DNA of 64,000 bases from NCBI GenBank assembly GCA_945861715.1, contig CAMAVK010000001.1:248001-312000 (forward strand), given 5' to 3'. Below the pieces are notes generated by a model. The model was not told where the DNA came from, searched no databases, and saw only the letters and a list, made by a program, of their open reading frames with translations. Made by a program: the position numbers and the translations under genes. This document shows positions 1 to 64,000 of this stretch, one piece after another (the first letter of the stretch is position 1; each line of letters begins with the position of its first letter). Origin of the DNA: Candidatus Woesearchaeota archaeon (lineage in GTDB: Archaea; Nanobdellota; Nanobdellia; Woesearchaeales; GW2011-AR9).

Positions 1-50
1 TATTTTTTAAAAGGAGCTAAAAATAAACCACTTCTCAACTGACAAAAGGC

Positions 51-58
51 TTATATAT
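51..58 (+). promoter_or_regulatory. TATA box of the 81-716 gene
   Basis: The box TTATATAT is centred about 26 nt before the ATG at 81. This is the usual archaeal distance from TATA to transcription start, so the mRNA is probably leaderless. The same spacing recurs at many genes of the window. Confidence 0.6.
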
Positions 59-80
59 CAACCCCTCGTTTAAAGTCAAA

Positions 81-716
81 ATGACTATCACTTTTAGAGC
101 AGTAATTGAACTACTAGGAAAACCAAAGGAACATATCCAAGATACACTTCAAGAATATATTGCTGCAATTAAAAAAAACCCGAAATATAAAATCCTAGTA
201 GAAGAAATAGCAGACCCAAGCAAGCATGGTGACACAGAGGATCTTTGGTCCGTGTATGTAGAGCTCGAGATAAAAGCAAATGAAACAATCGATGTGCTTC
301 ATTTCTGTTTTGACTACATGCCTTCAGTTATTGAAATTCTTGAACCACAAGAAATCACTACTACTGATGTAGAGTTTGGCTCATTCCTAAACGATCTTCA
401 AACCCGGCTCCATCAAATAGATATGATGGCAAAACAAATCAAAGGCGAGCGAGATATTCAAGCAGAGCTTACCGCAACGATTCTTCGAAATTTCCTTCTC
501 TTTATACTAAGAAAAAATAATTACGAGGTAAAGATGTTGAGTACCATGACTGGTGTTGCCGAAAAACCACTGGGCAAATTCCTTGACGCCCTCGTAAAAG
601 AAGAAATATTACAGGAGAAGGCCGGTTTTTATACTGCAGCACCAATAAAAGTCGAGAATAAATTATCCGAAGAAAACAGTACCACCCAAACCTCAACCGA
701 GTCAAACAAACAATAA
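81..716 (+). CDS. Conserved protein with C-terminal winged-helix-like domain, upstream of scpB
   Basis: Not assigned to a named family. The N-terminal half (about residues 1-95) is a mixed alpha/beta region beginning ITFRAVIELLGKPKEHI. A helical middle follows, and residues about 125-190 resemble a winged helix. The tail is rich in Ser, Thr, Glu and Gln and probably disordered. From memory, similar proteins occur in Woesearchaeota and Pacearchaeota genomes, but no function is known to me. It precedes scpB by 85 nt on the same strand, so a chromosome-structure partner role is possible. It does not look like a ScpA kleisin at its N-terminus. The TATA box 26 nt upstream supports the ATG at 81. 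Confidence 0.6.
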   Translation: MTITFRAVIELLGKPKEHIQDTLQEYIAAIKKNPKYKILVEEIADPSKHGDTEDLWSVYVELEIKANETIDVLHFCFDYMPSVIEILEPQEITTTDVEFGSFLNDLQTRLHQIDMMAKQIKGERDIQAELTATILRNFLLFILRKNNYEVKMLSTMTGVAEKPLGKFLDALVKEEILQEKAGFYTAAPIKVENKLSEENSTTQTSTESNKQ

Positions 717-801
717 ATAATACTCAATAATAATACTCAATTAAATTACATATGTACTCTTTAATGAGTATAACCCTTACTTTAACACGGGTGAAAAATA
801 G

Positions 802-1428
802 ATGGATCAAAATAAAAAAAAGGTTGAAGCTGTACTTTTTGCTGTTGGTAAAGATATTACTTCTGAACGTGTTGCCAGTCTATGTGCCCTCACTGTCGAA
901 GACGCAGACACCATCATCTCTGAACTTGCCGAGTCCTACGCAACAGCAGACAATAGTTTGCAATTAATTAGACGCGAAGGATCTTGGAAACTTACCGTAA
1001 AAGATGAATTCGTACCATTAGTAAGTTCAATAGTAACCAGCCTCGAACTTGAACGACCGCTCATGGAGACATTAGCAATCATTGCATGGCGATACCCTAT
1101 TCTCCAATCTGATGTTGTCAAAATGCGTTCTGCCGCAGCCTACGACCATATGCGCGAGTTAGAAGTAAAAGGACTCATCCAAAAAGAGCGGACGGGAAGA
1201 ACCTATAAAATAAAATTAACTCCTAAGTTCTTTGAATATTTCGACCTCCCAAGCGAGCAATCAAAACAAGCCTTCCTCTCCCAAGTTCCAGCCGAAACCC
1301 TCACTGAAGCTGACGAAGTTGAAAAAGAAGCCGACGAAGTAGAACGCCTAATAGAGTTAGATGGCAAAGAAAGCGAAGCAAAATCCGAGATCCAAAAAGC
1401 CATGGACGACATGCGTAAAGACGAGTAG
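802..1428 (+). CDS. scpB: Segregation and condensation protein B
   Basis: ScpB is the winged-helix partner of the SMC-ScpA kleisin complex, which compacts and segregates chromosomes. The N-terminus KKVEAVLFAVGKDIT and the motif ETLAIIAWRYPILQSDV near residue 95 are the family hallmarks, marking the two tandem winged helices (about residues 1-80 and 85-165). The acidic Glu/Lys-rich tail after about residue 175 is probably disordered. The length of 208 aa is normal. The gene follows the 81-716 gene on the same strand. No smc or kleisin gene is visible in the window. Confidence 0.9.
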   Translation: MDQNKKKVEAVLFAVGKDITSERVASLCALTVEDADTIISELAESYATADNSLQLIRREGSWKLTVKDEFVPLVSSIVTSLELERPLMETLAIIAWRYPILQSDVVKMRSAAAYDHMRELEVKGLIQKERTGRTYKIKLTPKFFEYFDLPSEQSKQAFLSQVPAETLTEADEVEKEADEVERLIELDGKESEAKSEIQKAMDDMRKDE

Positions 1429-1498
1429 ATTTTCCACTAATTTAATCTAAGCATTTATCCTGAGAACTCTATTAAATAGAAGTTATTTCTCACTCTTA

Positions 1499-2608
1499 AT
1501 GAAACACTTATTGGATTTCGAACAGATAATAGGCTTAGTAACCCCCAGTGCGAGAAAAATCTCTTCTAGTTGGGATGAGGTAAATCTCGCCTCTGCTGAA
1601 AATTCATATTCTCAAAATCTAGCTAATTATTTCATATCATATCATACTAATCTTCTCCAAAGGCCTGATTTAACCGGATTAATTGAATTTAGTGGTAGCA
1701 CAGCAAATGAAAGAGCTCTTAAAATTGCCAAAGAAAAAACGGGAAAAACAAAAGTCCTAATGAGTAATCTCGCGCACAGTTCAATTCAACACGCAGCACA
1801 AGGTCAAACGGGTTTCTTTTCCGGAATCGGGCTTGAACCAATAATTGTTGATGTTGATCATACCGCGAATTTCCAAGTAAATAGCGATCAATTAAAAAAA
1901 ATTATTGATCAGCATGGCAAAGAAATTGCAGTAATAGTTTCAACATATGGTACGACACAATTGGGTCATGCTGAAAATATCGCCACCCAGGACAGCGTAA
2001 AACAACTCCGCGAAGATGGCACCTGGTTGCATGTCGATGCTGCGTATGGTGGGTGTTATACATTACATTCTTCCTTTATTTCACACACTATCCCGGATGC
2101 AGATTCCTACACATTGGATCCGTATAAATTCGTGGGCAAACCAGGGTGTTCTTTACTTTTGATTAAACCAACCATGCTCCTTCCTCTTAATGTACCATAT
2201 TACGAAAAATCTAACTTTACTCCTTACACCACTCATTCTATGGGACCAATCGTTGCCTGGGCGCAGATGGTCAAAGACTATGAACCAGCCGGCCTACAAG
2301 AATTAGCCAACGATTGTGTTCTGGAAGCACGACTAGCCGGGATGCAACTTAAATCTGCAGGTGTTGATCTATTGTACGGACCAAAGATGACTATTGTCCC
2401 GCTACGACTTTATTCCCAAGAACAAGCCCTGCACGTGCGTGAAAACCTTCGACAGCAAGGATATCAAGTTGGAAAATTACACATCGTGGGTCAAGATTAT
2501 CAAATAGATGGTATTCGTTTTACTGTTACTCCACAAGTGCCCGAATTTCATCAACTAAGGAGATTTGTTCCAGCATTAATTAGTACGCTCTCCCCCTCCA
2601 ATCTCTAA
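1499..2608 (+). CDS. PLP-dependent decarboxylase/aminotransferase (group II decarboxylase-like)
   Basis: This is a fold-type I pyridoxal-phosphate enzyme. Residues HVDAAYGG supply the Asp that contacts the PLP pyridine nitrogen. SYTLDPYKFVGKPG carries the probable Schiff-base Lys in the DPYK motif, resembling DPHK of group II decarboxylases. The family includes archaeal L-tyrosine/L-aspartate decarboxylase (MfnA) and glutamate decarboxylases, which make amines or beta-alanine. The substrate cannot be read from the sequence. At 369 aa it is close to archaeal MfnA in length. An ATTAAATA box at 1471-1478 sits 24 nt before the ATG, supporting this start and a leaderless message. Confidence 0.75.
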   Translation: MKHLLDFEQIIGLVTPSARKISSSWDEVNLASAENSYSQNLANYFISYHTNLLQRPDLTGLIEFSGSTANERALKIAKEKTGKTKVLMSNLAHSSIQHAAQGQTGFFSGIGLEPIIVDVDHTANFQVNSDQLKKIIDQHGKEIAVIVSTYGTTQLGHAENIATQDSVKQLREDGTWLHVDAAYGGCYTLHSSFISHTIPDADSYTLDPYKFVGKPGCSLLLIKPTMLLPLNVPYYEKSNFTPYTTHSMGPIVAWAQMVKDYEPAGLQELANDCVLEARLAGMQLKSAGVDLLYGPKMTIVPLRLYSQEQALHVRENLRQQGYQVGKLHIVGQDYQIDGIRFTVTPQVPEFHQLRRFVPALISTLSPSNL

Positions 2609-2693
2609 ATAATTCATTTCTATCCCCCATCCACACCCATAATCTTTATAAAGCATCAAATTCTCTATTTATTATCAATTTATCGTCGACAAA

Positions 2694-5258
2694 GTGTATG
2701 CCATGACCGAACCACAAGCTCCTCCCACTGGGACCCGAATTGTATCTCGATTAATCGAGGACGAAATGAAAAAAGCGTATGTAACATACGCCATGTCTGT
2801 CATTGTAGGCCGTGCCTTACCAGATATTCGAGATGGTTTAAAACCGGTTCATAGACGTATTCTCTACGCCATGTACGATTTGGGTATGCTTCACAATAAG
2901 GCATACAAAAAATCAGCTCGTATTGTAGGGGAAGTCCTTGGAAAATATCACCCTCATGGTGACACCGCGGTATACGATTCTCTAGTTCGAATGGCGCAAG
3001 ACTTCTCACTCAGAAATCCGTTAATTGATGGTCAAGGTAATTTCGGCTCAATTGATGGGGACAGCCCAGCAGCAATGAGGTACACTGAAGCACGTCTTAA
3101 TCGCCTTGCCGAAGAGATGTTAGTAGACATCGAAAAAAACACCGTAAATTTTGGCGAAAACTTTGACGGCTCTCTCAAAGAACCACTTGTTCTCCCATCC
3201 AAAATTCCAAATCTTCTAGTCAATGGATCAACTGGAATTGCAGTTGGGATGGCAACCAGTATTCCTCCTCACAATTTAACTGAAGTAGCAAACGCTGTTT
3301 GTGCAACTATCAACAATCCAGACATAACTGTTGAAGAATTAATGAAAATAATCCCTGCTCCAGATTTCCCAACCGGAGGAGAAATTCATTGTGGTGGCGC
3401 ACTCGTCAACGCATACACAACAGGAAAAGGTCGCGTAACGATCAAAGCAGTAAGTACGGTAGAGGACAACAAAATTATCATTTCTGAAATTCCGTATATG
3501 GTTAATAAAGAAGAAATGATTGAACAAATTGCTGACCTAGTGCGAGACAAAGTAGTTGATGGCATCCGAAATATCAACGATGAATCCGATCAAGAAGGAA
3601 TTCGAATCGTCATTGACTTAAAAAAAGATGCAGATCCACAAGTTCTACTAAATCAACTCTACAAACATAGTCGTCTGCGAATCACATTTGGTATCACTAT
3701 GTTAGCACTCGTAAACAACGAACCAAAAATTCTTCCTATTAAAGATTTTATATTAAATCATATTTCACATCGAAAAGAAGTCATTACCAGAGCTACGCAA
3801 TTCGATTTAGATCAAGCACAAAAGCGACTTCATATTCTTGACGGACTCTTAATCGCAATCAACAATATCGATAGAGTGGTCGCAGGAATTCGTGCCAGTA
3901 AAAATGTTGAAGACGCAAGAGAATTTTTAATTTCCACCTTCGCCCTGTCGATAGAACAAGCTAAAGCAATTCTCGATTTAAGGCTTCAAAAACTCGCAGC
4001 GCTTGAACAAGATAAAACTCGCGATGAACATCTTAATCTCTTAAAAGACGTAGCACATTACAACGAGATTCTCGCTTCAGAACAAATAATCTTACAAATG
4101 ATTAAAGACGAACTTCAAGAAGTCTCACAAAAGTTCGGCGACCCTAGAAGATCAAAGATAGTAATCGGCGGCGATGAAGAAGGAGATATCGATCTCGAAC
4201 AACTTATCGAAGAAAAAGAAGTCGTAGTCACTATGACCAACTCAGGCTACATCAAACGTATTCCTGTTGATACCTATAAAACCCAAAAACGTGGTGGTAG
4301 AGGAATTCGCGCAGCAGGCATGAAGGATGAAGATTTCATCGAGCGTCTCTACATTTGTTCCACTCACGACTATCTCCTCTACTTTACCGATCGTGGCCAA
4401 ATGCATTGGCTAAAAGTATACCACATTCCAGAAAGTTCTCGAGAATCCAAAGGAAAACACGTATCAAACCTTTTGAACCTCGAGCCAGCAGAAAAAATTA
4501 GCGCAATCATTCCAGTCAGAGATTTCAGCGAAGGATATCTATTCATGTGTACAAAAATGGGCACTGTCAAAAAGACCGCCCTCTCCGAGTTTTCTCGTCC
4601 AAGAAATGGTGGTATTCGCGCTTTAGGTTTAGACGAAGGAGATTCATTAGTTTCCGTAATGTACACAACGGGGAACCAACAAATTATTTGCGCAACCCGT
4701 AACGGTGCAGCAAATCGTTTCGAAGAGTCGGATGTACGAGCAATGGGAAGATCCGCAGTAGGAGTCCGTGGTGTCCGACTCGATGACAACGACGAAGTCA
4801 TCGGCATGGTTGTAGCGGATGAAACAAAACATCTTCTCACTCTTACGCTAAAGGGTTACGGAAAACGTACTGAAGTAACTGAGTACCGTCTCTGCAACCG
4901 TGGTGGAAAAGGTGTAATAAATATCAACATCACCGAAAAGAACGGTCAAGTCGCAACCATCATGTTAGTTGACGGCTCAGAAGAACTCATGTTAATATCG
5001 AGATATGGCGTAGGTATCCGAATTAAAACTTCCGATATTTCTATAGTCGGCCGAAACACCCAGGGTGTCCGTGTCATGAGACTCGAAGAAGAGGACAGCC
5101 TCGCCGCATGTGCAAAAATTATTCCTGATGACGTAGAAATAGTAATAGACCAAACCAACCCATCTACTAAAACTATGCCCCCTGATAATCCTGATAATCA
5201 AGCCACTTCTCTTGATTCAAATGAAAATCCAGACGACAACTCGGAGCAAGACAAATAA
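2694..5258 (+). CDS. gyrA: DNA gyrase subunit A
   Basis: GyrA is the breakage-reunion subunit of type IIA topoisomerase; with GyrB it introduces negative supercoils. Residues [20 protein letters not shown] and [20 protein letters not shown] are diagnostic. The catalytic Tyr is Y130 in RYTEARL. The beta-pinwheel C-terminal domain (about 500-815) begins with a GyrA box, QKRGGRG at residues 531-537, which separates gyrase from topoisomerase IV. A disordered acidic tail ends the protein. Start is GTG at 2694 or ATG at 2703; a TTTATAAA box at 2644-2651 lies about 50 nt upstream. gyrB is not in this window. Archaeal gyrases are generally considered transfers from bacteria. Confidence 0.96.
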
Positions 5259-5644
5259 TGGCGTCGAGCAATGAAAGTCCTCGTGATGTTGCCTTCTATT
5301 GGGTTCATCTCGACGAATCCAGTAATCAAGCTAGTATTAAATTAGGTTATTTTGCCATGCCACTCAATTCTTTACCCTATTTAATAGAAGTACGAAATCT
5401 AGGGAAACCCTTCTCTCATTATGGTGGAAGCAGTAAAGCGATGAAAAAAGCACAGGGGCATGTACTGGATAATGGGTTTACTATTGGCATGGGTGTAAAT
5501 CAGTTGATACCATTAAAACCTGAAACCGTACAAGAGTTCAGATCTAATAATCGATACTATCACATCTCTCAACTCGAAAAACCAAATCCCATATCCGATA
5601 ACCATAGATCGAATCATCGTGACATCACCGAACTATTCGATTAG
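5258..5644 (+). CDS. Hypothetical protein translationally coupled to gyrA
   Basis: I do not recognise this 128-aa protein. Its ATG uses the last A of the gyrA stop codon (TAATG), so it is probably translated by termination-reinitiation after gyrA. It has no signal peptide or membrane segment. The centre has GYFAMPLNSLPYLIEVRNLG and a short Gly-containing stretch. The C-terminal third is polar and Asn/His-rich. The coupling suggests co-expression with gyrase but says nothing firm about function. Confidence 0.5.
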   Translation: MASSNESPRDVAFYWVHLDESSNQASIKLGYFAMPLNSLPYLIEVRNLGKPFSHYGGSSKAMKKAQGHVLDNGFTIGMGVNQLIPLKPETVQEFRSNNRYYHISQLEKPNPISDNHRSNHRDITELFD

Positions 5645-5691
5645 CAATTTCAAGAGCAACCATTAAAAGTAATCCCTATTCTATATCAAAA

Positions 5692-6837
5692 ATGTCACCA
5701 ATACCTACAACTGCTTCGAATCAATACCTTATACTAACAAGCCCTGGCCTAGCCGAAGTAGCACTACAAGAAGCCATAGAATTTGGTGCAGTAATCAAAA
5801 ATAAAGACCATCTCATAATCCAACTCTCAGCTGATAAACTCAATTCATACATTCAACACGCACAAGCACCAACACGTATTGTCTCAATATTCACTCAAGC
5901 CTCAACACCTGAATCACTAGATTTTACCTTTGCAACATCCCTCCCACCAATCTCCACTTTCAACCTAGAATATGACGGCGTTAAAGGTCAAGACATACGA
6001 GACAATATATCTAAAAAAATTCTTCCCCAACTATTCCCTATTCTAGAGGCAAAAATGCCTGATTGCAAAATGGATCGAAAACATCCACAACTTACATTAT
6101 ACATAATCAAACGGGAATCCCAAACCCAAAGTTCTACCCCTACTTATTATTTAGCGCTTGACCTCGTAGGTGACATCGCAAGACGAGAGTATCGAGTATT
6201 TGCTCATGCCTCATCCATTCGTGGTGACGTAGCATATAGAATTCTACGAGAAATTGAGTTTACCAACTCCAAAAAAATCTTCATCGGATTTGTAAAAGAT
6301 GGCGTTCTCGCAATCGAAGCAGCAATCTTAGCACACAACCATTCTTTGAATCGCACACTTCCTCCATTGGTCAGCACCATACTTACCCAAAATAATCAAA
6401 TCGCCCAAACATCACCCATTAACACCGCCAATCAAGGTCCAAAAACTACCAATTCAAATTCACAAATCTGTGCGTTTGAAACCTCAGTGCCAAACACCAG
6501 AGCAATTGATCGCAACGCCCATCTTGCCGGCGTAAAGTCACATCTCAAAATAAAAAAATGTGCTCTCGATGATCTAGACTTACACTTCGAAGAAAACACC
6601 TTTGATGTTGTTCTCTTCATCATCACACAAAAAGACGAAGAAAAAGTCAACGAGATGTATCATCAAGCTCTAACTCTCCTCAAGCAAAATCCATCTTCCA
6701 AAGTCACATTCCTCTCCCGTGAAGGATGGGATCTTGTCATCCCAGACCAGCTTCACCTAGAAAAGAAAGTATCTATCGAACGTGGTGAAGGAAAATCAAC
6801 CTTGTGGATAATCACACACAAACCTGGGAAGAAATAA
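5692..6837 (+). CDS. THUMP/Rossmann methyltransferase-like protein, probably without catalysis (Trm14/TrmG10-like)
   Basis: The order of regions matches THUMP-domain tRNA guanine-N2 methyltransferases (Trm11/TrmG10/Trm14). There is a THUMP-like N-terminal half, then DLVGDIARREYRVFAHASS, which matches the D-x-G-x-x-L-x-x-R-G-Y-R signature ahead of the Rossmann domain. DGVLAIEAAI follows near residue 207, resembling GSGTILIEAAL motif I. The expected catalytic D/N-P-P-Y/F motif is absent: the equivalent strand reads FDVVLFIITQKDEE (about residues 305-318). Motif I also lacks the usual DPFCGSG glycines. By inference it keeps RNA binding but not methyl transfer. The Asn/Thr-rich stretch at about residues 225-260 is an insertion. 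Confidence 0.6.
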   Translation: MSPIPTTASNQYLILTSPGLAEVALQEAIEFGAVIKNKDHLIIQLSADKLNSYIQHAQAPTRIVSIFTQASTPESLDFTFATSLPPISTFNLEYDGVKGQDIRDNISKKILPQLFPILEAKMPDCKMDRKHPQLTLYIIKRESQTQSSTPTYYLALDLVGDIARREYRVFAHASSIRGDVAYRILREIEFTNSKKIFIGFVKDGVLAIEAAILAHNHSLNRTLPPLVSTILTQNNQIAQTSPINTANQGPKTTNSNSQICAFETSVPNTRAIDRNAHLAGVKSHLKIKKCALDDLDLHFEENTFDVVLFIITQKDEEKVNEMYHQALTLLKQNPSSKVTFLSREGWDLVIPDQLHLEKKVSIERGEGKSTLWIITHKPGKK

Positions 6838-6873
6838 TATCACCAACAACTAACCCCTAAGATATACCAAACA

Positions 6874-7959
6874 TCACAACTCAATCTGTATCTTCTTCTC
6901 CTTCAAATTAACAGATTTAATCTTCTTCTCCTTCTTCAACTCCAACCCAATATCATTCCATTTCTTAGTTTTCGCAAGCTCACCAACAATATCTTTGAGC
7001 TTCTGCAATTTAACATACTGCTCATAAATCAATTCACCTTTACGAGTATTCTCAACAATACTCAAATCCAACTCCAAAACCGATGCTTCCTGTGCAGAAA
7101 TCATATTTTGCATAGACGCAATCTTCTTCTCATAAGGAGACGCTTTTCGGTATGGATTCAACCCTTCCAGAGCACCATTAAACGTCTCCTTCGTCTCAAG
7201 CACCTCTTGTCCCAATAGTGGGATTGGTGTAACCTGGTTGGCATACATAAATCCCTTAATATCAGCAGTATCAATTGTCTTCACCACCTCTTTAAGGCTG
7301 CTAAACAATCGAGTGTAATCTTTTTCATTAAGCTTCTTTAAATCACTCTTGGCATCAACTCCCGCGCGAACACAAATCTCTTCTGCGTACATACCACCAA
7401 GCGCCAGCTCAGTTGCTAGGCACGTCGCAATGTTTTTCTTTTCGCTTTTGACCAGAATATCGCTTAATTGGTCTCGACTAACAGTTGTATAGTTTATTCC
7501 ACCTTGTGGAAATACATATGTTTCCTTCTCAATAACTTTTCGATCTGCCCACACGTGCTTATCAAGCGCAGCAAGAATCTTATACTCCGCATCAACCAGA
7601 ATAACATTGCCCTTTGAGAATAATTCAATAATCAAATAAAATCGATCAGGCTTCTCCATGGTTAAAATCATAATTCGCTCAGCATCTTTTTGCGTCACAC
7701 TAACCAGCGTTGCATGTTCAATATATTTACGAAGCAACATACAAAACCCTGTTGGTCGAAGTGGCGGGTTCTTTAAATTCGTAAAACAGCACCACTTCCC
7801 TGGAATAAGTTTGAGCAAATATTTCGCTCGAGAATGAACTTGAATAATAACCTCATTGTTTGCCTGATGATAAATCGTACCAATCTTACCTCGTGCAAGA
7901 ACTTGCATCTCTTTTACAATTGCCCGCAAATCCAACGAACTAATCGATTTCTTATCCAT
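6874..7959 (-). CDS. NFACT-N domain protein (RqcH/Rqc2/NEMF-like), lacking the C-terminal NFACT-R domain
   Basis: RqcH/NEMF proteins bind obstructed 50S-peptidyl-tRNA complexes and drive C-terminal tailing in ribosome quality control. The N-terminus (SSLDLRAIVKEMQVL, then PPLRPTGFCMLLRKYIEHA) is the conserved NFACT-N region, followed by a helical section and a coiled coil at about 275-340. Family members are usually much longer and end in a second coiled coil plus NFACT-R. This protein stops at residue 361, right after the short beta segment IKSVNLKEKKIQIEL. No NFACT-R piece is seen downstream, where the convergent THUMP gene ends 36 nt away. The rest may be encoded elsewhere as a split gene. 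Confidence 0.8.
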   Translation of the reverse strand: MDKKSISSLDLRAIVKEMQVLARGKIGTIYHQANNEVIIQVHSRAKYLLKLIPGKWCCFTNLKNPPLRPTGFCMLLRKYIEHATLVSVTQKDAERIMILTMEKPDRFYLIIELFSKGNVILVDAEYKILAALDKHVWADRKVIEKETYVFPQGGINYTTVSRDQLSDILVKSEKKNIATCLATELALGGMYAEEICVRAGVDAKSDLKKLNEKDYTRLFSSLKEVVKTIDTADIKGFMYANQVTPIPLLGQEVLETKETFNGALEGLNPYRKASPYEKKIASMQNMISAQEASVLELDLSIVENTRKGELIYEQYVKLQKLKDIVGELAKTKKWNDIGLELKKEKKIKSVNLKEKKIQIEL

Positions 7960-8012
7960 ACTAATGAGTAAACGGAGCCACCCTATAATAATCTAACGAA
8001 AAAAGAAAGTAA

Positions 8013-8492
8013 TTAATGCTTCTTATCCATCAAGTCAAAATACTGATTTAAATAAAATTTATACATCGCTCCAATCCCCGATTTAGGAATATCTGCGCGA
8101 GAAGAAATAATCTTCATTGCAGAAAAGTGTTCTTCATTGAGAACAATCGGAACTTTTTCTTCAACTTTCACATAAAATCCTGTAGACAAATCCTGCCTTT
8201 CATGTTCAGTTGTAAACTTACCCACATATTGTCCTAGATAAATTCTAGATGATGCATCAATCACCAATCCAACTTCTTTGGATGCGATACGAGAAAGTGT
8301 ATCTTCAATATTCTCCCCTTTATACATTCGCAGACCTGGAAGAGCCCATTGGTTTTGATACGGGGCAATTTTTCGCTTCGCAATAATAACAACCTTATTG
8401 CCATACTCAATAACTAAATCAAATGTTGGAATCACTGCCCACTCTAGAATTTGTTCAAACACCTCTCGTGGTGCAAATTTAATCTCAACCAT
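8013..8492 (-). CDS. Nudix-fold protein with degenerate Nudix box
   Basis: Nudix hydrolases cleave nucleoside diphosphates linked to another moiety using the box GX5EX7REUXEEXGU. Here the region IAPYQNQWALPGLRMYKGEN leads into TLSRIASKEVGL, so the spacing is intact (Glu of GEN, then Arg eight residues later). However, the R-E pair is R-I and the first Glu of the EE pair is Lys, leaving only one metal-binding Glu. The protein is 159 aa, typical of a single Nudix domain. It may be a ligand-binding or weakly active member. It is 53 nt upstream of the NFACT gene and may share its transcript. Confidence 0.65.
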   Translation of the reverse strand: MVEIKFAPREVFEQILEWAVIPTFDLVIEYGNKVVIIAKRKIAPYQNQWALPGLRMYKGENIEDTLSRIASKEVGLVIDASSRIYLGQYVGKFTTEHERQDLSTGFYVKVEEKVPIVLNEEHFSAMKIISSRADIPKSGIGAMYKFYLNQYFDLMDKKH

Positions 8493-8549
8493 TTTTTTAA
8501 AAAAGTTATCCTCACTTTTAAATCTTTTTCAGATAACGAGCAACGACAT

Positions 8550-8867
8550 TCACAGATGATAAATATCTCGACGAACCCGTTGAACAACTGCTTCTGCAGA
8601 GCGATAAAATGTTGTTCTTGCTTTTTTCGTGTACGAGAAACTTCCATCCTCAAAAGGCACAACCCGAACAAACCCCGTGCTCTGAGTTGATGGAGGTGTT
8701 ATCCACACCTGATATCCTCCTCGTGAATCTTTACACAGCGCCAGAGGTATATAATTCGGATTCTGTCTATAATCATACCCCTTAGGAACAAGAACTGGGT
8801 CTTCGTTTCCTTTCTGAACCAATTGTTCCAATGCCAGCTCAATATTTTTAATTCGACTTTTTAACAT
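8550..8867 (-). CDS. Hypothetical protein, 105 aa
   Basis: Not recognised. The N-terminus (about residues 1-22) is a likely amphipathic helix. The middle has PKGYDYRQNPNYIPLALCKD, then a beta-rich stretch with GYQVWITPP and GFVRVVPFEDGSFSY, and a helical Arg-rich end. There is no signal peptide or membrane segment. An ATTTATATA box at 8890-8898 is centred 28 nt before the ATG, giving a leaderless start. That promoter spacing is the main evidence that the frame is real. Confidence 0.5.
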   Translation of the reverse strand: MLKSRIKNIELALEQLVQKGNEDPVLVPKGYDYRQNPNYIPLALCKDSRGGYQVWITPPSTQSTGFVRVVPFEDGSFSYTKKARTTFYRSAEAVVQRVRRDIYHL

Positions 8868-8965
8868 GAAAAATCAAACCAGAAAGGTCATTTATATACC
8901 TATCGCAATAAACATATACACTCGATATAAAGCCAAAAAATGAGAAAAAGCGCCCGGAGGGAATT

Positions 8966-8998
8966 ACAAATCCTGTACATTTCTGCACAAAACCTCTT
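8966..8998 (-). other. Predicted T-loop intron of tRNA-Cys
   Basis: The T-stem strand GGGGG plus TTC and the strand CCCTC are separated by 37 nt instead of 4. Removing 33 nt restores a 7-nt loop TTCAATT. The exact boundary is ambiguous by 2 nt because the flanking AA repeats. I did not confirm a full bulge-helix-bulge motif by folding. Confidence 0.6.
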
Positions 8999-9017
8999 GA
9001 ACCCCCGAATGACCGCT

Positions 9018-9058
9018 GTCTTATTATTTCATCGCTGTAAAGCTCATACAAGCGGATG
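9018..9058 (-). other. Predicted anticodon-loop (37/38) intron of tRNA-Cys
   Basis: Excision joins CTGCAG to A followed by GCGGT, which pairs with ATCGC using one wobble pair. It leaves the normal 5-nt variable loop CATTC. Position 37/38 is the canonical archaeal intron site. Confidence 0.65.
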
Positions 9059-9210
9059 CTGCAGGCGATTGCCTTACCGCTTGGCGACGGGCGCTTCTAA
9101 AATACCTTGGCAAAGGTCCATTTATATAGTTTTCTTTCAAAAAAAGGGAGTTTTCAAGTTTTTCCAATCATCACCACCCAGTATAAATATCCTAACTCAA
9201 AATATGCTTT

Positions 9211-9582
9211 CTACGTACCATCTGCAAAACCAATCAAGTCATCAACGGTAAACACTAATCCAAGCGGAGAACTACTTTTACTAATTACTTTCTCTTCCTT
9301 TCCTCCCATCTTTCGAAGAAAGTTATTCAAATATTGTCCTGCCTGTCGTTCTCGTTGGTGCTCAAGAACATGGGTCCACGCTACCTCTGTACATAACCCA
9401 AGACAATAAATCCGTTCAGGTGGCCTATTACTATACCCCAAGCTATTAACCACCCAGACCACATCTTCCACTTGCAATCGGTCCCCGTATTTAACATTAC
9501 GTAACTTCAAGGAATATGGAATCTCAATAGCTTCAAACGGTGCCGGCCTATCAATTCGTCCTTTTGTATATTCAAATACCAT
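9211..9582 (-). CDS. Hypothetical protein downstream of tRNA-Arg
   Basis: Not recognised. I chose the ATG at 9582 (MVFEYTKGRID). The upstream GTG at 9618 would overlap the last base of tRNA-Arg and add a hydrophobic leader. From 9582 the protein is 123 aa and soluble. It begins with a beta-rich region (KLRNVKYGDRLQVEDVVWVV) that may be a small barrel, followed by a polar helical section near HVLEHQRERQAGQYLNNFLR. The tRNA just upstream on the same strand may share its promoter region. The evidence for expression is only the open frame and its ordinary composition. Confidence 0.45.
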   Translation of the reverse strand: MVFEYTKGRIDRPAPFEAIEIPYSLKLRNVKYGDRLQVEDVVWVVNSLGYSNRPPERIYCLGLCTEVAWTHVLEHQRERQAGQYLNNFLRKMGGKEEKVISKSSSPLGLVFTVDDLIGFADGT

Positions 9583-9653
9583 GGTAAATATAATCCAACC
9601 AATAAAAAGAAAAAACACGGATCCGAGGGGATTTGAACCCCCGACCTACAGCT

Positions 9654-9683
9654 CTCGCCTTCAATCAACCACGGTTGATTCAG
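9654..9683 (-). other. Predicted anticodon-loop (37/38) intron of tRNA-Arg
   Basis: The intron holds the perfect hairpin AATCAACC-GT-GGTTGATT, flanked by CCTTC (exon side) and GAAGG, which extends the stem with a bulge containing the splice site. Excision gives the 7-nt loop CTTCTAA. Confidence 0.75.
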
Positions 9684-9701
9684 TAGAAGGCTGTCGCCCT
9701 A

Positions 9702-9729
9702 TGAACCTCCAAAGCGATAAACGCCTCAG
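9702..9729 (-). other. Predicted D-loop intron of tRNA-Arg
   Basis: Removing 28 nt joins GCCTAGCCTGGA to TAGGGC, giving a standard D-arm with G18-G19 and A21. The intron can form its own hairpin (GAGGCG with CGCTTT, loop TTTAT). The boundary is ambiguous by 1 nt. A D-loop position is not the canonical intron site. Confidence 0.7.
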
Positions 9730-9806
9730 TCCAGGCTAGGCTACGGATCCACGATACCTTCATTTTAGGGGGTAGTCTTTTAAAGATTTTGCTTAGGAAT
9801 AGACTA

Positions 9807-10478
9807 ATGGAAAATAACCTCCGAAGTATCATCGCAAAAAAGGTTGTGCCACGAGGTGCCTATCCAACCAAAATCACTCATACACTCCTCAGAACAAAAA
9901 CATTCGATGACGAAATAAAAAATATCCAAATCCTCTCCCACTTAAATATCCCCCTACAAATCACCTGCCCAACCTTATTCTACCCCGGTTGCGGAAGTGA
10001 CCTCATATTCCCCTTGCAATATGTCCAAACAATATGGCCAGACCTCAAAACAATCCACAGTATTTTTGTAGACATATATGGCATGCAAACTCTCATCGAA
10101 ACAGAACTAAGTGAACTCAATATCCCATTTGCAAAAGAGGAAAACATCCTCATATTCTACTGGAATAACCTTTTAGTACGACTAGAAATCATAACCGCAA
10201 ACATCTTCACCACCCTAAATCAAATTACCCAATTCGACATTTATTTTGAACGCGCATTTCGCATCATGAAAAGTGCCCACGACGAATACGAATCAATCAT
10301 CATCTCTAAATTAAACCATAGTGGAATTCTCATCTCCGACAGCGGCTTCACCCAATACACCAGAAATCAAAAATCACCGCTTGAGGAAATCCCTTTATCT
10401 GAACATACACAAAACACAACATGCGACTTCCAAAAACTAAGTGCCTATCAAGAAATGATCATTGCCATAAAGAAATAA
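9807..10478 (+). CDS. SAM-methyltransferase-like protein, function unknown
   Basis: The stretch TLFYPGCGSDLIFPLQYVQ near residues 55-75 resembles motif I of Rossmann methyltransferases (P-G-C/S-G-x-D). The following IHSIFVDIYG could be the acidic end of strand 2. Later motifs are not clear, so enzymatic activity is uncertain. I chose the ATG at 9807 (MENNLRS) over a TTG at 9789. The protein is soluble, 223 aa, and stands alone between the divergent tRNA-Arg and the convergent argS. Confidence 0.5.
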   Translation: MENNLRSIIAKKVVPRGAYPTKITHTLLRTKTFDDEIKNIQILSHLNIPLQITCPTLFYPGCGSDLIFPLQYVQTIWPDLKTIHSIFVDIYGMQTLIETELSELNIPFAKEENILIFYWNNLLVRLEIITANIFTTLNQITQFDIYFERAFRIMKSAHDEYESIIISKLNHSGILISDSGFTQYTRNQKSPLEEIPLSEHTQNTTCDFQKLSAYQEMIIAIKK

Positions 10479-10504
10479 TGTAATAAAAAATAATCCAGCA
10501 ACAA

Positions 10505-12211
10505 CTACATCTCATCAGGTGCATGAATACCCAAGCATCCAAGGCCATTCGAAAGTACTTGTGTTACAGCTAAAACCAACTCAACACGAGTATTCATCGT
10601 TTCCTGATCATCAGATATTACTTGTTCAGAATGATAAAACCCATTAAACGCTTGCGCTAAATCTAACAAATAGCGACAAAGAACATGAGGACGATAATGA
10701 GTTGCCGAGTCATCAACTGCTTCACCAAACCGTGCAAGAAGCGAAACAATCCTCTTCTCAGATTCTGATGACAATGTATTATACTTCACGCGAGATGTCT
10801 CCCATCCTGAAGTAGAAGCAATATGTGCACGAGCCTTTCGAATGATACTGGACGCCCGCGCATGGGTATACTGTAAGTACGGACCTGTTTCCCCTTCGAA
10901 GTTCATAGAGTCTTCGGGATTGAATATAATCTCCTTCACCGGATCAGTTCGAATTAAAAAGAATCGAATAGCACCTATTGCAATAAATTCAGCACGACGA
11001 CGCTTCTCCTCAACCGATAAATCCGGCGAGTGTTTTTCAACTTCAATAAACGCAAGGTTGGACACTTCATCCATCAAATCATCCGCATCAACAACAGTAC
11101 CCTCGCGAGACTTCATGCGACCCGTTGGCAGGTTGACAAGACCGTAAGTCAAATGATGCAACTTATCTGCAAACGGTTTCTTAAGCAGCTTCATAATCGC
11201 AAACAATTGTTGAAAATGTAAATTCTGCTCACTCGCAACAACATAACAAAGAGTTTCAAAATGGTAATCCTCATATCTCTTCAGAGCTAAATACATATCT
11301 TGAGTAATGTAAATACTAGTTCCGTCAGACCGTAGAATCACTTTGGATGGAATATTAAATTTCTCAAGCGGAGCAACAATTCCCCCTTTCTCATCCTTCT
11401 CAAAGACCCCATCCGCAAGTCCTTTCAGTGCGATATCTCGTCCATGCATATAATACTCAGATTCAAAATACTCTTTCTCAAAAGACACACCAAAGCGTTT
11501 GTACGTAGAAGCAAACCCAGAAAGTACCCACGCATTCATCTTTTTCCAAAGAGCGCGAACATCAGCATTCCCTTCTTCCCATTGCACAAGAAGCTTCTGT
11601 GCTTCATCTTTCAAGTCAGGATTTTCTTTCATTGCCTTCGCAAACAAAACATAAAAATCGCCCACATAATGGTCTCCTTTCTTAGTAGGTTCTAAATTAT
11701 TTCCCCACTGAGAGTACGCATACATTGATTGACAAATATGGACACCACGATCATTAATAATATTGACTGGATGCACATCATTTCCTTGAAACGCAAGCAA
11801 ATGTACCATCGCATTTCCAAGAGACATATTTCGTAAGTGTCCAAGGTGTAGAGGTTTATTGGTGTTTGGTCCACAATACTCAATAAGCATTTTTTTTCGA
11901 GCATTTCCTCGACCATAAAAAGCCCCCTTAGTCAAAATCTGTGAAATTGTATGTTGCGCAAGAAACGAACTATTCACAAAGAAATTCAAATATGGCCCCA
12001 TCACCTCAGTACGTAAAAAAGAATCAGGCAACACTAATTTTCCTTTTAGATCCTCCGCAGCAAGTTTTGGATTCTTCCCTAACTTAAAACAAGGAAATGC
12101 AAAATCTCCCATCTTAGTGTCAGGTGGAACAGAAATCATAAGTGCAACCTCAGTAGGTTCAAGGAGTGTAGCCTTAGATAATAATACCACTAAATCATCA
12201 CGAATAGCCAT
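10505..12211 (-). CDS. argS: Arginyl-tRNA synthetase
   Basis: A class I aminoacyl-tRNA synthetase that charges tRNA-Arg. The HIGH-type motif is HLGH at residues 122-125 within PNTNKPLHLGHLRN. The KMSKS-type motif is MKSREG at 366-371. The ATP-site peptide GPNTNKPLH and the helical anticodon-binding domain (about 440-568, with the ETGPYLQYTHAR signature) are all present, and 568 aa is the usual length. A TTTAAATATA box at 12236-12245 lies about 29 nt from the ATG, so the message is likely leaderless. Confidence 0.96.
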   Translation of the reverse strand: MAIRDDLVVLLSKATLLEPTEVALMISVPPDTKMGDFAFPCFKLGKNPKLAAEDLKGKLVLPDSFLRTEVMGPYLNFFVNSSFLAQHTISQILTKGAFYGRGNARKKMLIEYCGPNTNKPLHLGHLRNMSLGNAMVHLLAFQGNDVHPVNIINDRGVHICQSMYAYSQWGNNLEPTKKGDHYVGDFYVLFAKAMKENPDLKDEAQKLLVQWEEGNADVRALWKKMNAWVLSGFASTYKRFGVSFEKEYFESEYYMHGRDIALKGLADGVFEKDEKGGIVAPLEKFNIPSKVILRSDGTSIYITQDMYLALKRYEDYHFETLCYVVASEQNLHFQQLFAIMKLLKKPFADKLHHLTYGLVNLPTGRMKSREGTVVDADDLMDEVSNLAFIEVEKHSPDLSVEEKRRRAEFIAIGAIRFFLIRTDPVKEIIFNPEDSMNFEGETGPYLQYTHARASSIIRKARAHIASTSGWETSRVKYNTLSSESEKRIVSLLARFGEAVDDSATHYRPHVLCRYLLDLAQAFNGFYHSEQVISDDQETMNTRVELVLAVTQVLSNGLGCLGIHAPDEM

Positions 12212-12346
12212 ATGGATATTGCCTACCTAACATGCTTTAAATATATTCTGTTCAGAATTAGACATCAACGACAATTCTCTAAAAACCAGTAACCAAATCT
12301 AAGAAATCACACCAAAAAAAGAAAAATAAAGAAAAAAGCGAAGAAC

Positions 12347-12610
12347 TTATTGTTCTTCTACTTCTTCTTCATCAGATGCTTGGCCTTCGCCTTGCTCTCT
12401 CTCTTGACGAGGAGCTTTTTGAAGCACAGCAATCTTGTCAGCTTTCAAGCCTCGCTCGCCTTGTCCACCCTCAAAAGAAACGCGGTCATTATCGTTAATG
12501 AAAACGCCTCGTGGGATAGCAGTGAAATGAACGAAATAATCTTGCCCATCGTCACCGGTAATAAATCCGAATCCTTTCTTTCTATTAAAAAACTTTACAA
12601 CTCCTTCCAT
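12347..12610 (-). CDS. Cold-shock domain protein with acidic tail
   Basis: A single-stranded nucleic-acid-binding OB fold. RNP1 (KGFGFI, residues 12-17) and RNP2 (YFVHFTAI, 25-32) are intact and the domain covers about residues 1-65, as in bacterial CspA. An unusual tail after residue 65 (KAPRQEREQGEGQ followed by a DEEEVEE run) is highly charged and probably disordered. It may modulate RNA affinity. A perfect AGGAGG lies 8 nt before the ATG, so this gene is read from a leadered, Shine-Dalgarno message, unlike most genes here. Strong expression is inferred. Confidence 0.92.
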   Translation of the reverse strand: MEGVVKFFNRKKGFGFITGDDGQDYFVHFTAIPRGVFINDNDRVSFEGGQGERGLKADKIAVLQKAPRQEREQGEGQASDEEEVEEQ

Positions 12611-12617
12611 TTTACTT

Positions 12618-12623
12618 CCTCCT
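12618..12623 (-). promoter_or_regulatory. Strong Shine-Dalgarno of the cold-shock gene
   Basis: AGGAGG is read on the minus strand 8 nt before the ATG at 12610. It is the best match to an anti-SD sequence seen in the window and fixes the start. Confidence 0.8.
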
Positions 12624-12956
12624 TGAGAAATTTATTTTTGCCACTCAAGTATAAGCCCATAAAACGCTCATGACTTATAAACCTATGGGTAAAAATCACT
12701 CAATCCCAAGGAAAAATCATTCCCATTTCTCCACCAAAAATATTTATGTTTATACTCAAAACTCGTCCATTTCAATGAGTAATAGTTCACACCAAATCAA
12801 ACATTCAACCAATGCCCATTTCTCTCGTTTTGACGCAAACATTTAATACACTCCTCACAAATAAAGCAAAAGTGGACAGCGCAATGAGGTAGTGAACACC
12901 AACTGATACCAAATGATGAACGGTAGTAACTTCCAAGCGCCCATAAAACCTAAAAC

Positions 12957-12965
12957 CATAAATAC
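12957..12965 (+). promoter_or_regulatory. TATA box of the MBL-fold hydrolase gene
   Basis: CATAAATAC is centred 26 nt before the ATG at 12987, supporting that ATG and a leaderless transcript. Confidence 0.55.
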
Positions 12966-12986
12966 TTCTAAATCAAAAAACATCAC

Positions 12987-13670
12987 ATGAAAATCACCAA
13001 GTTCGCCCAATCCTGCCTTCTTATTGAAACAAAAGGAAAACGTATTCTAATTGATCCAGGTTCATTGCAATACAATCCATCATACCTTCAAAACGAATGG
13101 GCCAAAATAGATTTAATCCTAATCACCCATAAACATACAGACCACTGTAACGAAGAAGCAATCAAGCAAATACAATCGAGTCCTTACAATACTCCAATCA
13201 TCTCCAGTAAAGAAGTACAAGCCGCATTTCCTAACCTGAGAATTCAAATCGTCAAACCTGGCGAAATGCTAAACTCTGCAGGACCAAGAAGAGGAGAAGG
13301 AATTAAAATCGAGGTAACCCGTGCAGTCCATGGCTATCACTCAGAACTTCGTGGCCCAAGAGAAATCCACGACAACATCGGGTTCATAATTGAAGAAAAC
13401 ACCACCCGCGTTTACATCACAAGTGACACCATTGATTTTCCCAATGATTACAAGTGCGACATTGTTGCCCTTCCCATAAGCAACCACGGACTTGTCTTTG
13501 GCGCATTCGAAGCTGCTCACTTCGCAAAAGACACCGGAGCTAAACTCCTCATCCCTCTTCATTACGACAACCCAAAATATCCAATCAATCGAGAACAAGT
13601 AGAAACCGAATTTCAAAAACAAGCAATAAACTACAAATTCTTGGACATCGCAGAAAGTATTGAGTTGTAA
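12987..13670 (+). CDS. Metallo-beta-lactamase-fold hydrolase (UlaG/YtkL-like)
   Basis: The signature HxHxDH is H48, H50, D52 and H53 (THKHTDHC), preceded by the family opening FAQSCLLIETKGKRILIDPG. Further metal ligands are plausible at Asp of SDTID and at His of PLHYD. The protein resembles the short one-domain UlaG-like branch of metal-dependent hydrolases. These have been linked to lactonase, phosphodiesterase or nuclease activities, so the substrate is open. At 227 aa it is complete. It stands alone, facing PAN convergently. Confidence 0.8.
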   Translation: MKITKFAQSCLLIETKGKRILIDPGSLQYNPSYLQNEWAKIDLILITHKHTDHCNEEAIKQIQSSPYNTPIISSKEVQAAFPNLRIQIVKPGEMLNSAGPRRGEGIKIEVTRAVHGYHSELRGPREIHDNIGFIIEENTTRVYITSDTIDFPNDYKCDIVALPISNHGLVFGAFEAAHFAKDTGAKLLIPLHYDNPKYPINREQVETEFQKQAINYKFLDIAESIEL

Positions 13671-13754
13671 GTAGCCATGAACTTCATCCATTACTTCAAT
13701 CAATTTTGGAAACAAGCAAAAAATAAAAAACAAAATCAATAGAACCAGAAACTT

Positions 13755-14966
13755 CTAACCATACAATCTCTTATGTCCCTGATCTTCTTCATCAAAGCGA
13801 ACCTTTTCCACCGCTTGGACTAAATCTTTTTGCGTGACATACTCTCGATTATCTCGAATAGCAAAAAACCCCGCTTCCATACACACCGCGCGAATCTCAG
13901 CGCCTGAGAAATTATCCATCAATGTTGCAATAGCAGGCATATCTACTTTCTGCAAATTCATTCTACGCGTATGAACTTTGAAAATTTCCAGTCTTCCTTC
14001 TGCATCAGGAAGGCCAACTTCAATTAATCTATCCAACCTTCCGGGTCGAATAATTGCTGGATCTAAAATATCAAGACGATTTGTAGCACCAATGACCTTA
14101 ACATTATCTAACGGTTTGAATCCATCAATTTCTGCAAGGAGCTGCATAAATGTACGATTAACCTCTCGTTCACCCGACGTACCTGTATCCATTCGTGTTG
14201 CAGCGAGTGAGTCAAGTTCATCAATAAACACAATTGATGGAGCTTTTGCGCGAGCAAGTGCAAATATATCTTTAACCAGTTTCGCTCCTTCCCCAATAAA
14301 TTTCTGCACCAGCTCCGACCCAACAACTTGAATAAACGTTGCATTAGTACTATGTGCAACCGCTTTAGCAAGAAGCGTTTTACCGGTACCAGGTGGACCA
14401 TATAGCAACAATCCTTTTGGAGGTGAAATACCAACTTTTTCAAACAGCTTAGGTTTCTTAAGAGGCAACTCAATTACTTCCTTAACCTCTTCAACTTCTC
14501 GTTTGAGACCACCAATTTCTTTCCAACTTTCTTGAGGTTTCTCAATAATAACATATTTCTCTACTTCAAAATTAGAATTTACTTCAACCGAATCTACAAC
14601 ATTAAGCGATTTCTGATCTACGAGAACTGCGTCACCCGCAACCACATTTTTAACATCTTTTCCAACATACACTAAAAATTTATTTCCATTAGGAAGTTTA
14701 ATTACTGCTTTATTTTGAGGAACAAGACTAATAACATCTGCAACAAGGAGCGCCGGTTTCTTCAAATTAGCAAGTTCAGTGTTTACATTATTAAACAACT
14801 CCCGAAGCATTGCTGACTCTTCTTCAAGACGCCGCACATGTGCTGTTAGCATCTTATTCTCATCTTCAATTTTCTTAACTGATTTAACAGAACCTAATTC
14901 TTCTTGTGTAGTGCCACCTAAATCTATTGACTCCGAAAAAATCTTCTTTGTATCCTCTTTAGCCAT
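13755..14966 (-). CDS. pan: Proteasome-activating nucleotidase
   Basis: An AAA+ hexamer that unfolds substrates and threads them into the 20S proteasome. The order is an N-terminal coiled coil (about 30-70), an OB-fold ring (about 71-130), then the AAA+ domain. Walker A is GPPGTGKT (190-197) and Walker B is IVFIDELDS; the second region of homology ends ATNRLDILDPAIIRPGRLD. The C-terminus LYG is an HbYX motif that opens the 20S gate. At 403 aa it has the usual length. A TTATAAAC box at 14991-14998 lies about 27 nt from the ATG, so it has its own promoter although upstream genes run the same way. Confidence 0.95.
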   Translation of the reverse strand: MAKEDTKKIFSESIDLGGTTQEELGSVKSVKKIEDENKMLTAHVRRLEEESAMLRELFNNVNTELANLKKPALLVADVISLVPQNKAVIKLPNGNKFLVYVGKDVKNVVAGDAVLVDQKSLNVVDSVEVNSNFEVEKYVIIEKPQESWKEIGGLKREVEEVKEVIELPLKKPKLFEKVGISPPKGLLLYGPPGTGKTLLAKAVAHSTNATFIQVVGSELVQKFIGEGAKLVKDIFALARAKAPSIVFIDELDSLAATRMDTGTSGEREVNRTFMQLLAEIDGFKPLDNVKVIGATNRLDILDPAIIRPGRLDRLIEVGLPDAEGRLEIFKVHTRRMNLQKVDMPAIATLMDNFSGAEIRAVCMEAGFFAIRDNREYVTQKDLVQAVEKVRFDEEDQGHKRLYG

Positions 14967-14999
14967 TGCCTACAAAAAAGCACTAGTGGTTTATAAACT

Positions 15000-15629
15000 C
15001 TACTTCTTCTTCGGGTTCAGCGGCAATTCATAAACAAGACTTCTACTGCCATGTGTCCGCATATCCCGCTGTGTTATTGCAACGTAACCGGATTTATACG
15101 GAATAGGTTTAGGATTTTGCATATAAGATTCTAAATATCCAAAAAGCAAAATATTCTTAGAATTACCTTCTTTGATAAAGTTCATTGAAACTATTTCCCC
15201 ACGAGAAGACACCTTTTGAACAATACCCTCACCAGGTGCCCACAACGCACTTTGCGATTGACTCTGAGACCGATGAACATAATTCCAACCTATATTCTTT
15301 TCAGCGGATCTTACATCAAATGCTCCATGTTCTCGACTAATCTCCCCTCTTGCCTTTGGAAAAACAATTTTATCTCCTAAACACGAGACTCGTGGCATAA
15401 ACTCCACAATCCATGCCGAACCCATTACATGTTCTCCTTCTATATCTGGACGTAAAGAAGTATAATCTCCCCCAACACATACCTTCTCTTCAAGAGCCGT
15501 AGCCGCCCTCCCAATAAACATCGGACGTGTTAAAGGCATACTAAGATCTGGTTCAAATAAACTGAGCATTCCTTCTTGCGAATAAGAATAAAACCCTGCT
15601 TCCAACGTGTAAACCAAAAGTGATTGCAT
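15000..15629 (-). CDS. Hypothetical protein between HAD phosphatase and PAN
   Basis: Not recognised. The ATG at 15629 (MQSLLVYTLEAGFYSYS) was chosen. A TTG four codons earlier is possible, because the TATATATC box at 15669-15676 predicts a start of transcription near 15645. The protein is about 209 aa, soluble, and mixed alpha/beta, with no clear active-site motif. The region PMFIGRAATALEEKVCVGGD resembles an NTP- or Zn-independent beta fold but this is not enough for a family. It ends 33 nt before PAN, so co-transcription with the proteasome ATPase is possible. Confidence 0.45.
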   Translation of the reverse strand: MQSLLVYTLEAGFYSYSQEGMLSLFEPDLSMPLTRPMFIGRAATALEEKVCVGGDYTSLRPDIEGEHVMGSAWIVEFMPRVSCLGDKIVFPKARGEISREHGAFDVRSAEKNIGWNYVHRSQSQSQSALWAPGEGIVQKVSSRGEIVSMNFIKEGNSKNILLFGYLESYMQNPKPIPYKSGYVAITQRDMRTHGSRSLVYELPLNPKKK

Positions 15630-15713
15630 ACTAATGTGCAACTACAGATGAATAAAAGCAGTTGCTCTATATATCAAAATAAAACATATAAACCCTCAAC
15701 AAATAGCAAAGAC

Positions 15714-16379
15714 TTACTTCCCATTCGATCTCTCAATCAAATCCCTAACCGCAAAAAAATCAGTAAAAGAATAATCCACATAGGCCTCCAATTCCTTTTT
15801 CTTCAAATTCATACCCACTCGAACTCCTGCTTCATTCCATCCATATACATCATTACTATGATCCCCGACAAAAAGCGTTTCTTCCTTACTAACACCAAAT
15901 CGTGCTTGCAAATCTAGAACGAGTTTTCCTTTTGAATCATGAAACACATGTGTCGTCCCCGTGCCCGAAAACCGTCCATCTAAATCCACGTGCATCACAT
16001 TGGAATACTGAAAATCTAACCCGAAAGAAGTAACCATATACTCAGCAATAAAATGTGATCCCCCGCTTACAAATCCGGCATGTATCCCTCGCCCATCTTC
16101 TTTAACAAATTGCATGCACTCAATAAATCCCGGGGTATAAGGCGGAGGTAAAACTTTAGTCAGAATGGGAGCAACAAGATGCCCCTTTAAGATCTCAAGA
16201 TTTCTCTCTCCCAGTTTTCCCCATAAATGAGGATGTTCACCATATTGATTAATCGCATCTTGCCAAGCATCCCAATCAGGCCCATGATAGCCAATAGCAT
16301 CCCATGTAGATTGATATTTCCCATAAGGATACTGAACTGCTGTCCCATCCACATCACTAACAAGAAGCCTAATTGCCAT
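15714..16379 (-). CDS. HAD-superfamily phosphatase (SerB-like)
   Basis: Motif I is DVDGT at residues 9-13 (nucleophile Asp9, acid Asp11). Motif II is the SGG serine in HAGFVSGGSHFI. Motif III is a Lys in the DSKGKLVLDL region. Motif IV is GDHSND. This matches the phosphoserine-phosphatase-type C1 branch of HAD hydrolases, whose members dephosphorylate small molecules. The cap region at about 15-80 is Trp/His-rich and could set the substrate. GGGAGG lies a few bases before the ATG, supporting the start. It heads the unknown gene-PAN series. Confidence 0.8.
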   Translation of the reverse strand: MAIRLLVSDVDGTAVQYPYGKYQSTWDAIGYHGPDWDAWQDAINQYGEHPHLWGKLGERNLEILKGHLVAPILTKVLPPPYTPGFIECMQFVKEDGRGIHAGFVSGGSHFIAEYMVTSFGLDFQYSNVMHVDLDGRFSGTGTTHVFHDSKGKLVLDLQARFGVSKEETLFVGDHSNDVYGWNEAGVRVGMNLKKKELEAYVDYSFTDFFAVRDLIERSNGK

Positions 16380-16507
16380 ACCTCCCTAAGTCTCAAAATA
16401 AATTATAAATATATGTGGTGTGAAGTAGAACCACAAAAAAAACAAGGAAAAGTTGGAAGAAGAAAATAAATTAAAAAACATACCCTATCCAAGAAATTAA
16501 AATAAAC

Positions 16508-17506
16508 TCAATACTCGTGATTAGGTCTAAATTTATTCGCGCTCAGAGTCATTCTATGATCATCCACAATTTCCTGAACAATGGACTTGAAATCATACTT
16601 TGGCGACCATCCAACATGGTTGTTAATCTTAGAGATATCTGGGATTTTATTCCATGCTTCCTCATAATCTTTACCATACAATTCTTTAGGATCCATAAGC
16701 GAAATCTCTGAGTTGGATTGAGCACAAGCCTTCACCATATTAGCAACATCTAATACCGAGTGTTCATTTGCAGGATTTCCAATATTATAAATTTCTCCTG
16801 ATATTGGTGCATTCATCACTTTGATAAGACCATCAACAATATCTTTCACATGTGTAAACGTTCGTCGTTGTTTACCATCACCAAACACAGTTATCGGTTG
16901 ATTAGTAAGGGCTGCATGAACAAAACGGGGAATTACAAACCCTGCCTTCGTACTTTGACCAGTACCAACAATATTGAATGGTCGAATAATATTATACTTC
17001 AAATTATTGTATTTTGCATAATTATGAAGACAAATCTCAGTAAGCATCTTGGCAACGCCATATTCCAACCGAGTTGTAATCTTCGCTGGAACAATTTTCT
17101 CAATATTTTCATGTTGTGCGCTATGTCCTGGATCCTTTCCATATACCTCTGAAGTTGACATGAAAATAACCTTAGCATCCATTTTAGATGCAAACTCAGC
17201 CACCTTCATGGTATCTCCCAAAATCATAGAGCCCATCTTACCTGCATACTTCAAAACACCAGCGGGTCCAACCGGACTTGCTAAATGATAAATCTCATCA
17301 TACTTCTTATCAGAAAAGTCAAAGTCTTCAACGGAGCAAGTATACACTTTTCGAATACATGGTGACTTCAAATCTTCTGGTCGAAGAGAATTATTTGCAA
17401 GACTATCAACCACATCAATCTCACAATTACCATCTTTAACCAACTGTTCAATAAGATGACCACCAATAAACCCGAGTCCACCCGTAATAAGTATTTTTTT
17501 CACCAT
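16508..17506 (-). CDS. NAD-dependent epimerase/dehydratase (UDP-glucuronate decarboxylase-like)
   Basis: An extended SDR enzyme acting on a nucleotide sugar. The NAD-binding motif is GGLGFIGG (residues 9-16). The catalytic set is Ser/Thr of MSTSEVYG plus YGVAK. The central peptide FNIVGTGQSTKAGFVIPRFV and the phrase TVFGDGKQRRTFTHVKD resemble UDP-glucuronate decarboxylase (UXS) and related UDP-sugar 4-epimerases. The N-terminal part HLASPVGPAGVLKYAGK differs from rhamnose enzymes. It is the first gene of the surface glycan island and reads on the minus strand. The exact sugar is not certain. Confidence 0.75.
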   Translation of the reverse strand: MVKKILITGGLGFIGGHLIEQLVKDGNCEIDVVDSLANNSLRPEDLKSPCIRKVYTCSVEDFDFSDKKYDEIYHLASPVGPAGVLKYAGKMGSMILGDTMKVAEFASKMDAKVIFMSTSEVYGKDPGHSAQHENIEKIVPAKITTRLEYGVAKMLTEICLHNYAKYNNLKYNIIRPFNIVGTGQSTKAGFVIPRFVHAALTNQPITVFGDGKQRRTFTHVKDIVDGLIKVMNAPISGEIYNIGNPANEHSVLDVANMVKACAQSNSEISLMDPKELYGKDYEEAWNKIPDISKINNHVGWSPKYDFKSIVQEIVDDHRMTLSANKFRPNHEY

Positions 17507-17666
17507 GAAAAACGCCTCTTTCCAATTTTATTTTTTAAAATATTAAATTTGACTCTAACAATGAAACAATTTAATTGTTCCAAGCCCATTCAGACCAATT
17601 CAAACAGCTAAAACCCCTATTATAAAGGTTATGAATTCTGGGTCTCGCTTAAAGATTCAAATATCC

Positions 17667-19697
17667 TTAATTAATTTCTTTTTTAATACTATTATTTCTA
17701 ACATCATAGACAACATACTCTTCATTTCTATGCACTTCTGGAAATGAATATTTCCGATCCACTCTAAACACTGCATAGTCAATATCATAGTTCAAAGCAA
17801 GTTCTTGAACATGCTTTTCAGTCATGTTCCCATAGTCCGAAACTAAATTACGATAAAACGTGTGGTGATCGTACGATTTTCTATCAGGATTAATCGCAAG
17901 AACCCGATTCCACCACTCCAATCCGAAATTCACACTAAACGTGCTCATGGTTCCGTATTTAAAATCCATGAACACTGACCGTTCACCAAAATTTCGAAAG
18001 TCCGATCCACATTCAGGTGGAATCAAAAATAATGCATCCTTAGCCGTATTTGTTTTAGCCCAAAGGGCCATCTTCATATGTTCGGTTACTGGGAAAGTAG
18101 GATATTGTAAATGTTCAGAAAAATCAAATTGACCATGCGCAGTATAACAAGGATCATCACTATGAATCGTGGATTCTCGTGTTGCAATAACTCCCGACAC
18201 AACAACCCCCACAATTAAAACAAACGCGGTAACCGCTCTCGCATATTGTATCATCACTTTTTTTCTCAAAATAAAATCAAGACCAAAAATGAACATCCCC
18301 AATCCTAAGAAGACATAGGTCATATCTTGAAATCGGAACACTTGCTCTCCCACATATGACACATACAAAAAGGATGGAAAGACAAAACTTATCACCGAAA
18401 GCACAAAAATTCCCCCAACCCCCACATAAATTAATTTCTGAATCCATCCAAACTTTGAACCAAAGAATCCCACCAGTTGAGGTTCAAACATCGCCATCAC
18501 TAATAACACAAATGCGATGAGCAACATTCTGAAATCATACCAAAATAAACCAGCAAAAAGAATCAAACTCAAAAAGAAGTATCCTCTTCGTACATTTTTC
18601 AACCCCTGCACCCAATAATAATGTATCAAGAACGCCCCAAAACAAATTGCAAAAAATGTCAACAAAATAGTAGGTCTAAACAATTGTAAAATCGTAAGCA
18701 TTCGAACAGGTATAATCTCACTAAACACAATTGCCATAATTCCAAGGATAATACATAAAATAAAAAATAATCCCATCTCCACACGGTATTTGCTAAGAGT
18801 ATCTCTACCTGTGTTTCCCTCCACTTCAGCGTTTATCGATTCAAAGTATTTTTTTCTGGAGTAAAGAACAAATAAATACAATAAAAATAATCCCAGCAGT
18901 GGCATAAACACCAGAACGCTATTTGTTATCCACGTACTAGGAAAAAAATGATCAAAACTACGCATTCTCAAAATATCAAACCACGCAGTCATCTCATTTG
19001 CTGAGTTTGCCGGCTGTTCTGAAGAAAGTATCAGATAAACGGGTCCTGCTAAAAATAAACCTAATATGCCAAACCCTATCAACATTCTTTTCCTGTCAAC
19101 CACGGTGATATTTCGATATATAGCTAATTTTGAAGATAATAACGTGCACAAAAAGAACAACCCATAAAACGCTACAAAATACAAACTAAACAGGATATGT
19201 AATAGGGAAGCAACACCAAGTAAAGAGCAACTCAATACATACCTTTTTCTCAAAAAGAATGCAAGCGATATTAGCATAATACCCATCGCCAGATCCTTAT
19301 AATAATAATAAGTCCAAACTGTCGTCATTGCTGATAGTGCAGGCTTCACCAAAATGATCAATAAAACCGCCAGATATCCAATCTCCTTCTTCTCAAAAAG
19401 TGTGGTAGAAAGCAAATACACTCCAAGCACCAGCAGAAATGATGAAATAACATATCCAATAAAAAACATGTTTTCATAAGAAATAAATTTTGATAAGTGT
19501 GCATTTACTAAAAAGAAAAAATTCAAGTCATAGGGAAAAAATGCGATATCCTTGGAAAACAAGGCCGAGTCAAGGTAATGATATGAATAGGGGAGCATAA
19601 ACGTCCCACGATAAGTATAGCCACGGATAAGCACAGATAAGACTGTAAAACCAATCAAAAATAATAATTCTTTGGCCGAGAAGAATAATTTTTTCAT
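17667..19697 (-). CDS. Large polytopic membrane protein, GT-C-like
   Basis: At 676 aa it has roughly a dozen hydrophobic segments over residues 10-510 and a C-terminal extracytoplasmic domain of about 160 aa (TRESTIHSDDPCYTAHGQF onward). The first loop after segment 1 holds YSYHYLDSALFSKDIAFF, with an Asp in the place where GT-C glycosyltransferases keep their catalytic acid. GT-C enzymes use polyprenyl-phosphate sugars as donors. No standard family could be named with confidence. It follows two methyltransferase genes with 5- and 10-nt gaps, so it is in an operon. A GAGGATG sequence precedes the ATG. Confidence 0.6.
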   Translation of the reverse strand: MKKLFFSAKELLFLIGFTVLSVLIRGYTYRGTFMLPYSYHYLDSALFSKDIAFFPYDLNFFFLVNAHLSKFISYENMFFIGYVISSFLLVLGVYLLSTTLFEKKEIGYLAVLLIILVKPALSAMTTVWTYYYYKDLAMGIMLISLAFFLRKRYVLSCSLLGVASLLHILFSLYFVAFYGLFFLCTLLSSKLAIYRNITVVDRKRMLIGFGILGLFLAGPVYLILSSEQPANSANEMTAWFDILRMRSFDHFFPSTWITNSVLVFMPLLGLFLLYLFVLYSRKKYFESINAEVEGNTGRDTLSKYRVEMGLFFILCIILGIMAIVFSEIIPVRMLTILQLFRPTILLTFFAICFGAFLIHYYWVQGLKNVRRGYFFLSLILFAGLFWYDFRMLLIAFVLLVMAMFEPQLVGFFGSKFGWIQKLIYVGVGGIFVLSVISFVFPSFLYVSYVGEQVFRFQDMTYVFLGLGMFIFGLDFILRKKVMIQYARAVTAFVLIVGVVVSGVIATRESTIHSDDPCYTAHGQFDFSEHLQYPTFPVTEHMKMALWAKTNTAKDALFLIPPECGSDFRNFGERSVFMDFKYGTMSTFSVNFGLEWWNRVLAINPDRKSYDHHTFYRNLVSDYGNMTEKHVQELALNYDIDYAVFRVDRKYSFPEVHRNEEYVVYDVRNNSIKKEIN

Positions 19698-19707
19698 TCA
19701 TCCTCTT

Positions 19708-20262
19708 CTAATTTCCACTTTTCAACTGCGTTTCGTTTTTTACTGGTTTACCAATTCCCATTTTATTTTTCCGCAAAATAAAATGTAGCTCATTTGCTGG
19801 AAACAACCGACATAAAAATGTAGACTCCCAAATCAGTGCAGTCCTAGAGTTAATATTAACAATAGGTTCAATAAGATAATTCCAAAAGAAGTACTTCTTA
19901 AAAAATTTAATCTTAACAACTCGAGAAAAATGAGAATAATATCCTCTCTCTACACTATTATCATATATTGTTCCGAAACTGTTATAATTAAAGAATCGAC
20001 AATGTAACTCATCATAAGCATTATGCCAACTGAAATGAGGTACACGAATATACATCATCCCATCATCTTTCAAAATTCGCTCAAACTCTTGCATTAAACT
20101 AAGAAGGTTAACATGGACATGTTCTAAGACATGGCTGCAGTAAATTTTCTCCACGCTCTTTGTTTTAAATGGAAGTGGTAGTTTCTCCAAATCACATTGT
20201 TCTCTATCCATATTTTGATAACCTTTTAAAGGGACATTTCCACAACCAAAATTTAATTTCAT
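19708..20262 (-). CDS. Small SAM-dependent methyltransferase
   Basis: A class I methyltransferase: motif I is LNFGCGNVPLKGY and motif II the acid in NMDREQCDLEKLPLPF. The SHVLEHVHVNLLSLMQEFER helix is typical of the type 11 family. After the core it has FFWNYLIEPIVNINSR and ESTFLCRLFPANEL, a C-terminal layout shared with the 36625-37173 protein, so the two are paralogues. A sugar or lipid-linked sugar is the likely acceptor, given the neighbours. It begins 5 nt after the end of the 20268-20972 gene. Confidence 0.8.
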   Translation of the reverse strand: MKLNFGCGNVPLKGYQNMDREQCDLEKLPLPFKTKSVEKIYCSHVLEHVHVNLLSLMQEFERILKDDGMMYIRVPHFSWHNAYDELHCRFFNYNSFGTIYDNSVERGYYSHFSRVVKIKFFKKYFFWNYLIEPIVNINSRTALIWESTFLCRLFPANELHFILRKNKMGIGKPVKNETQLKSGN

Positions 20263-20267
20263 CTTAA

Positions 20268-20972
20268 TTATCCTCTTCTTCTCAAAATTGCTACATTAAG
20301 CAGGCACGTTCTTCTCTTCATAAAGCGAGGAACTCTCTTTTCAATATGCTCAAAAGCACCAAGTACCTTTTTAGGTAACTTGGATACCATCATATGACCT
20401 TCATGTGTTTCAAAAACAAAATCAGCGTCTAGCTTTTTTCGTAATCGCGCAATATGGATCCGGTTATCTTTTCCCTTTAGTTTAAGCCCGATATTACCAA
20501 GGATATTTAACACCGGAACCCAATATGGATTTGGATACGTCATCAAAAGCTGGGCTTCAGGTTTCATCACAAACCGGATTTTGCGAAGTACTTCTTCTGG
20601 ATGTTCAACATGTTCAATAACATCACACATAAACACAAAATCAAACACTCCCTCACCAAAACGAAGTGCAAGAGAGTTTTCATCCCCACAATATACATTC
20701 TCAAGACCTTTATCGCGTGCCTGAGAACATTGAACCTCCGACAAATCAAGCAAATGTAAATTGGTATAACCACGTTTCTTTAATTCCAAAGAAAATAGAC
20801 CACTTCCACCTCCGAAATCCAAGATCTTAGCATTTTTCTGAGTTGGCACAACTTCGAGTAATCGACGAATGCGACGCTCAAAATAGTACATATCCCGCTT
20901 CTCATCGTAATTAGTAATTTTATCAAAATCTTGCTGGACCGTTTCTTTTGCTCGGTAAGGAGTATCTGTCAT
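20268..20972 (-). CDS. SAM-dependent methyltransferase
   Basis: Class I methyltransferase with motif I ILDFGGGSGLFSLELK, an acid at the end of strand 2 (LHLLDLSEVQC) and the FVFMCDVIEHVEHPEEVLRK strand-4 helix. Homologues methylate quinones, glycans or lipids, and the acceptor here is unknown. An upstream ATG at 21080 gives 36 more residues. I chose the internal ATG at 20972 because an ATATTTAAA box at 20994-21002 lies 26 nt before it. It starts a minus-strand operon of two methyltransferases and the 676-aa membrane protein. Confidence 0.8.
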   Translation of the reverse strand: MTDTPYRAKETVQQDFDKITNYDEKRDMYYFERRIRRLLEVVPTQKNAKILDFGGGSGLFSLELKKRGYTNLHLLDLSEVQCSQARDKGLENVYCGDENSLALRFGEGVFDFVFMCDVIEHVEHPEEVLRKIRFVMKPEAQLLMTYPNPYWVPVLNILGNIGLKLKGKDNRIHIARLRKKLDADFVFETHEGHMMVSKLPKKVLGAFEHIEKRVPRFMKRRTCLLNVAILRRRG

Positions 20973-20993
20973 AAAATTTTGAGCGGAATAAAC

Positions 20994-21002
20994 ATATTTA
21001 AA
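20994..21002 (-). promoter_or_regulatory. TATA box that decides the start of the 20268-20972 methyltransferase
   Basis: ATATTTAAA (plus-strand reading) is centred 26 nt from the ATG at 20972. Translation from the upstream ATG at 21080 would read through the promoter. Confidence 0.55.
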
Positions 21003-21190
21003 CTTTGTGAAGGCGCAGAAGATGTAACCATAACCAAACAGTATACTAATCACATAACCAAAAGTTAAAATTAAACACACTATGAATATTGCAAACTGGG
21101 GACTAATATTGTAAACTGGATACTAAATATATAAGACCAATCTGCTTGTTCCACTAATCTTTTAAAACCAGGGGATGCCAAATAGTCTTA

Positions 21191-22702
21191 ATGGACGATT
21201 CAGCGCGAAAACTCATTTCTGGCTCTACAATAGTATTTATCGGTTTTGCTATAGGGGGTTTATTCTCTTATCTATTTCGAATAGTTCTTGCTCATCACCT
21301 TCCAGTGTATCAAATTGGTCTTTATTTTTCTATAATCAGTTTTATTATTTTTCTCACCCTATTTCAAAAAACGGGTACAGAGCTCGCTCTAGTCCGTTTT
21401 TTAAGTATGTGGGACCATGAAAAAAAATACTACCATATCCGTAGTGCCCTCACTTCCTTAATAATCTTCCAAACTATTTTCGGGCTTATCTTTATTCTAG
21501 CTGTCTGGTTTTTTTCTCATTGGCTTGCTATCAATTATTTCAAAGATTTCTCCGCCGCCTCATACCTTATCACCGCTTCCATTCTCTTTTTGCTCCTTAT
21601 CCTTGAGGATATACCTCGAAGGATTTTTCAGGGATTTAATAACATGAAATGGTTTGCTTCCCTAGAAGCCATAAAAGCAGCCGCGTTAATTTTATTCACT
21701 CTCATCGGTTTTTCAATATATCAAACCGTATGGGTTCCTCTGGTAGCATTTCTGTTGGCAACACTTCTAGTGGGTATAATTGGTCTAATCATTATCAAAA
21801 AGTCATACCCTAAAATAAATAAACAAAATAGCCCAAAACTGGCTGAACATCCATCTTCAACTTCAATATTCAAAGAAGTATACATGTACGGCCTTCCGCT
21901 CATTTTCTTTGTTATTGGAAATAAAGCAATTGAGACATTGGATTTACTTATGCTCACTTATTTTTCAACTCTTGATCAAGTTGGTATCTATAGTGTTGTT
22001 CTACCCACTGCCGCAATTGGACTATTTATTTATCGACCAATTTCCGTAGCAATTATGCCCATCACCACGAAGCTCTGGATTCAAAACGAAAAAGAAAAAC
22101 TTCTCAATTTAATGAATATTATCTACAAATATCTCATAATTATCATGATCCCCATTGTCACTCTGTTTATTCTTTTTTCACAAGAAATACTTTACTATTT
22201 ATTTGGGCCAGCGTATCTCCCAGGTACACTTCCTCTACAAATAATATTGTGTGGCATACTGTTTTATGGACTGGCTAACATCAATATTAGCATGCTAACT
22301 TCAATGAATCATTCAAAAAATGCAGGAATGTTTATGATTTATGCGACCATAATAAATGCTATATTAAACTTCATACTTATACCCCTATTTGGTATGTTAG
22401 GAGCGGCTATTTCTACAACTATTGCATACCTTGCCACATTTGTAATGTCATATCTATCTATTAAAAAAATAAACCTTTCAACAAAAGCCACCGTTCCACT
22501 TCCCATATTGCAATTGACAATTCTATTTATTCTAACCGCCATACCTTTATTTTGGTTCTTATCCGAACAAAACACCGCCTTATTGCCAAAATGTATATTT
22601 GCATCCGTGTTAATTACCATCTACATAGTGATGCTCGCCATCTTGCGCCTATTCACTTTAACAGAATTGAAATCAATCATTGCATCATTAAGAAATCAAT
22701 AG
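21191..22702 (+). CDS. Oligosaccharide flippase (Wzx/RfbX-like, MOP superfamily)
   Basis: At 503 aa with about 12-14 membrane segments, it matches polysaccharide-repeat exporters that flip polyprenyl-linked oligosaccharides across the membrane. The N-terminus RKLISGSTIVFIGFAIGGLFSY and the mid-loop Pro/Arg pair in EDIPRRIFQGFNNMKWF are typical, as is FLIPLFGMLGAAISTTIAY in the second half. It fits the surrounding glycan genes. A TTTTAAAA box at about 21160-21167 lies 27 nt upstream, so it has its own promoter. Its stop codon TAG (22700-22702) overlaps the first two bases of a large palindromic element. Confidence 0.88.
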   Translation: MDDSARKLISGSTIVFIGFAIGGLFSYLFRIVLAHHLPVYQIGLYFSIISFIIFLTLFQKTGTELALVRFLSMWDHEKKYYHIRSALTSLIIFQTIFGLIFILAVWFFSHWLAINYFKDFSAASYLITASILFLLLILEDIPRRIFQGFNNMKWFASLEAIKAAALILFTLIGFSIYQTVWVPLVAFLLATLLVGIIGLIIIKKSYPKINKQNSPKLAEHPSSTSIFKEVYMYGLPLIFFVIGNKAIETLDLLMLTYFSTLDQVGIYSVVLPTAAIGLFIYRPISVAIMPITTKLWIQNEKEKLLNLMNIIYKYLIIIMIPIVTLFILFSQEILYYLFGPAYLPGTLPLQIILCGILFYGLANINISMLTSMNHSKNAGMFMIYATIINAILNFILIPLFGMLGAAISTTIAYLATFVMSYLSIKKINLSTKATVPLPILQLTILFILTAIPLFWFLSEQNTALLPKCIFASVLITIYIVMLAILRLFTLTELKSIIASLRNQ

Positions 22703-22993
22703 AGCACTTTGCAAACACAAGATAAAGCAACGACTTTATCGGTGCACAGAAATACAACAGTATTTCTTGTGAAGCAGTTTGTCACATTTTAATTGCACCA
22801 CGAGGTGCAAGAAACACAAAAACTATTGTGTTTCTGCACAGAAAGGAAGAATATCCTTTCTTGTGCAAAAATAAGCTTAAACTGCGTCGTTGCAAAGTGC
22901 TCTTTGATAACAAGGAAATCAAAGATTTCCTGTGCAGAAAGTGGTCGCTGCCTCTTTCTTGCACTTTGTCTAATTTTTATGAATTATGCAAAG
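22701..22993. repeat. Modular multi-hairpin palindromic element, copy 1
   Basis: An outer perfect 14-bp stem (22701-22714 with 22890-22903) encloses several arms. GATAAAG/CTTTATC is at 22721-22740, CACAGAAATAC with GTATTTCTTGTG at 22745-22771, and GCAGTTT/AAACTGC at 22774-22885. Nested inside the last are TTGCACC/GGTGCAA, GAAACACAA/TTGTGTTTC, and TGCACAGAAAGGA with its partner to 22867. To the right are AGGAAATC/GATTTCCT (22913-22931), GTGCAGAAAG/CTTTCTTGCAC (22932-22964) and CTTTG/CAAAG (22964-22993). Copy 2 at 57826-58009 shares the backbone. The element begins inside the flippase stop codon. Confidence 0.85.
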
Positions 22994-23151
22994 TTCTCAA
23001 TAATATTCTCACTTGAGAATTTTCCTCCCCGTGACCTGCTTAAACCCCGCCCCGATATTTTTTCCAATCCCCAAACTAACCAATCAGCATGGAAACACCC
23101 ACATCACAGTTCCATTACCTTTTTATAACCAGCATTGCAAAATAAAATGGA
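22994..23151. other. Rest of the gene-free stretch before the cytidylyltransferase
   Basis: After the palindromic element there is C-rich, A-rich spacer without strong features. A TTTTATAAC box at about 23121-23129 is centred some 27 nt before the ATG at 23152 and is the likely promoter of the next gene. Confidence 0.5.
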
Positions 23152-23883
23152 ATGGATGCCTTAATCGTAGCAGCAGGAAAAGGAACAAGGATTAATGGTG
23201 ATGACCATCCAAAGCCAAAACCACTGTTTATCTGCAAAGGAAAGTATCTCATTGAACATGTCATTCTTCGCTTAAAAAAAGCAGGTATAACCCATATTTA
23301 CATTGTTGTTGGTTTCATGAAAGAAACCCTCATAAGCGCAATTGGTGACGGAGCAAAATATGGTGTCCCCATAACTTATATTGATAACAACGAGTTTGAA
23401 AAAGCCAACGGTCTTTCTGTCTACAAAGCAAAACCATTCCTTACAAGACCGTTTATTCTAGCGATGTCCGATCATATCTTTGAGCAAAGTGCCGTAAACC
23501 AATTCGTGCAATCCATGCAACGCACATTAACAACAAATCCAAGATGCACTCTCTACACCGACAAGAAATTGGACCAAATAAGTGATGTTGAAGATGCAAC
23601 CAAGGTGGAAGAAGATAACCAAAAAATAGTTCACATACACAAAAAACTGCAACAATACAACGCTATCGATACTGGTATGTTCTTCTTTACCCCCAAGTTC
23701 TTCACCGCCCTTGAAAAGGCTCAATCAAGTGGTGACTATTCCATCACGGGTGGGGTTCAAGTATTAGCCTCTGAAAAAAGAATGTACACATTTGATATCG
23801 GTCCATTTTTATGGATGGACATCGACACGAAAAAAGAACTAACCATCCTTGAAGAAAAATTCAACGCTTTCCTTGATCACTAA
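23152..23883 (+). CDS. Sugar/inositol-phosphate nucleotidyltransferase, IPCT-like
   Basis: The N-terminal LIVAAGKGTRI with downstream KPKPL is the nucleotidyltransferase signature. The body resembles the cytidylyltransferase half of IPCT-DIPPS enzymes that make CDP-inositol from CTP and inositol-1-phosphate: FILAMSDHIFEQ, VEDATKVEEDNQKIVHI, IDTGMFFF and the ending FLWMDIDTKKE follow that pattern in order. A CDP-alcohol phosphotransferase (35832) and Ino1 (37559) in the window supply the partner steps. Choline- or glycerol-phosphate cytidylyltransferase remains an alternative. Confidence 0.7.
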   Translation: MDALIVAAGKGTRINGDDHPKPKPLFICKGKYLIEHVILRLKKAGITHIYIVVGFMKETLISAIGDGAKYGVPITYIDNNEFEKANGLSVYKAKPFLTRPFILAMSDHIFEQSAVNQFVQSMQRTLTTNPRCTLYTDKKLDQISDVEDATKVEEDNQKIVHIHKKLQQYNAIDTGMFFFTPKFFTALEKAQSSGDYSITGGVQVLASEKRMYTFDIGPFLWMDIDTKKELTILEEKFNAFLDH

Positions 23884-23992
23884 ATCACGGAAATGTTCTT
23901 TTGCCGTTATTCCACTACTAGAAAATAGATATTTGCTATATAATCTCAACATTCACAATATTTAAAAACACCTTGCACAGATATATCTCTAC

Positions 23993-25576
23993 ATGGCAGA
24001 AAAATTAGAATTAGTTTCAATAAAAGATCTCAAAGTTGATATTCATGCATCCTATTTCAAAAATCAAAATTTGAAACAAACTGATATCATCTTCATGCAA
24101 CCTCTATCTCGCCTTGATACCCACCGTTTCTCTCGGGGTATTCTACTCATTTCCAGTTATTTAGATGAAAATGGTATTCCTAGTATCATTTTTGAGCCTC
24201 ATCGGTTATTAGTCAAACCCATGAAGTGGCACGCCCCAACCCCGGAACAAACACAGGAAGTTGAAGATCGTTTCCTTGAGAAAGTAAAAGCATGGGATTC
24301 CAAAATATTTTGCTTCACCTGTACCACCATGGAGTTTAATGAGGTAATCGATTTCGCCAAAAAAATAAAACAAATCCTTCCTAATGCGATTTTTGTAGCT
24401 GGTGGGTACCATGCCGATGCTTTTCCGGAAGATTTCTTAAACAACGGTTTTGACTATGCAGTTCGTGGAGAAGGTGAGTTAACAATTATGGAATTATTCA
24501 GATCCATTTTTGCAGGCAAACGAGATTTCGAAAAAATGGATGGGCTCTGTTGGAAAAAGGAAGATGGCCAAGTTGTAATCAATAAACGCCGCTCCCTCTT
24601 AATCGACTTTGATGAGTTACCTCTTCCTGCCTATCATAAAATTGATATGGAGTACTATCTCAAAATGTGGGATGGTATTCTACGTGGAATACCCTGTAAA
24701 GCAACTCTTCTTGAGACCAGTCGTGGGTGTCCATGGGCATGTTCATTTTGCAGTTGTCCAACTATAGCAGGACATAAAATGCGCTATCGCACAGCTGAGT
24801 CCATCGAGTCTGAAGTAAAATTACTCAAAGAAAAGTATGGTGTTGAAGGGATCATGTTAACAGATGATATGTTCACTGTAAGTCTAGATCACGTGAAAAA
24901 AGTGAGCGCAATACTAAAAAAGTACGGCATTGTATGGACCGCACAGGCCCGAGTTCACGCTGTAAACGAAGAAATGTTAACCATCATGAAAGACGCCGGT
25001 TGCATGCAAATTGATTTTGGAATAGAGTCTGGATCCCAACGTGTTCTTAATGAAATTATCAACAAAAAAGCAACCATCGAACAAGCGCGTCAAGGAGTGG
25101 CAACATGTAAGAAAGTAGGGATGCGAACAATGGGTACCTGTATGCTTGGTCTGCCAACTGAAACTAAAGATGAAATGTTATCCACTGTTGCGTTTGTGAA
25201 AGAACTTCAGTTAGATTACGTCTACTATGCAATTGCCGTACCACTTCCTAATACTGCATTATTTGAAATGGTCAATAGTCGCCTACCAGAAAACAACAAA
25301 ATCACCGTGGAAGATTATCGAAATCTTGATTGGGGTGGAAAAAATTATTCCAACAAATTTAATTTTTCGGCAGTTGACAATTTAACTGAGATTCATAAGA
25401 TATTTGAAAAAGAGTTACATCGCAATCTTATCAAAAATGCTATGACTAATAATACTTTTTACATGAGAATGTTTGCATCCATGCCAAATAAAACTGGTCG
25501 CATGGTTTACATGGCAAAGAAAGGGTTCAACTTCTTTGTGGTTCAGAAATTGTACGGAAAATCATTACGACTCTAA
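23993..25576 (+). CDS. B12-binding-domain radical SAM protein
   Basis: The N-terminal about 190 residues form a cobalamin-binding Rossmann-type domain (IFVAGGYHADAFPEDFL, then DYAVRGEGELTIMELF). The radical SAM core carries the 4Fe-4S cysteines C246, C250 and C253 in SRGCPWACSFC, and later FGIESGSQRVLNEIINK and MLGLPTET motifs. Enzymes of this BchE/HpnJ-type class methylate or rearrange unactivated carbons, often in lipids, cofactors or glycans. The substrate is not known. It stands between IPCT and a small DUF4346-like gene. A TATTTAAAAA box lies about 32 nt upstream. Confidence 0.85.
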   Translation: MAEKLELVSIKDLKVDIHASYFKNQNLKQTDIIFMQPLSRLDTHRFSRGILLISSYLDENGIPSIIFEPHRLLVKPMKWHAPTPEQTQEVEDRFLEKVKAWDSKIFCFTCTTMEFNEVIDFAKKIKQILPNAIFVAGGYHADAFPEDFLNNGFDYAVRGEGELTIMELFRSIFAGKRDFEKMDGLCWKKEDGQVVINKRRSLLIDFDELPLPAYHKIDMEYYLKMWDGILRGIPCKATLLETSRGCPWACSFCSCPTIAGHKMRYRTAESIESEVKLLKEKYGVEGIMLTDDMFTVSLDHVKKVSAILKKYGIVWTAQARVHAVNEEMLTIMKDAGCMQIDFGIESGSQRVLNEIINKKATIEQARQGVATCKKVGMRTMGTCMLGLPTETKDEMLSTVAFVKELQLDYVYYAIAVPLPNTALFEMVNSRLPENNKITVEDYRNLDWGGKNYSNKFNFSAVDNLTEIHKIFEKELHRNLIKNAMTNNTFYMRMFASMPNKTGRMVYMAKKGFNFFVVQKLYGKSLRL

Positions 25577-25635
25577 TTAAATAGATGATACAACATCCAT
25601 TTTATTACTGTCTCAAAACACAAAGGTCGAGGTAA

Positions 25636-25645
25636 TATTTAAATA
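25636..25645 (+). promoter_or_regulatory. TATA box of the 25668 gene
   Basis: The palindromic TATTTAAATA is centred about 27 nt before the ATG at 25668, giving a leaderless start. Confidence 0.6.
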
Positions 25646-25667
25646 ACCTCTCTCCAAATAAACCATT

Positions 25668-26033
25668 ATGTCAACCGTAAAAGAGCGCCCTGCATGGGTT
25701 AAAGATAAAAAAGTAGCTGATGACTTCGAAGTAATTGACGTTCCAAGATGGGATGATTACAAGGATTTCAAAACAGACATGGGTTCCTACGTGTTAATCA
25801 AAATTTACCGTGATCGACATGAAATCGGTGTTGCAGTTTGCGATTATCAGCACACTATTCTCAAAGAATTCCGCGGACGCCGAGCACAAGACATTTATGT
25901 AGCGATATTCAACTTCCAAGAAGTAAACAAGTTGGCTTGGTTCAATCGATTCGACCACGCTGCATACGTTGGAAAAGAACTAAAGAAAGCTGAAATCTGT
26001 TTGGCATTAGGTTCAGACTATTATCAAGAGTAA
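25668..26033 (+). CDS. DUF4346-like protein, stand-alone
   Basis: The pattern RDRHEIGVAVCDYQHTILKE, then GRRAQDIYVAIF and HAAYVGKELKKAEICLALGS with YYQE at the end, matches what I recall of DUF4346. That domain is found in archaea alone or fused behind dihydropteroate-synthase-like domains and is linked to tetrahydromethanopterin-type pterin metabolism. No dihydropteroate-synthase-like domain is present here or nearby. It is 121 aa and soluble. The assignment is from memory of the motif. Confidence 0.55.
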   Translation: MSTVKERPAWVKDKKVADDFEVIDVPRWDDYKDFKTDMGSYVLIKIYRDRHEIGVAVCDYQHTILKEFRGRRAQDIYVAIFNFQEVNKLAWFNRFDHAAYVGKELKKAEICLALGSDYYQE

Positions 26034-26091
26034 TTTGTATTTTATTTCACTTTACTATCATCTCATATTCTTAGCCATAAATAAACTCATG

Positions 26092-27132
26092 TTATCGACG
26101 TCTATTTCGACCAAAAACATACTTAATTACTTTTCTCTCATTCATCATCTCAGCAAATATTACCCTGTCAGTTACCTTACGCAAGCGTTGCACCACCATT
26201 CTTTTAGAGATAAGCAACCCCAAATGTGTCACATTCCACCACCAAGCCCCAATCATCGCTCTTGCACATGTAAAATTACCACGCAACACATGCCGACCAA
26301 AATTAAGCAGACGTAATCCAAAAAAATACGGACTAAACAGAATTAAATTATACCACGCCAAATTCTTGAAATATGTTTGATATGTATTTCTCTCAATTAA
26401 AAATGTTAATCTCTCACTTGAAAAAACTTCCTTAGCTGTCGAACCAGGTTTATGATATACTATTGCTTTTCGTGCACGATAAATAGTATGACCCATCAAC
26501 CGGAGGCGATATGCCAAATCTACATCCTCCACATACAAAAAATAATCCGGGTCAAACACATATGGTAGCGATTTTGCAAAAGATGTACGCAGCGCTGGAA
26601 CCCCTGTATACGTTTCTTTGGTAGCCATCTCATCATCTTTTTGCGTAAATGCCGTTCCATAATCTGATCCATTATAGAAACTTCGAGATAAATATTTGTG
26701 AGTATACAATTGCTTTCGTGTAATAAAATCATATAAGGCAGGCCCTACAGCAACCGCCTCCGGATGTCTTTCAAACTCCGCCACGATTTCTTTCAAGCAC
26801 TTAGAATCGAATTCAATATCATTATTCAAAATAAAGCAATATTCCCCTTTACACACTTGTACTGCTCTATTAAATGCCGCATAGGCAACATTTCTTTCCA
26901 TGGTAAGGATCTTCGCCCATGGATACTTAGACGCAAACAAGGTAGCACTTCCATCCGTTGATGCATTGTCAATGATTAACGTCTCTATCTTATCTTTTGG
27001 ATAATCCAATTTCAAAATAGAATCCAGAATAATCGGCGTAATATGTTTACCATTGTAGCTCAAAACTAAAAGCGAAATAGTGGGTAAGCGTTTTCCTCCA
27101 TCTTTAACATCAATCATATCCTCAACCTTCAT
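26092..27132 (-). CDS. Family 2 glycosyltransferase (rhamnosyltransferase-like)
   Basis: An inverting GT-A enzyme that uses a nucleotide sugar at the cytoplasmic face. ISLLVLSYNGKHITP opens the fold, IDNASTDGSA follows, and NNDIEFD is the metal-binding DxD equivalent. DYFLYVEDVDLAYRLRLMGH carries the acceptor-site acid motif seen in dTDP-rhamnosyl- and galactofuranosyl-transferases. One or two C-terminal hydrophobic helices (about 255-290) attach it to the membrane. It is divergent from the 27170 GT-C gene, only 37 nt away. The dTDP- and GDP-deoxysugars made nearby are candidate donors. Confidence 0.85.
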   Translation of the reverse strand: MKVEDMIDVKDGGKRLPTISLLVLSYNGKHITPIILDSILKLDYPKDKIETLIIDNASTDGSATLFASKYPWAKILTMERNVAYAAFNRAVQVCKGEYCFILNNDIEFDSKCLKEIVAEFERHPEAVAVGPALYDFITRKQLYTHKYLSRSFYNGSDYGTAFTQKDDEMATKETYTGVPALRTSFAKSLPYVFDPDYFLYVEDVDLAYRLRLMGHTIYRARKAIVYHKPGSTAKEVFSSERLTFLIERNTYQTYFKNLAWYNLILFSPYFFGLRLLNFGRHVLRGNFTCARAMIGAWWWNVTHLGLLISKRMVVQRLRKVTDRVIFAEMMNERKVIKYVFGRNRRR

Positions 27133-27140
27133 TCATAAAC

Positions 27141-27149
27141 CTTTTAAAT
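27141..27149 (+). promoter_or_regulatory. TATA box that decides the start of the 27170 gene
   Basis: CTTTTAAAT is centred 25 nt before the ATG at 27170. The longer frame from 27080 would overlap the divergent glycosyltransferase. Confidence 0.55.
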
Positions 27150-27169
27150 GTTATGAAGAAGGACTTCTA

Positions 27170-29119
27170 ATGGAAAAAGAGACCAAAACTGCCATCATTC
27201 TCGCGGTGATAGTTGGCCTCATATATCTTTTTCCTCACCTTGTTTATCTCTCCCAACCAGGAACATACAACCCGTTATATATTTCTCAAAATCGCGGCTT
27301 TATGGACGAGGCAATATACAGTGCTGGTGTACAAGAAGTTCTCGAAGGTAATTTAATCCCAACTGACCTTACCGTATTTGAACATAAACACGGTCTGATG
27401 ATTTATGGCCCGCTTCCCTTCATCATTATGGCTATCCTTGCCAAACTGTTTGGTGGATTAACTCCACTCTTAATCATCTCCGACTTCATCTTCTCAGCAC
27501 TTACCTTCATTATATTTTATATTCTTGCAAAAAAAATAACCAGCTCTCACAACCTTTCCTTAATAGGTTCAGTTCTTCTCCTCTTCTTTTATCGCATCTT
27601 CATTCCTCCACCAACTATAACCTTTGCAGGTCTAAAAACATATCTCACCAGCATTTTCTTAAATACCGCACAAGGCAACGCAAACTTTTGGTTGAGTCGC
27701 TTTATGCATCCACAAATTACTCTCCCACTCCTACTGCTAACAATTCTAATAATCTGGAAAGCCTTCGAAACAAAACACAAATTATACTTCCTCGCATCTG
27801 CTATCTTACTTGCAGCCAACGTCTATTCCTATTTCTACAACTGGACATATCTCTTTGTATTTTGTACCATCTTTTCATTAATGATGCTGGTCTATATCCA
27901 CAATAAGGAGGGAAAATATCAAGAACACATCAGCCAAAAAGAAACTCCTTCACAATTCCTTCATCCCTTAAACAAAAAATTATTTCTTGCCCTTATTGGA
28001 ACAATATTTCTACTCATCATATTATGCATCCCTTACCTCCTAAACACTATCCAAATTCAAGATATGGATATCACCGCACGCTCAGGCATTGAATACACTC
28101 AAGCAGTAGAGCCCATTTCGGTAGTATTCGTATTACTCATTCTCCTCATCTTCACTATCTTGCTAGTCAAACGGAAAAACAACTCTACTTTTACTCATCG
28201 AATCACGCAAATCATAACCAAAATGGATCAACCCTCCATCGTACTTCTTACTCTACTACTGTCATCAATTATCGTTCTAAACATTCAACTCATTCTCGGT
28301 TACACCATTCAAAACGACCATTATTACTCAAGAATTTTAGTACCAATAGTCATCCTGAGTATCCTATGGATACTCTCCTCATCCAAGTTCATAACGACTA
28401 TACTCCAAAAGAAATACATAACCCCAGTTATCCTCCTGCTACTCTGTACAAGTGCAATAATAGTTCACATAAATGAAATTCGAGGCCAATCACCGTACTA
28501 TTCTTTCTCCCCCGAGGAGCAAGAACTGCTAACTTACCTTCAATCGCTTCCCCCAAATAGCGTCATCCTCACTTCAAACATCACTTGGAACCTTTGGATA
28601 CCAGCCTACACAAGTGCGGATTTATTCTTCCCGTATTCAGCTTCAACTATTGCATCAAAAGAAGAATTAGAAAATAGATTTATTTTCACATTCACACTAT
28701 TAAACTACACCTCAAGCGAAGTCGAGTCCCTCCTCCTAACAAACAGCTCATACACTCGCATCCCTAACAGTCCGCCACCCACATCTCTACAAACGTACAT
28801 GCGAAGTTACATCTATTTAGATGAAATATACCCTGTAGAAAAGCAAGGAACACTCAAGGGGCGCATCTTCAATCAAGAACCAGTAAACGAATTAATAAAA
28901 AAATACGCCACAGCATCTACTTCACCACCTGCCCTAGAGTCACAAGGTCAAATGCCCTATCATCAAAATATAACATATAAATTAGACTATATCCTACTGA
29001 CAAAAGAAGAAAGTAAAAGAAAAGAATCAATCGAAAAAACCCTAAATCTATCCGGGTTAACAGTTGAAAAAGTATTTGGAAATTCTGAACTCCTTCTTTT
29101 AAAAATTAGTCAGCAATAA
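27170..29119 (+). CDS. Polytopic membrane glycosyltransferase, GT-C-like
   Basis: A 649-aa membrane protein with about 11-12 segments. The first extracytoplasmic loop has GFMDEAIYSAGVQEVLEG, with the Asp-Glu pair typical of the catalytic acid of GT-C enzymes (PMT, ArnT, Alg types). A C-terminal soluble region of about 170 aa follows the last segment. GT-C enzymes transfer sugars from polyprenyl phosphate on the outside face. Donor and acceptor are unknown. The ATG at 27170 was chosen on its TATA spacing. Its last 14 bases overlap the convergent 29106-29933 gene. Confidence 0.65.
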   Translation: MEKETKTAIILAVIVGLIYLFPHLVYLSQPGTYNPLYISQNRGFMDEAIYSAGVQEVLEGNLIPTDLTVFEHKHGLMIYGPLPFIIMAILAKLFGGLTPLLIISDFIFSALTFIIFYILAKKITSSHNLSLIGSVLLLFFYRIFIPPPTITFAGLKTYLTSIFLNTAQGNANFWLSRFMHPQITLPLLLLTILIIWKAFETKHKLYFLASAILLAANVYSYFYNWTYLFVFCTIFSLMMLVYIHNKEGKYQEHISQKETPSQFLHPLNKKLFLALIGTIFLLIILCIPYLLNTIQIQDMDITARSGIEYTQAVEPISVVFVLLILLIFTILLVKRKNNSTFTHRITQIITKMDQPSIVLLTLLLSSIIVLNIQLILGYTIQNDHYYSRILVPIVILSILWILSSSKFITTILQKKYITPVILLLLCTSAIIVHINEIRGQSPYYSFSPEEQELLTYLQSLPPNSVILTSNITWNLWIPAYTSADLFFPYSASTIASKEELENRFIFTFTLLNYTSSEVESLLLTNSSYTRIPNSPPPTSLQTYMRSYIYLDEIYPVEKQGTLKGRIFNQEPVNELIKKYATASTSPPALESQGQMPYHQNITYKLDYILLTKEESKRKESIEKTLNLSGLTVEKVFGNSELLLLKISQQ

Positions 29120-29933
29120 TCTTTTCTTGCTCTAATCTCGCATATGAAATTTGTGCACCGCGCATATTAAGAATATTTCTGTATGTCATCCGCTTAGATA
29201 ATTCCATGGCAGCAAGAAAGACCCCAACACCATCCCCTATCATTTTAGGTTCATGCCCTTCTACATAATGATTTAAAACAAACGTCCCTAATTTGCTCTC
29301 TGGTACTCCAATGACTCTTTCCATAAACGTGGGATTTGCTTTTTCTTTCAACTCTGCAAATGACAGTGGGATGCGGCATTTATAGGTGACCTGTGTACTA
29401 ACATAGTCTTGTGATCCATGCACCCCTGTCATCGTAAAATCAATATTTTGAATCCCTAATTCCCGAGAAAGTTTCTCTCTTATTTGTGATTCAGGGTCCA
29501 TTCGTCCATCAGTAATTACAATCATTCCTGCAGCTGAACTATCCAGCAAATGAGGTGCGAGTAACCCAGATGCACGTTCTTGAACAACTACTTGATCATC
29601 TGCTGTGGTAACTGCACATCCAACGGCGCCACAAAATGTATTTCTCAATCTATCTGAAAATTGTTCCGGATGCAATGCTAAAGCAAGATAAATACTATAT
29701 TCGGATCTTCCAAATGATAAACCATCCGTGGTATCGCGAAGCCACGCAATGGGATTACTTCTCCACCCTTTTGATGCTGGTCCGCCAGGCGCACTCCAAA
29801 CTTGCGCAACTGTTTCTTTTTCATGATCTTCCAGAATATCTTCCATGGAACATGCAGAATCATATTTGAACGAAACAGGTTGGTTTAATGCGCAGTAACC
29901 GGGCGAAGCAAACAAATAGAGTGGTGAAACCAT
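29106..29933 (-). CDS. Hypothetical protein with weak Nudix-like centre
   Basis: Family not certain. Residues about 108-170 read QVVVQERASGLLAPHLLD and then SQIREKLSRELGI. This echoes the beta-strand, glycine loop and REL-x-E-x-G helix of a Nudix box, but the Glu spacing is off by one and key metal ligands are missing. N-terminal residues 1-100 are polar with scattered Trp. There is no signal peptide. An ATATTTATAAAT box at about 29953-29964 lies some 25 nt before the ATG, so the gene is likely expressed as a leaderless message. It interrupts the plus-strand glycan genes. Confidence 0.45.
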   Translation of the reverse strand: MVSPLYLFASPGYCALNQPVSFKYDSACSMEDILEDHEKETVAQVWSAPGGPASKGWRSNPIAWLRDTTDGLSFGRSEYSIYLALALHPEQFSDRLRNTFCGAVGCAVTTADDQVVVQERASGLLAPHLLDSSAAGMIVITDGRMDPESQIREKLSRELGIQNIDFTMTGVHGSQDYVSTQVTYKCRIPLSFAELKEKANPTFMERVIGVPESKLGTFVLNHYVEGHEPKMIGDGVGVFLAAMELSKRMTYRNILNMRGAQISYARLEQEKIIAD

Positions 29934-30163
29934 AATCTAATTTTTCTATGCATATTTATAAATATTCTGGATAATAACTGCAGGGTAGTAAAATATTCCC
30001 TTTTTTCTGTTCCCTCAATAAGTCAATAAACCATCTCTGCAAATTTTAATGTCTATTTGCCAATAATCCATGCTCTACTTGCCCTCTCTATTAACCCTAC
30101 AAATATGCCTTTGAATCATAACCTATATAAAGAAAATCTCAGAAAATAAGCCTGTGGTTAGTT

Positions 30164-31045
30164 ATGGTACGCATAAATTTATTTAACAACGAAAATAAAG
30201 CAGAAACAAACACAAAAAGCACGCCAAAATCAGACATAAAAGGCGTCATATTAGCTGGCGGAAAAGGCCTACGACTCCACCCTCTCACAAAAGTCACCAA
30301 CAAACATCTTCTCCCAGTTGGCCGAGAGCCAATGATATTTAACCCCATAAAAAAACTCGTTGAAGCAGGAGTGAGTGAAATTCTTATCATAACCAGTACC
30401 GAACAAATGGGATCCATTGTAAACCTGTTAGGATCCGGTTCAGAGTTTGGATGTAACTTCACCTACAAAGTTCAAGAAGAAGCTGCAGGCATTGCCCACG
30501 CTCTTGCGTTAGCAGAAGACTTCGCCCAAGGAAAAAAAATAATTGTTATTCTAGGAGACAACATCACAACCGGTTCCCTCAAAGCATTCGCTGATAAATT
30601 TAGAACGCAAGGACACGGAGCACGAGTTCTTCTGAAAAAAGTCGAAGACCCAAATAGGTATGGTGTCGCATCAATTGACCAAGAGCAAGTCATCGAAATC
30701 GAAGAAAAACCAAAAAATCCTAAATCTAATTTTGCGGTCATCGGATACTATATGTACGACCATAATGTTTTCAACGTAATCCGAAATCTACAACCATCCG
30801 CTCGAGGAGAATATGAAATCACTGACGTAAATAATGCGTATATCAAGGAAGGAAAATTACAGTACGATGTTCTCGATGCTCCTTGGACCGACGCGGGAAC
30901 ATTTGAGTCTCTTCATCACGCAAGTCAAATGTTAATGAAAGAGAGCACAAACCAACCAGCATCCTCATTAGTTACCAAAGAGCAGCTAACGGACATGATT
31001 TCCACCTTCGAACAAAAAATAAACGAGTTAAAAAAACATTTATGA
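30164..31045 (+). CDS. rmlA: Glucose-1-phosphate thymidylyltransferase
   Basis: RmlA makes dTDP-glucose from dTTP and glucose-1-phosphate, the first step of dTDP-deoxysugar synthesis. Residues KGVILAGGKGLRLHPLTKVT, the Lys-containing KHLLPVGREPMI, the LGDNI metal site and VIEIEEKPKNPKS are the family motifs. IGYYMYD, SARGEYEITDVN and PWTDAGTFESL follow in order. An extra 25-residue N-terminus and a helical C-terminus (about 265-293) are added. It opens a seven-gene plus-strand run containing rmlB, a 2,3-dehydratase and a ketoreductase. A CTATATAAAG box lies about 40 nt upstream. Confidence 0.92.
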   Translation: MVRINLFNNENKAETNTKSTPKSDIKGVILAGGKGLRLHPLTKVTNKHLLPVGREPMIFNPIKKLVEAGVSEILIITSTEQMGSIVNLLGSGSEFGCNFTYKVQEEAAGIAHALALAEDFAQGKKIIVILGDNITTGSLKAFADKFRTQGHGARVLLKKVEDPNRYGVASIDQEQVIEIEEKPKNPKSNFAVIGYYMYDHNVFNVIRNLQPSARGEYEITDVNNAYIKEGKLQYDVLDAPWTDAGTFESLHHASQMLMKESTNQPASSLVTKEQLTDMISTFEQKINELKKHL

Positions 31046-31101
31046 TGATCTAGGTAATAATCAGATCTTCACCTAATAAAATAACTTTATATCCTCCACC
31101 C

Positions 31102-32061
31102 ATGGCAAAAGAATCATTACCAACATTCTCAATTGTTGTACCAGTTTACAATTCTCAGGATTCCTTAGAAAAACTTGTCAACCGTTTAGACAGTGTCTTC
31201 GTTAAGCTAAACACCACATGGCAACTCATACTAGTAAACGACTGTAGTAAAGATAAAAGTTGGGATGTGATCCAGTCTATCCAATCAAAACACCCCCAAA
31301 TCATCGCAATAAACCTTCTCAATAATTTTGGACAACCAAACGCCATCATGTGCGGGTTAAATCATGCCAATGGTAAATACATCATAACAATGGATGATGA
31401 CCTTCAACATCCCCCAGAAGAAATTCCAAAACTGTACCATTACTTACTTAAACATAATTTGAGTGTTGTTTATGGACAATATCAAAGCAACAAAGATCGA
31501 AAAAGGGGCCTCCTGCGAGACATCGCCTCATTAACCGTTCATAAATTAATATCTAAAATTACTGGCAGTGGATATGCAGTCACATCGTACAGGATAATGG
31601 ATCAACAAGTAGTGCAAAATCTTTGTAAGTCATCACAATACTATGTCATGATAGACGTATTGATTAAAGATACAGTAAGCCCAATGTACATCGGAACTTG
31701 TCCTGTCGAACATCATGAAAGAACCATCGGAAAGTCAAATTATTCTTACAAGAAGTTAGCAATGTACGCATTAAACATGATTTTCACATTTACAACTTGG
31801 CCGCTACGACTAGCCACCATATTAGGTCTTATCTTCTCAGCCATCAGTTTTGCAGCAGCACTATTTTATGTAGTATATTATCTTATCGCAGGAATTAACG
31901 TGAGTGGTTGGACATCATTAATGTTGAGTGTAACATTCCTCTCAGGAGTAATTTTATTCGTATTAGGAATCATTGGAGAATATCTTGGAAGAATCTTCCT
32001 TAACGTCTCAAACAAACCACAATACATCATCAAAGAAATAAAACAAAAAAATCAAAAATAA
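31102..32061 (+). CDS. Polyprenyl-phosphate glycosyltransferase (GtrB/DPM1-like GT2)
   Basis: The N-terminal GT-A domain (FSIVVPVYNSQDSLEKLV, VNDCSKDKSW and MDDDLQHPPEEIPKL with the DDD metal motif) is followed by two membrane helices at about 230-260 and 270-300. This is the layout of GtrB/ArnC/dolichyl-phosphate glucosyltransferase enzymes. They load one sugar from a nucleotide donor onto polyprenyl phosphate. GEYLGRIFLNVSNKPQYIIK near the end is diagnostic. It lies 56 nt after rmlA and before the deoxysugar genes, so its donor could be the sugar made by this run. Confidence 0.88.
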   Translation: MAKESLPTFSIVVPVYNSQDSLEKLVNRLDSVFVKLNTTWQLILVNDCSKDKSWDVIQSIQSKHPQIIAINLLNNFGQPNAIMCGLNHANGKYIITMDDDLQHPPEEIPKLYHYLLKHNLSVVYGQYQSNKDRKRGLLRDIASLTVHKLISKITGSGYAVTSYRIMDQQVVQNLCKSSQYYVMIDVLIKDTVSPMYIGTCPVEHHERTIGKSNYSYKKLAMYALNMIFTFTTWPLRLATILGLIFSAISFAAALFYVVYYLIAGINVSGWTSLMLSVTFLSGVILFVLGIIGEYLGRIFLNVSNKPQYIIKEIKQKNQK

Positions 32062-32125
32062 TAACCCCTCATTTACCAAAATTACCTTGCTAACCAAACC
32101 AATAAGTGAACCACGGAGAACAAAA

Positions 32126-32902
32126 ATGACAGAACAAAATGCAACCACCGCAATCCCCCCAACTCTAGAACAATTTCAAACTCAATTCCCCTCAAACTTA
32201 ACAAATATCCAGACAATCCAAATAGAACAACTTTGGGAATCTTTACACGCTAAAAATCAGTTTCCCAATGCTCAAACAACAGATGACATCATGAATTGGC
32301 TCGAAGAAAAAAGAAAAAGCTATGTTGTAAACACCTCCATCATTGGCATAAACGAGTTAGATCGTTGGCATGTAGAAGAGACAACCGGACATGTGTATCA
32401 TGAATCAGGAAAGTTTTTCCGAATAATCGGAGTAAAAGTAGACGGAGCAAAAGGCCGGGAAGTAATGGGATGGACACAACCCATGGTGCATCAGCAAGAA
32501 TGTGGGATATTAGGAATATTGTGCAAGAAATTCAACGGCACCAGACACTATCTACTCTACGCAAAGTATGAGCCAGGCAACACCGATGTTCTTCAACTCT
32601 CACCCACATTACAAGCAACCGATAGCAATCTTAAAATGGCTCATGGTGGCAAGAAACCCCTATTTTCTGAATATTTTGAAGGTAATGGAAAAGGCAATGT
32701 CTTAACTAACGTCACCTCAGTTGAAGACGGCGGTCGTTTTTACATGAAAACCAATCGCAACATGTTAGTGGAAGTTGATAAGGACGAACCACTAGATATT
32801 CCAGACGATTTCATTTGGGTAAACTATCCCCAATTAAAAGAACTCTTAGCAAAGCAAGTGGTGGTGAATTCCTTAGCACGCAGCGTGATGGGAAGTTGGT
32901 AA
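32126..32902 (+). CDS. NDP-hexose 2,3-dehydratase, single-domain form
   Basis: This family (EvaA, TylX3) removes the C2 hydroxyl from dTDP-4-keto-6-deoxyglucose in 2-deoxysugar synthesis. Motifs in order: DRWHVEETTGHVYHESGKFF, RIIGVKVDG, VMGWTQPMVHQQECGILGIL, LYAKYEPGNTDVLQLSPTLQ and ATDSN. Known members are about 450-480 aa with two tandem domains, but this one is 258 aa with only one. By inference it works as a homodimer of single domains. The ATG at 32126 has GGAG 9 nt upstream; a TTG at 32087 is the alternative. RmlA, RmlB and the ketoreductase are in the same run. Confidence 0.88.
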   Translation: MTEQNATTAIPPTLEQFQTQFPSNLTNIQTIQIEQLWESLHAKNQFPNAQTTDDIMNWLEEKRKSYVVNTSIIGINELDRWHVEETTGHVYHESGKFFRIIGVKVDGAKGREVMGWTQPMVHQQECGILGILCKKFNGTRHYLLYAKYEPGNTDVLQLSPTLQATDSNLKMAHGGKKPLFSEYFEGNGKGNVLTNVTSVEDGGRFYMKTNRNMLVEVDKDEPLDIPDDFIWVNYPQLKELLAKQVVVNSLARSVMGSW

Positions 32903-32990
32903 TCCCCCCTCGTCTCCTCCAACAAATAACCACATTTTAATTCAATTAAATCCATCAAAAAACACACGCATATATTAATTATCAAATACC

Positions 32991-33776
32991 ATGGAAGCAG
33001 AATTCGATACATTTGCAAAGGAGTATGAACAAATACACCAAAAAACCATCTCCATCTCAGGAGAAGAAAGCTTTTATTTCACCGAGTTAAAAATAAATCT
33101 TCTTGCCGATTATTTTAAAAAACATAATTCCACTCCCAAAAGCATTTTAGATTATGGCTGTGGTACGGGTCGAGCATACTATCCTATACAGAAAAAATTT
33201 CCTCAGATTCAATACTATGGGGTTGACCCTTCGCAACAGAGTATAAATGTGGCAATAGAAGCAACAAAAAGCGTCGCTAAAGAATTTTCATACCATGTAA
33301 CAAACAACACACAAAATAATAATCACTCGCACTCAAACCTAAACAAAACCACTTCCCCACCCGTATACACTGTTCTTCAATCAAATCAAAGCCTCCCTCT
33401 AACTGATTGCTGTATGTGCGCTGTCGTTGCCCACCACATCCCTCCTGCAAACCATAATGAGACATTTCAAAAAATATTTGATTCCTTAACTCCGGGTGGT
33501 TATCTATTTCTCTTTGAACACAACCCTCACAATCCGCTCACCAGAAAAGTAGTACGTGATTGCCCATTTGATAAAGATGCAATTCTTCTCAAACCGTCAT
33601 ATGCTAAAAAAATGCTCGCTTCTTGTGGTTTCCAAATAGAAAAACTCCAATACTACTTTTTTTTCCCAAAATCTCTCTCACTCCTACGTCCAACTGAAAA
33701 AATGTTATCTAAAGTCCCATTTGGTGCACAGTACTTTATTGTAGCCAAAAAACCACTTACACACACTAAACAATAA
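32991..33776 (+). CDS. SAM-dependent methyltransferase of the deoxysugar run
   Basis: Class I methyltransferase with motif I ILDYGCGTGRAYYPIQKKFP, the acid in YYGVDPSQQSI, and the strand-4 region CAVVAHHIPP. SLTPGGYLFLFEHNPHNP and then RKVVRDCPFDKDAILL mark the end of the core. An Asn/His/Thr-rich insertion lies at about residues 102-125. Placed between the 2,3-dehydratase and the ketoreductase, it may methylate the deoxysugar, as in many dTDP-deoxysugar clusters, but the acceptor is not shown by sequence. A GCATATATTA box about 22 nt upstream suggests it can also start its own transcript. Confidence 0.82.
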   Translation: MEAEFDTFAKEYEQIHQKTISISGEESFYFTELKINLLADYFKKHNSTPKSILDYGCGTGRAYYPIQKKFPQIQYYGVDPSQQSINVAIEATKSVAKEFSYHVTNNTQNNNHSHSNLNKTTSPPVYTVLQSNQSLPLTDCCMCAVVAHHIPPANHNETFQKIFDSLTPGGYLFLFEHNPHNPLTRKVVRDCPFDKDAILLKPSYAKKMLASCGFQIEKLQYYFFFPKSLSLLRPTEKMLSKVPFGAQYFIVAKKPLTHTKQ

Positions 33777-33799
33777 GCAAAACTGTCACTCCTATAGTT

Positions 33800-34843
33800 A
33801 TGGCATCTACAAACTCAAACACAATCCGAATAGGCATCCTGGGGTGCGCTAAAGTCGTCGAAAAAAATGCTCTTCCCTCTCTTCAAAATCTACCTGGAGG
33901 AAAGCTTACAGCAATCGCCAGCCGAGACAGAATAAAAACACAGGAGTGGGCTGCAAAGTATAACCTAACTGCATATGACTCCTACGAAGAACTCCTCTCA
34001 TCCACTGAAATAGACGCAGTATACATTCCCCTTCCAATTGGACTCCATGAACAATGGGTAATCGCAGCAGCAAACCATAAAAAACATGTCATATGTGAGA
34101 AATCACTCTCAACAAGTTTACAAAGCACAAAAAATATGATTGAAGCCTGTCAAAAAAACAACGTCATTCTATTTGAAAACTTTATGTGTGCCTATCATCC
34201 CCAACATGAATTTGTAAGAACCACTATTGCAAGTGGCAAAATTGGAAAAGTTCGCATCTACAAAGGATATTTCGGTTTCCCCCCGTTTGAAAAAAATAGT
34301 TTTCGCTATGATCCTATTCTTGGCGGTGGATCTCTAAACGATGCCGGAGCGTACACCATATTTATGGCCAGGAAAATATTCCAAACCGAACCTATTGCTC
34401 TTACCTCAACACTTGAATACAACACCGAAAAAGGCGTTGATATCCACGGCTCCCTGTTTGCAGAATTCCCTCACAACCAAGTTGCCATCACCTCCTTTGG
34501 GTTTGATCAAGTATATCAAAACAATTACGAACTCTGGGGTCAAAATGGTTTAATTAAAGTAAATCGAGCATTCTCCATACCTCCCAATCTAGCCCCCCCC
34601 ATCGAACTGATTACAAACGAAAACATGACTCAAAAAACGCAATCTCCCATTCTACTACCATTCAACCAATTCGAAGCCATCTTCATTGACTTTATCTACT
34701 GTATCAATAATAAAAACAGTCCCATAGCCACCATTGAACAGCAGCACAGAATACAAAACATCTTAAATCAAGCTCGTTGTATGGAAGCCATCCGCATCTC
34801 CCATAAAGAAAATCGAAAAGTAATGCTCCTAGAGGTTAATTAA
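33800..34843 (+). CDS. Gfo/Idh/MocA oxidoreductase, probable NDP-sugar 3-ketoreductase
   Basis: The N-terminal NAD(P) fold opens with IRIGILGCAKVVEKNALP. VYIPLPIGLHEQWV and the catalytic-Lys motif CEKSLSTS (EKP in most members, EKS here) follow. FMCAYHPQHEFVR and GGGSLNDAGAYTI complete the family signature. In 2,6-dideoxysugar routes the 3-keto product of the 2,3-dehydratase is reduced by enzymes of this family (KijD10 and SpnN type), which fits the neighbour at 32126. It is followed by rmlB after only 1 nt. Confidence 0.85.
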   Translation: MASTNSNTIRIGILGCAKVVEKNALPSLQNLPGGKLTAIASRDRIKTQEWAAKYNLTAYDSYEELLSSTEIDAVYIPLPIGLHEQWVIAAANHKKHVICEKSLSTSLQSTKNMIEACQKNNVILFENFMCAYHPQHEFVRTTIASGKIGKVRIYKGYFGFPPFEKNSFRYDPILGGGSLNDAGAYTIFMARKIFQTEPIALTSTLEYNTEKGVDIHGSLFAEFPHNQVAITSFGFDQVYQNNYELWGQNGLIKVNRAFSIPPNLAPPIELITNENMTQKTQSPILLPFNQFEAIFIDFIYCINNKNSPIATIEQQHRIQNILNQARCMEAIRISHKENRKVMLLEVN

Positions 34844-34844
34844 C

Positions 34845-35816
34845 ATGAAAACAGTACTTGTTACCGGCGGTTCAGGCTTCATTGGAAGCAATTTCATCCG
34901 TCATTATCTTAATGCACACCCAGAAGACAATATAATCAATGTGGACAAGATAACTTATTGTGGAAATCCTGAAAACGTGCGCGAAGTAGAAAAAAATCCC
35001 AAGTACACCTTCATTCAAGCTGATATCATCAACGAAGAAATGATGTATCTCCTGGCAAAAAAAGCCGACTTGATAGTTCACTTTGCCGCAGAAAGTCACG
35101 TAGACAATTCGATCAAAGAGCCATTTATATTCACCCAAAGTAATGTTCAGGGAACACATGTTCTCTTGGAAGCCGCAAGACGTACTAACATCAAACGATT
35201 TCTGCACATCTCAACGGATGAAGTATATGGCAGCATATTAGAGGGTTCATTCACTGAAGAAGATCCAATGAATCCAAGTTCACCCTACAGCGCATCTAAA
35301 TGCGGTGCAGAATTACTCGTCAAATCATACGCTAAAACATATAATCTCCCCACCGTAATTGTACGATGTTCAAATGCCTTTGGTCCATATCAATACCCCG
35401 AAAAAGTTATCCCCCTCTTTGTAACAAACTTATTACAGAACAAAAAAGTTCCGCTCTACGGTGATGGCATGCACGTACGAGATTGGCTTTTTGTTGAAGA
35501 TTTCTGCAGTGCTGTTGACTTCCTCCTTCATACTCCCAACATTGAGTCTGAGATATTTAATGTTCCAGGTGTACAGTCCATCCCAAATATTGAACTAACA
35601 AAAAAAATATTGCAATTATGCAACAAAGATGAATCGTTTATTCAACCTGTAGAAGACAGAAAAGGTCATGATCGAAGGTATAGTGTCAGCGGAGAAAAAA
35701 TATTTGCTCTAGGGTGGCGCCATTCTAATACCTTTGATGCTGCTCTTAAAAAAACGGTAGACTGGTATAGAACAAACCCTGCCTGGTGGGAAAAGTTATT
35801 AAAAAAAAAAAAATAA
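34845..35816 (+). CDS. rmlB: dTDP-glucose 4,6-dehydratase
   Basis: RmlB turns dTDP-glucose into dTDP-4-keto-6-deoxyglucose with tightly bound NAD. The nucleotide motif is GGSGFIGSNF (8-17). The catalytic residues are T124, D125 and E126 in STDEVYG and Y148/K152 in YSASK. RCSNAFGPYQYPEKVIPLFV and DWLFVEDFCSAV are hallmark peptides. At 323 aa it is slightly shorter than bacterial RmlB. The gene ends in a run of 13 A residues (35801-35813) coding for terminal lysines. It lies 1 nt behind the ketoreductase, in one operon. Confidence 0.95.
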   Translation: MKTVLVTGGSGFIGSNFIRHYLNAHPEDNIINVDKITYCGNPENVREVEKNPKYTFIQADIINEEMMYLLAKKADLIVHFAAESHVDNSIKEPFIFTQSNVQGTHVLLEAARRTNIKRFLHISTDEVYGSILEGSFTEEDPMNPSSPYSASKCGAELLVKSYAKTYNLPTVIVRCSNAFGPYQYPEKVIPLFVTNLLQNKKVPLYGDGMHVRDWLFVEDFCSAVDFLLHTPNIESEIFNVPGVQSIPNIELTKKILQLCNKDESFIQPVEDRKGHDRRYSVSGEKIFALGWRHSNTFDAALKKTVDWYRTNPAWWEKLLKKKK

Positions 35817-35831
35817 GACTACACAACACCA

Positions 35832-36581
35832 ATGGCAAAATTCACCCTCTCTCAAGTAAAATCCGCAAAAGGCTCTCTTCAAGGTTATTTTAACCGTCTC
35901 CTCTTAGAACCCATTTTTGATCGAACGACATGGCTCGTAGCAAACTTCACAAACCTAACTCCAAATCAAATAAGTATCATCGGATTCATCCTCGGCCTAG
36001 CAAGTGCAATCGCATTCTTCTTCCAATATTTTATCACAGGAGCAATCCTCTTCGAGTTAATGAACCTCTTTGATACCTTCGACGGACGCATCGCAAGGCT
36101 CAAAGGATTCTCTGGAAAATGGGGAATGTACGTTGATTCTTATTGTGGTTTCTATTTCACCTTCCTCATCGCAATCGCATTAACGTATGCAACATACCTC
36201 CAAACAAACAACCTCTTAGTTTGGCCAATTGCATTTACCCTATATTTCCTCCTCATAATTCATTTTGTAGAAGGAAACGTTGCCGGTTTCATTATGGGTG
36301 GATCTGAATCATACAAAAAACGAACCCAACAAGGTCAAACCACCTCGTTACTAGGAAAGATTCGTGATTACACCATCAAAAAAGGTTTTCGAGAACCATT
36401 CAACATGACCGACAACCAACATGTCCTATTTGGGATAATCCCGATCTTACTGGCATTAAACCAAATAACAGCAGCTCTCATCCTCGCAATCATCATCGCA
36501 GTAGGAATCATTCTAAACAGCATCATGTGGTTCTTCAATTATCGAACCATGATGCAACTTGACGACAAAGAAAAAGAATAG
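35832..36581 (+). CDS. CDP-alcohol phosphotransferase family protein with altered fourth Asp
   Basis: Integral membrane enzymes of this family join a CDP-activated alcohol to a second alcohol. Their motif is DxxDGxxARx8GxxxDxxxD. Here it runs from D81 through D84-G85, A88-R89, G98 and D102, but the last Asp is G106 (YVDSYCG). That Asp is considered the catalytic base. About six membrane segments follow the motif region. With an IPCT-like cytidylyltransferase at 23152 and Ino1 at 37559, a role in di-inositol phosphate or inositol-lipid synthesis is attractive, provided the changed residue is tolerated. It is the last gene of the rmlA run, 15 nt after rmlB. Confidence 0.85.
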   Translation: MAKFTLSQVKSAKGSLQGYFNRLLLEPIFDRTTWLVANFTNLTPNQISIIGFILGLASAIAFFFQYFITGAILFELMNLFDTFDGRIARLKGFSGKWGMYVDSYCGFYFTFLIAIALTYATYLQTNNLLVWPIAFTLYFLLIIHFVEGNVAGFIMGGSESYKKRTQQGQTTSLLGKIRDYTIKKGFREPFNMTDNQHVLFGIIPILLALNQITAALILAIIIAVGIILNSIMWFFNYRTMMQLDDKEKE

Positions 36582-36624
36582 TTATCATTATCATTAATGA
36601 GATAAAATATAATAAACCATTTTT

Positions 36625-37173
36625 CTATTTAATCAATTCCACTTCTACTCTCCACGCAGGAAACAAAGATCGCATAAAATTCGCCTCATACAAATGCCCA
36701 TTCCCTACGCGCACAATTACATTTACAAAAGGTTCAACCAAATAATTCCAGAAATAGCCTCCCTTATAGAATCGAAGGCGTCTACGTATACGTGAAAAGT
36801 GTTGGGTTGAATATTCATATCCTTCTGAATTAAAATGTCCCTTCACATAAAAGTCAAACGTGGTAAACGCAAAAAATCGACAATGCGTTGGATCCATAAA
36901 TGCCGAATTACTTGAAAAGTGAGGAACATCAATTTTGAACTTGCCACCTTTCTTCAAAATCCGAGCAACCTCTTTCATCAAACCATCAAGATTATGAATA
37001 TGCTCCAATACCTGATGAGCTTCAACAATTTCAAATTGCTCAGATTTAAATGGGTAAGGAAACACTTCCAAATTATGAACTACATCTACCCCCGTCCCTT
37101 TAACTATATCCAAATTAATATACCCTGGGTAAATACTTTTGCCGCAACCAAGGTGAAGTTTCTGTAGATTCAT
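36625..37173 (-). CDS. Small SAM-dependent methyltransferase, paralogue of 19708-20262
   Basis: Motif I is LHLGCGKSIYPGYINLD and the helix region is EAHQVLEHIHNLDGLMKEVA. After the core come THCRFFAFTTFDFY, GYFWNYLVEPFVNV and EANFMRSLFPAWRVE, closely parallel to the protein at 19708. The ATG at 37173 (MNLQKLHLGCG) was chosen because a CTTTAAAAA box at 37195-37203 is 26 nt upstream. The longer frame to 37215 would add an implausible hydrophobic leader. It stands alone on the minus strand, next to a branched palindromic stretch. Confidence 0.8.
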   Translation of the reverse strand: MNLQKLHLGCGKSIYPGYINLDIVKGTGVDVVHNLEVFPYPFKSEQFEIVEAHQVLEHIHNLDGLMKEVARILKKGGKFKIDVPHFSSNSAFMDPTHCRFFAFTTFDFYVKGHFNSEGYEYSTQHFSRIRRRLRFYKGGYFWNYLVEPFVNVIVRVGNGHLYEANFMRSLFPAWRVEVELIK

Positions 37174-37194
37174 ATAAAGGAAAAACAATATCCC

Positions 37195-37203
37195 CTTTAA
37201 AAA
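37195..37203 (-). promoter_or_regulatory. TATA box that decides the start of the 36625-37173 gene
   Basis: CTTTAAAAA (plus-strand reading) is centred 26 nt from the ATG at 37173. Confidence 0.5.
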
Positions 37204-37217
37204 TCCTATGAGCAATT

Positions 37218-37360
37218 ATTACTCACTGGGTCTAATATCCCGTTGCTTGCAACGGCAGTGAGTAATATTCAAAAATCCGTTCTGAAAAATTGCCAAGTAC
37301 CCCGCAGCTTGCTGCGAAGTGAGCGTAAGCGAGCGATGGGTAGGCGATTTTAGGATTTTT
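37218..37360. repeat. Branched intergenic palindromic structure
   Basis: Unit one is an 11-bp stem ATTACTCACTG/CAGTGAGTAAT (37218-37228 with 37256-37266) holding the perfect hairpin CCGTTGC-TT-GCAACGG (37240-37255). Unit two is nested: AAAAATCC/GGATTTTT (37271-37278 with 37353-37360), AAAATTGCC/GGCGATTTT (one wobble), TACCC/GGGTA (37298-37302 with 37338-37342), then CGCAGC-TT-GCTGCG (37303-37316) and a GCGTAAGC arm. It lies in the divergent space between a methyltransferase and ino1. It could be a structured RNA or a mobile palindrome. It shares no sequence with the 22701/57826 elements. Confidence 0.75.
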
Positions 37361-37558
37361 GTATTATTCTCTTTTTCTCTCCTATCATTCCCTCTTTTCT
37401 TTACCCTTATCTCCTCTTTCCAGCTGCTTGTCCTATACCCTTCTCTTCTGTACCACAGTTCTATTTTGATGTATCATCCTCCTTAAAAAGAAAAAGCATC
37501 ACCTAATCAATAACAAAGCCAAAATAATCGGGCCTTGTTAAAAAAAGAAGGTGGAAAT
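37361..37558. other. Pyrimidine-rich leader region upstream of ino1
   Basis: After the branched structure there is about 100 nt of very T/C-rich sequence (37370-37480), then an A-rich stretch and the ino1 ribosome-binding site GAAGGTGG at 37547-37554, 5 nt before the ATG. I see no reading frame. Confidence 0.45.
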
Positions 37559-38806
37559 ATGTCAAAAATCGGAGCTCTCTTTGTTGGTTTAAATGGTGGA
37601 GTAGCGTCAACCAGTATAATCGGCGCAATATCAATTGGAAAAGGTCTAACCCCACCCTACGGTCTTTACACTGAAACACTTATCTCACCAGTAATTAACG
37701 GAAAATTAGCGAGACTAAATCAGCAGCCAATCAAAGAAATTCTAAATCTCATCAATTTCCAAGATGTTGTTTTTGGCGGCTGGGATATCGAAGAACGAAA
37801 TTTGTACGAATGTGCAATCGAATCTGGAATCGTACCAAAAGAAATGGTCACGCAATTAGAACCTGAACTCAAAAGCATCAGAAGTTTCCCTGGTATTTTT
37901 TCAAAAGAATTCATCAAAAATCTTGACGCAAAGGATCATGCCAAAGGACATTCACTCTATGAACAAGCTCAATCATTGAGGCAAAACATCAAAGATTTCA
38001 AACACACACACAACCTCCAAACTGTTATTGTAATCAACACAGCATCAACTGAAGTGTATCACGAAACCAGTACAACTCACTCCTCTTTAGAGCGATTCGA
38101 AACAGGTTTAAAAGAAAGCGACCCCCTCATCGGCCCAGCACAGATCTACGCCTACGCAGCCATCAGTGAAAATTGCCCGTATGCAAATTTTACTCCAAGC
38201 CTTGCTGAAGAAATTCCCGCGTTAAGAGAACTTGCACAAAAAACAAAAACCCCCATCGCAGGAAAAGATGGAAAAACTGGTCAAACATTACTCAAAACCG
38301 CAATAGCCCCAATGTTTCGTCTAAAGAATCTTCACATCGAAGGCTGGTTCTCAACCAACATACTAGGAAACAAAGATGGTCTCGTTCTTGACGATCCAGG
38401 TAGTTTAAAATCAAAAATAGTAACCAAATCAAGTGTTCTTGACTCAATCTTGGGGTATCATCCATATCACAAAGTCAACATCAACTATTATCCTCCACGA
38501 GGCGATGATAAAGAAGCATGGGACAACATAGACTTCAAAGGAGTTCTTGGCATGCCAATGCAAATAAAAATAAACTTTCTCTGCAAGGACTCAATTCTTG
38601 CTGCAGGCAACGTGTTAGATCTTATCCGGCTCTTAGAATACACAAAACGTATTGGTGAATCTGGTGTACAAGAACAACTTGGGTTTTTCTTCAAATGCCC
38701 AACAACTGTTCAAATCGGCTCACAACCAATCCACGACTTCTTCAAACAAGAAGGAATATTAAAAGAGTGGTTCAGAGAAAAAGTATACGGAGTAAAGTAT
38801 AATTAA
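37559..38806 (+). CDS. ino1: Myo-inositol-1-phosphate synthase
   Basis: Ino1 cyclises glucose-6-phosphate to inositol-1-phosphate using NAD. The N-terminal LFVGLNGGVASTSIIGA is the nucleotide site. VVFGGWDIEERNLYECA and VINTASTEVY follow, and the catalytic core KTGQTLLKTAIAPMF and STNILGNKDGLVLDDPGSLK is conserved. The ATG at 37559 (MSKIG) has GAAGGTGG just upstream, so it is preferred to the 37535 codon. At 415 aa it has the archaeal/bacterial length. Its product would feed the IPCT-like enzyme at 23152 or inositol-lipid synthesis. Confidence 0.93.
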   Translation: MSKIGALFVGLNGGVASTSIIGAISIGKGLTPPYGLYTETLISPVINGKLARLNQQPIKEILNLINFQDVVFGGWDIEERNLYECAIESGIVPKEMVTQLEPELKSIRSFPGIFSKEFIKNLDAKDHAKGHSLYEQAQSLRQNIKDFKHTHNLQTVIVINTASTEVYHETSTTHSSLERFETGLKESDPLIGPAQIYAYAAISENCPYANFTPSLAEEIPALRELAQKTKTPIAGKDGKTGQTLLKTAIAPMFRLKNLHIEGWFSTNILGNKDGLVLDDPGSLKSKIVTKSSVLDSILGYHPYHKVNINYYPPRGDDKEAWDNIDFKGVLGMPMQIKINFLCKDSILAAGNVLDLIRLLEYTKRIGESGVQEQLGFFFKCPTTVQIGSQPIHDFFKQEGILKEWFREKVYGVKYN

Positions 38807-38854
38807 ATTCACTAAACATTTAATATTTTTTTATTTTATGGTATAGATTTTAAG

Positions 38855-39283
38855 CTATACCTGTCCAACGGTTCCTATTCCATCGCCTATTTCCAAATTA
38901 TTTTTCTTCCCTCTCTCAAATAACATGACCAAAATAACAACCAGCAACAAGACATACAACGCTATTGTTGTAATAACCGCGTGATACTTCACATGCACTC
39001 CTATGAGTCCCAATAGGTAGCTTCCAATTCCAAAGAAAGCGATTGCACCCCCAACTCCAAGACTAGTTCGCAAAAGTCTGCCTTCATTGGAAAGCATTAA
39101 CCCTAATAAGTATCCGGGGATATAAAATGCTAAGATTATAAACAACGAAAACATCAACGCAACAGAAATGGATTGGTAAAAGGTAATCAAGAGTAATCCT
39201 GCTATCGCAATCAATCCAATGAAAAAATATCTCCTTTCAATCAAAAAGATTCGCCTAACTTTTTCAATTAATGACATCATCAC
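38855..39283 (-). CDS. Small four-helix membrane protein
   Basis: Not recognised as a family. The 142 residues hold four hydrophobic segments (about 20-35, 40-60, 73-93 and 100-122), with a basic start MSLIEKVRRIFLIERR and a polar C-terminal tail. Its first 20 nt overlap the end of the 579-aa membrane gene upstream, so it is coupled to it. The pattern of a small polytopic partner behind a GT-C protein suggests an accessory subunit, but that is inference from position only. Confidence 0.5.
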   Translation of the reverse strand: MMMSLIEKVRRIFLIERRYFFIGLIAIAGLLLITFYQSISVALMFSLFIILAFYIPGYLLGLMLSNEGRLLRTSLGVGGAIAFFGIGSYLLGLIGVHVKYHAVITTIALYVLLLVVILVMLFERGKKNNLEIGDGIGTVGQV

Positions 39284-41003
39284 ACCTCTGCCGAATGTTC
39301 AAATTAGAAATGAGTACGTGCCCCGGCTCATTAAATTCTACCAAAAACCCATTTTGATTAAAAATATTTTGGATTACAGGGAGAACCTCATCGGTTATAC
39401 GAAGTATCAAAAGAATATGCCCAAAGGAACACACTGATCTCTGGACCGCTGCACAGGACTTCGCTACCTCTTGAGCGGCCACATAATTTCCCGTATCATT
39501 TTTACGATAGTTCGTTCCCTCGCATACTGGGATAACAATCATATCTGAACTTGTATTGCCACTCATCAATTGAATATAGGATTGTTGCTTATCTACTTGG
39601 AAAACACGAGCTCCATGCAGCATCCAATACATTTTTTCCGCAGGATCTCCAGGTTCATAAATCAGCACTTCTTCATTTGGATAAATTTTTGCCTGTGCAG
39701 CTCCAATAAGTCGCATGTCTGCTTCATCATATATTGATATCCCCATTTTAGACTCTTTTAATGTGAATGTCTTCAGATTTCCATCCGATACGTGATAAAA
39801 CATCAACATCATTAATAAGCTAAATGTTGTAAGCGTTACCACTCGTTTAACCGTTTCACTTTTTGTTTGTGTTAAGAAAGTAACCACCTGATACACTGCA
39901 ACTCCCACAAAAAATGCTAACACCATAGGCCACAAAAAGCGATATTGGTATGCTCGCCATTGATTGAGATACGTTCCAAAGCCAATTAAAAAAAATCCTA
40001 CAAATGCAGCATACATTTCAGCATTCTTGTTGTGTCTAACAATAGCCACCAGTGACAAACCAACTCCTATTAAAATAATCCACCACCAATATCCAAAATG
40101 TGTATAATGAATACTTGCAAATCCAAAGTTATCGGAAGTGATAATATGGTTAAACTTAATGGGATCACTTCCATCCGCAATCCAGGTTTGAGAAAAAATA
40201 AGCAAGTATCCAATAGAGATAAGTATTCCAATCAAACCGCCACCCACGCAAAAACCAATATCCTTCCATCGTCTATCCCAAATCCAAATCAAACCAATCA
40301 ATCCATAAATCGCAAGAAAATAAATTAACTCTGATGGATGAACTAAATTAAGTGCTCCAACCGATAACCCTAAAAGAATCATCACCATCCACTTGTGCTG
40401 CAATCGAGATAATTGCAATATCAACGCAATTGATAAAATCAAAAAGAACATTCCTGCAATGTACAAATGTTGTCCCCACGTAAACGCTGCAATAAATGGA
40501 AAAGAAAAGACAAACAACATCATTGGTAAACTAAATATTGCTGCATTCACATGAATCAATCGTATCAACCCATAAACTATCAGCATACTAAGTAACATTA
40601 AACCAACTAAGAACACTTGATTCACATCCCAGGGAGCAACACCAAGCACTGATGATATCGATGCAACACTGTAATATAACCATGGGGGTTGAATAGCAAC
40701 AAGGCCAGCATTTCCATTAACCATGTCAGCCGGAGTAGAAACATAATTCCCCTCTCGTAAAATTCTCTCTTCATAGGCTAAATGCCAGTATGCATCCTTT
40801 GCTTGGAACCCAGCAGGCGCATTATGAGTAAGGCTATGCCCAAATATGGGTGAAATCATAAAGAAACTCACAAACAACAAGAAAATTATCCATACCAGTA
40901 CTTCCAGTCTATAGCCTGCAGTTATCCAATGAGCAAAAGTACCAACCCATGACATCGAGCTGCTTTGCACCTCAGCCATCCTTCGTTGTTTGTGTCTCTT
41001 CAT
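39264..41003 (-). CDS. Polytopic membrane protein, GT-C-like, with C-terminal soluble domain
   Basis: About 11-12 membrane segments (35-435) and a C-terminal extracytoplasmic domain of about 140 residues containing EVLIYEPGDPAEKMYWMLHG. The first large loop holds GFQAKDAYWHLAYEERILRE, where a Lys-Asp and Glu-Glu set resembles the acid-bearing loop of GT-C or STT3-type enzymes. This suggests a polyprenyl-phosphate-dependent glycosyltransferase. The gene sits 19 nt after a GT4 glycosyltransferase and overlaps the small membrane gene downstream, forming a three-gene operon. Confidence 0.6.
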   Translation of the reverse strand: MKRHKQRRMAEVQSSSMSWVGTFAHWITAGYRLEVLVWIIFLLFVSFFMISPIFGHSLTHNAPAGFQAKDAYWHLAYEERILREGNYVSTPADMVNGNAGLVAIQPPWLYYSVASISSVLGVAPWDVNQVFLVGLMLLSMLIVYGLIRLIHVNAAIFSLPMMLFVFSFPFIAAFTWGQHLYIAGMFFLILSIALILQLSRLQHKWMVMILLGLSVGALNLVHPSELIYFLAIYGLIGLIWIWDRRWKDIGFCVGGGLIGILISIGYLLIFSQTWIADGSDPIKFNHIITSDNFGFASIHYTHFGYWWWIILIGVGLSLVAIVRHNKNAEMYAAFVGFFLIGFGTYLNQWRAYQYRFLWPMVLAFFVGVAVYQVVTFLTQTKSETVKRVVTLTTFSLLMMLMFYHVSDGNLKTFTLKESKMGISIYDEADMRLIGAAQAKIYPNEEVLIYEPGDPAEKMYWMLHGARVFQVDKQQSYIQLMSGNTSSDMIVIPVCEGTNYRKNDTGNYVAAQEVAKSCAAVQRSVCSFGHILLILRITDEVLPVIQNIFNQNGFLVEFNEPGHVLISNLNIRQRCDDVIN

Positions 41004-41022
41004 TTGTATCTAATAGTTCTCA

Positions 41023-42147
41023 TCATTTTTTCTTGCTTTTCTTTAGCACATTTTTTCTTTGAGATTCCTTTTCCTCCAACGCCTTAACTACCGCATCTCC
41101 GAACGCCAGAGCAGTCATATCTGAAACAAGTATCCCTTTACCCGGCTTGACCACTTCAGGATGTGAACCCACATTAAAAACAACCACAGGTTTTCCACAA
41201 GCTTGTGCTTCAGCAGCAGGCAAATTAAACCCTTCCCATTGTGTGCAACTCGTATACACATCACACGCTCCATAAAGTTGAGGAAGCTCCGCATCCTGTG
41301 TAAATCCCACAAAAATAATATGAGGGTCACCCTTAGCAAGCAATCGTAACTTCTCTGAGTATTCTTTAAACGTTGGCTTCCCAACAATAAGCAGTCTAGC
41401 GTGAGGAAATCGTTTCTGCACCACCCGAAACGCCTCAATAAGAATGTGAACGCCCTTGTGTGGAGAGATCCGCCCAACATAAAGTAATGTTGGAAACGTA
41501 AGTCCATACTTTTTGATCATAGCAGACCCATCAACCGACGGTTTGTACTCTGGGCGAAGTTTGCAGTACTCAATACTCCCATCAACCCCTGTTTCTTTCT
41601 TCAGTTCCTTCCGTAAAAAATCACTAATTGACGTTGAACTATCAGCTCCCTGTACCGTCAATTTCGTCAAAAATAGAAAGAACCGCATATACAACCTCTC
41701 AAGCGGTGTTTCAAAAAGATGAGGATACGCAATTCCCATATTATAATAATTATAATGCAATCTAAATCGTCTTCGCGCTTTGGATGCAAGAATTGTCATT
41801 GGATACATATGACAAATGATTTTATCAAATCCTTCAAGCATTTTAACATACTTGCGAACTTTCAACACATCAACAAAAAAAAGCAGGCGATAAATCCGTT
41901 GCACAAAAGGACTCTTTGGCATCCCCATACGCACAATCTCAACTCCAGCAGGAACTGGAATATCTCCTTCAAATGTAAAAATAGTAATTTTATGACCGGC
42001 TGCAGCCAGATCCTTAGCCTGCAGTTCAACCACACGATCAGGCCCACTAAAATACGAAAACGTCGGACTTAAAATTGCAATCTTAAGTGACCGCCCTTGT
42101 TGTACCTTATTCATTACCACTCCCTTCTTAGTGTGATCTATAACCAT
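41023..42147 (-). CDS. Family 4 glycosyltransferase
   Basis: A retaining GT-B enzyme. The N-terminal domain starts LKIAILSPTFSYFSGPDRVV. The C-terminal domain has LLYVGRISPHKGVHILIEAF and the nucleotide-sugar site YTSCTQWEGFNLPAAEAQAC, followed by GKPVVVFNVGSHPEVV (the E-x7-E type motif). Two starts compete. The ATG at 42147 is about 28 nt from a TTTAAATA box (42171-42178) and fits the leaderless rule. The ATG at 42114 follows GGGAG. I list the former. It is the first gene of an operon with the 579-aa and small membrane proteins. Confidence 0.88.
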   Translation of the reverse strand: MVIDHTKKGVVMNKVQQGRSLKIAILSPTFSYFSGPDRVVELQAKDLAAAGHKITIFTFEGDIPVPAGVEIVRMGMPKSPFVQRIYRLLFFVDVLKVRKYVKMLEGFDKIICHMYPMTILASKARRRFRLHYNYYNMGIAYPHLFETPLERLYMRFFLFLTKLTVQGADSSTSISDFLRKELKKETGVDGSIEYCKLRPEYKPSVDGSAMIKKYGLTFPTLLYVGRISPHKGVHILIEAFRVVQKRFPHARLLIVGKPTFKEYSEKLRLLAKGDPHIIFVGFTQDAELPQLYGACDVYTSCTQWEGFNLPAAEAQACGKPVVVFNVGSHPEVVKPGKGILVSDMTALAFGDAVVKALEEKESQRKNVLKKSKKK

Positions 42148-42262
42148 ATTGAACTATCTTGTCCAAGTCGTTTAAATACTTTATTAATCTGTAAACGGTG
42201 TAGAGATGCTCCTAACAACAAAAAAATAATGACCTTGAAATGTATCCAAGAGAAAGAAAGAA

Positions 42263-43099
42263 TCAAAACTCATATTTATGCAAATCACCCGCATCAAAAT
42301 TCCGATCAATAATTCCAATAAATTCAGTCTGTGGTGCTGGCATAACAACATGAGCAACATGGCGAGGAACAGTAATCATCTCTTTTGGAATCAACTTATG
42401 TCTTCGTCGTTCTTTACGCGAATCCAATATCCATTCTTGAGAGCCAGATACCAAAAAATACCATTCCTTCATTTTTCGATGAAAATGATTTCCTAATTTC
42501 AACCCTTCCGCATCAGCAATACTAAAAACTTTAACCCGCTCAGTGACATCAATAATCGAACGTCGCGCATCAATATTAGTCATAGAAGGTTCTCTCAGAC
42601 TTTCCATATATGTTGCCTTCAAGTATTGATTCTTTTCCATATGGGAACCATTCTGTAATTCATATCTCGAGATTGGGATATCTAAAAATCGTGATTGCTC
42701 AGGTGTATGGATAACAACCTCCATGCCGGGCGGAATAATAGTTCTCTCCCCTTTACATAATTTAAAACATCCGTGACTTCTTCCTGCAAGTATTGCAGCT
42801 TTACTCATACGTGACATTTCGAACTCAACTTTCACAGCGTTATCAATCACGTAAATCACTCGCCCACTACGCGAACCAGATGTAGAGAATTCATGTCGTA
42901 ACGGTTGAGGAACATAAATATCTCGATCATGCACTGGCAATTTTTCATATTCATCATCTATCATTTTCGAAGTCGGGTTCTCGGTATAGCTTATCCCAAA
43001 TGGAAGAGCATAATGGTTTAAAATCTCATCCCGCGTTCCATAGGTATGTGTCCTTTGTGGAACACTAACCAAATTATCAATTGAATCAAAACGTACCAT
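42263..43099 (-). CDS. Cupin-domain protein, probable sugar-epimerase/isomerase-like (WxcM-type)
   Basis: The C-terminal half (about 185-275) is a cupin of the FdtA/WxcM or dTDP-4-keto-sugar 3,5-epimerase type. GNHFHRKMKEWYFLVSGSQE holds the two His and the Glu, and VPRHVAHVV closes the barrel. The N-terminal half carries a second beta-rich region with GRVIYVIDNAVKV and CKLCKGERTIIPPGMEVVIH-like spacing, so the protein may be a bicupin. The ATG at 43099 has GGAG 10 nt upstream, and the GTG at 43120 is an alternative. It could supply the missing epimerisation for a dTDP-deoxysugar, although it lies 7 kb from rmlB. Confidence 0.65.
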   Translation of the reverse strand: MVRFDSIDNLVSVPQRTHTYGTRDEILNHYALPFGISYTENPTSKMIDDEYEKLPVHDRDIYVPQPLRHEFSTSGSRSGRVIYVIDNAVKVEFEMSRMSKAAILAGRSHGCFKLCKGERTIIPPGMEVVIHTPEQSRFLDIPISRYELQNGSHMEKNQYLKATYMESLREPSMTNIDARRSIIDVTERVKVFSIADAEGLKLGNHFHRKMKEWYFLVSGSQEWILDSRKERRRHKLIPKEMITVPRHVAHVVMPAPQTEFIGIIDRNFDAGDLHKYEF

Positions 43100-43323
43100 C
43101 TGTAATATCTCCAAACACACCTAAGAACCACTAACTATTTTTAAACCAAAATCAACGCAATAAACTTAATCTGATTAATCCAAAATGCCTAATCCAATTT
43201 ATATATCTTGTGGATGAGTATTACTTTCATCAAAAATCTCAACATGACCACACCCCTTAACCTAGAACACTGAACAGTAAACTTTAAAAGAGCCGCAAAA
43301 CCGATAAAACATGGTGGTTTTAA

Positions 43324-44376
43324 TTGAAAACAGCTCTCATTACAGGTATAACGGGTCAGGACGGGTCATATTTAGCAGAATTCCTTCTCAAAAAAGGGTA
43401 CAAAGTATACGGCCTTGTACGTAGAATTTCAACCCCAAATTATTGGAGATTTAATCATATCCTCGACAAAGTAATTTTAATCGAAGGTGATTTACGAGAT
43501 CAAGCTTCATTAAATCACGCGGTTCGAACCAGTCAACCAGATGAAGTCTATAATCTCGCAGCACAATCGTACGTCGCAACAAGTTGGAAACAAGCCGAAG
43601 CAACCACTGAAATTACCGGCCTAGGAACACTCAAAATGCTCGAAGCCGTTCGACATTTTGCACCAAAAGCACGCTTCTATCAAGCATCATCAAGCGAAAT
43701 GTACGGAAACGCAACCGAAAATATTCAAGACGAACAAACTAAATTTAGCCCCCGAAGTCCATATGCAACCGCAAAGCTCTACGCGCATTGGATTGCTGTA
43801 AACTACCGGGAATCATATGGTATGTACGTATGTTGTGGAATTCTCTTTAATCATGAATCCCCACGTAGAGGAATTGAATTTGTAACCAGAAAAATCACTG
43901 ATGGTGTCGCAAGAATTAAACATGGTGTTGCATCTGAGCTCATTATGGGCAGCCTCGAATCGAAACGAGATTGGGGTTTTGCAGGTGACTATGTTGAAGC
44001 CATGTGGATGATGTTACAACAGGACAAACCAAATGATTACGTAATTTCAACAGGACAAACACATACAGTGCGCGAGTTCATCGAAGCATCGTTTAAACGT
44101 GCAGGAATTCATGATTGGGAAAAATATGTTAAACAACATGCAATTCATATGCGTCCAGCCGAACTGCACGTACTTCAAGGTTCAAGCGATAGGGCACGAA
44201 ATGAATTAGGTTGGATACCTAAAACCGATTTTCATGGGTTAGTAAACATGATGATGGATGCTGACTTACAACGTGTAGCGCAAGAAGTACAAATCAAGCA
44301 ATGGCAGACCACCTCTTCCTCGCAACCAAATACCATCCCTTCATCCGTCATATCTCCTCTACCGCCGCTCCAGTAA
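43324..44376 (+). CDS. gmd: GDP-mannose 4,6-dehydratase
   Basis: Gmd turns GDP-D-mannose into GDP-4-keto-6-deoxymannose. The motifs TGITGQDGSYLAEFLLKKGY, YGLVRRIST, NLAAQSYV, QASSSEMYG and SPYATAKLYAHW (catalytic Tyr/Lys) are all present. FNHESPRRGIEFVTRKIT and GSLESKRDWGFAGDYVEAMW are also unmistakable. The start is TTG at 43324, directly after an in-frame TAA, with GGTGG (43313-43317) 6 nt upstream. A CTTTAAAAG box near 43282-43290 serves it. The next gene, 15 nt on, is the matching reductase. Confidence 0.95.
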   Translation: MKTALITGITGQDGSYLAEFLLKKGYKVYGLVRRISTPNYWRFNHILDKVILIEGDLRDQASLNHAVRTSQPDEVYNLAAQSYVATSWKQAEATTEITGLGTLKMLEAVRHFAPKARFYQASSSEMYGNATENIQDEQTKFSPRSPYATAKLYAHWIAVNYRESYGMYVCCGILFNHESPRRGIEFVTRKITDGVARIKHGVASELIMGSLESKRDWGFAGDYVEAMWMMLQQDKPNDYVISTGQTHTVREFIEASFKRAGIHDWEKYVKQHAIHMRPAELHVLQGSSDRARNELGWIPKTDFHGLVNMMMDADLQRVAQEVQIKQWQTTSSSQPNTIPSSVISPLPPLQ

Positions 44377-44391
44377 ATATAACATAAGATA

Positions 44392-45345
44392 ATGACCACG
44401 GATTCAAAAAAAGTAATCATCACCGGAGGAGGGGGATTCGTTGGGAAGTATCTCTCTCAATATTTGGTTGAACAAGGTTTTGTGGTATACGGCTTCGACC
44501 GGCATGGTTCAGACATTCCAAATATCACTACTGTTATTATTGACATTCTAGACAAAGAAAAAGTTGATAAATATATTCAACAGATATCACCAACCCATCT
44601 TATCCATCTTGCGGCACAATCGTCAGTTAAAAAAAGTTGGGACAACCCAACTCAAACAATAAGCATCAACGTTGAGGGTACAAGAAACATTCTTGAGTCT
44701 ATCACCCTACATACTCCTAAATGCACAGTCCTCATTATCTCCTCTGCTGAAATATACGGAACGCCTAAAATTCTTCCAATCACTGAACAAACACCAATTA
44801 ATCCTAACAATCCTTACGCCGAGTCACGAAAACAGCAAGAAGAATTATGCCAGAATTTCATCACCAAAAATAAACTCAACCTCATCATCGCAAGAAGTTT
44901 TCCTCACACCGGTGCGGGTCAATCAGATCAGTTTGTCTGCTCAAATTTCGCAAAGCAAATCGCGTTAATTGAAGCAAATCAACAGCCTCCCATTCTCACT
45001 GTAGGCAATCTCGAAGCCAAAAGAGATTTTACTGATGTTCGTGACGTAGTAAGAGCATACCATCTCCTCATCACCACCCCTCATACTAGCGGAGTATTCA
45101 ATGTATGTTCAGCAAAAAGTATTCCCATTTCATCAATTCTCTCAACCCTCCAAACTTTTAGTACCTCGAAAATAACAATCAAACAAGATCCAGACAAAAT
45201 GCGACCAAGTGACATCCCAAACATGGTAGGAAGCAATACCAAATTACAACAAGCAACCAACTGGAAACCTATCATCCCAATCAATCAGACTCTTCAAGAA
45301 ATACTCCATTATTGGCGAAATGAGATTCTAAAAAATCAGTCCTAA
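44392..45345 (+). CDS. rmd: GDP-6-deoxy-D-mannose reductase (GDP-D-rhamnose-forming)
   Basis: The enzyme reduces the 4-keto group of the Gmd product, giving GDP-D-rhamnose. The N-terminus KVIITGGGGFVGKYLSQYL is the NAD(P) fold. The catalytic set is SSAEIYG plus YAESRK, so the usual YxxxK is here Y-A-E-S-R-K, with an Arg before the Lys. SFPHTGAGQSDQFVCSNFA and TVGNLEAKRDFTDVRDVVRA are characteristic of Rmd rather than GDP-fucose synthase. Its position right behind gmd supports this. GDP-talose-type reductases are a remaining alternative. Confidence 0.85.
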   Translation: MTTDSKKVIITGGGGFVGKYLSQYLVEQGFVVYGFDRHGSDIPNITTVIIDILDKEKVDKYIQQISPTHLIHLAAQSSVKKSWDNPTQTISINVEGTRNILESITLHTPKCTVLIISSAEIYGTPKILPITEQTPINPNNPYAESRKQQEELCQNFITKNKLNLIIARSFPHTGAGQSDQFVCSNFAKQIALIEANQQPPILTVGNLEAKRDFTDVRDVVRAYHLLITTPHTSGVFNVCSAKSIPISSILSTLQTFSTSKITIKQDPDKMRPSDIPNMVGSNTKLQQATNWKPIIPINQTLQEILHYWRNEILKNQS

Positions 45346-45357
45346 CTCCACACCAAA

Positions 45358-46494
45358 TCATATACCTTTCTTCCCAATCAACCTTCCATAAATCCCCAAA
45401 TAATCCTGTATCGCATCCTTCCATAAAAATTTCTTCGGCTTTGACACTGCATACTTCTTCTGCGATACCATTACCACACCACGTGCAATCGCAGACGAGT
45501 CACGTACCTGAACAAGTACATGCTTACCCGATACCACTTCAGGGATGGACGCCACATTGGAAGCAACAACTGGTTTTCCCATCACTCCCGCTTCAACACA
45601 AGTATATCCAAACCCTTCAGAGAGCGACGGAACAACCACGCAATCTGCTGCCGCAATATAGTTTCCTAACTCTGAATACGCAACTGATGGTACAAGTACA
45701 ACGTTTTTTTCAATATGTAATTGTGCAATTAATTTCAAAATCATCGCGTACTCTTGAGGATACTTTTCTTTGGATCCAAGCATCAACATAAATGTAGAGT
45801 GTGGGATTCGTGAAGTTATCTCCGGAACCGCGCGCAATGCATACTCAAATCCTTTAGATGGCCCAGGTCTACCCCAACTAAAATAAACAAATGTACCTTT
45901 TAAACCTAATTTTTTCCGAACAATCGCACCAGAAAAAAGACCCGGTTTCCACATCGCATAATCAAATCCATTATGCACTCTCTCCACTTTAGATGACGCT
46001 ACTCCTAACGCAAGAACATCGTGGCGTGTCGCTTCTGACACACATACATATTTGTCATAAGAGAGTGCATATATCATCCTCTCCAACATATCATGAACAA
46101 AACAAGATAATGTCCCAAGACCAGTAACCGTTCTCCATTTTCCAATCCACACTTCATGAACGGTCAGAACAATCTTTTTCCCACAAATACGGGCCGCAAG
46201 CCATGCCGGAGGCGCCCCATTAAACGTAGTTGTCTGAATAATATCTGAACGTCGAGCCAATTGCCATACCTTAAAAATAGAGGAAAAAGAAAAAACATAC
46301 CGACTTCCTGCACTCCATACTCGATGCACACGTACTCCATTAATCACCTCAAAAGAAGCAGTCCCTTTCATTTGATGTGTTACTAAATCAACCGTGTGTC
46401 CTGCACGAACAAAACCCTCCGCGAGATTCTTAAAGACCACTTCAGCTCCACCATAATGGGGAAGATAATTTTCACATACAAATAAAATTCTCAT
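45358..46494 (-). CDS. Family 4 glycosyltransferase
   Basis: A GT-B enzyme starting MRILFVCENYLPHYGGAEVVFKNLAEG, which is the PGGxE-type acceptor loop (here YGGAE). The C-terminal domain shows FVYFSWGRPGPSKGFEYALR, CVVVPSLSEGFGYTCVEAGV and GKPVVASNVASIPEVV with the E-x7-E motif. Mannosyl- or rhamnosyltransferases are common in this branch. It converges on rmd, ending 12 nt from it, so GDP-D-rhamnose or GDP-mannose is a reasonable but unproved donor. Confidence 0.88.
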   Translation of the reverse strand: MRILFVCENYLPHYGGAEVVFKNLAEGFVRAGHTVDLVTHQMKGTASFEVINGVRVHRVWSAGSRYVFSFSSIFKVWQLARRSDIIQTTTFNGAPPAWLAARICGKKIVLTVHEVWIGKWRTVTGLGTLSCFVHDMLERMIYALSYDKYVCVSEATRHDVLALGVASSKVERVHNGFDYAMWKPGLFSGAIVRKKLGLKGTFVYFSWGRPGPSKGFEYALRAVPEITSRIPHSTFMLMLGSKEKYPQEYAMILKLIAQLHIEKNVVLVPSVAYSELGNYIAAADCVVVPSLSEGFGYTCVEAGVMGKPVVASNVASIPEVVSGKHVLVQVRDSSAIARGVVMVSQKKYAVSKPKKFLWKDAIQDYLGIYGRLIGKKGI

Positions 46495-46570
46495 ATCCTT
46501 CTCCCCATATCAATGAACTACATCAATCTTCTCAATTAAACTCTTTCACATCAACTGGTACATAAGTAAA

Positions 46571-46918
46571 TTATTTGTTCTTTTTCTCCACAATACCATC
46601 TCGAATAGCAAGGCCACTCACCAATTTTTGAATTCTTTTTTCCATACGGCGAACAGCAGAATAATTATAAAAACTAAGAAACATCAAAAATAAAAACCCG
46701 CATATTATGAAAAAATCAAGCGGTCTCTGTAAACTAAGAACTCTCTTAATTAAGAAATCAAGAGAATTTGGAAATAAAGCAACCAAACTGATACAAACCC
46801 ACAGAATAATCCATGCTCCAAACTCTGCACCTGTAAATTCTCGTCGTTTGTAATGAAGAAACGCAAAATAGATCATTGCAAGTCCAAACGCAACTCCAAT
46901 CAATTGAATACCTAACAT
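46571..46918 (-). CDS. DUF2304 membrane protein
   Basis: Three hydrophobic segments (about 3-22, 33-52 and 65-85) with the conserved RREFTGAEFGAWIILWVCIS and PNSLDFLIKRVLSLQRPLDF sections match DUF2304. The family is typically encoded next to a GT2 polyprenyl-phosphate glycosyltransferase and is thought to be its small membrane partner. Exactly that arrangement is present: the GT2 gene at 47026-47745 lies immediately upstream on the same strand. The short charged C-terminus is cytoplasmic or coiled. Confidence 0.8.
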   Translation of the reverse strand: MLGIQLIGVAFGLAMIYFAFLHYKRREFTGAEFGAWIILWVCISLVALFPNSLDFLIKRVLSLQRPLDFFIICGFLFLMFLSFYNYSAVRRMEKRIQKLVSGLAIRDGIVEKKNK

Positions 46919-47025
46919 AAATTTCAGTCTCCTAATTTTTTTGTGATGATAATTTCGATTTACTTCTTTATTATTATTTTGTATTAATGGTTCTTATCCT
47001 CTTATTATCATTATTATTGCCTTTT

Positions 47026-47745
47026 TCAAGCAGCAAATCGATGCACTAACATTTTTCCCACAATTTTTATACCATCAAACACTGTTGTTCCTTTATACTT
47101 ATCTGTATATATCGTGGGGATAGGAATTTGGGCAAATCGCAACTTATGTTTTCCTACATGAGCAATCATTTCAGATTCCATAAAATAATCCGTTGCTTCC
47201 CACCGAATCTTCGCATACACATCAGACCGGAAGGCACGAAATCCACTTTGAGTATCACGTATCCGCGCTCCGAACAAAATAGCAACCGAATTATTAATGA
47301 ACCAGTTCCCAAAACGAAGCACAAATGGCATTCTGCCCCAATATGATCGGTAACCAAATACGATATCCTTCCCGGCTAGAGCTGATAAGAAAGTAGGTAT
47401 TTTCGTTGGGTCATGTTGACCATCTGCATCCATTACCACAATAATGTCAGCTCCCATCTGTGCAGCATAATCACATCCAGACCTCAAAGCAGACCCCTTT
47501 CCTAAATTAAGAGCATGGCGAAGTACCTTAACTCCCCGCGCCTTGCAAATATCACTTGTAGCATCGCGTGAACCGTCATCCACAACCAAAACTTTAAATT
47601 CCCTTCTCTTCCCTTCACTGCGTAACATACCCTGAAGAGTATCAAGAACGTTTCCTATATTTTTTGCTTCATTATAAGCAGGTATTACTATCCAAACAGT
47701 GGATTTTACCATTTTTTTCAAAGAAATAGGACTGACACTGTTCAT
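47026..47745 (-). CDS. Family 2 glycosyltransferase (polyprenyl-phosphate mannose synthase-like)
   Basis: A soluble-core GT2 of the DPM1/AglD type: TVWIVIPAYNEAKNIGNVLD, VDDGSRDATSDIC, NLGKGSALRSGCDYA and VMDADGQHDPTKIP (the DxD metal site). SGFRAFRSDVYAKI follows. It ends without membrane helices and probably relies on the adjoining DUF2304 protein. It would load mannose or glucose from a nucleotide donor onto dolichyl phosphate for AglB-linked glycan assembly; the aglB gene is 144 nt upstream. A TTTATATAC box (47768-47776) 27 nt from the ATG sets the start. Confidence 0.88.
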   Translation of the reverse strand: MNSVSPISLKKMVKSTVWIVIPAYNEAKNIGNVLDTLQGMLRSEGKRREFKVLVVDDGSRDATSDICKARGVKVLRHALNLGKGSALRSGCDYAAQMGADIIVVMDADGQHDPTKIPTFLSALAGKDIVFGYRSYWGRMPFVLRFGNWFINNSVAILFGARIRDTQSGFRAFRSDVYAKIRWEATDYFMESEMIAHVGKHKLRFAQIPIPTIYTDKYKGTTVFDGIKIVGKMLVHRFAA

Positions 47746-47888
47746 ATATCATCACCCTAAAAAGACCTTTATATACCTTATGAAATACCACCCCTAATAT
47801 AAAAAATTAACACTATAATCATAATGACCCAACATAGTAAGAAAAAAAGAAAAAATAGGACTCACAGCCACCTTTACCCAATCATTAT

Positions 47889-50800
47889 CTATTCAGACAT
47901 CTTATCCTTTAACAAGATAATATGATATCCAAATTGACTTCTAACGAGCTCAGAAATGTCTCCCTTATTCAGAGCAAACGCGGCATTTTCAAACTCTTTA
48001 ACCATTGTGCCACGCTCAAACTTTCCTAATTCACCACCCGATGGTGCAGAGCCAGGATCTTCCGAATATTTCTTCGCATACTCTGCAAAATTATCTGCAT
48101 TCAACTCAGACCGAATTTTCGTTGCAAGAGACAGAGCTTCAGCCTCAGGATGTTTATCAAACGCAATTAAAATATGTGCTGCCTCAACCTTTTCAATTGG
48201 AACGAAAAAAACCTGGTTCTTTTGCTGTGTACAGGAGTAATCAACGGTCCATGTTGAAATCTTCCCTCCTGAAAATTGTCGAACTCTATCAAAGTTTGTA
48301 AAACAGGATAATCCATGTCCCTCAAAGAAAAACAACTTTGTAAACACAGATGTTGCTAAATTTGGATCAGCTAAAATGACCCCATATTGTCCATCCCCGG
48401 TTGGCAATAAAATAACCCCAAAATTAAACACATTACCATCCGTCTTCTTCTCAACAATTCCATCTTTATTGGCATACACCAGCACTCGCGGTGCAAAAGT
48501 TTTGCCATCTTGTGATAGAACCGTGGCATCGCCTGAGCTGAGATTTATCTTCATATCCAATCTTCCTTGCTGAAGTGACATAGGACAATCAAGCATTTCT
48601 CCATTTTTAGTACAACCTGACAACCCGCTCAAATACGATGGCCACACCGCAATCCAATTATCAGCCGTTGTCGTTTGCATTTCTTGATAATATTGGGTTG
48701 CATCCGTCTCACTCACATTGTAATCACGTTGAAGCAAAGCCACTGCATCTTTTTGATTTAACTTCGACGCACGTTGATACATTTCAGCACGTTTAAAATC
48801 CCAACCTCCAAAGTGTCCCCACACGCCTGCCTTACCAATCATATCTTCAGAAGTAATGAAATAATCAGTTGGTGCCGCACAATGCGTGTACTTCAATACT
48901 TCATCAGCTTGCACAGAACTCAATCCAACTTCCATCAATCGAGTATGCGCCGCACTTACGTTCATCGCAACAATTTGATTTAAAGTTTCAACCTCAAAAT
49001 GGGTATCGTTCAAAAACGAATCAAACGTTTCAAACGCTTTATTTTGTCCACAATTAAGCATTCGTAAAATCCCGGTGCTCTGCTTTTCATCAGATACATA
49101 CAAGGCATGACCAACCCAATATGCATCATACCCAACTTGTGCTGCCCCATCAAAAGTAACGGGGCGATTTCCAATTGCTTTAAACCAATGTCCAAAGTCC
49201 CACCACGAGTTAATAACTGCTTTTGTGTCGCCTTCCACATTTATTTTATGTAACGTGTTATACCATTGATCATTCATGGCAGGTAGCGATCCATAAGCTT
49301 GTTTATACCCCGCTTGAGCTGGAGCGATAAACAGCAAAGAAAAACCAAGAAAAATAATAGCCATAGCAAGCGTTTTATTAATTTTCATGGTGGTATGAGC
49401 CTTTTCTGAAAGGAACATCCATATCACTCCTACTGCAATTCCAACACCCAATGAAAATGCTGGTATTACTTGAAGAATGAACCGAACACCTTTTGTTGTT
49501 GCAAATAATGAAGAAACAAGCCACATCGCAAGTAAAAGAGCAATCATATAGTGGCGAGAACCATCTTCACGTTTTCGTAAGCTAAGAATTATTCCTCCAA
49601 TGGCTATAACCAGTAATAACGTCCCTCCTAATTCTGAGACAACTGTTGAAAACGGAGGCACATTAAGTTCAGCAACCGTAGTTCTAATATTTGGCCACAA
49701 TGAAACAGTGGCAACTGACTTTATATTAATAAAACTCATCGGTCCTTTAACTGCATTAATAAAATCAGTAAATGATGAGAGTAGACTAACAAACAACCCA
49801 GTTGAGATCACATACGTTGCCAGTAGAATCCCCGGTGCAGTAACCAAAGATTGCCATTTTTCCTTCAACTGTTTTCGATATTCTATTAATTTGATTCCTA
49901 CCGAGCCAAGAGTTGCTAAAATCAAAAATAGAAAAATATACCACCATCCGCCAATCCAAGCCATACTGAAAAGTCCAGTTGCAAGACCAGCAAGAGCAGC
50001 AAGTACAATCATCCATATTCGAGATCGTTTAATATCATATGCTTCAATCAAAAACCAGGTTATAAGCAATGGAAAAAAGACCGTATACACATCGGTATCT
50101 GATGTTTCACCGGTCGTACGTGCAACATAAAAAGAAGAAACAGCAACTAAAAGAGCAGCATAAAATCCACCTACGTTGTTACCAGAAATCTTTCGTCCAA
50201 TAAAAAAAGCAGGAATGACACTCAATGCAGAAAAAATGGTTCCTATCAAAAAGAATGAAGTCATCGGAGCCACGGTCGCAAAAAAGTTCAAAAACTTATA
50301 CAAAAATGCTCCAAAATACGCATGAAAATCAGATCCCGCGTATCGACCCTCAGGATATAAGAAGTAATCATCCCACGCAACACCATCTTTGAAACTTGTT
50401 CCTTGATACCCATGATCAACCACATTAGAAACCAGTCTAAAATAATGATATGGATCAATTCCTAAAATATACATCACACCAGAATCATCCTGAAATTGTG
50501 ATCTAAATTGCGTCGCAGCTGCAACTCGCTGACTTTCAATCATAGGCCAATTTTCTGTTTGAAACTTTTGCCATTCTGTATTCACCAGCGTGTTCTTATT
50601 CTGGTCAGGTAAATTGGGATACTGTTCAGCAACCTTGGTAGAAATTTGCGATTTATAATAATTCTCAACCGTGGTCGCAGCCCAATCATCAGCCATTGGC
50701 ATCCGCATTGGCATTGTTCGTAAATAAACGGACATACTTATAGTAAGTAGAAGGAGAAATAAAGGAATCATCCATTTTCCATGAGTTTTAAAAAATGCAC

Positions 50801-50969
50801 TCCATGTTCCAGCTCTTGAACCACCTTTGTCATGACCACTCTGAGTTTCATGATGTCCATGCGCTTTACTTTCTTGAGTTTTCGAAGAAAATATCCCTTT
50901 AATTTTGTCTTTTGCCTTTGAAAAATCAATTATTTCTTCATCAGGCTGTGTCGTTTGCTGTGTTGTCAT
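47889..50969 (-). CDS. aglB: AglB/STT3 oligosaccharyltransferase fused to a C-terminal parvulin (PPIC) domain
   Basis: AglB transfers a lipid-linked glycan to Asn-X-Ser/Thr sequons outside the cell. After a charged His/Gly/Ser-rich cytoplasmic tail (1-60) come about 12-13 membrane segments. The catalytic Asp loop is D172 (GIDPYHYFRLV), the second acidic motif is DTD at 291-293, and the sequon-binding WWDFG is 589-593. A soluble domain follows. Residues about 928-1026 are a complete PPIC rotamase: AAHILIAFDKHPEAEALSLA, FAEYAKKYSEDPGSAPSGGE, LGKFERGTMVKEFENAAFAL and RSQFGYHIILLK. The 1026-aa protein would place a proline isomerase at the exit of the glycosylation site. The GT2 gene lies 144 nt downstream. 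Confidence 0.93.
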   Translation of the reverse strand: MTTQQTTQPDEEIIDFSKAKDKIKGIFSSKTQESKAHGHHETQSGHDKGGSRAGTWSAFFKTHGKWMIPLFLLLLTISMSVYLRTMPMRMPMADDWAATTVENYYKSQISTKVAEQYPNLPDQNKNTLVNTEWQKFQTENWPMIESQRVAAATQFRSQFQDDSGVMYILGIDPYHYFRLVSNVVDHGYQGTSFKDGVAWDDYFLYPEGRYAGSDFHAYFGAFLYKFLNFFATVAPMTSFFLIGTIFSALSVIPAFFIGRKISGNNVGGFYAALLVAVSSFYVARTTGETSDTDVYTVFFPLLITWFLIEAYDIKRSRIWMIVLAALAGLATGLFSMAWIGGWWYIFLFLILATLGSVGIKLIEYRKQLKEKWQSLVTAPGILLATYVISTGLFVSLLSSFTDFINAVKGPMSFINIKSVATVSLWPNIRTTVAELNVPPFSTVVSELGGTLLLVIAIGGIILSLRKREDGSRHYMIALLLAMWLVSSLFATTKGVRFILQVIPAFSLGVGIAVGVIWMFLSEKAHTTMKINKTLAMAIIFLGFSLLFIAPAQAGYKQAYGSLPAMNDQWYNTLHKINVEGDTKAVINSWWDFGHWFKAIGNRPVTFDGAAQVGYDAYWVGHALYVSDEKQSTGILRMLNCGQNKAFETFDSFLNDTHFEVETLNQIVAMNVSAAHTRLMEVGLSSVQADEVLKYTHCAAPTDYFITSEDMIGKAGVWGHFGGWDFKRAEMYQRASKLNQKDAVALLQRDYNVSETDATQYYQEMQTTTADNWIAVWPSYLSGLSGCTKNGEMLDCPMSLQQGRLDMKINLSSGDATVLSQDGKTFAPRVLVYANKDGIVEKKTDGNVFNFGVILLPTGDGQYGVILADPNLATSVFTKLFFFEGHGLSCFTNFDRVRQFSGGKISTWTVDYSCTQQKNQVFFVPIEKVEAAHILIAFDKHPEAEALSLATKIRSELNADNFAEYAKKYSEDPGSAPSGGELGKFERGTMVKEFENAAFALNKGDISELVRSQFGYHIILLKDKMSE

Positions 50970-51184
50970 AATAACCCTCTCTCTCGTTTTCTAATAATCT
51001 TTTTCTAATAATCTAATGACATTGGATTAACCAATTATCACAAAGTCAAATTGACCCCAAATAATAGTTAGGCCTACATATAAATAGGAAAATGTTCCTC
51101 AAATAGAAAAACTCAGATTTTAATTTATAAGGTTTGTTAAAGTAGAGTATACTACCCACAAAAAAATTTCAAAAAAACCAATAG

Positions 51185-51193
51185 CTTTTAATA
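51185..51193 (+). promoter_or_regulatory. TATA box of the MBF1 gene
   Basis: CTTTTAATA is centred 28 nt before the ATG at 51217. In the same spacer ACATATAAATAGG (about 51075-51087) may serve aglB on the other strand. Confidence 0.5.
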
Positions 51194-51216
51194 GACCACC
51201 CTATTTTTCCCCTCAA

Positions 51217-51771
51217 ATGAGTTCTTGCGAATTATGTGGAGCGCCTGAAGCGCAAATGACTGCCAAAGTAGAAGGTGTCGACTTTAAAGTATGTCGAAAC
51301 TGTGTTAAACATGGTTCCGCTCGGCCTGCTCCATCCAATTATAGTCACAACAATTCCAGAAGTTATTCCCCTTCCCCACGAAGAGAAGGACCAGAACAAC
51401 ATCTATTGCCAAATGTTTCAGAGCTTCTACGTCAAGCTCGAGAAAAGAAAGGTATGACTTTAGAAGAGTTTGCCAAGTTCTTACAAGAAAAAGAGAGTGT
51501 CGTTGCAAAGTGGGAATCAGGTTCAATTAAACCACCAATCCCCGCTGCCATTCGAGTAGGCAAACTTTTGAGCGTGTATCTAATTGAACGTGAAAACAAA
51601 AACAATGGGCATGACAAAGACTCATCTGAAAGAACATCATCAAGTGATCACTCAACTCATCAACATACTAACAACAATAATCAACATTCCACAAATAATA
51701 ATCATTCAAACAGTCCGAAAGTAAGCGACGAACTAACCTTAGGCGATTTTATCAAAGTAAAAAAACGTTAG
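51217..51771 (+). CDS. Archaeal MBF1-type zinc-ribbon/HTH protein
   Basis: Archaeal MBF1 has an N-terminal zinc ribbon and a Cro-type HTH, and binds the ribosome or regulates transcription. The Cys ligands are C4, C7, C26 and C29. LLRQAREKKGMTLEEFAKFL and KESVVAKWESGSIKPP mark the HTH (about 68-115). The ending LTLGDFIKVKKR is the conserved tail. A stretch rich in Asn, His and Ser (about 127-168) is inserted between the HTH and that tail. The gene is leaderless by TATA spacing. Confidence 0.9.
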   Translation: MSSCELCGAPEAQMTAKVEGVDFKVCRNCVKHGSARPAPSNYSHNNSRSYSPSPRREGPEQHLLPNVSELLRQAREKKGMTLEEFAKFLQEKESVVAKWESGSIKPPIPAAIRVGKLLSVYLIERENKNNGHDKDSSERTSSSDHSTHQHTNNNNQHSTNNNHSNSPKVSDELTLGDFIKVKKR

Positions 51772-51899
51772 CTCTTCTTACTCTGACTCTCATTCCCCTA
51801 TTTCATTCTGTATTAAAAAAATTAATTCTTCATCCATCACACTATTCTATTTTCAACCATATCTCAACGCAGTCTATTTTAGAACAAATGTATGACTAG

Positions 51900-52385
51900 C
51901 TAAACTAACATCAACATCCCGATATAAACTCCTATCCCAAGTAGCGCACCAAAAATAACATCCACTACATCATGTCGTCGAAGTAATACGCGTGCAACAC
52001 CAACTAGTCCACCAAGCAATCCAAAAAGTACATACACAAACTGCCCACCAATCAAACTACCAATAGTGAGGGCACAAAACATACCTCGTGCTGCATGTAA
52101 ACTTGGAAACGAGGATGCTTCAATTTTCTCAAGTACACCTTTGTGTTGCATTTTCTCTGGGCGATTTTTAAAATAAACCAAACGTACTAAAAACACAATT
52201 GCAATCAATGCAACATGACCAAAAACAAAAAAGAGCCACACCTCATTATTCTGAGAAATTAGGCCCATAAAAATAAAGATCACTGACATGATCGCAGAAA
52301 AAGCAAATCCACCAAAACTCGAAATATCACGAACGACTTCACCATAAAATCGTGTTGTTATTCCCATAGAACACTCTACAACCAC
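51900..52385 (-). CDS. PAP2-family membrane phosphatase
   Basis: PAP2 enzymes hydrolyse lipid phosphates or pyrophosphates such as undecaprenyl pyrophosphate. The three motifs are FKNRPEKM (Kx6RP in short form), FPSLHAARG (PSGH type with Leu for Gly) and RVLLRRHDVVDVIFGALLG (SRxxxxHxxxD type, starting with Ala-Arg). About five membrane segments are present in 161 aa, the usual minimal length. In this setting it could recycle polyprenyl pyrophosphate or act on a polyprenyl-phosphoryl sugar made by the UbiA-type enzyme at 54534. Confidence 0.82.
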   Translation of the reverse strand: MVVECSMGITTRFYGEVVRDISSFGGFAFSAIMSVIFIFMGLISQNNEVWLFFVFGHVALIAIVFLVRLVYFKNRPEKMQHKGVLEKIEASSFPSLHAARGMFCALTIGSLIGGQFVYVLFGLLGGLVGVARVLLRRHDVVDVIFGALLGIGVYIGMLMLV

Positions 52386-52390
52386 TATCT

Positions 52391-52398
52391 ATTTAAAC
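52391..52398 (+). promoter_or_regulatory. TATA box of the 52420 SDR gene
   Basis: ATTTAAAC is centred about 26 nt before the ATG at 52420. It lies between the divergent PAP2 and SDR genes. Confidence 0.5.
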
Positions 52399-52419
52399 AT
52401 ATCTTCAAGACCATAACCC

Positions 52420-53664
52420 ATGGCCAAACCAAATAGTATCCCAATTCCTGAAATAATCGCTGAATCTAATCAACCTGAACCAGCTCAGTCAACGATTTCA
52501 ACACCAATTCCAATCACGCAAAAAATCATCGTCCCAAAGAAGATCATTGCCAAAAAAACTTCATTAATATCAAAATTTAAGCCCTCTATAGTAAAATCAA
52601 AACCATCGAAGTCCTCCAAAAAAAGAAAAACAATTCTCATCACTGGTGGCGCAGGATTTCTTGGCATCAATCTTGCACGATACCTAATCAAGTACAATTA
52701 CAAAATCATCATCTTAGACCTTGCCCCATTCGATTACGATGACCTCATAAGAAAAGTCGAAGTAATAAATGGCGACATACGAAATCCAAAAGTGGTTGAA
52801 CAAGCAATGAAAGGAGTGGATATTGTTGTTCACACTGCAGCTGCTCTTCCCCTCTACAAACCAAAAGATATCTACTCAACCGACATCACAGGCACACGCA
52901 TCTTATTGGAGCAAGCAAAAAAGAACAACATCGAGCGCTTCATCCACATCTCATCAACCGCTGTGTATGGTATCCCCGATCATCACCCGCTCTTTGAAAC
53001 CGACAAACGAGTAGGCGTTGGTCCATATGGCAAATCAAAAGTCAAAGCGGAACAAATGTGTGAGGAATTTCGAAAAGAGGGCATGTGTATCACCATATTA
53101 CGGCCAAAATCATTTGTAGGACCAGAACGACTTGGTGTTTTGGCGATATATTATGACTGGATTAAATCAGGAAAAAATATTCCCATCATCGGCTCCGGCA
53201 AAAACCGGTACCAACTTCTTGATGTGGAGGACCTCTGTGACGCAATTCACCTTTGCGCAACCAAACCAAAGACACAAGCAAACGATACCTTCAACATCGG
53301 TGCAAAAGAGTTCACAACCATGAAAGAAGACTTCGGCGCGGTGGTAGATTACGCCGGCTTCGGCAAACGTATCATCCCAACTCCTGCTAAACCACTCATC
53401 CTAACCCTACGGTTTTTGGAAGTCCTTCATCTCTCACCACTCTACAAATGGGTCTATGAAACCGCACCAGAGGATTCATTTGTCTCCATCGAAAAGGCAG
53501 AAAAGCAACTCGGTTGGCATCCAAAATACTCCAATAAACAAGCTCTCATTCGAAACTATCAATGGTATGTTGAACACTGTGATGAATATAATCAAAAGAC
53601 AGGCATTTCTCATCGGGTACCATGGAAACAAGGAGCATTAAAAGTGGTAAAATTCTTTTTTTAG
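52420..53664 (+). CDS. Extended SDR epimerase/dehydratase with basic Ser/Lys-rich N-terminus
   Basis: After a disordered, Pro/Ser/Lys-rich N-terminal stretch of about 68 residues, the Rossmann motif GGAGFLGINLARYLIKYNYK begins. ISSTAVYG and the catalytic YGKSK follow, as in NAD-dependent epimerases and 3-beta-hydroxysteroid-type enzymes. RPKSFVGPERLGVLAIYYDW and RYQLLDVEDLCDAI are substrate-side peptides. The sugar or alcohol substrate is unknown. It is divergent from PAP2 and converges on no gene; the UbiA gene lies 0.9 kb further. The N-terminal tail is unusual for this family and could bind membranes or nucleic acid. Confidence 0.75.
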   Translation: MAKPNSIPIPEIIAESNQPEPAQSTISTPIPITQKIIVPKKIIAKKTSLISKFKPSIVKSKPSKSSKKRKTILITGGAGFLGINLARYLIKYNYKIIILDLAPFDYDDLIRKVEVINGDIRNPKVVEQAMKGVDIVVHTAAALPLYKPKDIYSTDITGTRILLEQAKKNNIERFIHISSTAVYGIPDHHPLFETDKRVGVGPYGKSKVKAEQMCEEFRKEGMCITILRPKSFVGPERLGVLAIYYDWIKSGKNIPIIGSGKNRYQLLDVEDLCDAIHLCATKPKTQANDTFNIGAKEFTTMKEDFGAVVDYAGFGKRIIPTPAKPLILTLRFLEVLHLSPLYKWVYETAPEDSFVSIEKAEKQLGWHPKYSNKQALIRNYQWYVEHCDEYNQKTGISHRVPWKQGALKVVKFFF

Positions 53665-53792
53665 GGAACTTTGCCTATTTTTTTGATGAGTTACACAAAA
53701 TTCTCTATCATCTCACTCTCCCCAAAGGATACTACTGAAACATAACAATTCTGACACAACTCTTTTAAACTATACCTCAAAAATACCTATCT

Positions 53793-54554
53793 ATGACCGA
53801 AGATACTCTATTAAGAATCATAACACATGTAACCCCCAACGCGGGCGATCCTAGTGAAAGTATGGAAGACGCCAATGGCAGTTTAGAGCGTGTTTTAAAT
53901 GACATAACCCTCAACCAAAGTTCAACAACTGAACACACTTTTGCAAGTCCCACGATACGACAAACCGATACTGAAAGAGAAGCCATTTATACACAATTAA
54001 TCGAAGTCGCAAAGCAAGTTTTCACATGGGCCAAAAATCACCCACACCACATTGCCTATTTTGGCTTAATCGGAGAAGTAAGTACTCTCCCTGCAAGATT
54101 TGGTCAGCCCAGTGTCCCTGTATCCAAATTAAGTATTGAATCCAGTTTACCCACCTATTTGGTGCATAGGGAAAAAGTTCACACCTCACCTACTCTTTGT
54201 CTCAATCCTGGAAGATTAAAAGTATTTTGGGGTGCTCCACTTGAGTTCATTCCAACCGATCGCATCATGACAGCAGCATATCTTGACTTTGTACATTACG
54301 AAGCCCAAAATTTCCTTTCACATAATGCGACTGGCCCTTTACGAACTGTTGCAGCAAAGTATAACAAAACGGTGGCTACACTCCCTCCATTGGATGAACA
54401 TGCAATGGAACAAGCCCAACTTTTAACTACCATTTTCAGCCAATCCCCATATCAACCAAACACTGGACAGCGTATAACCCAAACAGCAGACCTACAAACC
54501 TTAAAAAAATACAAACCACTTCTAAATCCTTTTCTAAAATATAATTTGCAATAG
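53793..54554 (+). CDS. Hypothetical protein, 253 aa
   Basis: Not recognised. The sequence is polar, with an N-terminal region of about 65 residues rich in Thr, Ser, Asn and Glu. A more regular section from about 70 to 190 contains KHPHHIAYFGLIGEVS-like and HREKVHTSPTLCLNPGRLKVF-like peptides, followed by helices. It has no membrane segment or signal. TTTTAAAC at 53763-53770 lies about 26 nt from the ATG, which supports the start. Its last 21 nt overlap the convergent UbiA-type gene. Confidence 0.45.
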   Translation: MTEDTLLRIITHVTPNAGDPSESMEDANGSLERVLNDITLNQSSTTEHTFASPTIRQTDTEREAIYTQLIEVAKQVFTWAKNHPHHIAYFGLIGEVSTLPARFGQPSVPVSKLSIESSLPTYLVHREKVHTSPTLCLNPGRLKVFWGAPLEFIPTDRIMTAAYLDFVHYEAQNFLSHNATGPLRTVAAKYNKTVATLPPLDEHAMEQAQLLTTIFSQSPYQPNTGQRITQTADLQTLKKYKPLLNPFLKYNLQ

Positions 54555-55418
54555 AGTACTAAAATACAATACCCCACCAGTAACAATTCCCCACAAAAAT
54601 ACTCCTACCATCAATGGAATATCTCGAAACATTCTCTCCGGATGTCGTGCAACATCTGATCCACTCGTGATTAAATAATAATAACGAAACACCACAAAAA
54701 GTCCAAACGGTAGACTAAGTAACAAAAATCGATGATCAGATAAAAAGCAATACAGCGCATAGGACATAATAAGCAACGTTGTCGAAATCATCATCAACCC
54801 TGACGTAATTTCTGGAGTATATCCACGTAGAACTTCACGTGTTTTCGCTGCTTTATCCCCCATTAGAACCACGTCCCCATGTCGTTTTCCCACACTCAAA
54901 AACAAGGACAAAAAGAACGGACATAAAATCAACCAAGGTGATACGGTAACAGAAATAAGTACTGCGCCTGATACTGCCCTAAGTACAAACAACGTGGCAA
55001 TCATAAGGATATCAGCGAACAATACCTCCTTTAATAGAAATGTGTAAACAATGTTCACTCCCAAAATGACCAGCATAACCACAAAAAATCCCCGTGATAG
55101 CACATAAGATCCAATCAGCGCCACCAACAGTAATACACTCCCAATCAACAATCCACTACCAACGGAAATTCTTTTTGACGCAACTGGACGAGTACACTTC
55201 TCGGGATGTGCTGCATCTTTATGTCTATCAATAATATCATTAAAAACATAAACTGCGGCGTACAATAAACACAAGATAAAAAATCCTTCGAGCGCAAGTA
55301 TAGTTTCTGAAAATACAAAAAGATGACCTACAAAAAGTAATGGTAATAAGAGAACTAAATTCTTGTACCACTGTCGTACACGAATGAGTGAAATAATATC
55401 CGCAATAATAAGCTTCAT
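54534..55418 (-). CDS. UbiA-family prenyltransferase, decaprenyl-phosphate phosphoribosyltransferase-like
   Basis: The polyprenyl substrate motif is NDIIDRHKDAAHPEKCTRPV (N/D-xxx-D), preceded by RVRQWYKNLVLLLPLLF. Eight or nine membrane segments span 294 aa. This opening and the HPEKCxRPVAS motif resemble the Rv3806c type of enzyme, which adds 5-phosphoribosyl pyrophosphate to polyprenyl phosphate in arabinan synthesis, rather than quinone-type UbiA. A PAP2 phosphatase lies 2.1 kb away and an SDR is between them. Ether-lipid or quinone prenyltransfer remains possible. The start overlaps the upstream GT-C stop by 4 nt. Confidence 0.75.
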   Translation of the reverse strand: MKLIIADIISLIRVRQWYKNLVLLLPLLFVGHLFVFSETILALEGFFILCLLYAAVYVFNDIIDRHKDAAHPEKCTRPVASKRISVGSGLLIGSVLLLVALIGSYVLSRGFFVVMLVILGVNIVYTFLLKEVLFADILMIATLFVLRAVSGAVLISVTVSPWLILCPFFLSLFLSVGKRHGDVVLMGDKAAKTREVLRGYTPEITSGLMMISTTLLIMSYALYCFLSDHRFLLLSLPFGLFVVFRYYYLITSGSDVARHPERMFRDIPLMVGVFLWGIVTGGVLYFSTLLQIIF

Positions 55419-56941
55419 TGTATGTTTCCAGAGATATTTTTTGATTCCAACGTCGAATCTTCTATATCATTTGCATAAGTATTAGCATAACTTATTCTTT
55501 CAGGTATAAACAAGTAATAAGTACAATTCTTAAAGGTTTTTGTATCATTCAACACATTTTCAGTCTGTATTTTTTCAATAAAATCATCTTGGACACGTTG
55601 ACAAGTCTCATTTTGCAAGGGACAACTAAGGTCACATGTATTCACATACAGCAAATCATAATCTTGTTTATATTTTTCATAGATCCACGGTGCGTATAAG
55701 ATTCCATCCAAAGTTTCAATTCTATTATCTAAAAACGATACTGGTGCAGGATCAGTAGTGAGCACAAGTCCGCTCAGATTATATGCTTGCGTAAGATCAA
55801 TAATTGGGATTTCAAATGAGGGTGGACGCTCAAAAGTGATAGGGAGTGGCAGACTTGCTCCGACAATAACAACACATAAAAATACAAATGCGTTTGGTTT
55901 AATGATAGGGTGACTCGTTCGTCTTAAATGATCATACCATTCAATGATTACATACGCCACCATTATCGCAAGCAATGGTAGTCCCAACACTAAGTAACGT
56001 AATTCTTTTCGCGGTACATATTCAAAATATAAAAAAAATATCAGAAAACCAAAAAAAAGTAACCGTATCTGGGGATTCAAATATAGTTTTCGTGTTATAA
56101 AATAATATCCAAATGGTATAATTAGTAAGTAAATGATGTTTGACGCAAAAAATTCTCGAAAATAAAAACTCCACCCACCTCCGTACAACCAAGTGTATGT
56201 TGAAATAATTGCTGAACCTTCTAACAGAGGAAGAAGTGCATTTCCATATAAAAAATAATTGAGTATAAAATAAGGCAATGCAATAATCCCAAAACCACTC
56301 CCAACTTTAAAAAATATCATTGATGCACGGTTAACTTCCGTTTTCCAAATAGATCTATTCCAAATTATACTACTGCCTAACGTCACTCCGAGCGCCAAAA
56401 CTATGAGACCAAATGGAAACTTGGTAAGAAATGACATACCAAACATAAGCCCAGCACTGAACCATCGTTCCTTAAAAAAAAGCCAAACTCCAAAAAGCAT
56501 AAACACCAACCCTAATGGTTCGGTTAAAACTAGCCCAGAAAACATCATAAACAGTCCCGTAAAACTAAACAACGCCGCGCTGACCAACCCTACTCTCTTA
56601 CCCCAGACCTCATTGCCAATCAGAAATACGAGCCAAATGGCAATTAAAGAAAACACCACATCCAACAACTTTCCTGCATCTAATGGTTGAAATCCTAGCC
56701 ACCAAGAGAGCCCTAAAATAAATGGATGAATCAGCGGACGAAACATTTCCCAAATTCCTAACTTCCCAGCACTAAACATATACTTTCCCATACCAATATA
56801 AACATGAGAATCCCACCAAAGAGGCATCTTCATCCCAATGTAAATTATTCGTGTCAGAAATGATGAAAAAAGAATCGCCACAAGCCAATGTTGAGTATCA
56901 GCAGATATCTTCTCCTTTACCAAAGTTACATTCTCTTTCAT
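55415..56941 (-). CDS. GT-C membrane glycosyltransferase (GT39/PMT-like)
   Basis: A 508-aa protein with about 11-12 membrane segments. The first loop has WWDSHVYIGMGKYMFSAG, carrying the Asp used as catalytic base in PMT/ArnT-type GT-C enzymes. FSGLVLTEPLGLVFMLFGVW has the second acid (Glu of TEP). A C-terminal soluble section of about 130 residues is outside. The donor should be a polyprenyl-phosphate sugar, perhaps the product of the UbiA-type enzyme whose start codon overlaps its stop. This coupling is the strongest functional clue. Confidence 0.75.
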   Translation of the reverse strand: MKENVTLVKEKISADTQHWLVAILFSSFLTRIIYIGMKMPLWWDSHVYIGMGKYMFSAGKLGIWEMFRPLIHPFILGLSWWLGFQPLDAGKLLDVVFSLIAIWLVFLIGNEVWGKRVGLVSAALFSFTGLFMMFSGLVLTEPLGLVFMLFGVWLFFKERWFSAGLMFGMSFLTKFPFGLIVLALGVTLGSSIIWNRSIWKTEVNRASMIFFKVGSGFGIIALPYFILNYFLYGNALLPLLEGSAIISTYTWLYGGGWSFYFREFFASNIIYLLIIPFGYYFITRKLYLNPQIRLLFFGFLIFFLYFEYVPRKELRYLVLGLPLLAIMVAYVIIEWYDHLRRTSHPIIKPNAFVFLCVVIVGASLPLPITFERPPSFEIPIIDLTQAYNLSGLVLTTDPAPVSFLDNRIETLDGILYAPWIYEKYKQDYDLLYVNTCDLSCPLQNETCQRVQDDFIEKIQTENVLNDTKTFKNCTYYLFIPERISYANTYANDIEDSTLESKNISGNIQ

Positions 56942-56993
56942 AGTAGTATAATCTCAATGATAACCATATTATTTTTGGTACAACACCATCAAC

Positions 56994-57716
56994 TTAAGGT
57001 TGTAAAGTATCCCTAACACACACATCAGCTTCTGGTTGTTTAAGAGAGGAACAAATCACCCGTCCTAATTCTACTTGTGAAACAACTCCTTCATGTTTCA
57101 CTCCATCTACAACAATGGTTGGGTAGCGCGTGATATTATATTCAGTCTCTACGATACGAACCATTGATTCTGTATCCCTAAAATCTGAATTAATGGGAAA
57201 GACAAGCAATTTTTCCCCAAATATCTGCTTGTAATATGTCAAAATAATTCCTTGATCAGAACATGATGGGCAATCTTTTTGATAAAAATACAAAATGGGA
57301 ACAATATCCAAATCACATTGTGCCTTGCTCTGTGTTGCAAGCAAGTAGTACCTTAAATTATCCAACAAGTATCGTCGCATTATGATTTCTTTACGCAGAT
57401 TAGTATCCTCATTCTCCTCCTCAAAAGAGATAACTTCAGCAAGTGAATCTGACAAGTCCTTAACCGTTTCCTTCAACGTAGCGGACATAGTAGGACAATA
57501 ATTATAATGATTCTCTGTTGTGAGATAAAGGTACTGCAATTGAACACTAGCAAACTTTACTTCTTGTTGCATATTGACTTCTTCAACTAAATTGTACCGA
57601 TGATCATCAATTATAAACCCCAGTGTCAAGCCTAGGCAGAAAATAAGAAGGGTAATAATTCCAGCAACAATATATTTATCCTTACTTATTACACGAAATG
57701 GTGGCCTATCAGTCAT
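56994..57716 (-). CDS. Membrane-anchored thioredoxin-fold protein
   Basis: One N-terminal membrane helix (about 14-36) anchors a soluble domain. The C-terminal half is a thioredoxin fold with active site C149-P-S-C152 (FYQKDCPSCSDQG) and the cis-Pro loop in NITRYPTIVVDG. A helical section (about 45-130) lies between the anchor and the fold. Two further cysteines (C74 and C134), and others near the C-terminus, could form structural disulfides. It probably works outside the membrane on disulfides of secreted proteins. It sits just upstream of the palindromic element copy 2. Confidence 0.75.
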   Translation of the reverse strand: MTDRPPFRVISKDKYIVAGIITLLIFCLGLTLGFIIDDHRYNLVEEVNMQQEVKFASVQLQYLYLTTENHYNYCPTMSATLKETVKDLSDSLAEVISFEEENEDTNLRKEIIMRRYLLDNLRYYLLATQSKAQCDLDIVPILYFYQKDCPSCSDQGIILTYYKQIFGEKLLVFPINSDFRDTESMVRIVETEYNITRYPTIVVDGVKHEGVVSQVELGRVICSSLKQPEADVCVRDTLQP

Positions 57717-57825
57717 GTTAGCTTATTTCTATTTGTTCACTTTTAAAGGTAACTTTGGATTTTACGAAGTTTTCAAAAACCATACCGTAATCAAAATATT
57801 CCAGATCAATTCTAATTTTTAACTT
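57717..57825. other. Spacer between the thioredoxin-fold gene and palindromic copy 2
   Basis: AT-rich promoter-side spacer of the minus-strand thioredoxin-fold gene. Together with the element and the 3' spacer it makes a gene-free stretch of 304 nt. I see no other feature. Confidence 0.4.
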
Positions 57826-58009
57826 AGAGGACTTTGCAAACACAAAATAAAGCAGCGACTTTATTTGTGCACAGAAAGGAAAGCTATCCTTTCTTGTGAA
57901 GCAGTTTGTTACATTATCATTGCACCAGAAGGTGCAAAAATAAGATTAAACGGCGCCGTTGCAAAGTCCTCTTTGATAACTTTGCCTAATTTTTATGAAT
58001 TATGCAAAG
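57826..58009. repeat. Modular multi-hairpin palindromic element, copy 2
   Basis: The outer perfect 14-bp stem is AGAGGACTTTGCAA (57826-57839) with 57959-57972. The arms are AATAAAG/CTTTATT (57846-57865), CACAGAAAGGA with TCCTTTCTTGTG (57870-57898), GCAGTTT with AAACGGC (one mismatch) enclosing TTGCACC/GGTGCAA (57920-57937), and a right-hand hairpin CTTTGCCTAATT/AATTATGCAAAG (57980-58009). It shares the backbone with copy 1 at 22701-22993 but lacks several inserted hairpins of that copy. Read on the minus strand it starts 11 nt after the stop of the GT2 gene. Confidence 0.85.
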
Positions 58010-58020
58010 TTCTCCTTAAA

Positions 58021-59307
58021 TTACCATTTTAATTTTTTCCCTCTTGCAAATTTATACACACATACAAGCAAAATATATGCCTTCAATGTATAATAATAAG
58101 CAAAATAGGGAAACAACGGAATCCATCCTTGCGCAGATAATTTTTCCTTTGAATTTTTTAGTGCAGCAAAAAACAAAAAGTATCCAATAATCATCAAAAA
58201 TAATACCAAAAACCCTTTTCGAAAATCAACCATCAAAAAAGAGAACCATGTCAGTTTCCACTTCAGAGCTAAAATATACGGCCATATGTCTAAATGAACT
58301 AACATCATCGCTCGAATATAATGATAAAGGGGTTTTAATATAAAGTACACGCCAAGCCCAATCCCAAGGACTGCAAAGACATACCCAAGAACATTTTTCA
58401 CCATCTGCATTATTCCAAAGTCGCCGTACTCCTTATTTGCAACTAATTCTTTATACTGCGCAGCACACACCATCCCACCTAAATACCATCGCCTTCGCTG
58501 ACGATAAAATCCTTTAAATGTAGACGGTGTTGTGGTATATACGTAACCATCAGGACATTGTTTTATACGATAATGGTGTTTTTGAATACGATATGCAATT
58601 TCTTGATCTTCAGTTATATTTTTCGAGTCAAACCCACCAATTTTCCGAATGACTGAAGTTCGATAAACTGAAAATGGGCCTGGAGCAACGTATAATGAGT
58701 CCATCTCAGAAGACAAACGGGCAATCAGAATGATCACCAAATATTCAAGCCATTGAACTCTTTGGAGAATATTTATGGGTTCATAGACCTTCATTGCAGG
58801 TGTAACAATAGCTAGTTTCTCATCCTTCTCACTCGAAAAAATATACATCATTTTCCGCAGGGTGAGCGGATGCACAAAACTATCCGCGTCAAGGCATGCA
58901 AAATATTCTCCACGTGCAACTGCTAATGCTTTATTCATCGATGCAGCTTTTCCACAATTTTCATGTGAGAGAATAATTAAATTATTTTTCCCTTTACCAA
59001 AAGAAGTTACTACCTCAAGCGTTCCATCTTTTGATCCATCATTGACTACAATCACCTCAAATTTATGCATCGGATAGTCCAACGCATAAATCGAATGTAA
59101 AGTTTTAAGAATAGTTTTTTCCTCATTAAACGCGGGAACTATTATTGATACAAACGGTTCATAAGTTCTCTCAACCGGTGTCTCTACCTTACCAAATTCT
59201 TTACGTTTGTCAAGATAAACAAGAAATACAAACACACTAAAATAGAGCGAAATTAAGTAAATAGTCCACAATGCCACGCTCATAATCACATTCATTAATG
59301 TACACAC
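58021..59307 (-). CDS. Processive-type family 2 glycosyltransferase (BcsA/NodC/hyaluronan synthase-like)
   Basis: One N-terminal membrane helix, a GT-A domain, and three or four C-terminal helices form a chitin/cellulose/hyaluronan synthase layout. The motifs are SIIVPAFNEEKTILKTLHSI, VNDGSKDGT, CLDADSFVHP (DxD), ITEDQEIAYRIQK (the TED base) and FYRQRRRWYLGG (Q-x-x-R-W). The last motif marks processive polymerases. It could build a homopolymer or a poly-N-acetylglucosamine-like chain. Several Met codons near the start leave the exact N-terminus open. Its stop lies beside palindromic copy 2. Confidence 0.85.
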   Translation of the reverse strand: MCTLMNVIMSVALWTIYLISLYFSVFVFLVYLDKRKEFGKVETPVERTYEPFVSIIVPAFNEEKTILKTLHSIYALDYPMHKFEVIVVNDGSKDGTLEVVTSFGKGKNNLIILSHENCGKAASMNKALAVARGEYFACLDADSFVHPLTLRKMMYIFSSEKDEKLAIVTPAMKVYEPINILQRVQWLEYLVIILIARLSSEMDSLYVAPGPFSVYRTSVIRKIGGFDSKNITEDQEIAYRIQKHHYRIKQCPDGYVYTTTPSTFKGFYRQRRRWYLGGMVCAAQYKELVANKEYGDFGIMQMVKNVLGYVFAVLGIGLGVYFILKPLYHYIRAMMLVHLDIWPYILALKWKLTWFSFLMVDFRKGFLVLFLMIIGYFLFFAALKNSKEKLSAQGWIPLFPYFAYYYTLKAYILLVCVYKFARGKKLKW

Positions 59308-59412
59308 TCACAATTGAACTTAATTTAATTATTCATTGATATTAAATAAAATAACCAGTCCCTATAATAAACCCACTCTATATACTCTATACACGGTTGA
59401 CCCGATTCCTAA

Positions 59413-60792
59413 TTATTGTTGTCTACTTAGAAACATCCAAGCCTGGGTTGTATTTCCCAAATAAAGCATTTTAAATCTTTCGTTTGTAAGCAGAAAACGC
59501 AAGCGTTGATCTGATGGGAGATTTTGCATCATACTCGAGGAGAAATAGAGTACATTTACTCCTCTCTCTTCTAAATTTGGCACCGCCTCTTTGATATATG
59601 CACTATTAATTACTTTTTCATAATATTCTCGATCAATTTCACTATGGACCACGGGTGTTCGTTTTGTATAATACCGTACATATGCTGCTTGACTAGGTTC
59701 TGAGAATATTGATACACTTAGCGGTGTATAAGCAGCCACAAACGCAAGAGCGGCATGTTCTTCAAGCGTAGGTGAAAAGGTAGGTGCGCGATCTATAAAA
59801 ACTAACATAGAAAAAGCAAAACTCAACCCAACAACTAAAATACTCATTCTACGAACCAGTGGTAATGCCCATCCCTGAAAAAAGAGTTCTTCCCATGTCC
59901 GAGCTGCAAGAACTATAATGACCAGAAAAAACAATAACCGAACCGAAGAATCAAACAACAACAACGCTCCCAGTGGAACAGTAATTAATAGTGACCGAGT
60001 AGACCACTGTTTATCCCAAAATAAAATACTTAAAATAGCCAGTAGTACCACCATCACTCCAATTCCTTGTGGTGCACCAAAATCAGAGATAACTTCCGGA
60101 ATAGAAATCGTACCATTCCATAAGGGAAGAGAAAGAAAATATGCCAAAATACTACCAACAAAACTACTTAAGATCAAATAAAGATGTGTTGCATTACGAC
60201 GCAAATAGATATACCACACTAACACCACAAAAATAACTGCAAATAAACTGAGCATCCCCAACAAGAAAGAAAAAATCAACGAGAGTACAACGTATAATAT
60301 TTTTACACGCCGCGATGGTAGCGACTTCTGATCTTCAGCATTTGTTGCCAGTTTCTTTTTCTCATCCTCACTAATTTTTGTAAGACAGAACAGGATAAAT
60401 ATGCAAAACACAAAAACAATCAGGGTTTTAGAAAAACTCGCACTTGCAGATATAAATGCGGGGGTGATACTTACAAGTCCCATAATAGCTCTTTTCATCC
60501 ATTTAGATTCAATGTGATATTGAACCACATATGCAAGACAAGATATTCCAAATCCCGTAAGAGCAAGCGACACGGCAAGAATTACACCACGGACCTGCAT
60601 CTCAGAAAATAACGCTACAACTCTAGAAAACAGTATGAGTGCATTGTATATATCCTCGCCAAACAAAACCGGATTACCCTTGATAAAACGTAAGACCCAA
60701 ATAGATACCACAAATAATGTCGTAACTAAAAAAGAGAGTAATCCTAAGTGATTATCCACAAATTTCCATTTTGAACTTTCAGTTGCTGCCAT
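59413..60792 (-). CDS. Polytopic membrane protein of the glycan island
   Basis: A 459-aa protein with about 11 membrane segments and a soluble C-terminal part of about 115 aa (HAALAFVAAYTPLSVSIFSE onward). I do not see the Asp/Glu loop of GT-C enzymes near its N-terminus, where residues 30-60 read RFIKGNPVLFGEDIYNALIL, although the Glu-Asp pair there could serve. No family is assigned. It is 91 nt downstream of the 60883-62361 GT-C gene on the same strand, and an ATATATAAAA box near 60845-60852 may start it. Confidence 0.5.
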   Translation of the reverse strand: MAATESSKWKFVDNHLGLLSFLVTTLFVVSIWVLRFIKGNPVLFGEDIYNALILFSRVVALFSEMQVRGVILAVSLALTGFGISCLAYVVQYHIESKWMKRAIMGLVSITPAFISASASFSKTLIVFVFCIFILFCLTKISEDEKKKLATNAEDQKSLPSRRVKILYVVLSLIFSFLLGMLSLFAVIFVVLVWYIYLRRNATHLYLILSSFVGSILAYFLSLPLWNGTISIPEVISDFGAPQGIGVMVVLLAILSILFWDKQWSTRSLLITVPLGALLLFDSSVRLLFFLVIIVLAARTWEELFFQGWALPLVRRMSILVVGLSFAFSMLVFIDRAPTFSPTLEEHAALAFVAAYTPLSVSIFSEPSQAAYVRYYTKRTPVVHSEIDREYYEKVINSAYIKEAVPNLEERGVNVLYFSSSMMQNLPSDQRLRFLLTNERFKMLYLGNTTQAWMFLSRQQ

Positions 60793-60882
60793 GGTATTAT
60801 ATCTTTTTAATTTTCCCCTACTTTTCTCTCAATGACTCCACCGTTTTATATATCAGCATTATAGCTCACACATGGTATACTA

Positions 60883-62361
60883 CTATCGCGAACGCAATAG
60901 GCAGGTTACCTTGTATATTCTTGTTTCCACTTTGTACACCTTCTCAAAGCATTCTGGGGTTCGATATGCTAAATCATGCTGTTCGTAGTATTTTGTTGCT
61001 CTTGGCGTAATCACAATATAACTTACATTATATTTTTCAAGTAGTTCAAGAGCAATCGATTGAAATCGAGTATTGAATATTTTTTGCATATCATTAAATC
61101 GTAAATCCACATCATCAGCTAAAACATAATTTTCATCCATGACATTTTTTCTCTCCCCAACATAACTAACCAAATGTCCCTCTTCAACTAACGCAAGAAT
61201 CGTTGCACCCTTATCAGTATTTTGAGATAGCCAATGAAATGCTGTAATCTCTTCTTGTGAAGGTACATCTTGATTTGTAGCTGCTGATATAGAAAGAGGT
61301 AGAGTACTAATCACCACAATCCCAATTAACACATACTTAAATCCTGTTTCGCGAGACGCAATTTTAGTTTTCTTCACAAACAAAACAACATCTCGATAAA
61401 ACACTGCAAATAAAATGGATAGTGTTAACCCAAAAAATGAGAGCGAAATGGTAAACGGAATAAACCGAAGCCAAGCCAAAATTGTTGTTGATATTGCAAG
61501 TGAAATTAACAGCATCAATCTTCTCTGCTTAAGTTCAAATAGGCTCTTGTACACCACATATGTACCGGCTAGAAATGGGATTATCCCAATTAGTAAAATT
61601 GCCGAAGCTATAGAGAGCGATGGAAAGTAATTAGCAATACTTTCCGAGGGTACATTTTGAAAGACAAAGGAAATACCTCGAAGGAGAAAATGATCTTTAA
61701 ACAATACAAGAGCCAGCCATATATAAAAGAAAAAAGAAAAAATAATCAAATCGGTCTGTTCTCTTTTCACCTTCTTCCCTTCAATTGCTGTGAGTGCCAA
61801 ATACACAATAAACCCCAGTACAAGTAAAATAGCAAGTGATGATGTAAACATCAATAAAAAGAAAAAAAGACCATAATAATAAAGGTAATTCGGTTTCTCA
61901 CAGAGCATAAACATATAGATACACACAAGTACCAACACAAAGTAGAGCGATTCTGGTCCTACTGTATTTGGTGTAAATAGAACGGGTAGCAACGCACTCA
62001 CAACCCCAGCTACAAGTGAAGATTCATCATCTTGTGTTATCGCGTGAGCAATAAAAAAGACAAACAAGGGAATCAACGCATAAATAAAATTTGTGACCAG
62101 CTTTGCTGCATCCACTGTATCAATAAAAAAAGCAGGTAAAGCAACCATGTAATGATAAAGTGGAAGAAATCTAATTTCTCGACCGCCATATGAAAAAGGA
62201 TCATACCACATCGGATGTCCACTTTCAACAATAGTATCCACTTGTCTAATATGGAAATATGATTGGTATGTAAGTCCTCCAATACTAAATGCTACCGTAA
62301 GACGTAAAATAAATGTAATCAGTACAATCCCAACCAGAAACCACGCTGTTCTCTTTTCCAT
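60883..62361 (-). CDS. GT-C membrane glycosyltransferase, STT3-like N-terminus
   Basis: A 492-aa protein with about 11-12 membrane segments. The first loop has SYFHIRQVDTIVESGHPMWY and then DPFSYGGREIRFLPLYHYMV, the same placement of His, Asp and Arg as the first loop of STT3/AglB enzymes, but with the His-Ile-Arg variant. A C-terminal soluble segment of about 110 residues (EEITAFHWLSQNTDKGATIL onward) follows. No WWD motif is present, so it is not a complete oligosaccharyltransferase. GGAAGGAG just before the ATG fixes the start. Confidence 0.65.
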   Translation of the reverse strand: MEKRTAWFLVGIVLITFILRLTVAFSIGGLTYQSYFHIRQVDTIVESGHPMWYDPFSYGGREIRFLPLYHYMVALPAFFIDTVDAAKLVTNFIYALIPLFVFFIAHAITQDDESSLVAGVVSALLPVLFTPNTVGPESLYFVLVLVCIYMFMLCEKPNYLYYYGLFFFLLMFTSSLAILLVLGFIVYLALTAIEGKKVKREQTDLIIFSFFFYIWLALVLFKDHFLLRGISFVFQNVPSESIANYFPSLSIASAILLIGIIPFLAGTYVVYKSLFELKQRRLMLLISLAISTTILAWLRFIPFTISLSFFGLTLSILFAVFYRDVVLFVKKTKIASRETGFKYVLIGIVVISTLPLSISAATNQDVPSQEEITAFHWLSQNTDKGATILALVEEGHLVSYVGERKNVMDENYVLADDVDLRFNDMQKIFNTRFQSIALELLEKYNVSYIVITPRATKYYEQHDLAYRTPECFEKVYKVETRIYKVTCLLRSR

Positions 62362-62514
62362 ACTCCTTCCTAATACCTCTTTTTGAGCGATACTCCTTTA
62401 AACTTAATGAACAATACCAAAATCGCCTTATATATGTTTCCGCCCGATTAGTCGGGAATTATCCTTTTCCTTTAATTCCCCATACTTATTATACACATCA
62501 ATCCTCCAAAACTT

Positions 62515-62520
62515 CTTATA
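62515..62520 (+). promoter_or_regulatory. TATA-like box of radB
   Basis: CTTATA is centred about 24 nt before the ATG at 62542. It sits in a 180-nt spacer that also has a small hairpin CCCGA-TTAG-TCGGG near 62443-62456. Confidence 0.45.
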
Positions 62521-62541
62521 CCCACCTTACAATCAAACAAA

Positions 62542-63219
62542 ATGGCAAAAGTTTCAACAGGTGTTCCCTTTCTAGACCAATTCCTAAATGGCGGCTACGA
62601 TGAAGATATTATTACTACCTATTACGGTCCATCCGGCTCTGGAAAAACGAATCTCTGTCTTATTGCCGCAGTTAAAATGGCAGAAACCGGAAAGAAAGTT
62701 ATCTTTATAGATACCGAAGGTGGGATTGCAACGGAACGAATTTTGCAACTCACCGCGACCCCCGATGAAGTCCTCAGCCGTATTCTCTTTTCCCAACCAG
62801 TAACCTTTGCGGAACAAAAAGAAATATTCCTTCACCTAAAAGACAATCTTCCAGACGACACAGGTCTTATTCTCGTTGATTCCATTTCTATGTTATATCG
62901 AATCGAACTCGGTCAATCTGAAGAAGTCTATGAAGTGAACTCAGCTCTGGGAAAGCAAATTGCCTCATTAGTTGAAATTGCCAGACGAAAAAAAATCCCC
63001 GTACTTCTCACCACTCAAGTATATGCTGACTTTGACAACAAGGACAAAGTTAAAATCGTGGGCGGTGACCTCTTAAAATACGGTTCCAAATGTTTAATTG
63101 AACTTCAAACATTAAACAACTGCAGACGCCTCCTTCTCAAAAAACATCGAAGCCAGCCCGAAGGCCAAGAAACATTTTTCAAAATTGTCCAAACCGGAAT
63201 CGAAGAAGTGATACGATAG
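62542..63219 (+). CDS. radB: DNA repair and recombination protein RadB
   Basis: RadB is the short archaeal RadA/Rad51 paralogue that helps recombination. At 225 aa it lacks the N-terminal domain of RadA. Walker A is GPSGSGKT (29-36) and Walker B ends TGLILVDSISMLYRI. VPFLDQFLNGGYDEDIITTY starts the core, and LTTQVYADFDN with GGDLLKYGSKCLIEL marks the C-terminal part. It is a stand-alone gene that closes the glycan island. Confidence 0.93.
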   Translation: MAKVSTGVPFLDQFLNGGYDEDIITTYYGPSGSGKTNLCLIAAVKMAETGKKVIFIDTEGGIATERILQLTATPDEVLSRILFSQPVTFAEQKEIFLHLKDNLPDDTGLILVDSISMLYRIELGQSEEVYEVNSALGKQIASLVEIARRKKIPVLLTTQVYADFDNKDKVKIVGGDLLKYGSKCLIELQTLNNCRRLLLKKHRSQPEGQETFFKIVQTGIEEVIR

Positions 63220-63301
63220 CTAATTCAGCTAGGCTTGAGTTCTTGTACTGCTCTCTCTTTCAAGCATATACCACCCCCCCCCAAAATTATAGACTAACCT
63301 T

Positions 63302-63309
63302 AATATATT
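63302..63309 (+). promoter_or_regulatory. TATA box that decides the start of the 63330 gene
   Basis: AATATATT is centred 25 nt before the ATG at 63330. A longer frame opening at 63243 would read through it and a C-rich run. Confidence 0.5.
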
Positions 63310-63329
63310 CCTCCTCTCGTAAAATAAAC

Positions 63330-63956
63330 ATGACTTTAACTTACGACACAAACATTGTTTCAGAAGAACAATTCAACAGATTACCGCGCGAAACACAAAT
63401 CGCAATTGAAGTATATCATCCCCCGAGGCCCGCAACACTTCCTAACATCGGCACCCCTGAACTTCTCGAGATAATAATCAATGCAGCAAGTACGGTCGGA
63501 TTTAAGAAAGAAAATTTCACCCCCGCCCACAACCCCCAAGATGCCCTACATCATAATCTCTCCCTTGGATACAACACTAAAAATGACATCGAGATTCGCC
63601 CCCAAGAACCCTATGTCATGTTAAACGGGAATTTCTACTCAATAAAAGACGAAAACGAACTCGTCCTCTGTCCTCCTGAATCTTATTCGTTATTGCCCTA
63701 TGAAAGAATCAGGTGTTCTCCAAACCACCAACGTATCTTTGGATACCTCTCTTCTGAAAATCCAAAAGACCCCATCAAGAATCAAACATACCATGCTAAA
63801 TCCTTCGTCATGGGCGATTGTATGACACTAAGATCATCAGCTTCAACCAAATTTTGGGACATTTTAAAATCGCACGGATTAGAAGAAACGCATCTCCCTC
63901 GTATACCCTCAATGCGTATTTTTGAGCCTGCCTCACTCTATCCTCTAAGGGAATAG
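63330..63956 (+). CDS. Hypothetical protein, 208 aa
   Basis: Not recognised. The sequence is soluble and Pro/Asn-rich, with no signal or membrane segment. Peptides such as EIRPQEPYVMLNGNFYSIKD and PESYSLLPYERIRCSPNHQR suggest a beta-rich fold. Residues near the end, KSFVMGDCMTLRSSAST, carry a single Cys. The ATG at 63330 is chosen by TATA spacing. It lies just after radB on the same strand with a 110-nt gap holding a C-rich run. Confidence 0.45.
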   Translation: MTLTYDTNIVSEEQFNRLPRETQIAIEVYHPPRPATLPNIGTPELLEIIINAASTVGFKKENFTPAHNPQDALHHNLSLGYNTKNDIEIRPQEPYVMLNGNFYSIKDENELVLCPPESYSLLPYERIRCSPNHQRIFGYLSSENPKDPIKNQTYHAKSFVMGDCMTLRSSASTKFWDILKSHGLEETHLPRIPSMRIFEPASLYPLRE

Positions 63957-64000
63957 GAAATGAATGGGGACATGTGGGGACTAAATGTATCACTTTTTTT

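Follow-up and report, generated by a model that had tools for sequence, protein, structure and literature searches.

An IS5-type MITE of a Woesearchaeota archaeon with nested hairpin-pair modules and paired changes in its stems

How can two copies of a palindromic element differ in sequence and yet fold alike? The question arises from a stretch of 64,000 nucleotides of a Woesearchaeota archaeon (hereafter "the window", always the whole stretch), in which a sequence-only reading had described a palindrome near position 57,826 (copy 2) as departing from an earlier one (copy 1) through changes that left its stems intact. We asked what the element is, what the changes affect, and which process would keep the stems paired. 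Copy 2 is a MITE, i.e., a non-autonomous small transposon, of the IS5 family, and its 188 bp hold no gene of their own.

This identification redraws the limits of the element, which had been taken to end at 58009: the terminal repeat and the target-site duplication (TSD) place its end at 58014 and its start at 57827, with terminal inverted repeats of 11 bp (Table 1). The 14-bp outer stem described earlier can be seen when counting from A57826, but this A still counts as the final base of the target duplication; the transposon inverted repeat and an internal arm together form the outer stem. The copy 2 region is predicted to fold strongly on both strands (z = −7.7, and −8.8 for the minus strand), as is copy 1 (z = −9.9), and in none of the three cases did any shuffle fold as well. 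A stop codon coincides with the insertion site of copy 1, where the TA of the target duplication and the first G of the element form TAG; a single ORF overlaps this copy, and it is spurious. The extra hairpins of copy 1 are indeed missing from copy 2, with bounds now refined to 22810-22867 and 22912-22964. Elsewhere in the window, 47889-50969 encodes an STT3 oligosaccharyltransferase fused to a parvulin-type peptidyl-prolyl isomerase domain, and this fusion has full-length relatives in other Woesearchaeota.

Table 1. Coordinates of the two MITE copies and their parts within the window.
Feature	Position	Strand	Remarks
Copy 1, same MITE as copy 2	22702-22998	+	297 bp, three modules
TSD AATA of copy 1	22698-22701 and 22999-23002		
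Copy 1 module a	22716-22771	+	site same as copy 2 module
Copy 1 module b (first extra hairpins)	22810-22867	+	GTGCA repeats on flanks
Copy 1 module c (second extra hairpins)	22912-22964	+	position same as modules in L003 and L014
Copy 2, IS5-type MITE	57827-58014	+	188 bp, i.e., 130-bp core plus 58-bp hairpin-pair module; 11 homologous copies in genome
Left target-site duplication CTTA	57823-57826	.	identical to 58015-58018
Right target-site duplication CTTA	58015-58018	.	identical to 57823-57826
Left terminal inverted repeat GAGGACTTTGC	57827-57837	+	ends common to related MITEs and IS5 transposons
Right terminal inverted repeat GCAAAGTTCTC	58004-58014	+	pattern TGCAAAGTTCTC in 16/49 family genomes
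Large hairpin of MITE	57827-57971	+	outer stem 57827-57839 with 57959-57971; fold and pair counts
Inserted hairpin-pair module (arms one and two)	57841-57898	+	excision restores 130-bp core
Hairpin A of module (arm one)	57841-57869	-	loop CAGCGA, bulged A57844; inverted relative to hairpin B
Hairpin B of module (arm two)	57870-57898	+	AGAAAGGA stem, bulged T57895; motif scan and pair counts
Core helix 2	57901-57954	+	57901-57908 with 57947-57954; 3 pairs changed on both sides among copies
Core arm three TTGCACC-AGAA-GGTGCAA	57920-57937	+	100% paired in 9 copies; 3 pairs changed on both sides
Small 40-bp hairpin of MITE	57975-58014	+	similar unit alone at L017

The genome from which the window comes (1.296 Mb, 98% complete) was assigned to Woesearchaeota through the nearest relatives of one of its proteins. 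Oriented alike, its copies of the MITE share the ends GAGnACTTTGC and GCAAAGTTCTC, and perfect 4-bp duplications flank 8 of the 11 (p = 1.3e-5 against cross-paired flanks); among the MITE copies listed for relatives, 19 of 21 are flanked in the same way (p = 3e-16). Two copies, L014 and L009, are degraded. Outside the count of 11 stands a MITE-like copy of 213 bp with the duplication TTTA and different internal hairpins (L139 13854-14066, minus strand, C4 of this genome). The end pattern TGCAAAGTTCTC was rare in a reversed-pattern control, and related MITEs in other genera of the archaeal family, mostly of 108-225 bp, keep the two-hairpin plan. The viral contigs searched held no exact matches.

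A candidate partner was found by starting from the transposase rather than from the MITE ends; no autonomous partner turned up beside sites with the exact MITE end. Among the relatives, the L265 element is an intact IS5 element of 1199 bp that runs from GAGGACTTTGAATAACC to GGTTATTCAAAGTCCTC between two TATA duplications, and the L247 element, whose right end reads CAAAGTTCTC followed by TATA, resembles it; the transposases of the two match NF033581 at 1e-57 and 4e-60. When these elements were compared with the MITE by their ends (CAAAGTCCTC and CAAAGTTCTC, with TATA as duplication), the likeness covered about 10 terminal bases and the duplication and went no further. A search for a DDE_Tnp_1 transposase in the genome of the window found none, and the MITE must thus either be immobile there now or be served by an unseen enzyme. 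A 737-bp "element" of another genome (L159 776-1512, G067) was rejected as autonomous partner: it holds a GTP cyclohydrolase II-like gene and no transposase, with two MITE-like pieces, each TATA-flanked, around the gene.

Arms one and two, previously treated as parts of one folded element, together make up a single inserted 58-bp module. After excision of all modules, the core measures exactly 130 bp in 9 of the 10 longer copies (91 bp in L014), an equality that is partly by construction since module boundaries were set by eye, and the excised cores align without gaps at a mean column identity of 91%. This bears out the earlier proposal that arms are gained and lost whole. The module site at 57841-57898 is empty in four copies of this genome (L004, L005, L008, and L009) as well as in the outgroup MITE L174 from another genus, so the module was probably gained in the lineage studied here; given its presence and absence in both subfamilies of this genome, it was also lost, or else gained twice.

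The module is built of two hairpins placed head to head across a GYRC center, which abut with no spacer. Each consists of a G-YRC foot, a purine-rich stem of 8 or 10 bp, a loop of usually 6 nt, a bulged T, and a closing foot. Among 122 distinct hairpins, the bulged T was seen in 106, the 6-nt loop in 114, the G before the foot in 112, and an abutting inverted partner in 88; across genera, the stem measures 8 or 10 bp and is seldom one of 9. Outside the doublet, base entropy rises sharply to ~1.8-2.0 bits, i.e., near random. Around the modules, a search for target duplications gave inconsistent candidates of 2-5 bp (GTGCA, AC, CA) and no clean one, and a search for GTAG/GTGG or CGTC tags within 10 nt of the hairpins was negative (0 to 10 of 121). 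Overall, the nesting is mutual between MITE and modules and extends to other palindromes: besides IS5-type MITEs, module copies occupy a second palindrome, whose ends are TTTTTCCACCAGTG, and other places, and larger repeats carry many of them along, for instance in G068 and G065.

At L304-L308 (G016), at L309-L312 (G067), and at L012 ~1500-1640 (C2:31483 of the genome studied here), doublets lie in or beside a second palindromic repeat, the ends of which resemble GCTTTTTCCACCAGTG and CACTGGTGGAAAAAGC. The same genome holds, at L015 1400-1660 (C6 near 36000), a deeply nested palindrome ACTCGCC...GGCGAGT with several doublets, adjoining an ORF on the other strand with a sequence like that of a tyrosine recombinase. 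Two MITEs of G012 (L163 1382-1500 and L175 1370-1470) bear whole-inserted hairpin pairs that are unrelated in sequence to the doublet family.

The paired changes were then counted over the genomic copies. In the gap-free alignment of nine core copies, 94.9% of cells pair and 8 of 39 core pairs have changed on both sides; the core covariation score of 0.173, against a shuffled mean of 0.075, was matched by 0 of 500 shuffles, and sliding the partners gave at most 0.02. In five of these eight pairs, the change sets apart one trio of copies (L006, L008, and L009), which amounts to one subfamily split, so that cell counts overstate the number of independent events. Among the five module copies compared, 4 of 22 pairs covary. 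Of the 78 stem columns, 23 are variable, as against 26 of the 52 columns elsewhere.

Two of the changes singled out by the sequence-only reading are present as described, namely GATAAAG/CTTTATC of copy 1 against AATAAAG/CTTTATT of copy 2 in arm one, and TAC/GTA against GGA/TCC at the tip of arm two. The change from C to G at the fifth base of the outer stem and from G to C at its partner is present as well (G57830, with its partner C within 57959-57971), but it concerns the weakest pair, which is C-G, G-C, or T-A in five of nine copies and unpaired in the other four. There, the base is an A, for which the 3′ terminal repeat offers a matching T. Position 57830 is therefore not a clean compensatory pair: it matches the internal arm in five copies, the far terminal repeat in four, and hence one or the other partner arm in all nine.

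Beyond the MITE cores, perfect stems were found in 60 of 76 hairpins for which loop, foot, and bulge were the sole anchors, and a hand count of mismatches in motif-like hairpins gave ~5 GT, ~3 AC, and ~5 other; the large cross-genus hairpin sets were picked partly by structure, and do not by themselves prove covariation. A loop conserved more than its stem would favor recognition over correction, and no such excess was seen in the hairpin comparison. The AGAAAGGA hairpins of the genome studied here carry the loops AAACTA, AAGCTA, and AGAATA, which, relative to the bulge, are exactly the family loops TAGTTT, TAGCTT, and TATTCT in reverse complement.

We next evaluated how far the hairpins extend. 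A covariance model built from 18 of them (R1) matches 41 of 49 genomes of the archaeal family, with up to 80 hairpins per genome. In an order-wide sample, in which few candidates were scored per genome and counts are lower bounds, seven genomes of other families gave one or two weak matches each. In that sample, the hairpins are nearly absent outside the one archaeal family. Of 35 hairpin clusters, 32 are intergenic, one exception (copy 1) lying in the spurious ORF, and most occupy tandem or divergent gaps with no enrichment of convergent gene ends. Long perfect hairpins show no genome-wide excess in the genome studied here, so the signal comes from one motif family and not from general palindrome richness. 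A motif initially defined by a 4-bp foot proved too strict and showed no excess over the Markov control.

The search for a Y1 (IS200/RAYT-type) transposase detected none in this 98%-complete genome, with positive controls. Y1 genes occur in 17 of the 49 family genomes, where they are rarely near hairpins (at L210 and L229 only); hairpin number shows no clear dependence on their presence (p = 0.08), and none was detected in the hairpin-rich genomes G068, G065, G029, and G036. At L210 2030-2350 (G033), which lies downstream of an IS200-type Y1 gene, doublets alternate with repeats of a tRNA-like stretch, GCGCAGGATTGCTAATCCTG.

The reading that we favor, and hold to be reasonably probable, joins an IS5-type MITE mobilized in trans to a nested doublet that would be copied as a single-stranded DNA hairpin, its stems drifting in pairs. 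The MITE part rests on the ends, the target duplications, the copies, and the intact IS5 element of relatives, whose outer ends match and whose duplication is of the same type: an IS5-type transposase would act on the MITE ends in trans and leave the 4-bp AT-rich duplication. For the module, we observe the architecture, the sharp outer boundary, the abundance across the family, and the presence or absence of the unit as a whole, and from these we infer its route of mobility. The doublet would be the replicating unit, recognized and copied as a single-stranded DNA hairpin by a putative enzyme, as is thought for REPIN/BIME in bacteria. Changes in its stems would in that case persist only in complementary pairs, whether because copying fails on a mispaired hairpin or because template switching repairs one arm from the other. 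Template switching may perform part or all of this stem maintenance, which would fit the reverse-complement loops of the AGAAAGGA hairpins. Several results speak against the favored reading: the failure to detect a Y1 gene in the genome studied here and the rarity of such genes near hairpins in relatives, the missing tag, the want of a clean target duplication at modules, the many module copies carried along by larger repeats, and, for the MITE, the negative search for DDE_Tnp_1. A more specific version, which is conceivable but rather doubtful, has the doublet as a REPIN-like unit of the family's own, i.e., a bulged-T doublet of ~58-64 nt replicated as single-stranded DNA by a non-RAYT enzyme, inserting into mobile palindromes and keeping structure over sequence.

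Paired substitutions had been read from the outset as the mark of selection or of templated correction; the paired change is real, and the counts do not separate the two. Correction could be entirely neutral, template switching copying one side of a hairpin and swapping whole tips with no function or recognition involved, and we take this to be a serious possibility, though not the outcome we would expect. It is consistent with changes that come in blocks (the three adjacent pairs of arm two), with transversion-type swaps (G-C to C-G, G-C to T-A) without wobble intermediates, with the inverted loops of the AGAAAGGA hairpins, and with the behavior of position 57830. Template switching has been proposed as a source of such patterns, with inverted loops as its footprint, and few cases with compensatory changes were found (PMC8794818). 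However, the bulged T, the 6-nt loop, and the stems of 8 or 10 bp are kept across genera, while pure correction should erase the bulge, and amplification to 80 copies needs another process.

The doublets could also be true REPINs, mobilized by a Y1 HUH transposase that acted in trans and has since disappeared from this genome. Their inverted arrangement, bulged stems, intergenic dispersion, and copy number are like those of REPIN/BIME, and Y1 genes do occur in the family; this origin is nonetheless unlikely, as these genes are seldom near hairpins and went undetected in the hairpin-rich genomes named above, the GTAG/CGTC tag was not found, and the Y1 enzymes reported from archaea are of the IS200 type only (PMC6006769). 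Selection on the structure as RNA, be it a terminator, a UTR element, or a small RNA, appears improbable: strong predicted folding and covariation would suit it, and folding has been reported for transcripts of prokaryotic MITEs (PMC10969869), but the window gave 0 Rfam matches, wobble is not clearly enriched (GT:AC ~5:3), no strand bias is evident in the few mismatches, and convergent gene ends are not preferred. Nothing points to an RNA-level cause, and the tests argue against one. It is scarcely credible, finally, that the copies never moved and are old segmental duplications with hairpins kept by chance; the degraded L014 and L009 would agree with this, but the perfect target duplications contradict it, and further evidence against it lies in the sharp ends, the insertion sites that differ between copies, and the IS5 element whose ends match.

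The favored combination of a trans-mobilized MITE and a nested doublet has partial counterparts among known systems. Organellar hairpin elements, such as double-hairpin elements and Volvox palindromes, are likewise palindromic repeats that multiply in intergenic DNA; they belong to organelle genomes and are not known to be linked to an IS family. With IS5-family MITEs, the element shares its shortness, lack of genes, terminal inverted repeats, 4-bp AT-rich duplication, ends held in common with IS5, multiple copies, and intergenic position, and differs by the two-hairpin core and the repeated nesting of hairpin-pair modules. DPANN are not mentioned in a review of prokaryotic MITEs (PMC10969869), and our literature search, with most subscription journals outside its reach, found no description of such elements in Woesearchaeota. 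REP dimers within longer palindromes are on record in A. variabilis and H. neapolitanus (PMC3733652), whereas the host palindromes here include a transposon with target duplications and the hairpins are essentially those of one archaeal family.

The closest likeness in the module itself is to REPIN/BIME, for which doublets, compensatory changes, and a clover fold have precedent (PMC3116915): both have a head-to-head doublet as unit, dispersed intergenic copies, compensatory stem changes, and genome-specific variants. The present doublets differ in being archaeal, in having no GTAG/CGTC tag and no RAYT found linked to them, and in hairpins that abut over a shared GYRC center. The doublet would work like a REPIN but lacks two REPIN hallmarks, the tag and the cognate Y1 enzyme. 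Since REPIN-type doublets have so far been tied to RAYT transposases and to bacteria, an abundant doublet of this layout in one archaeal family, with no linked RAYT, would stand apart as a mobile unit preserved in structure and not in sequence, and its dozens of copies per genome form a natural data set on whether perfect stems arise by selection or by template-switch repair.
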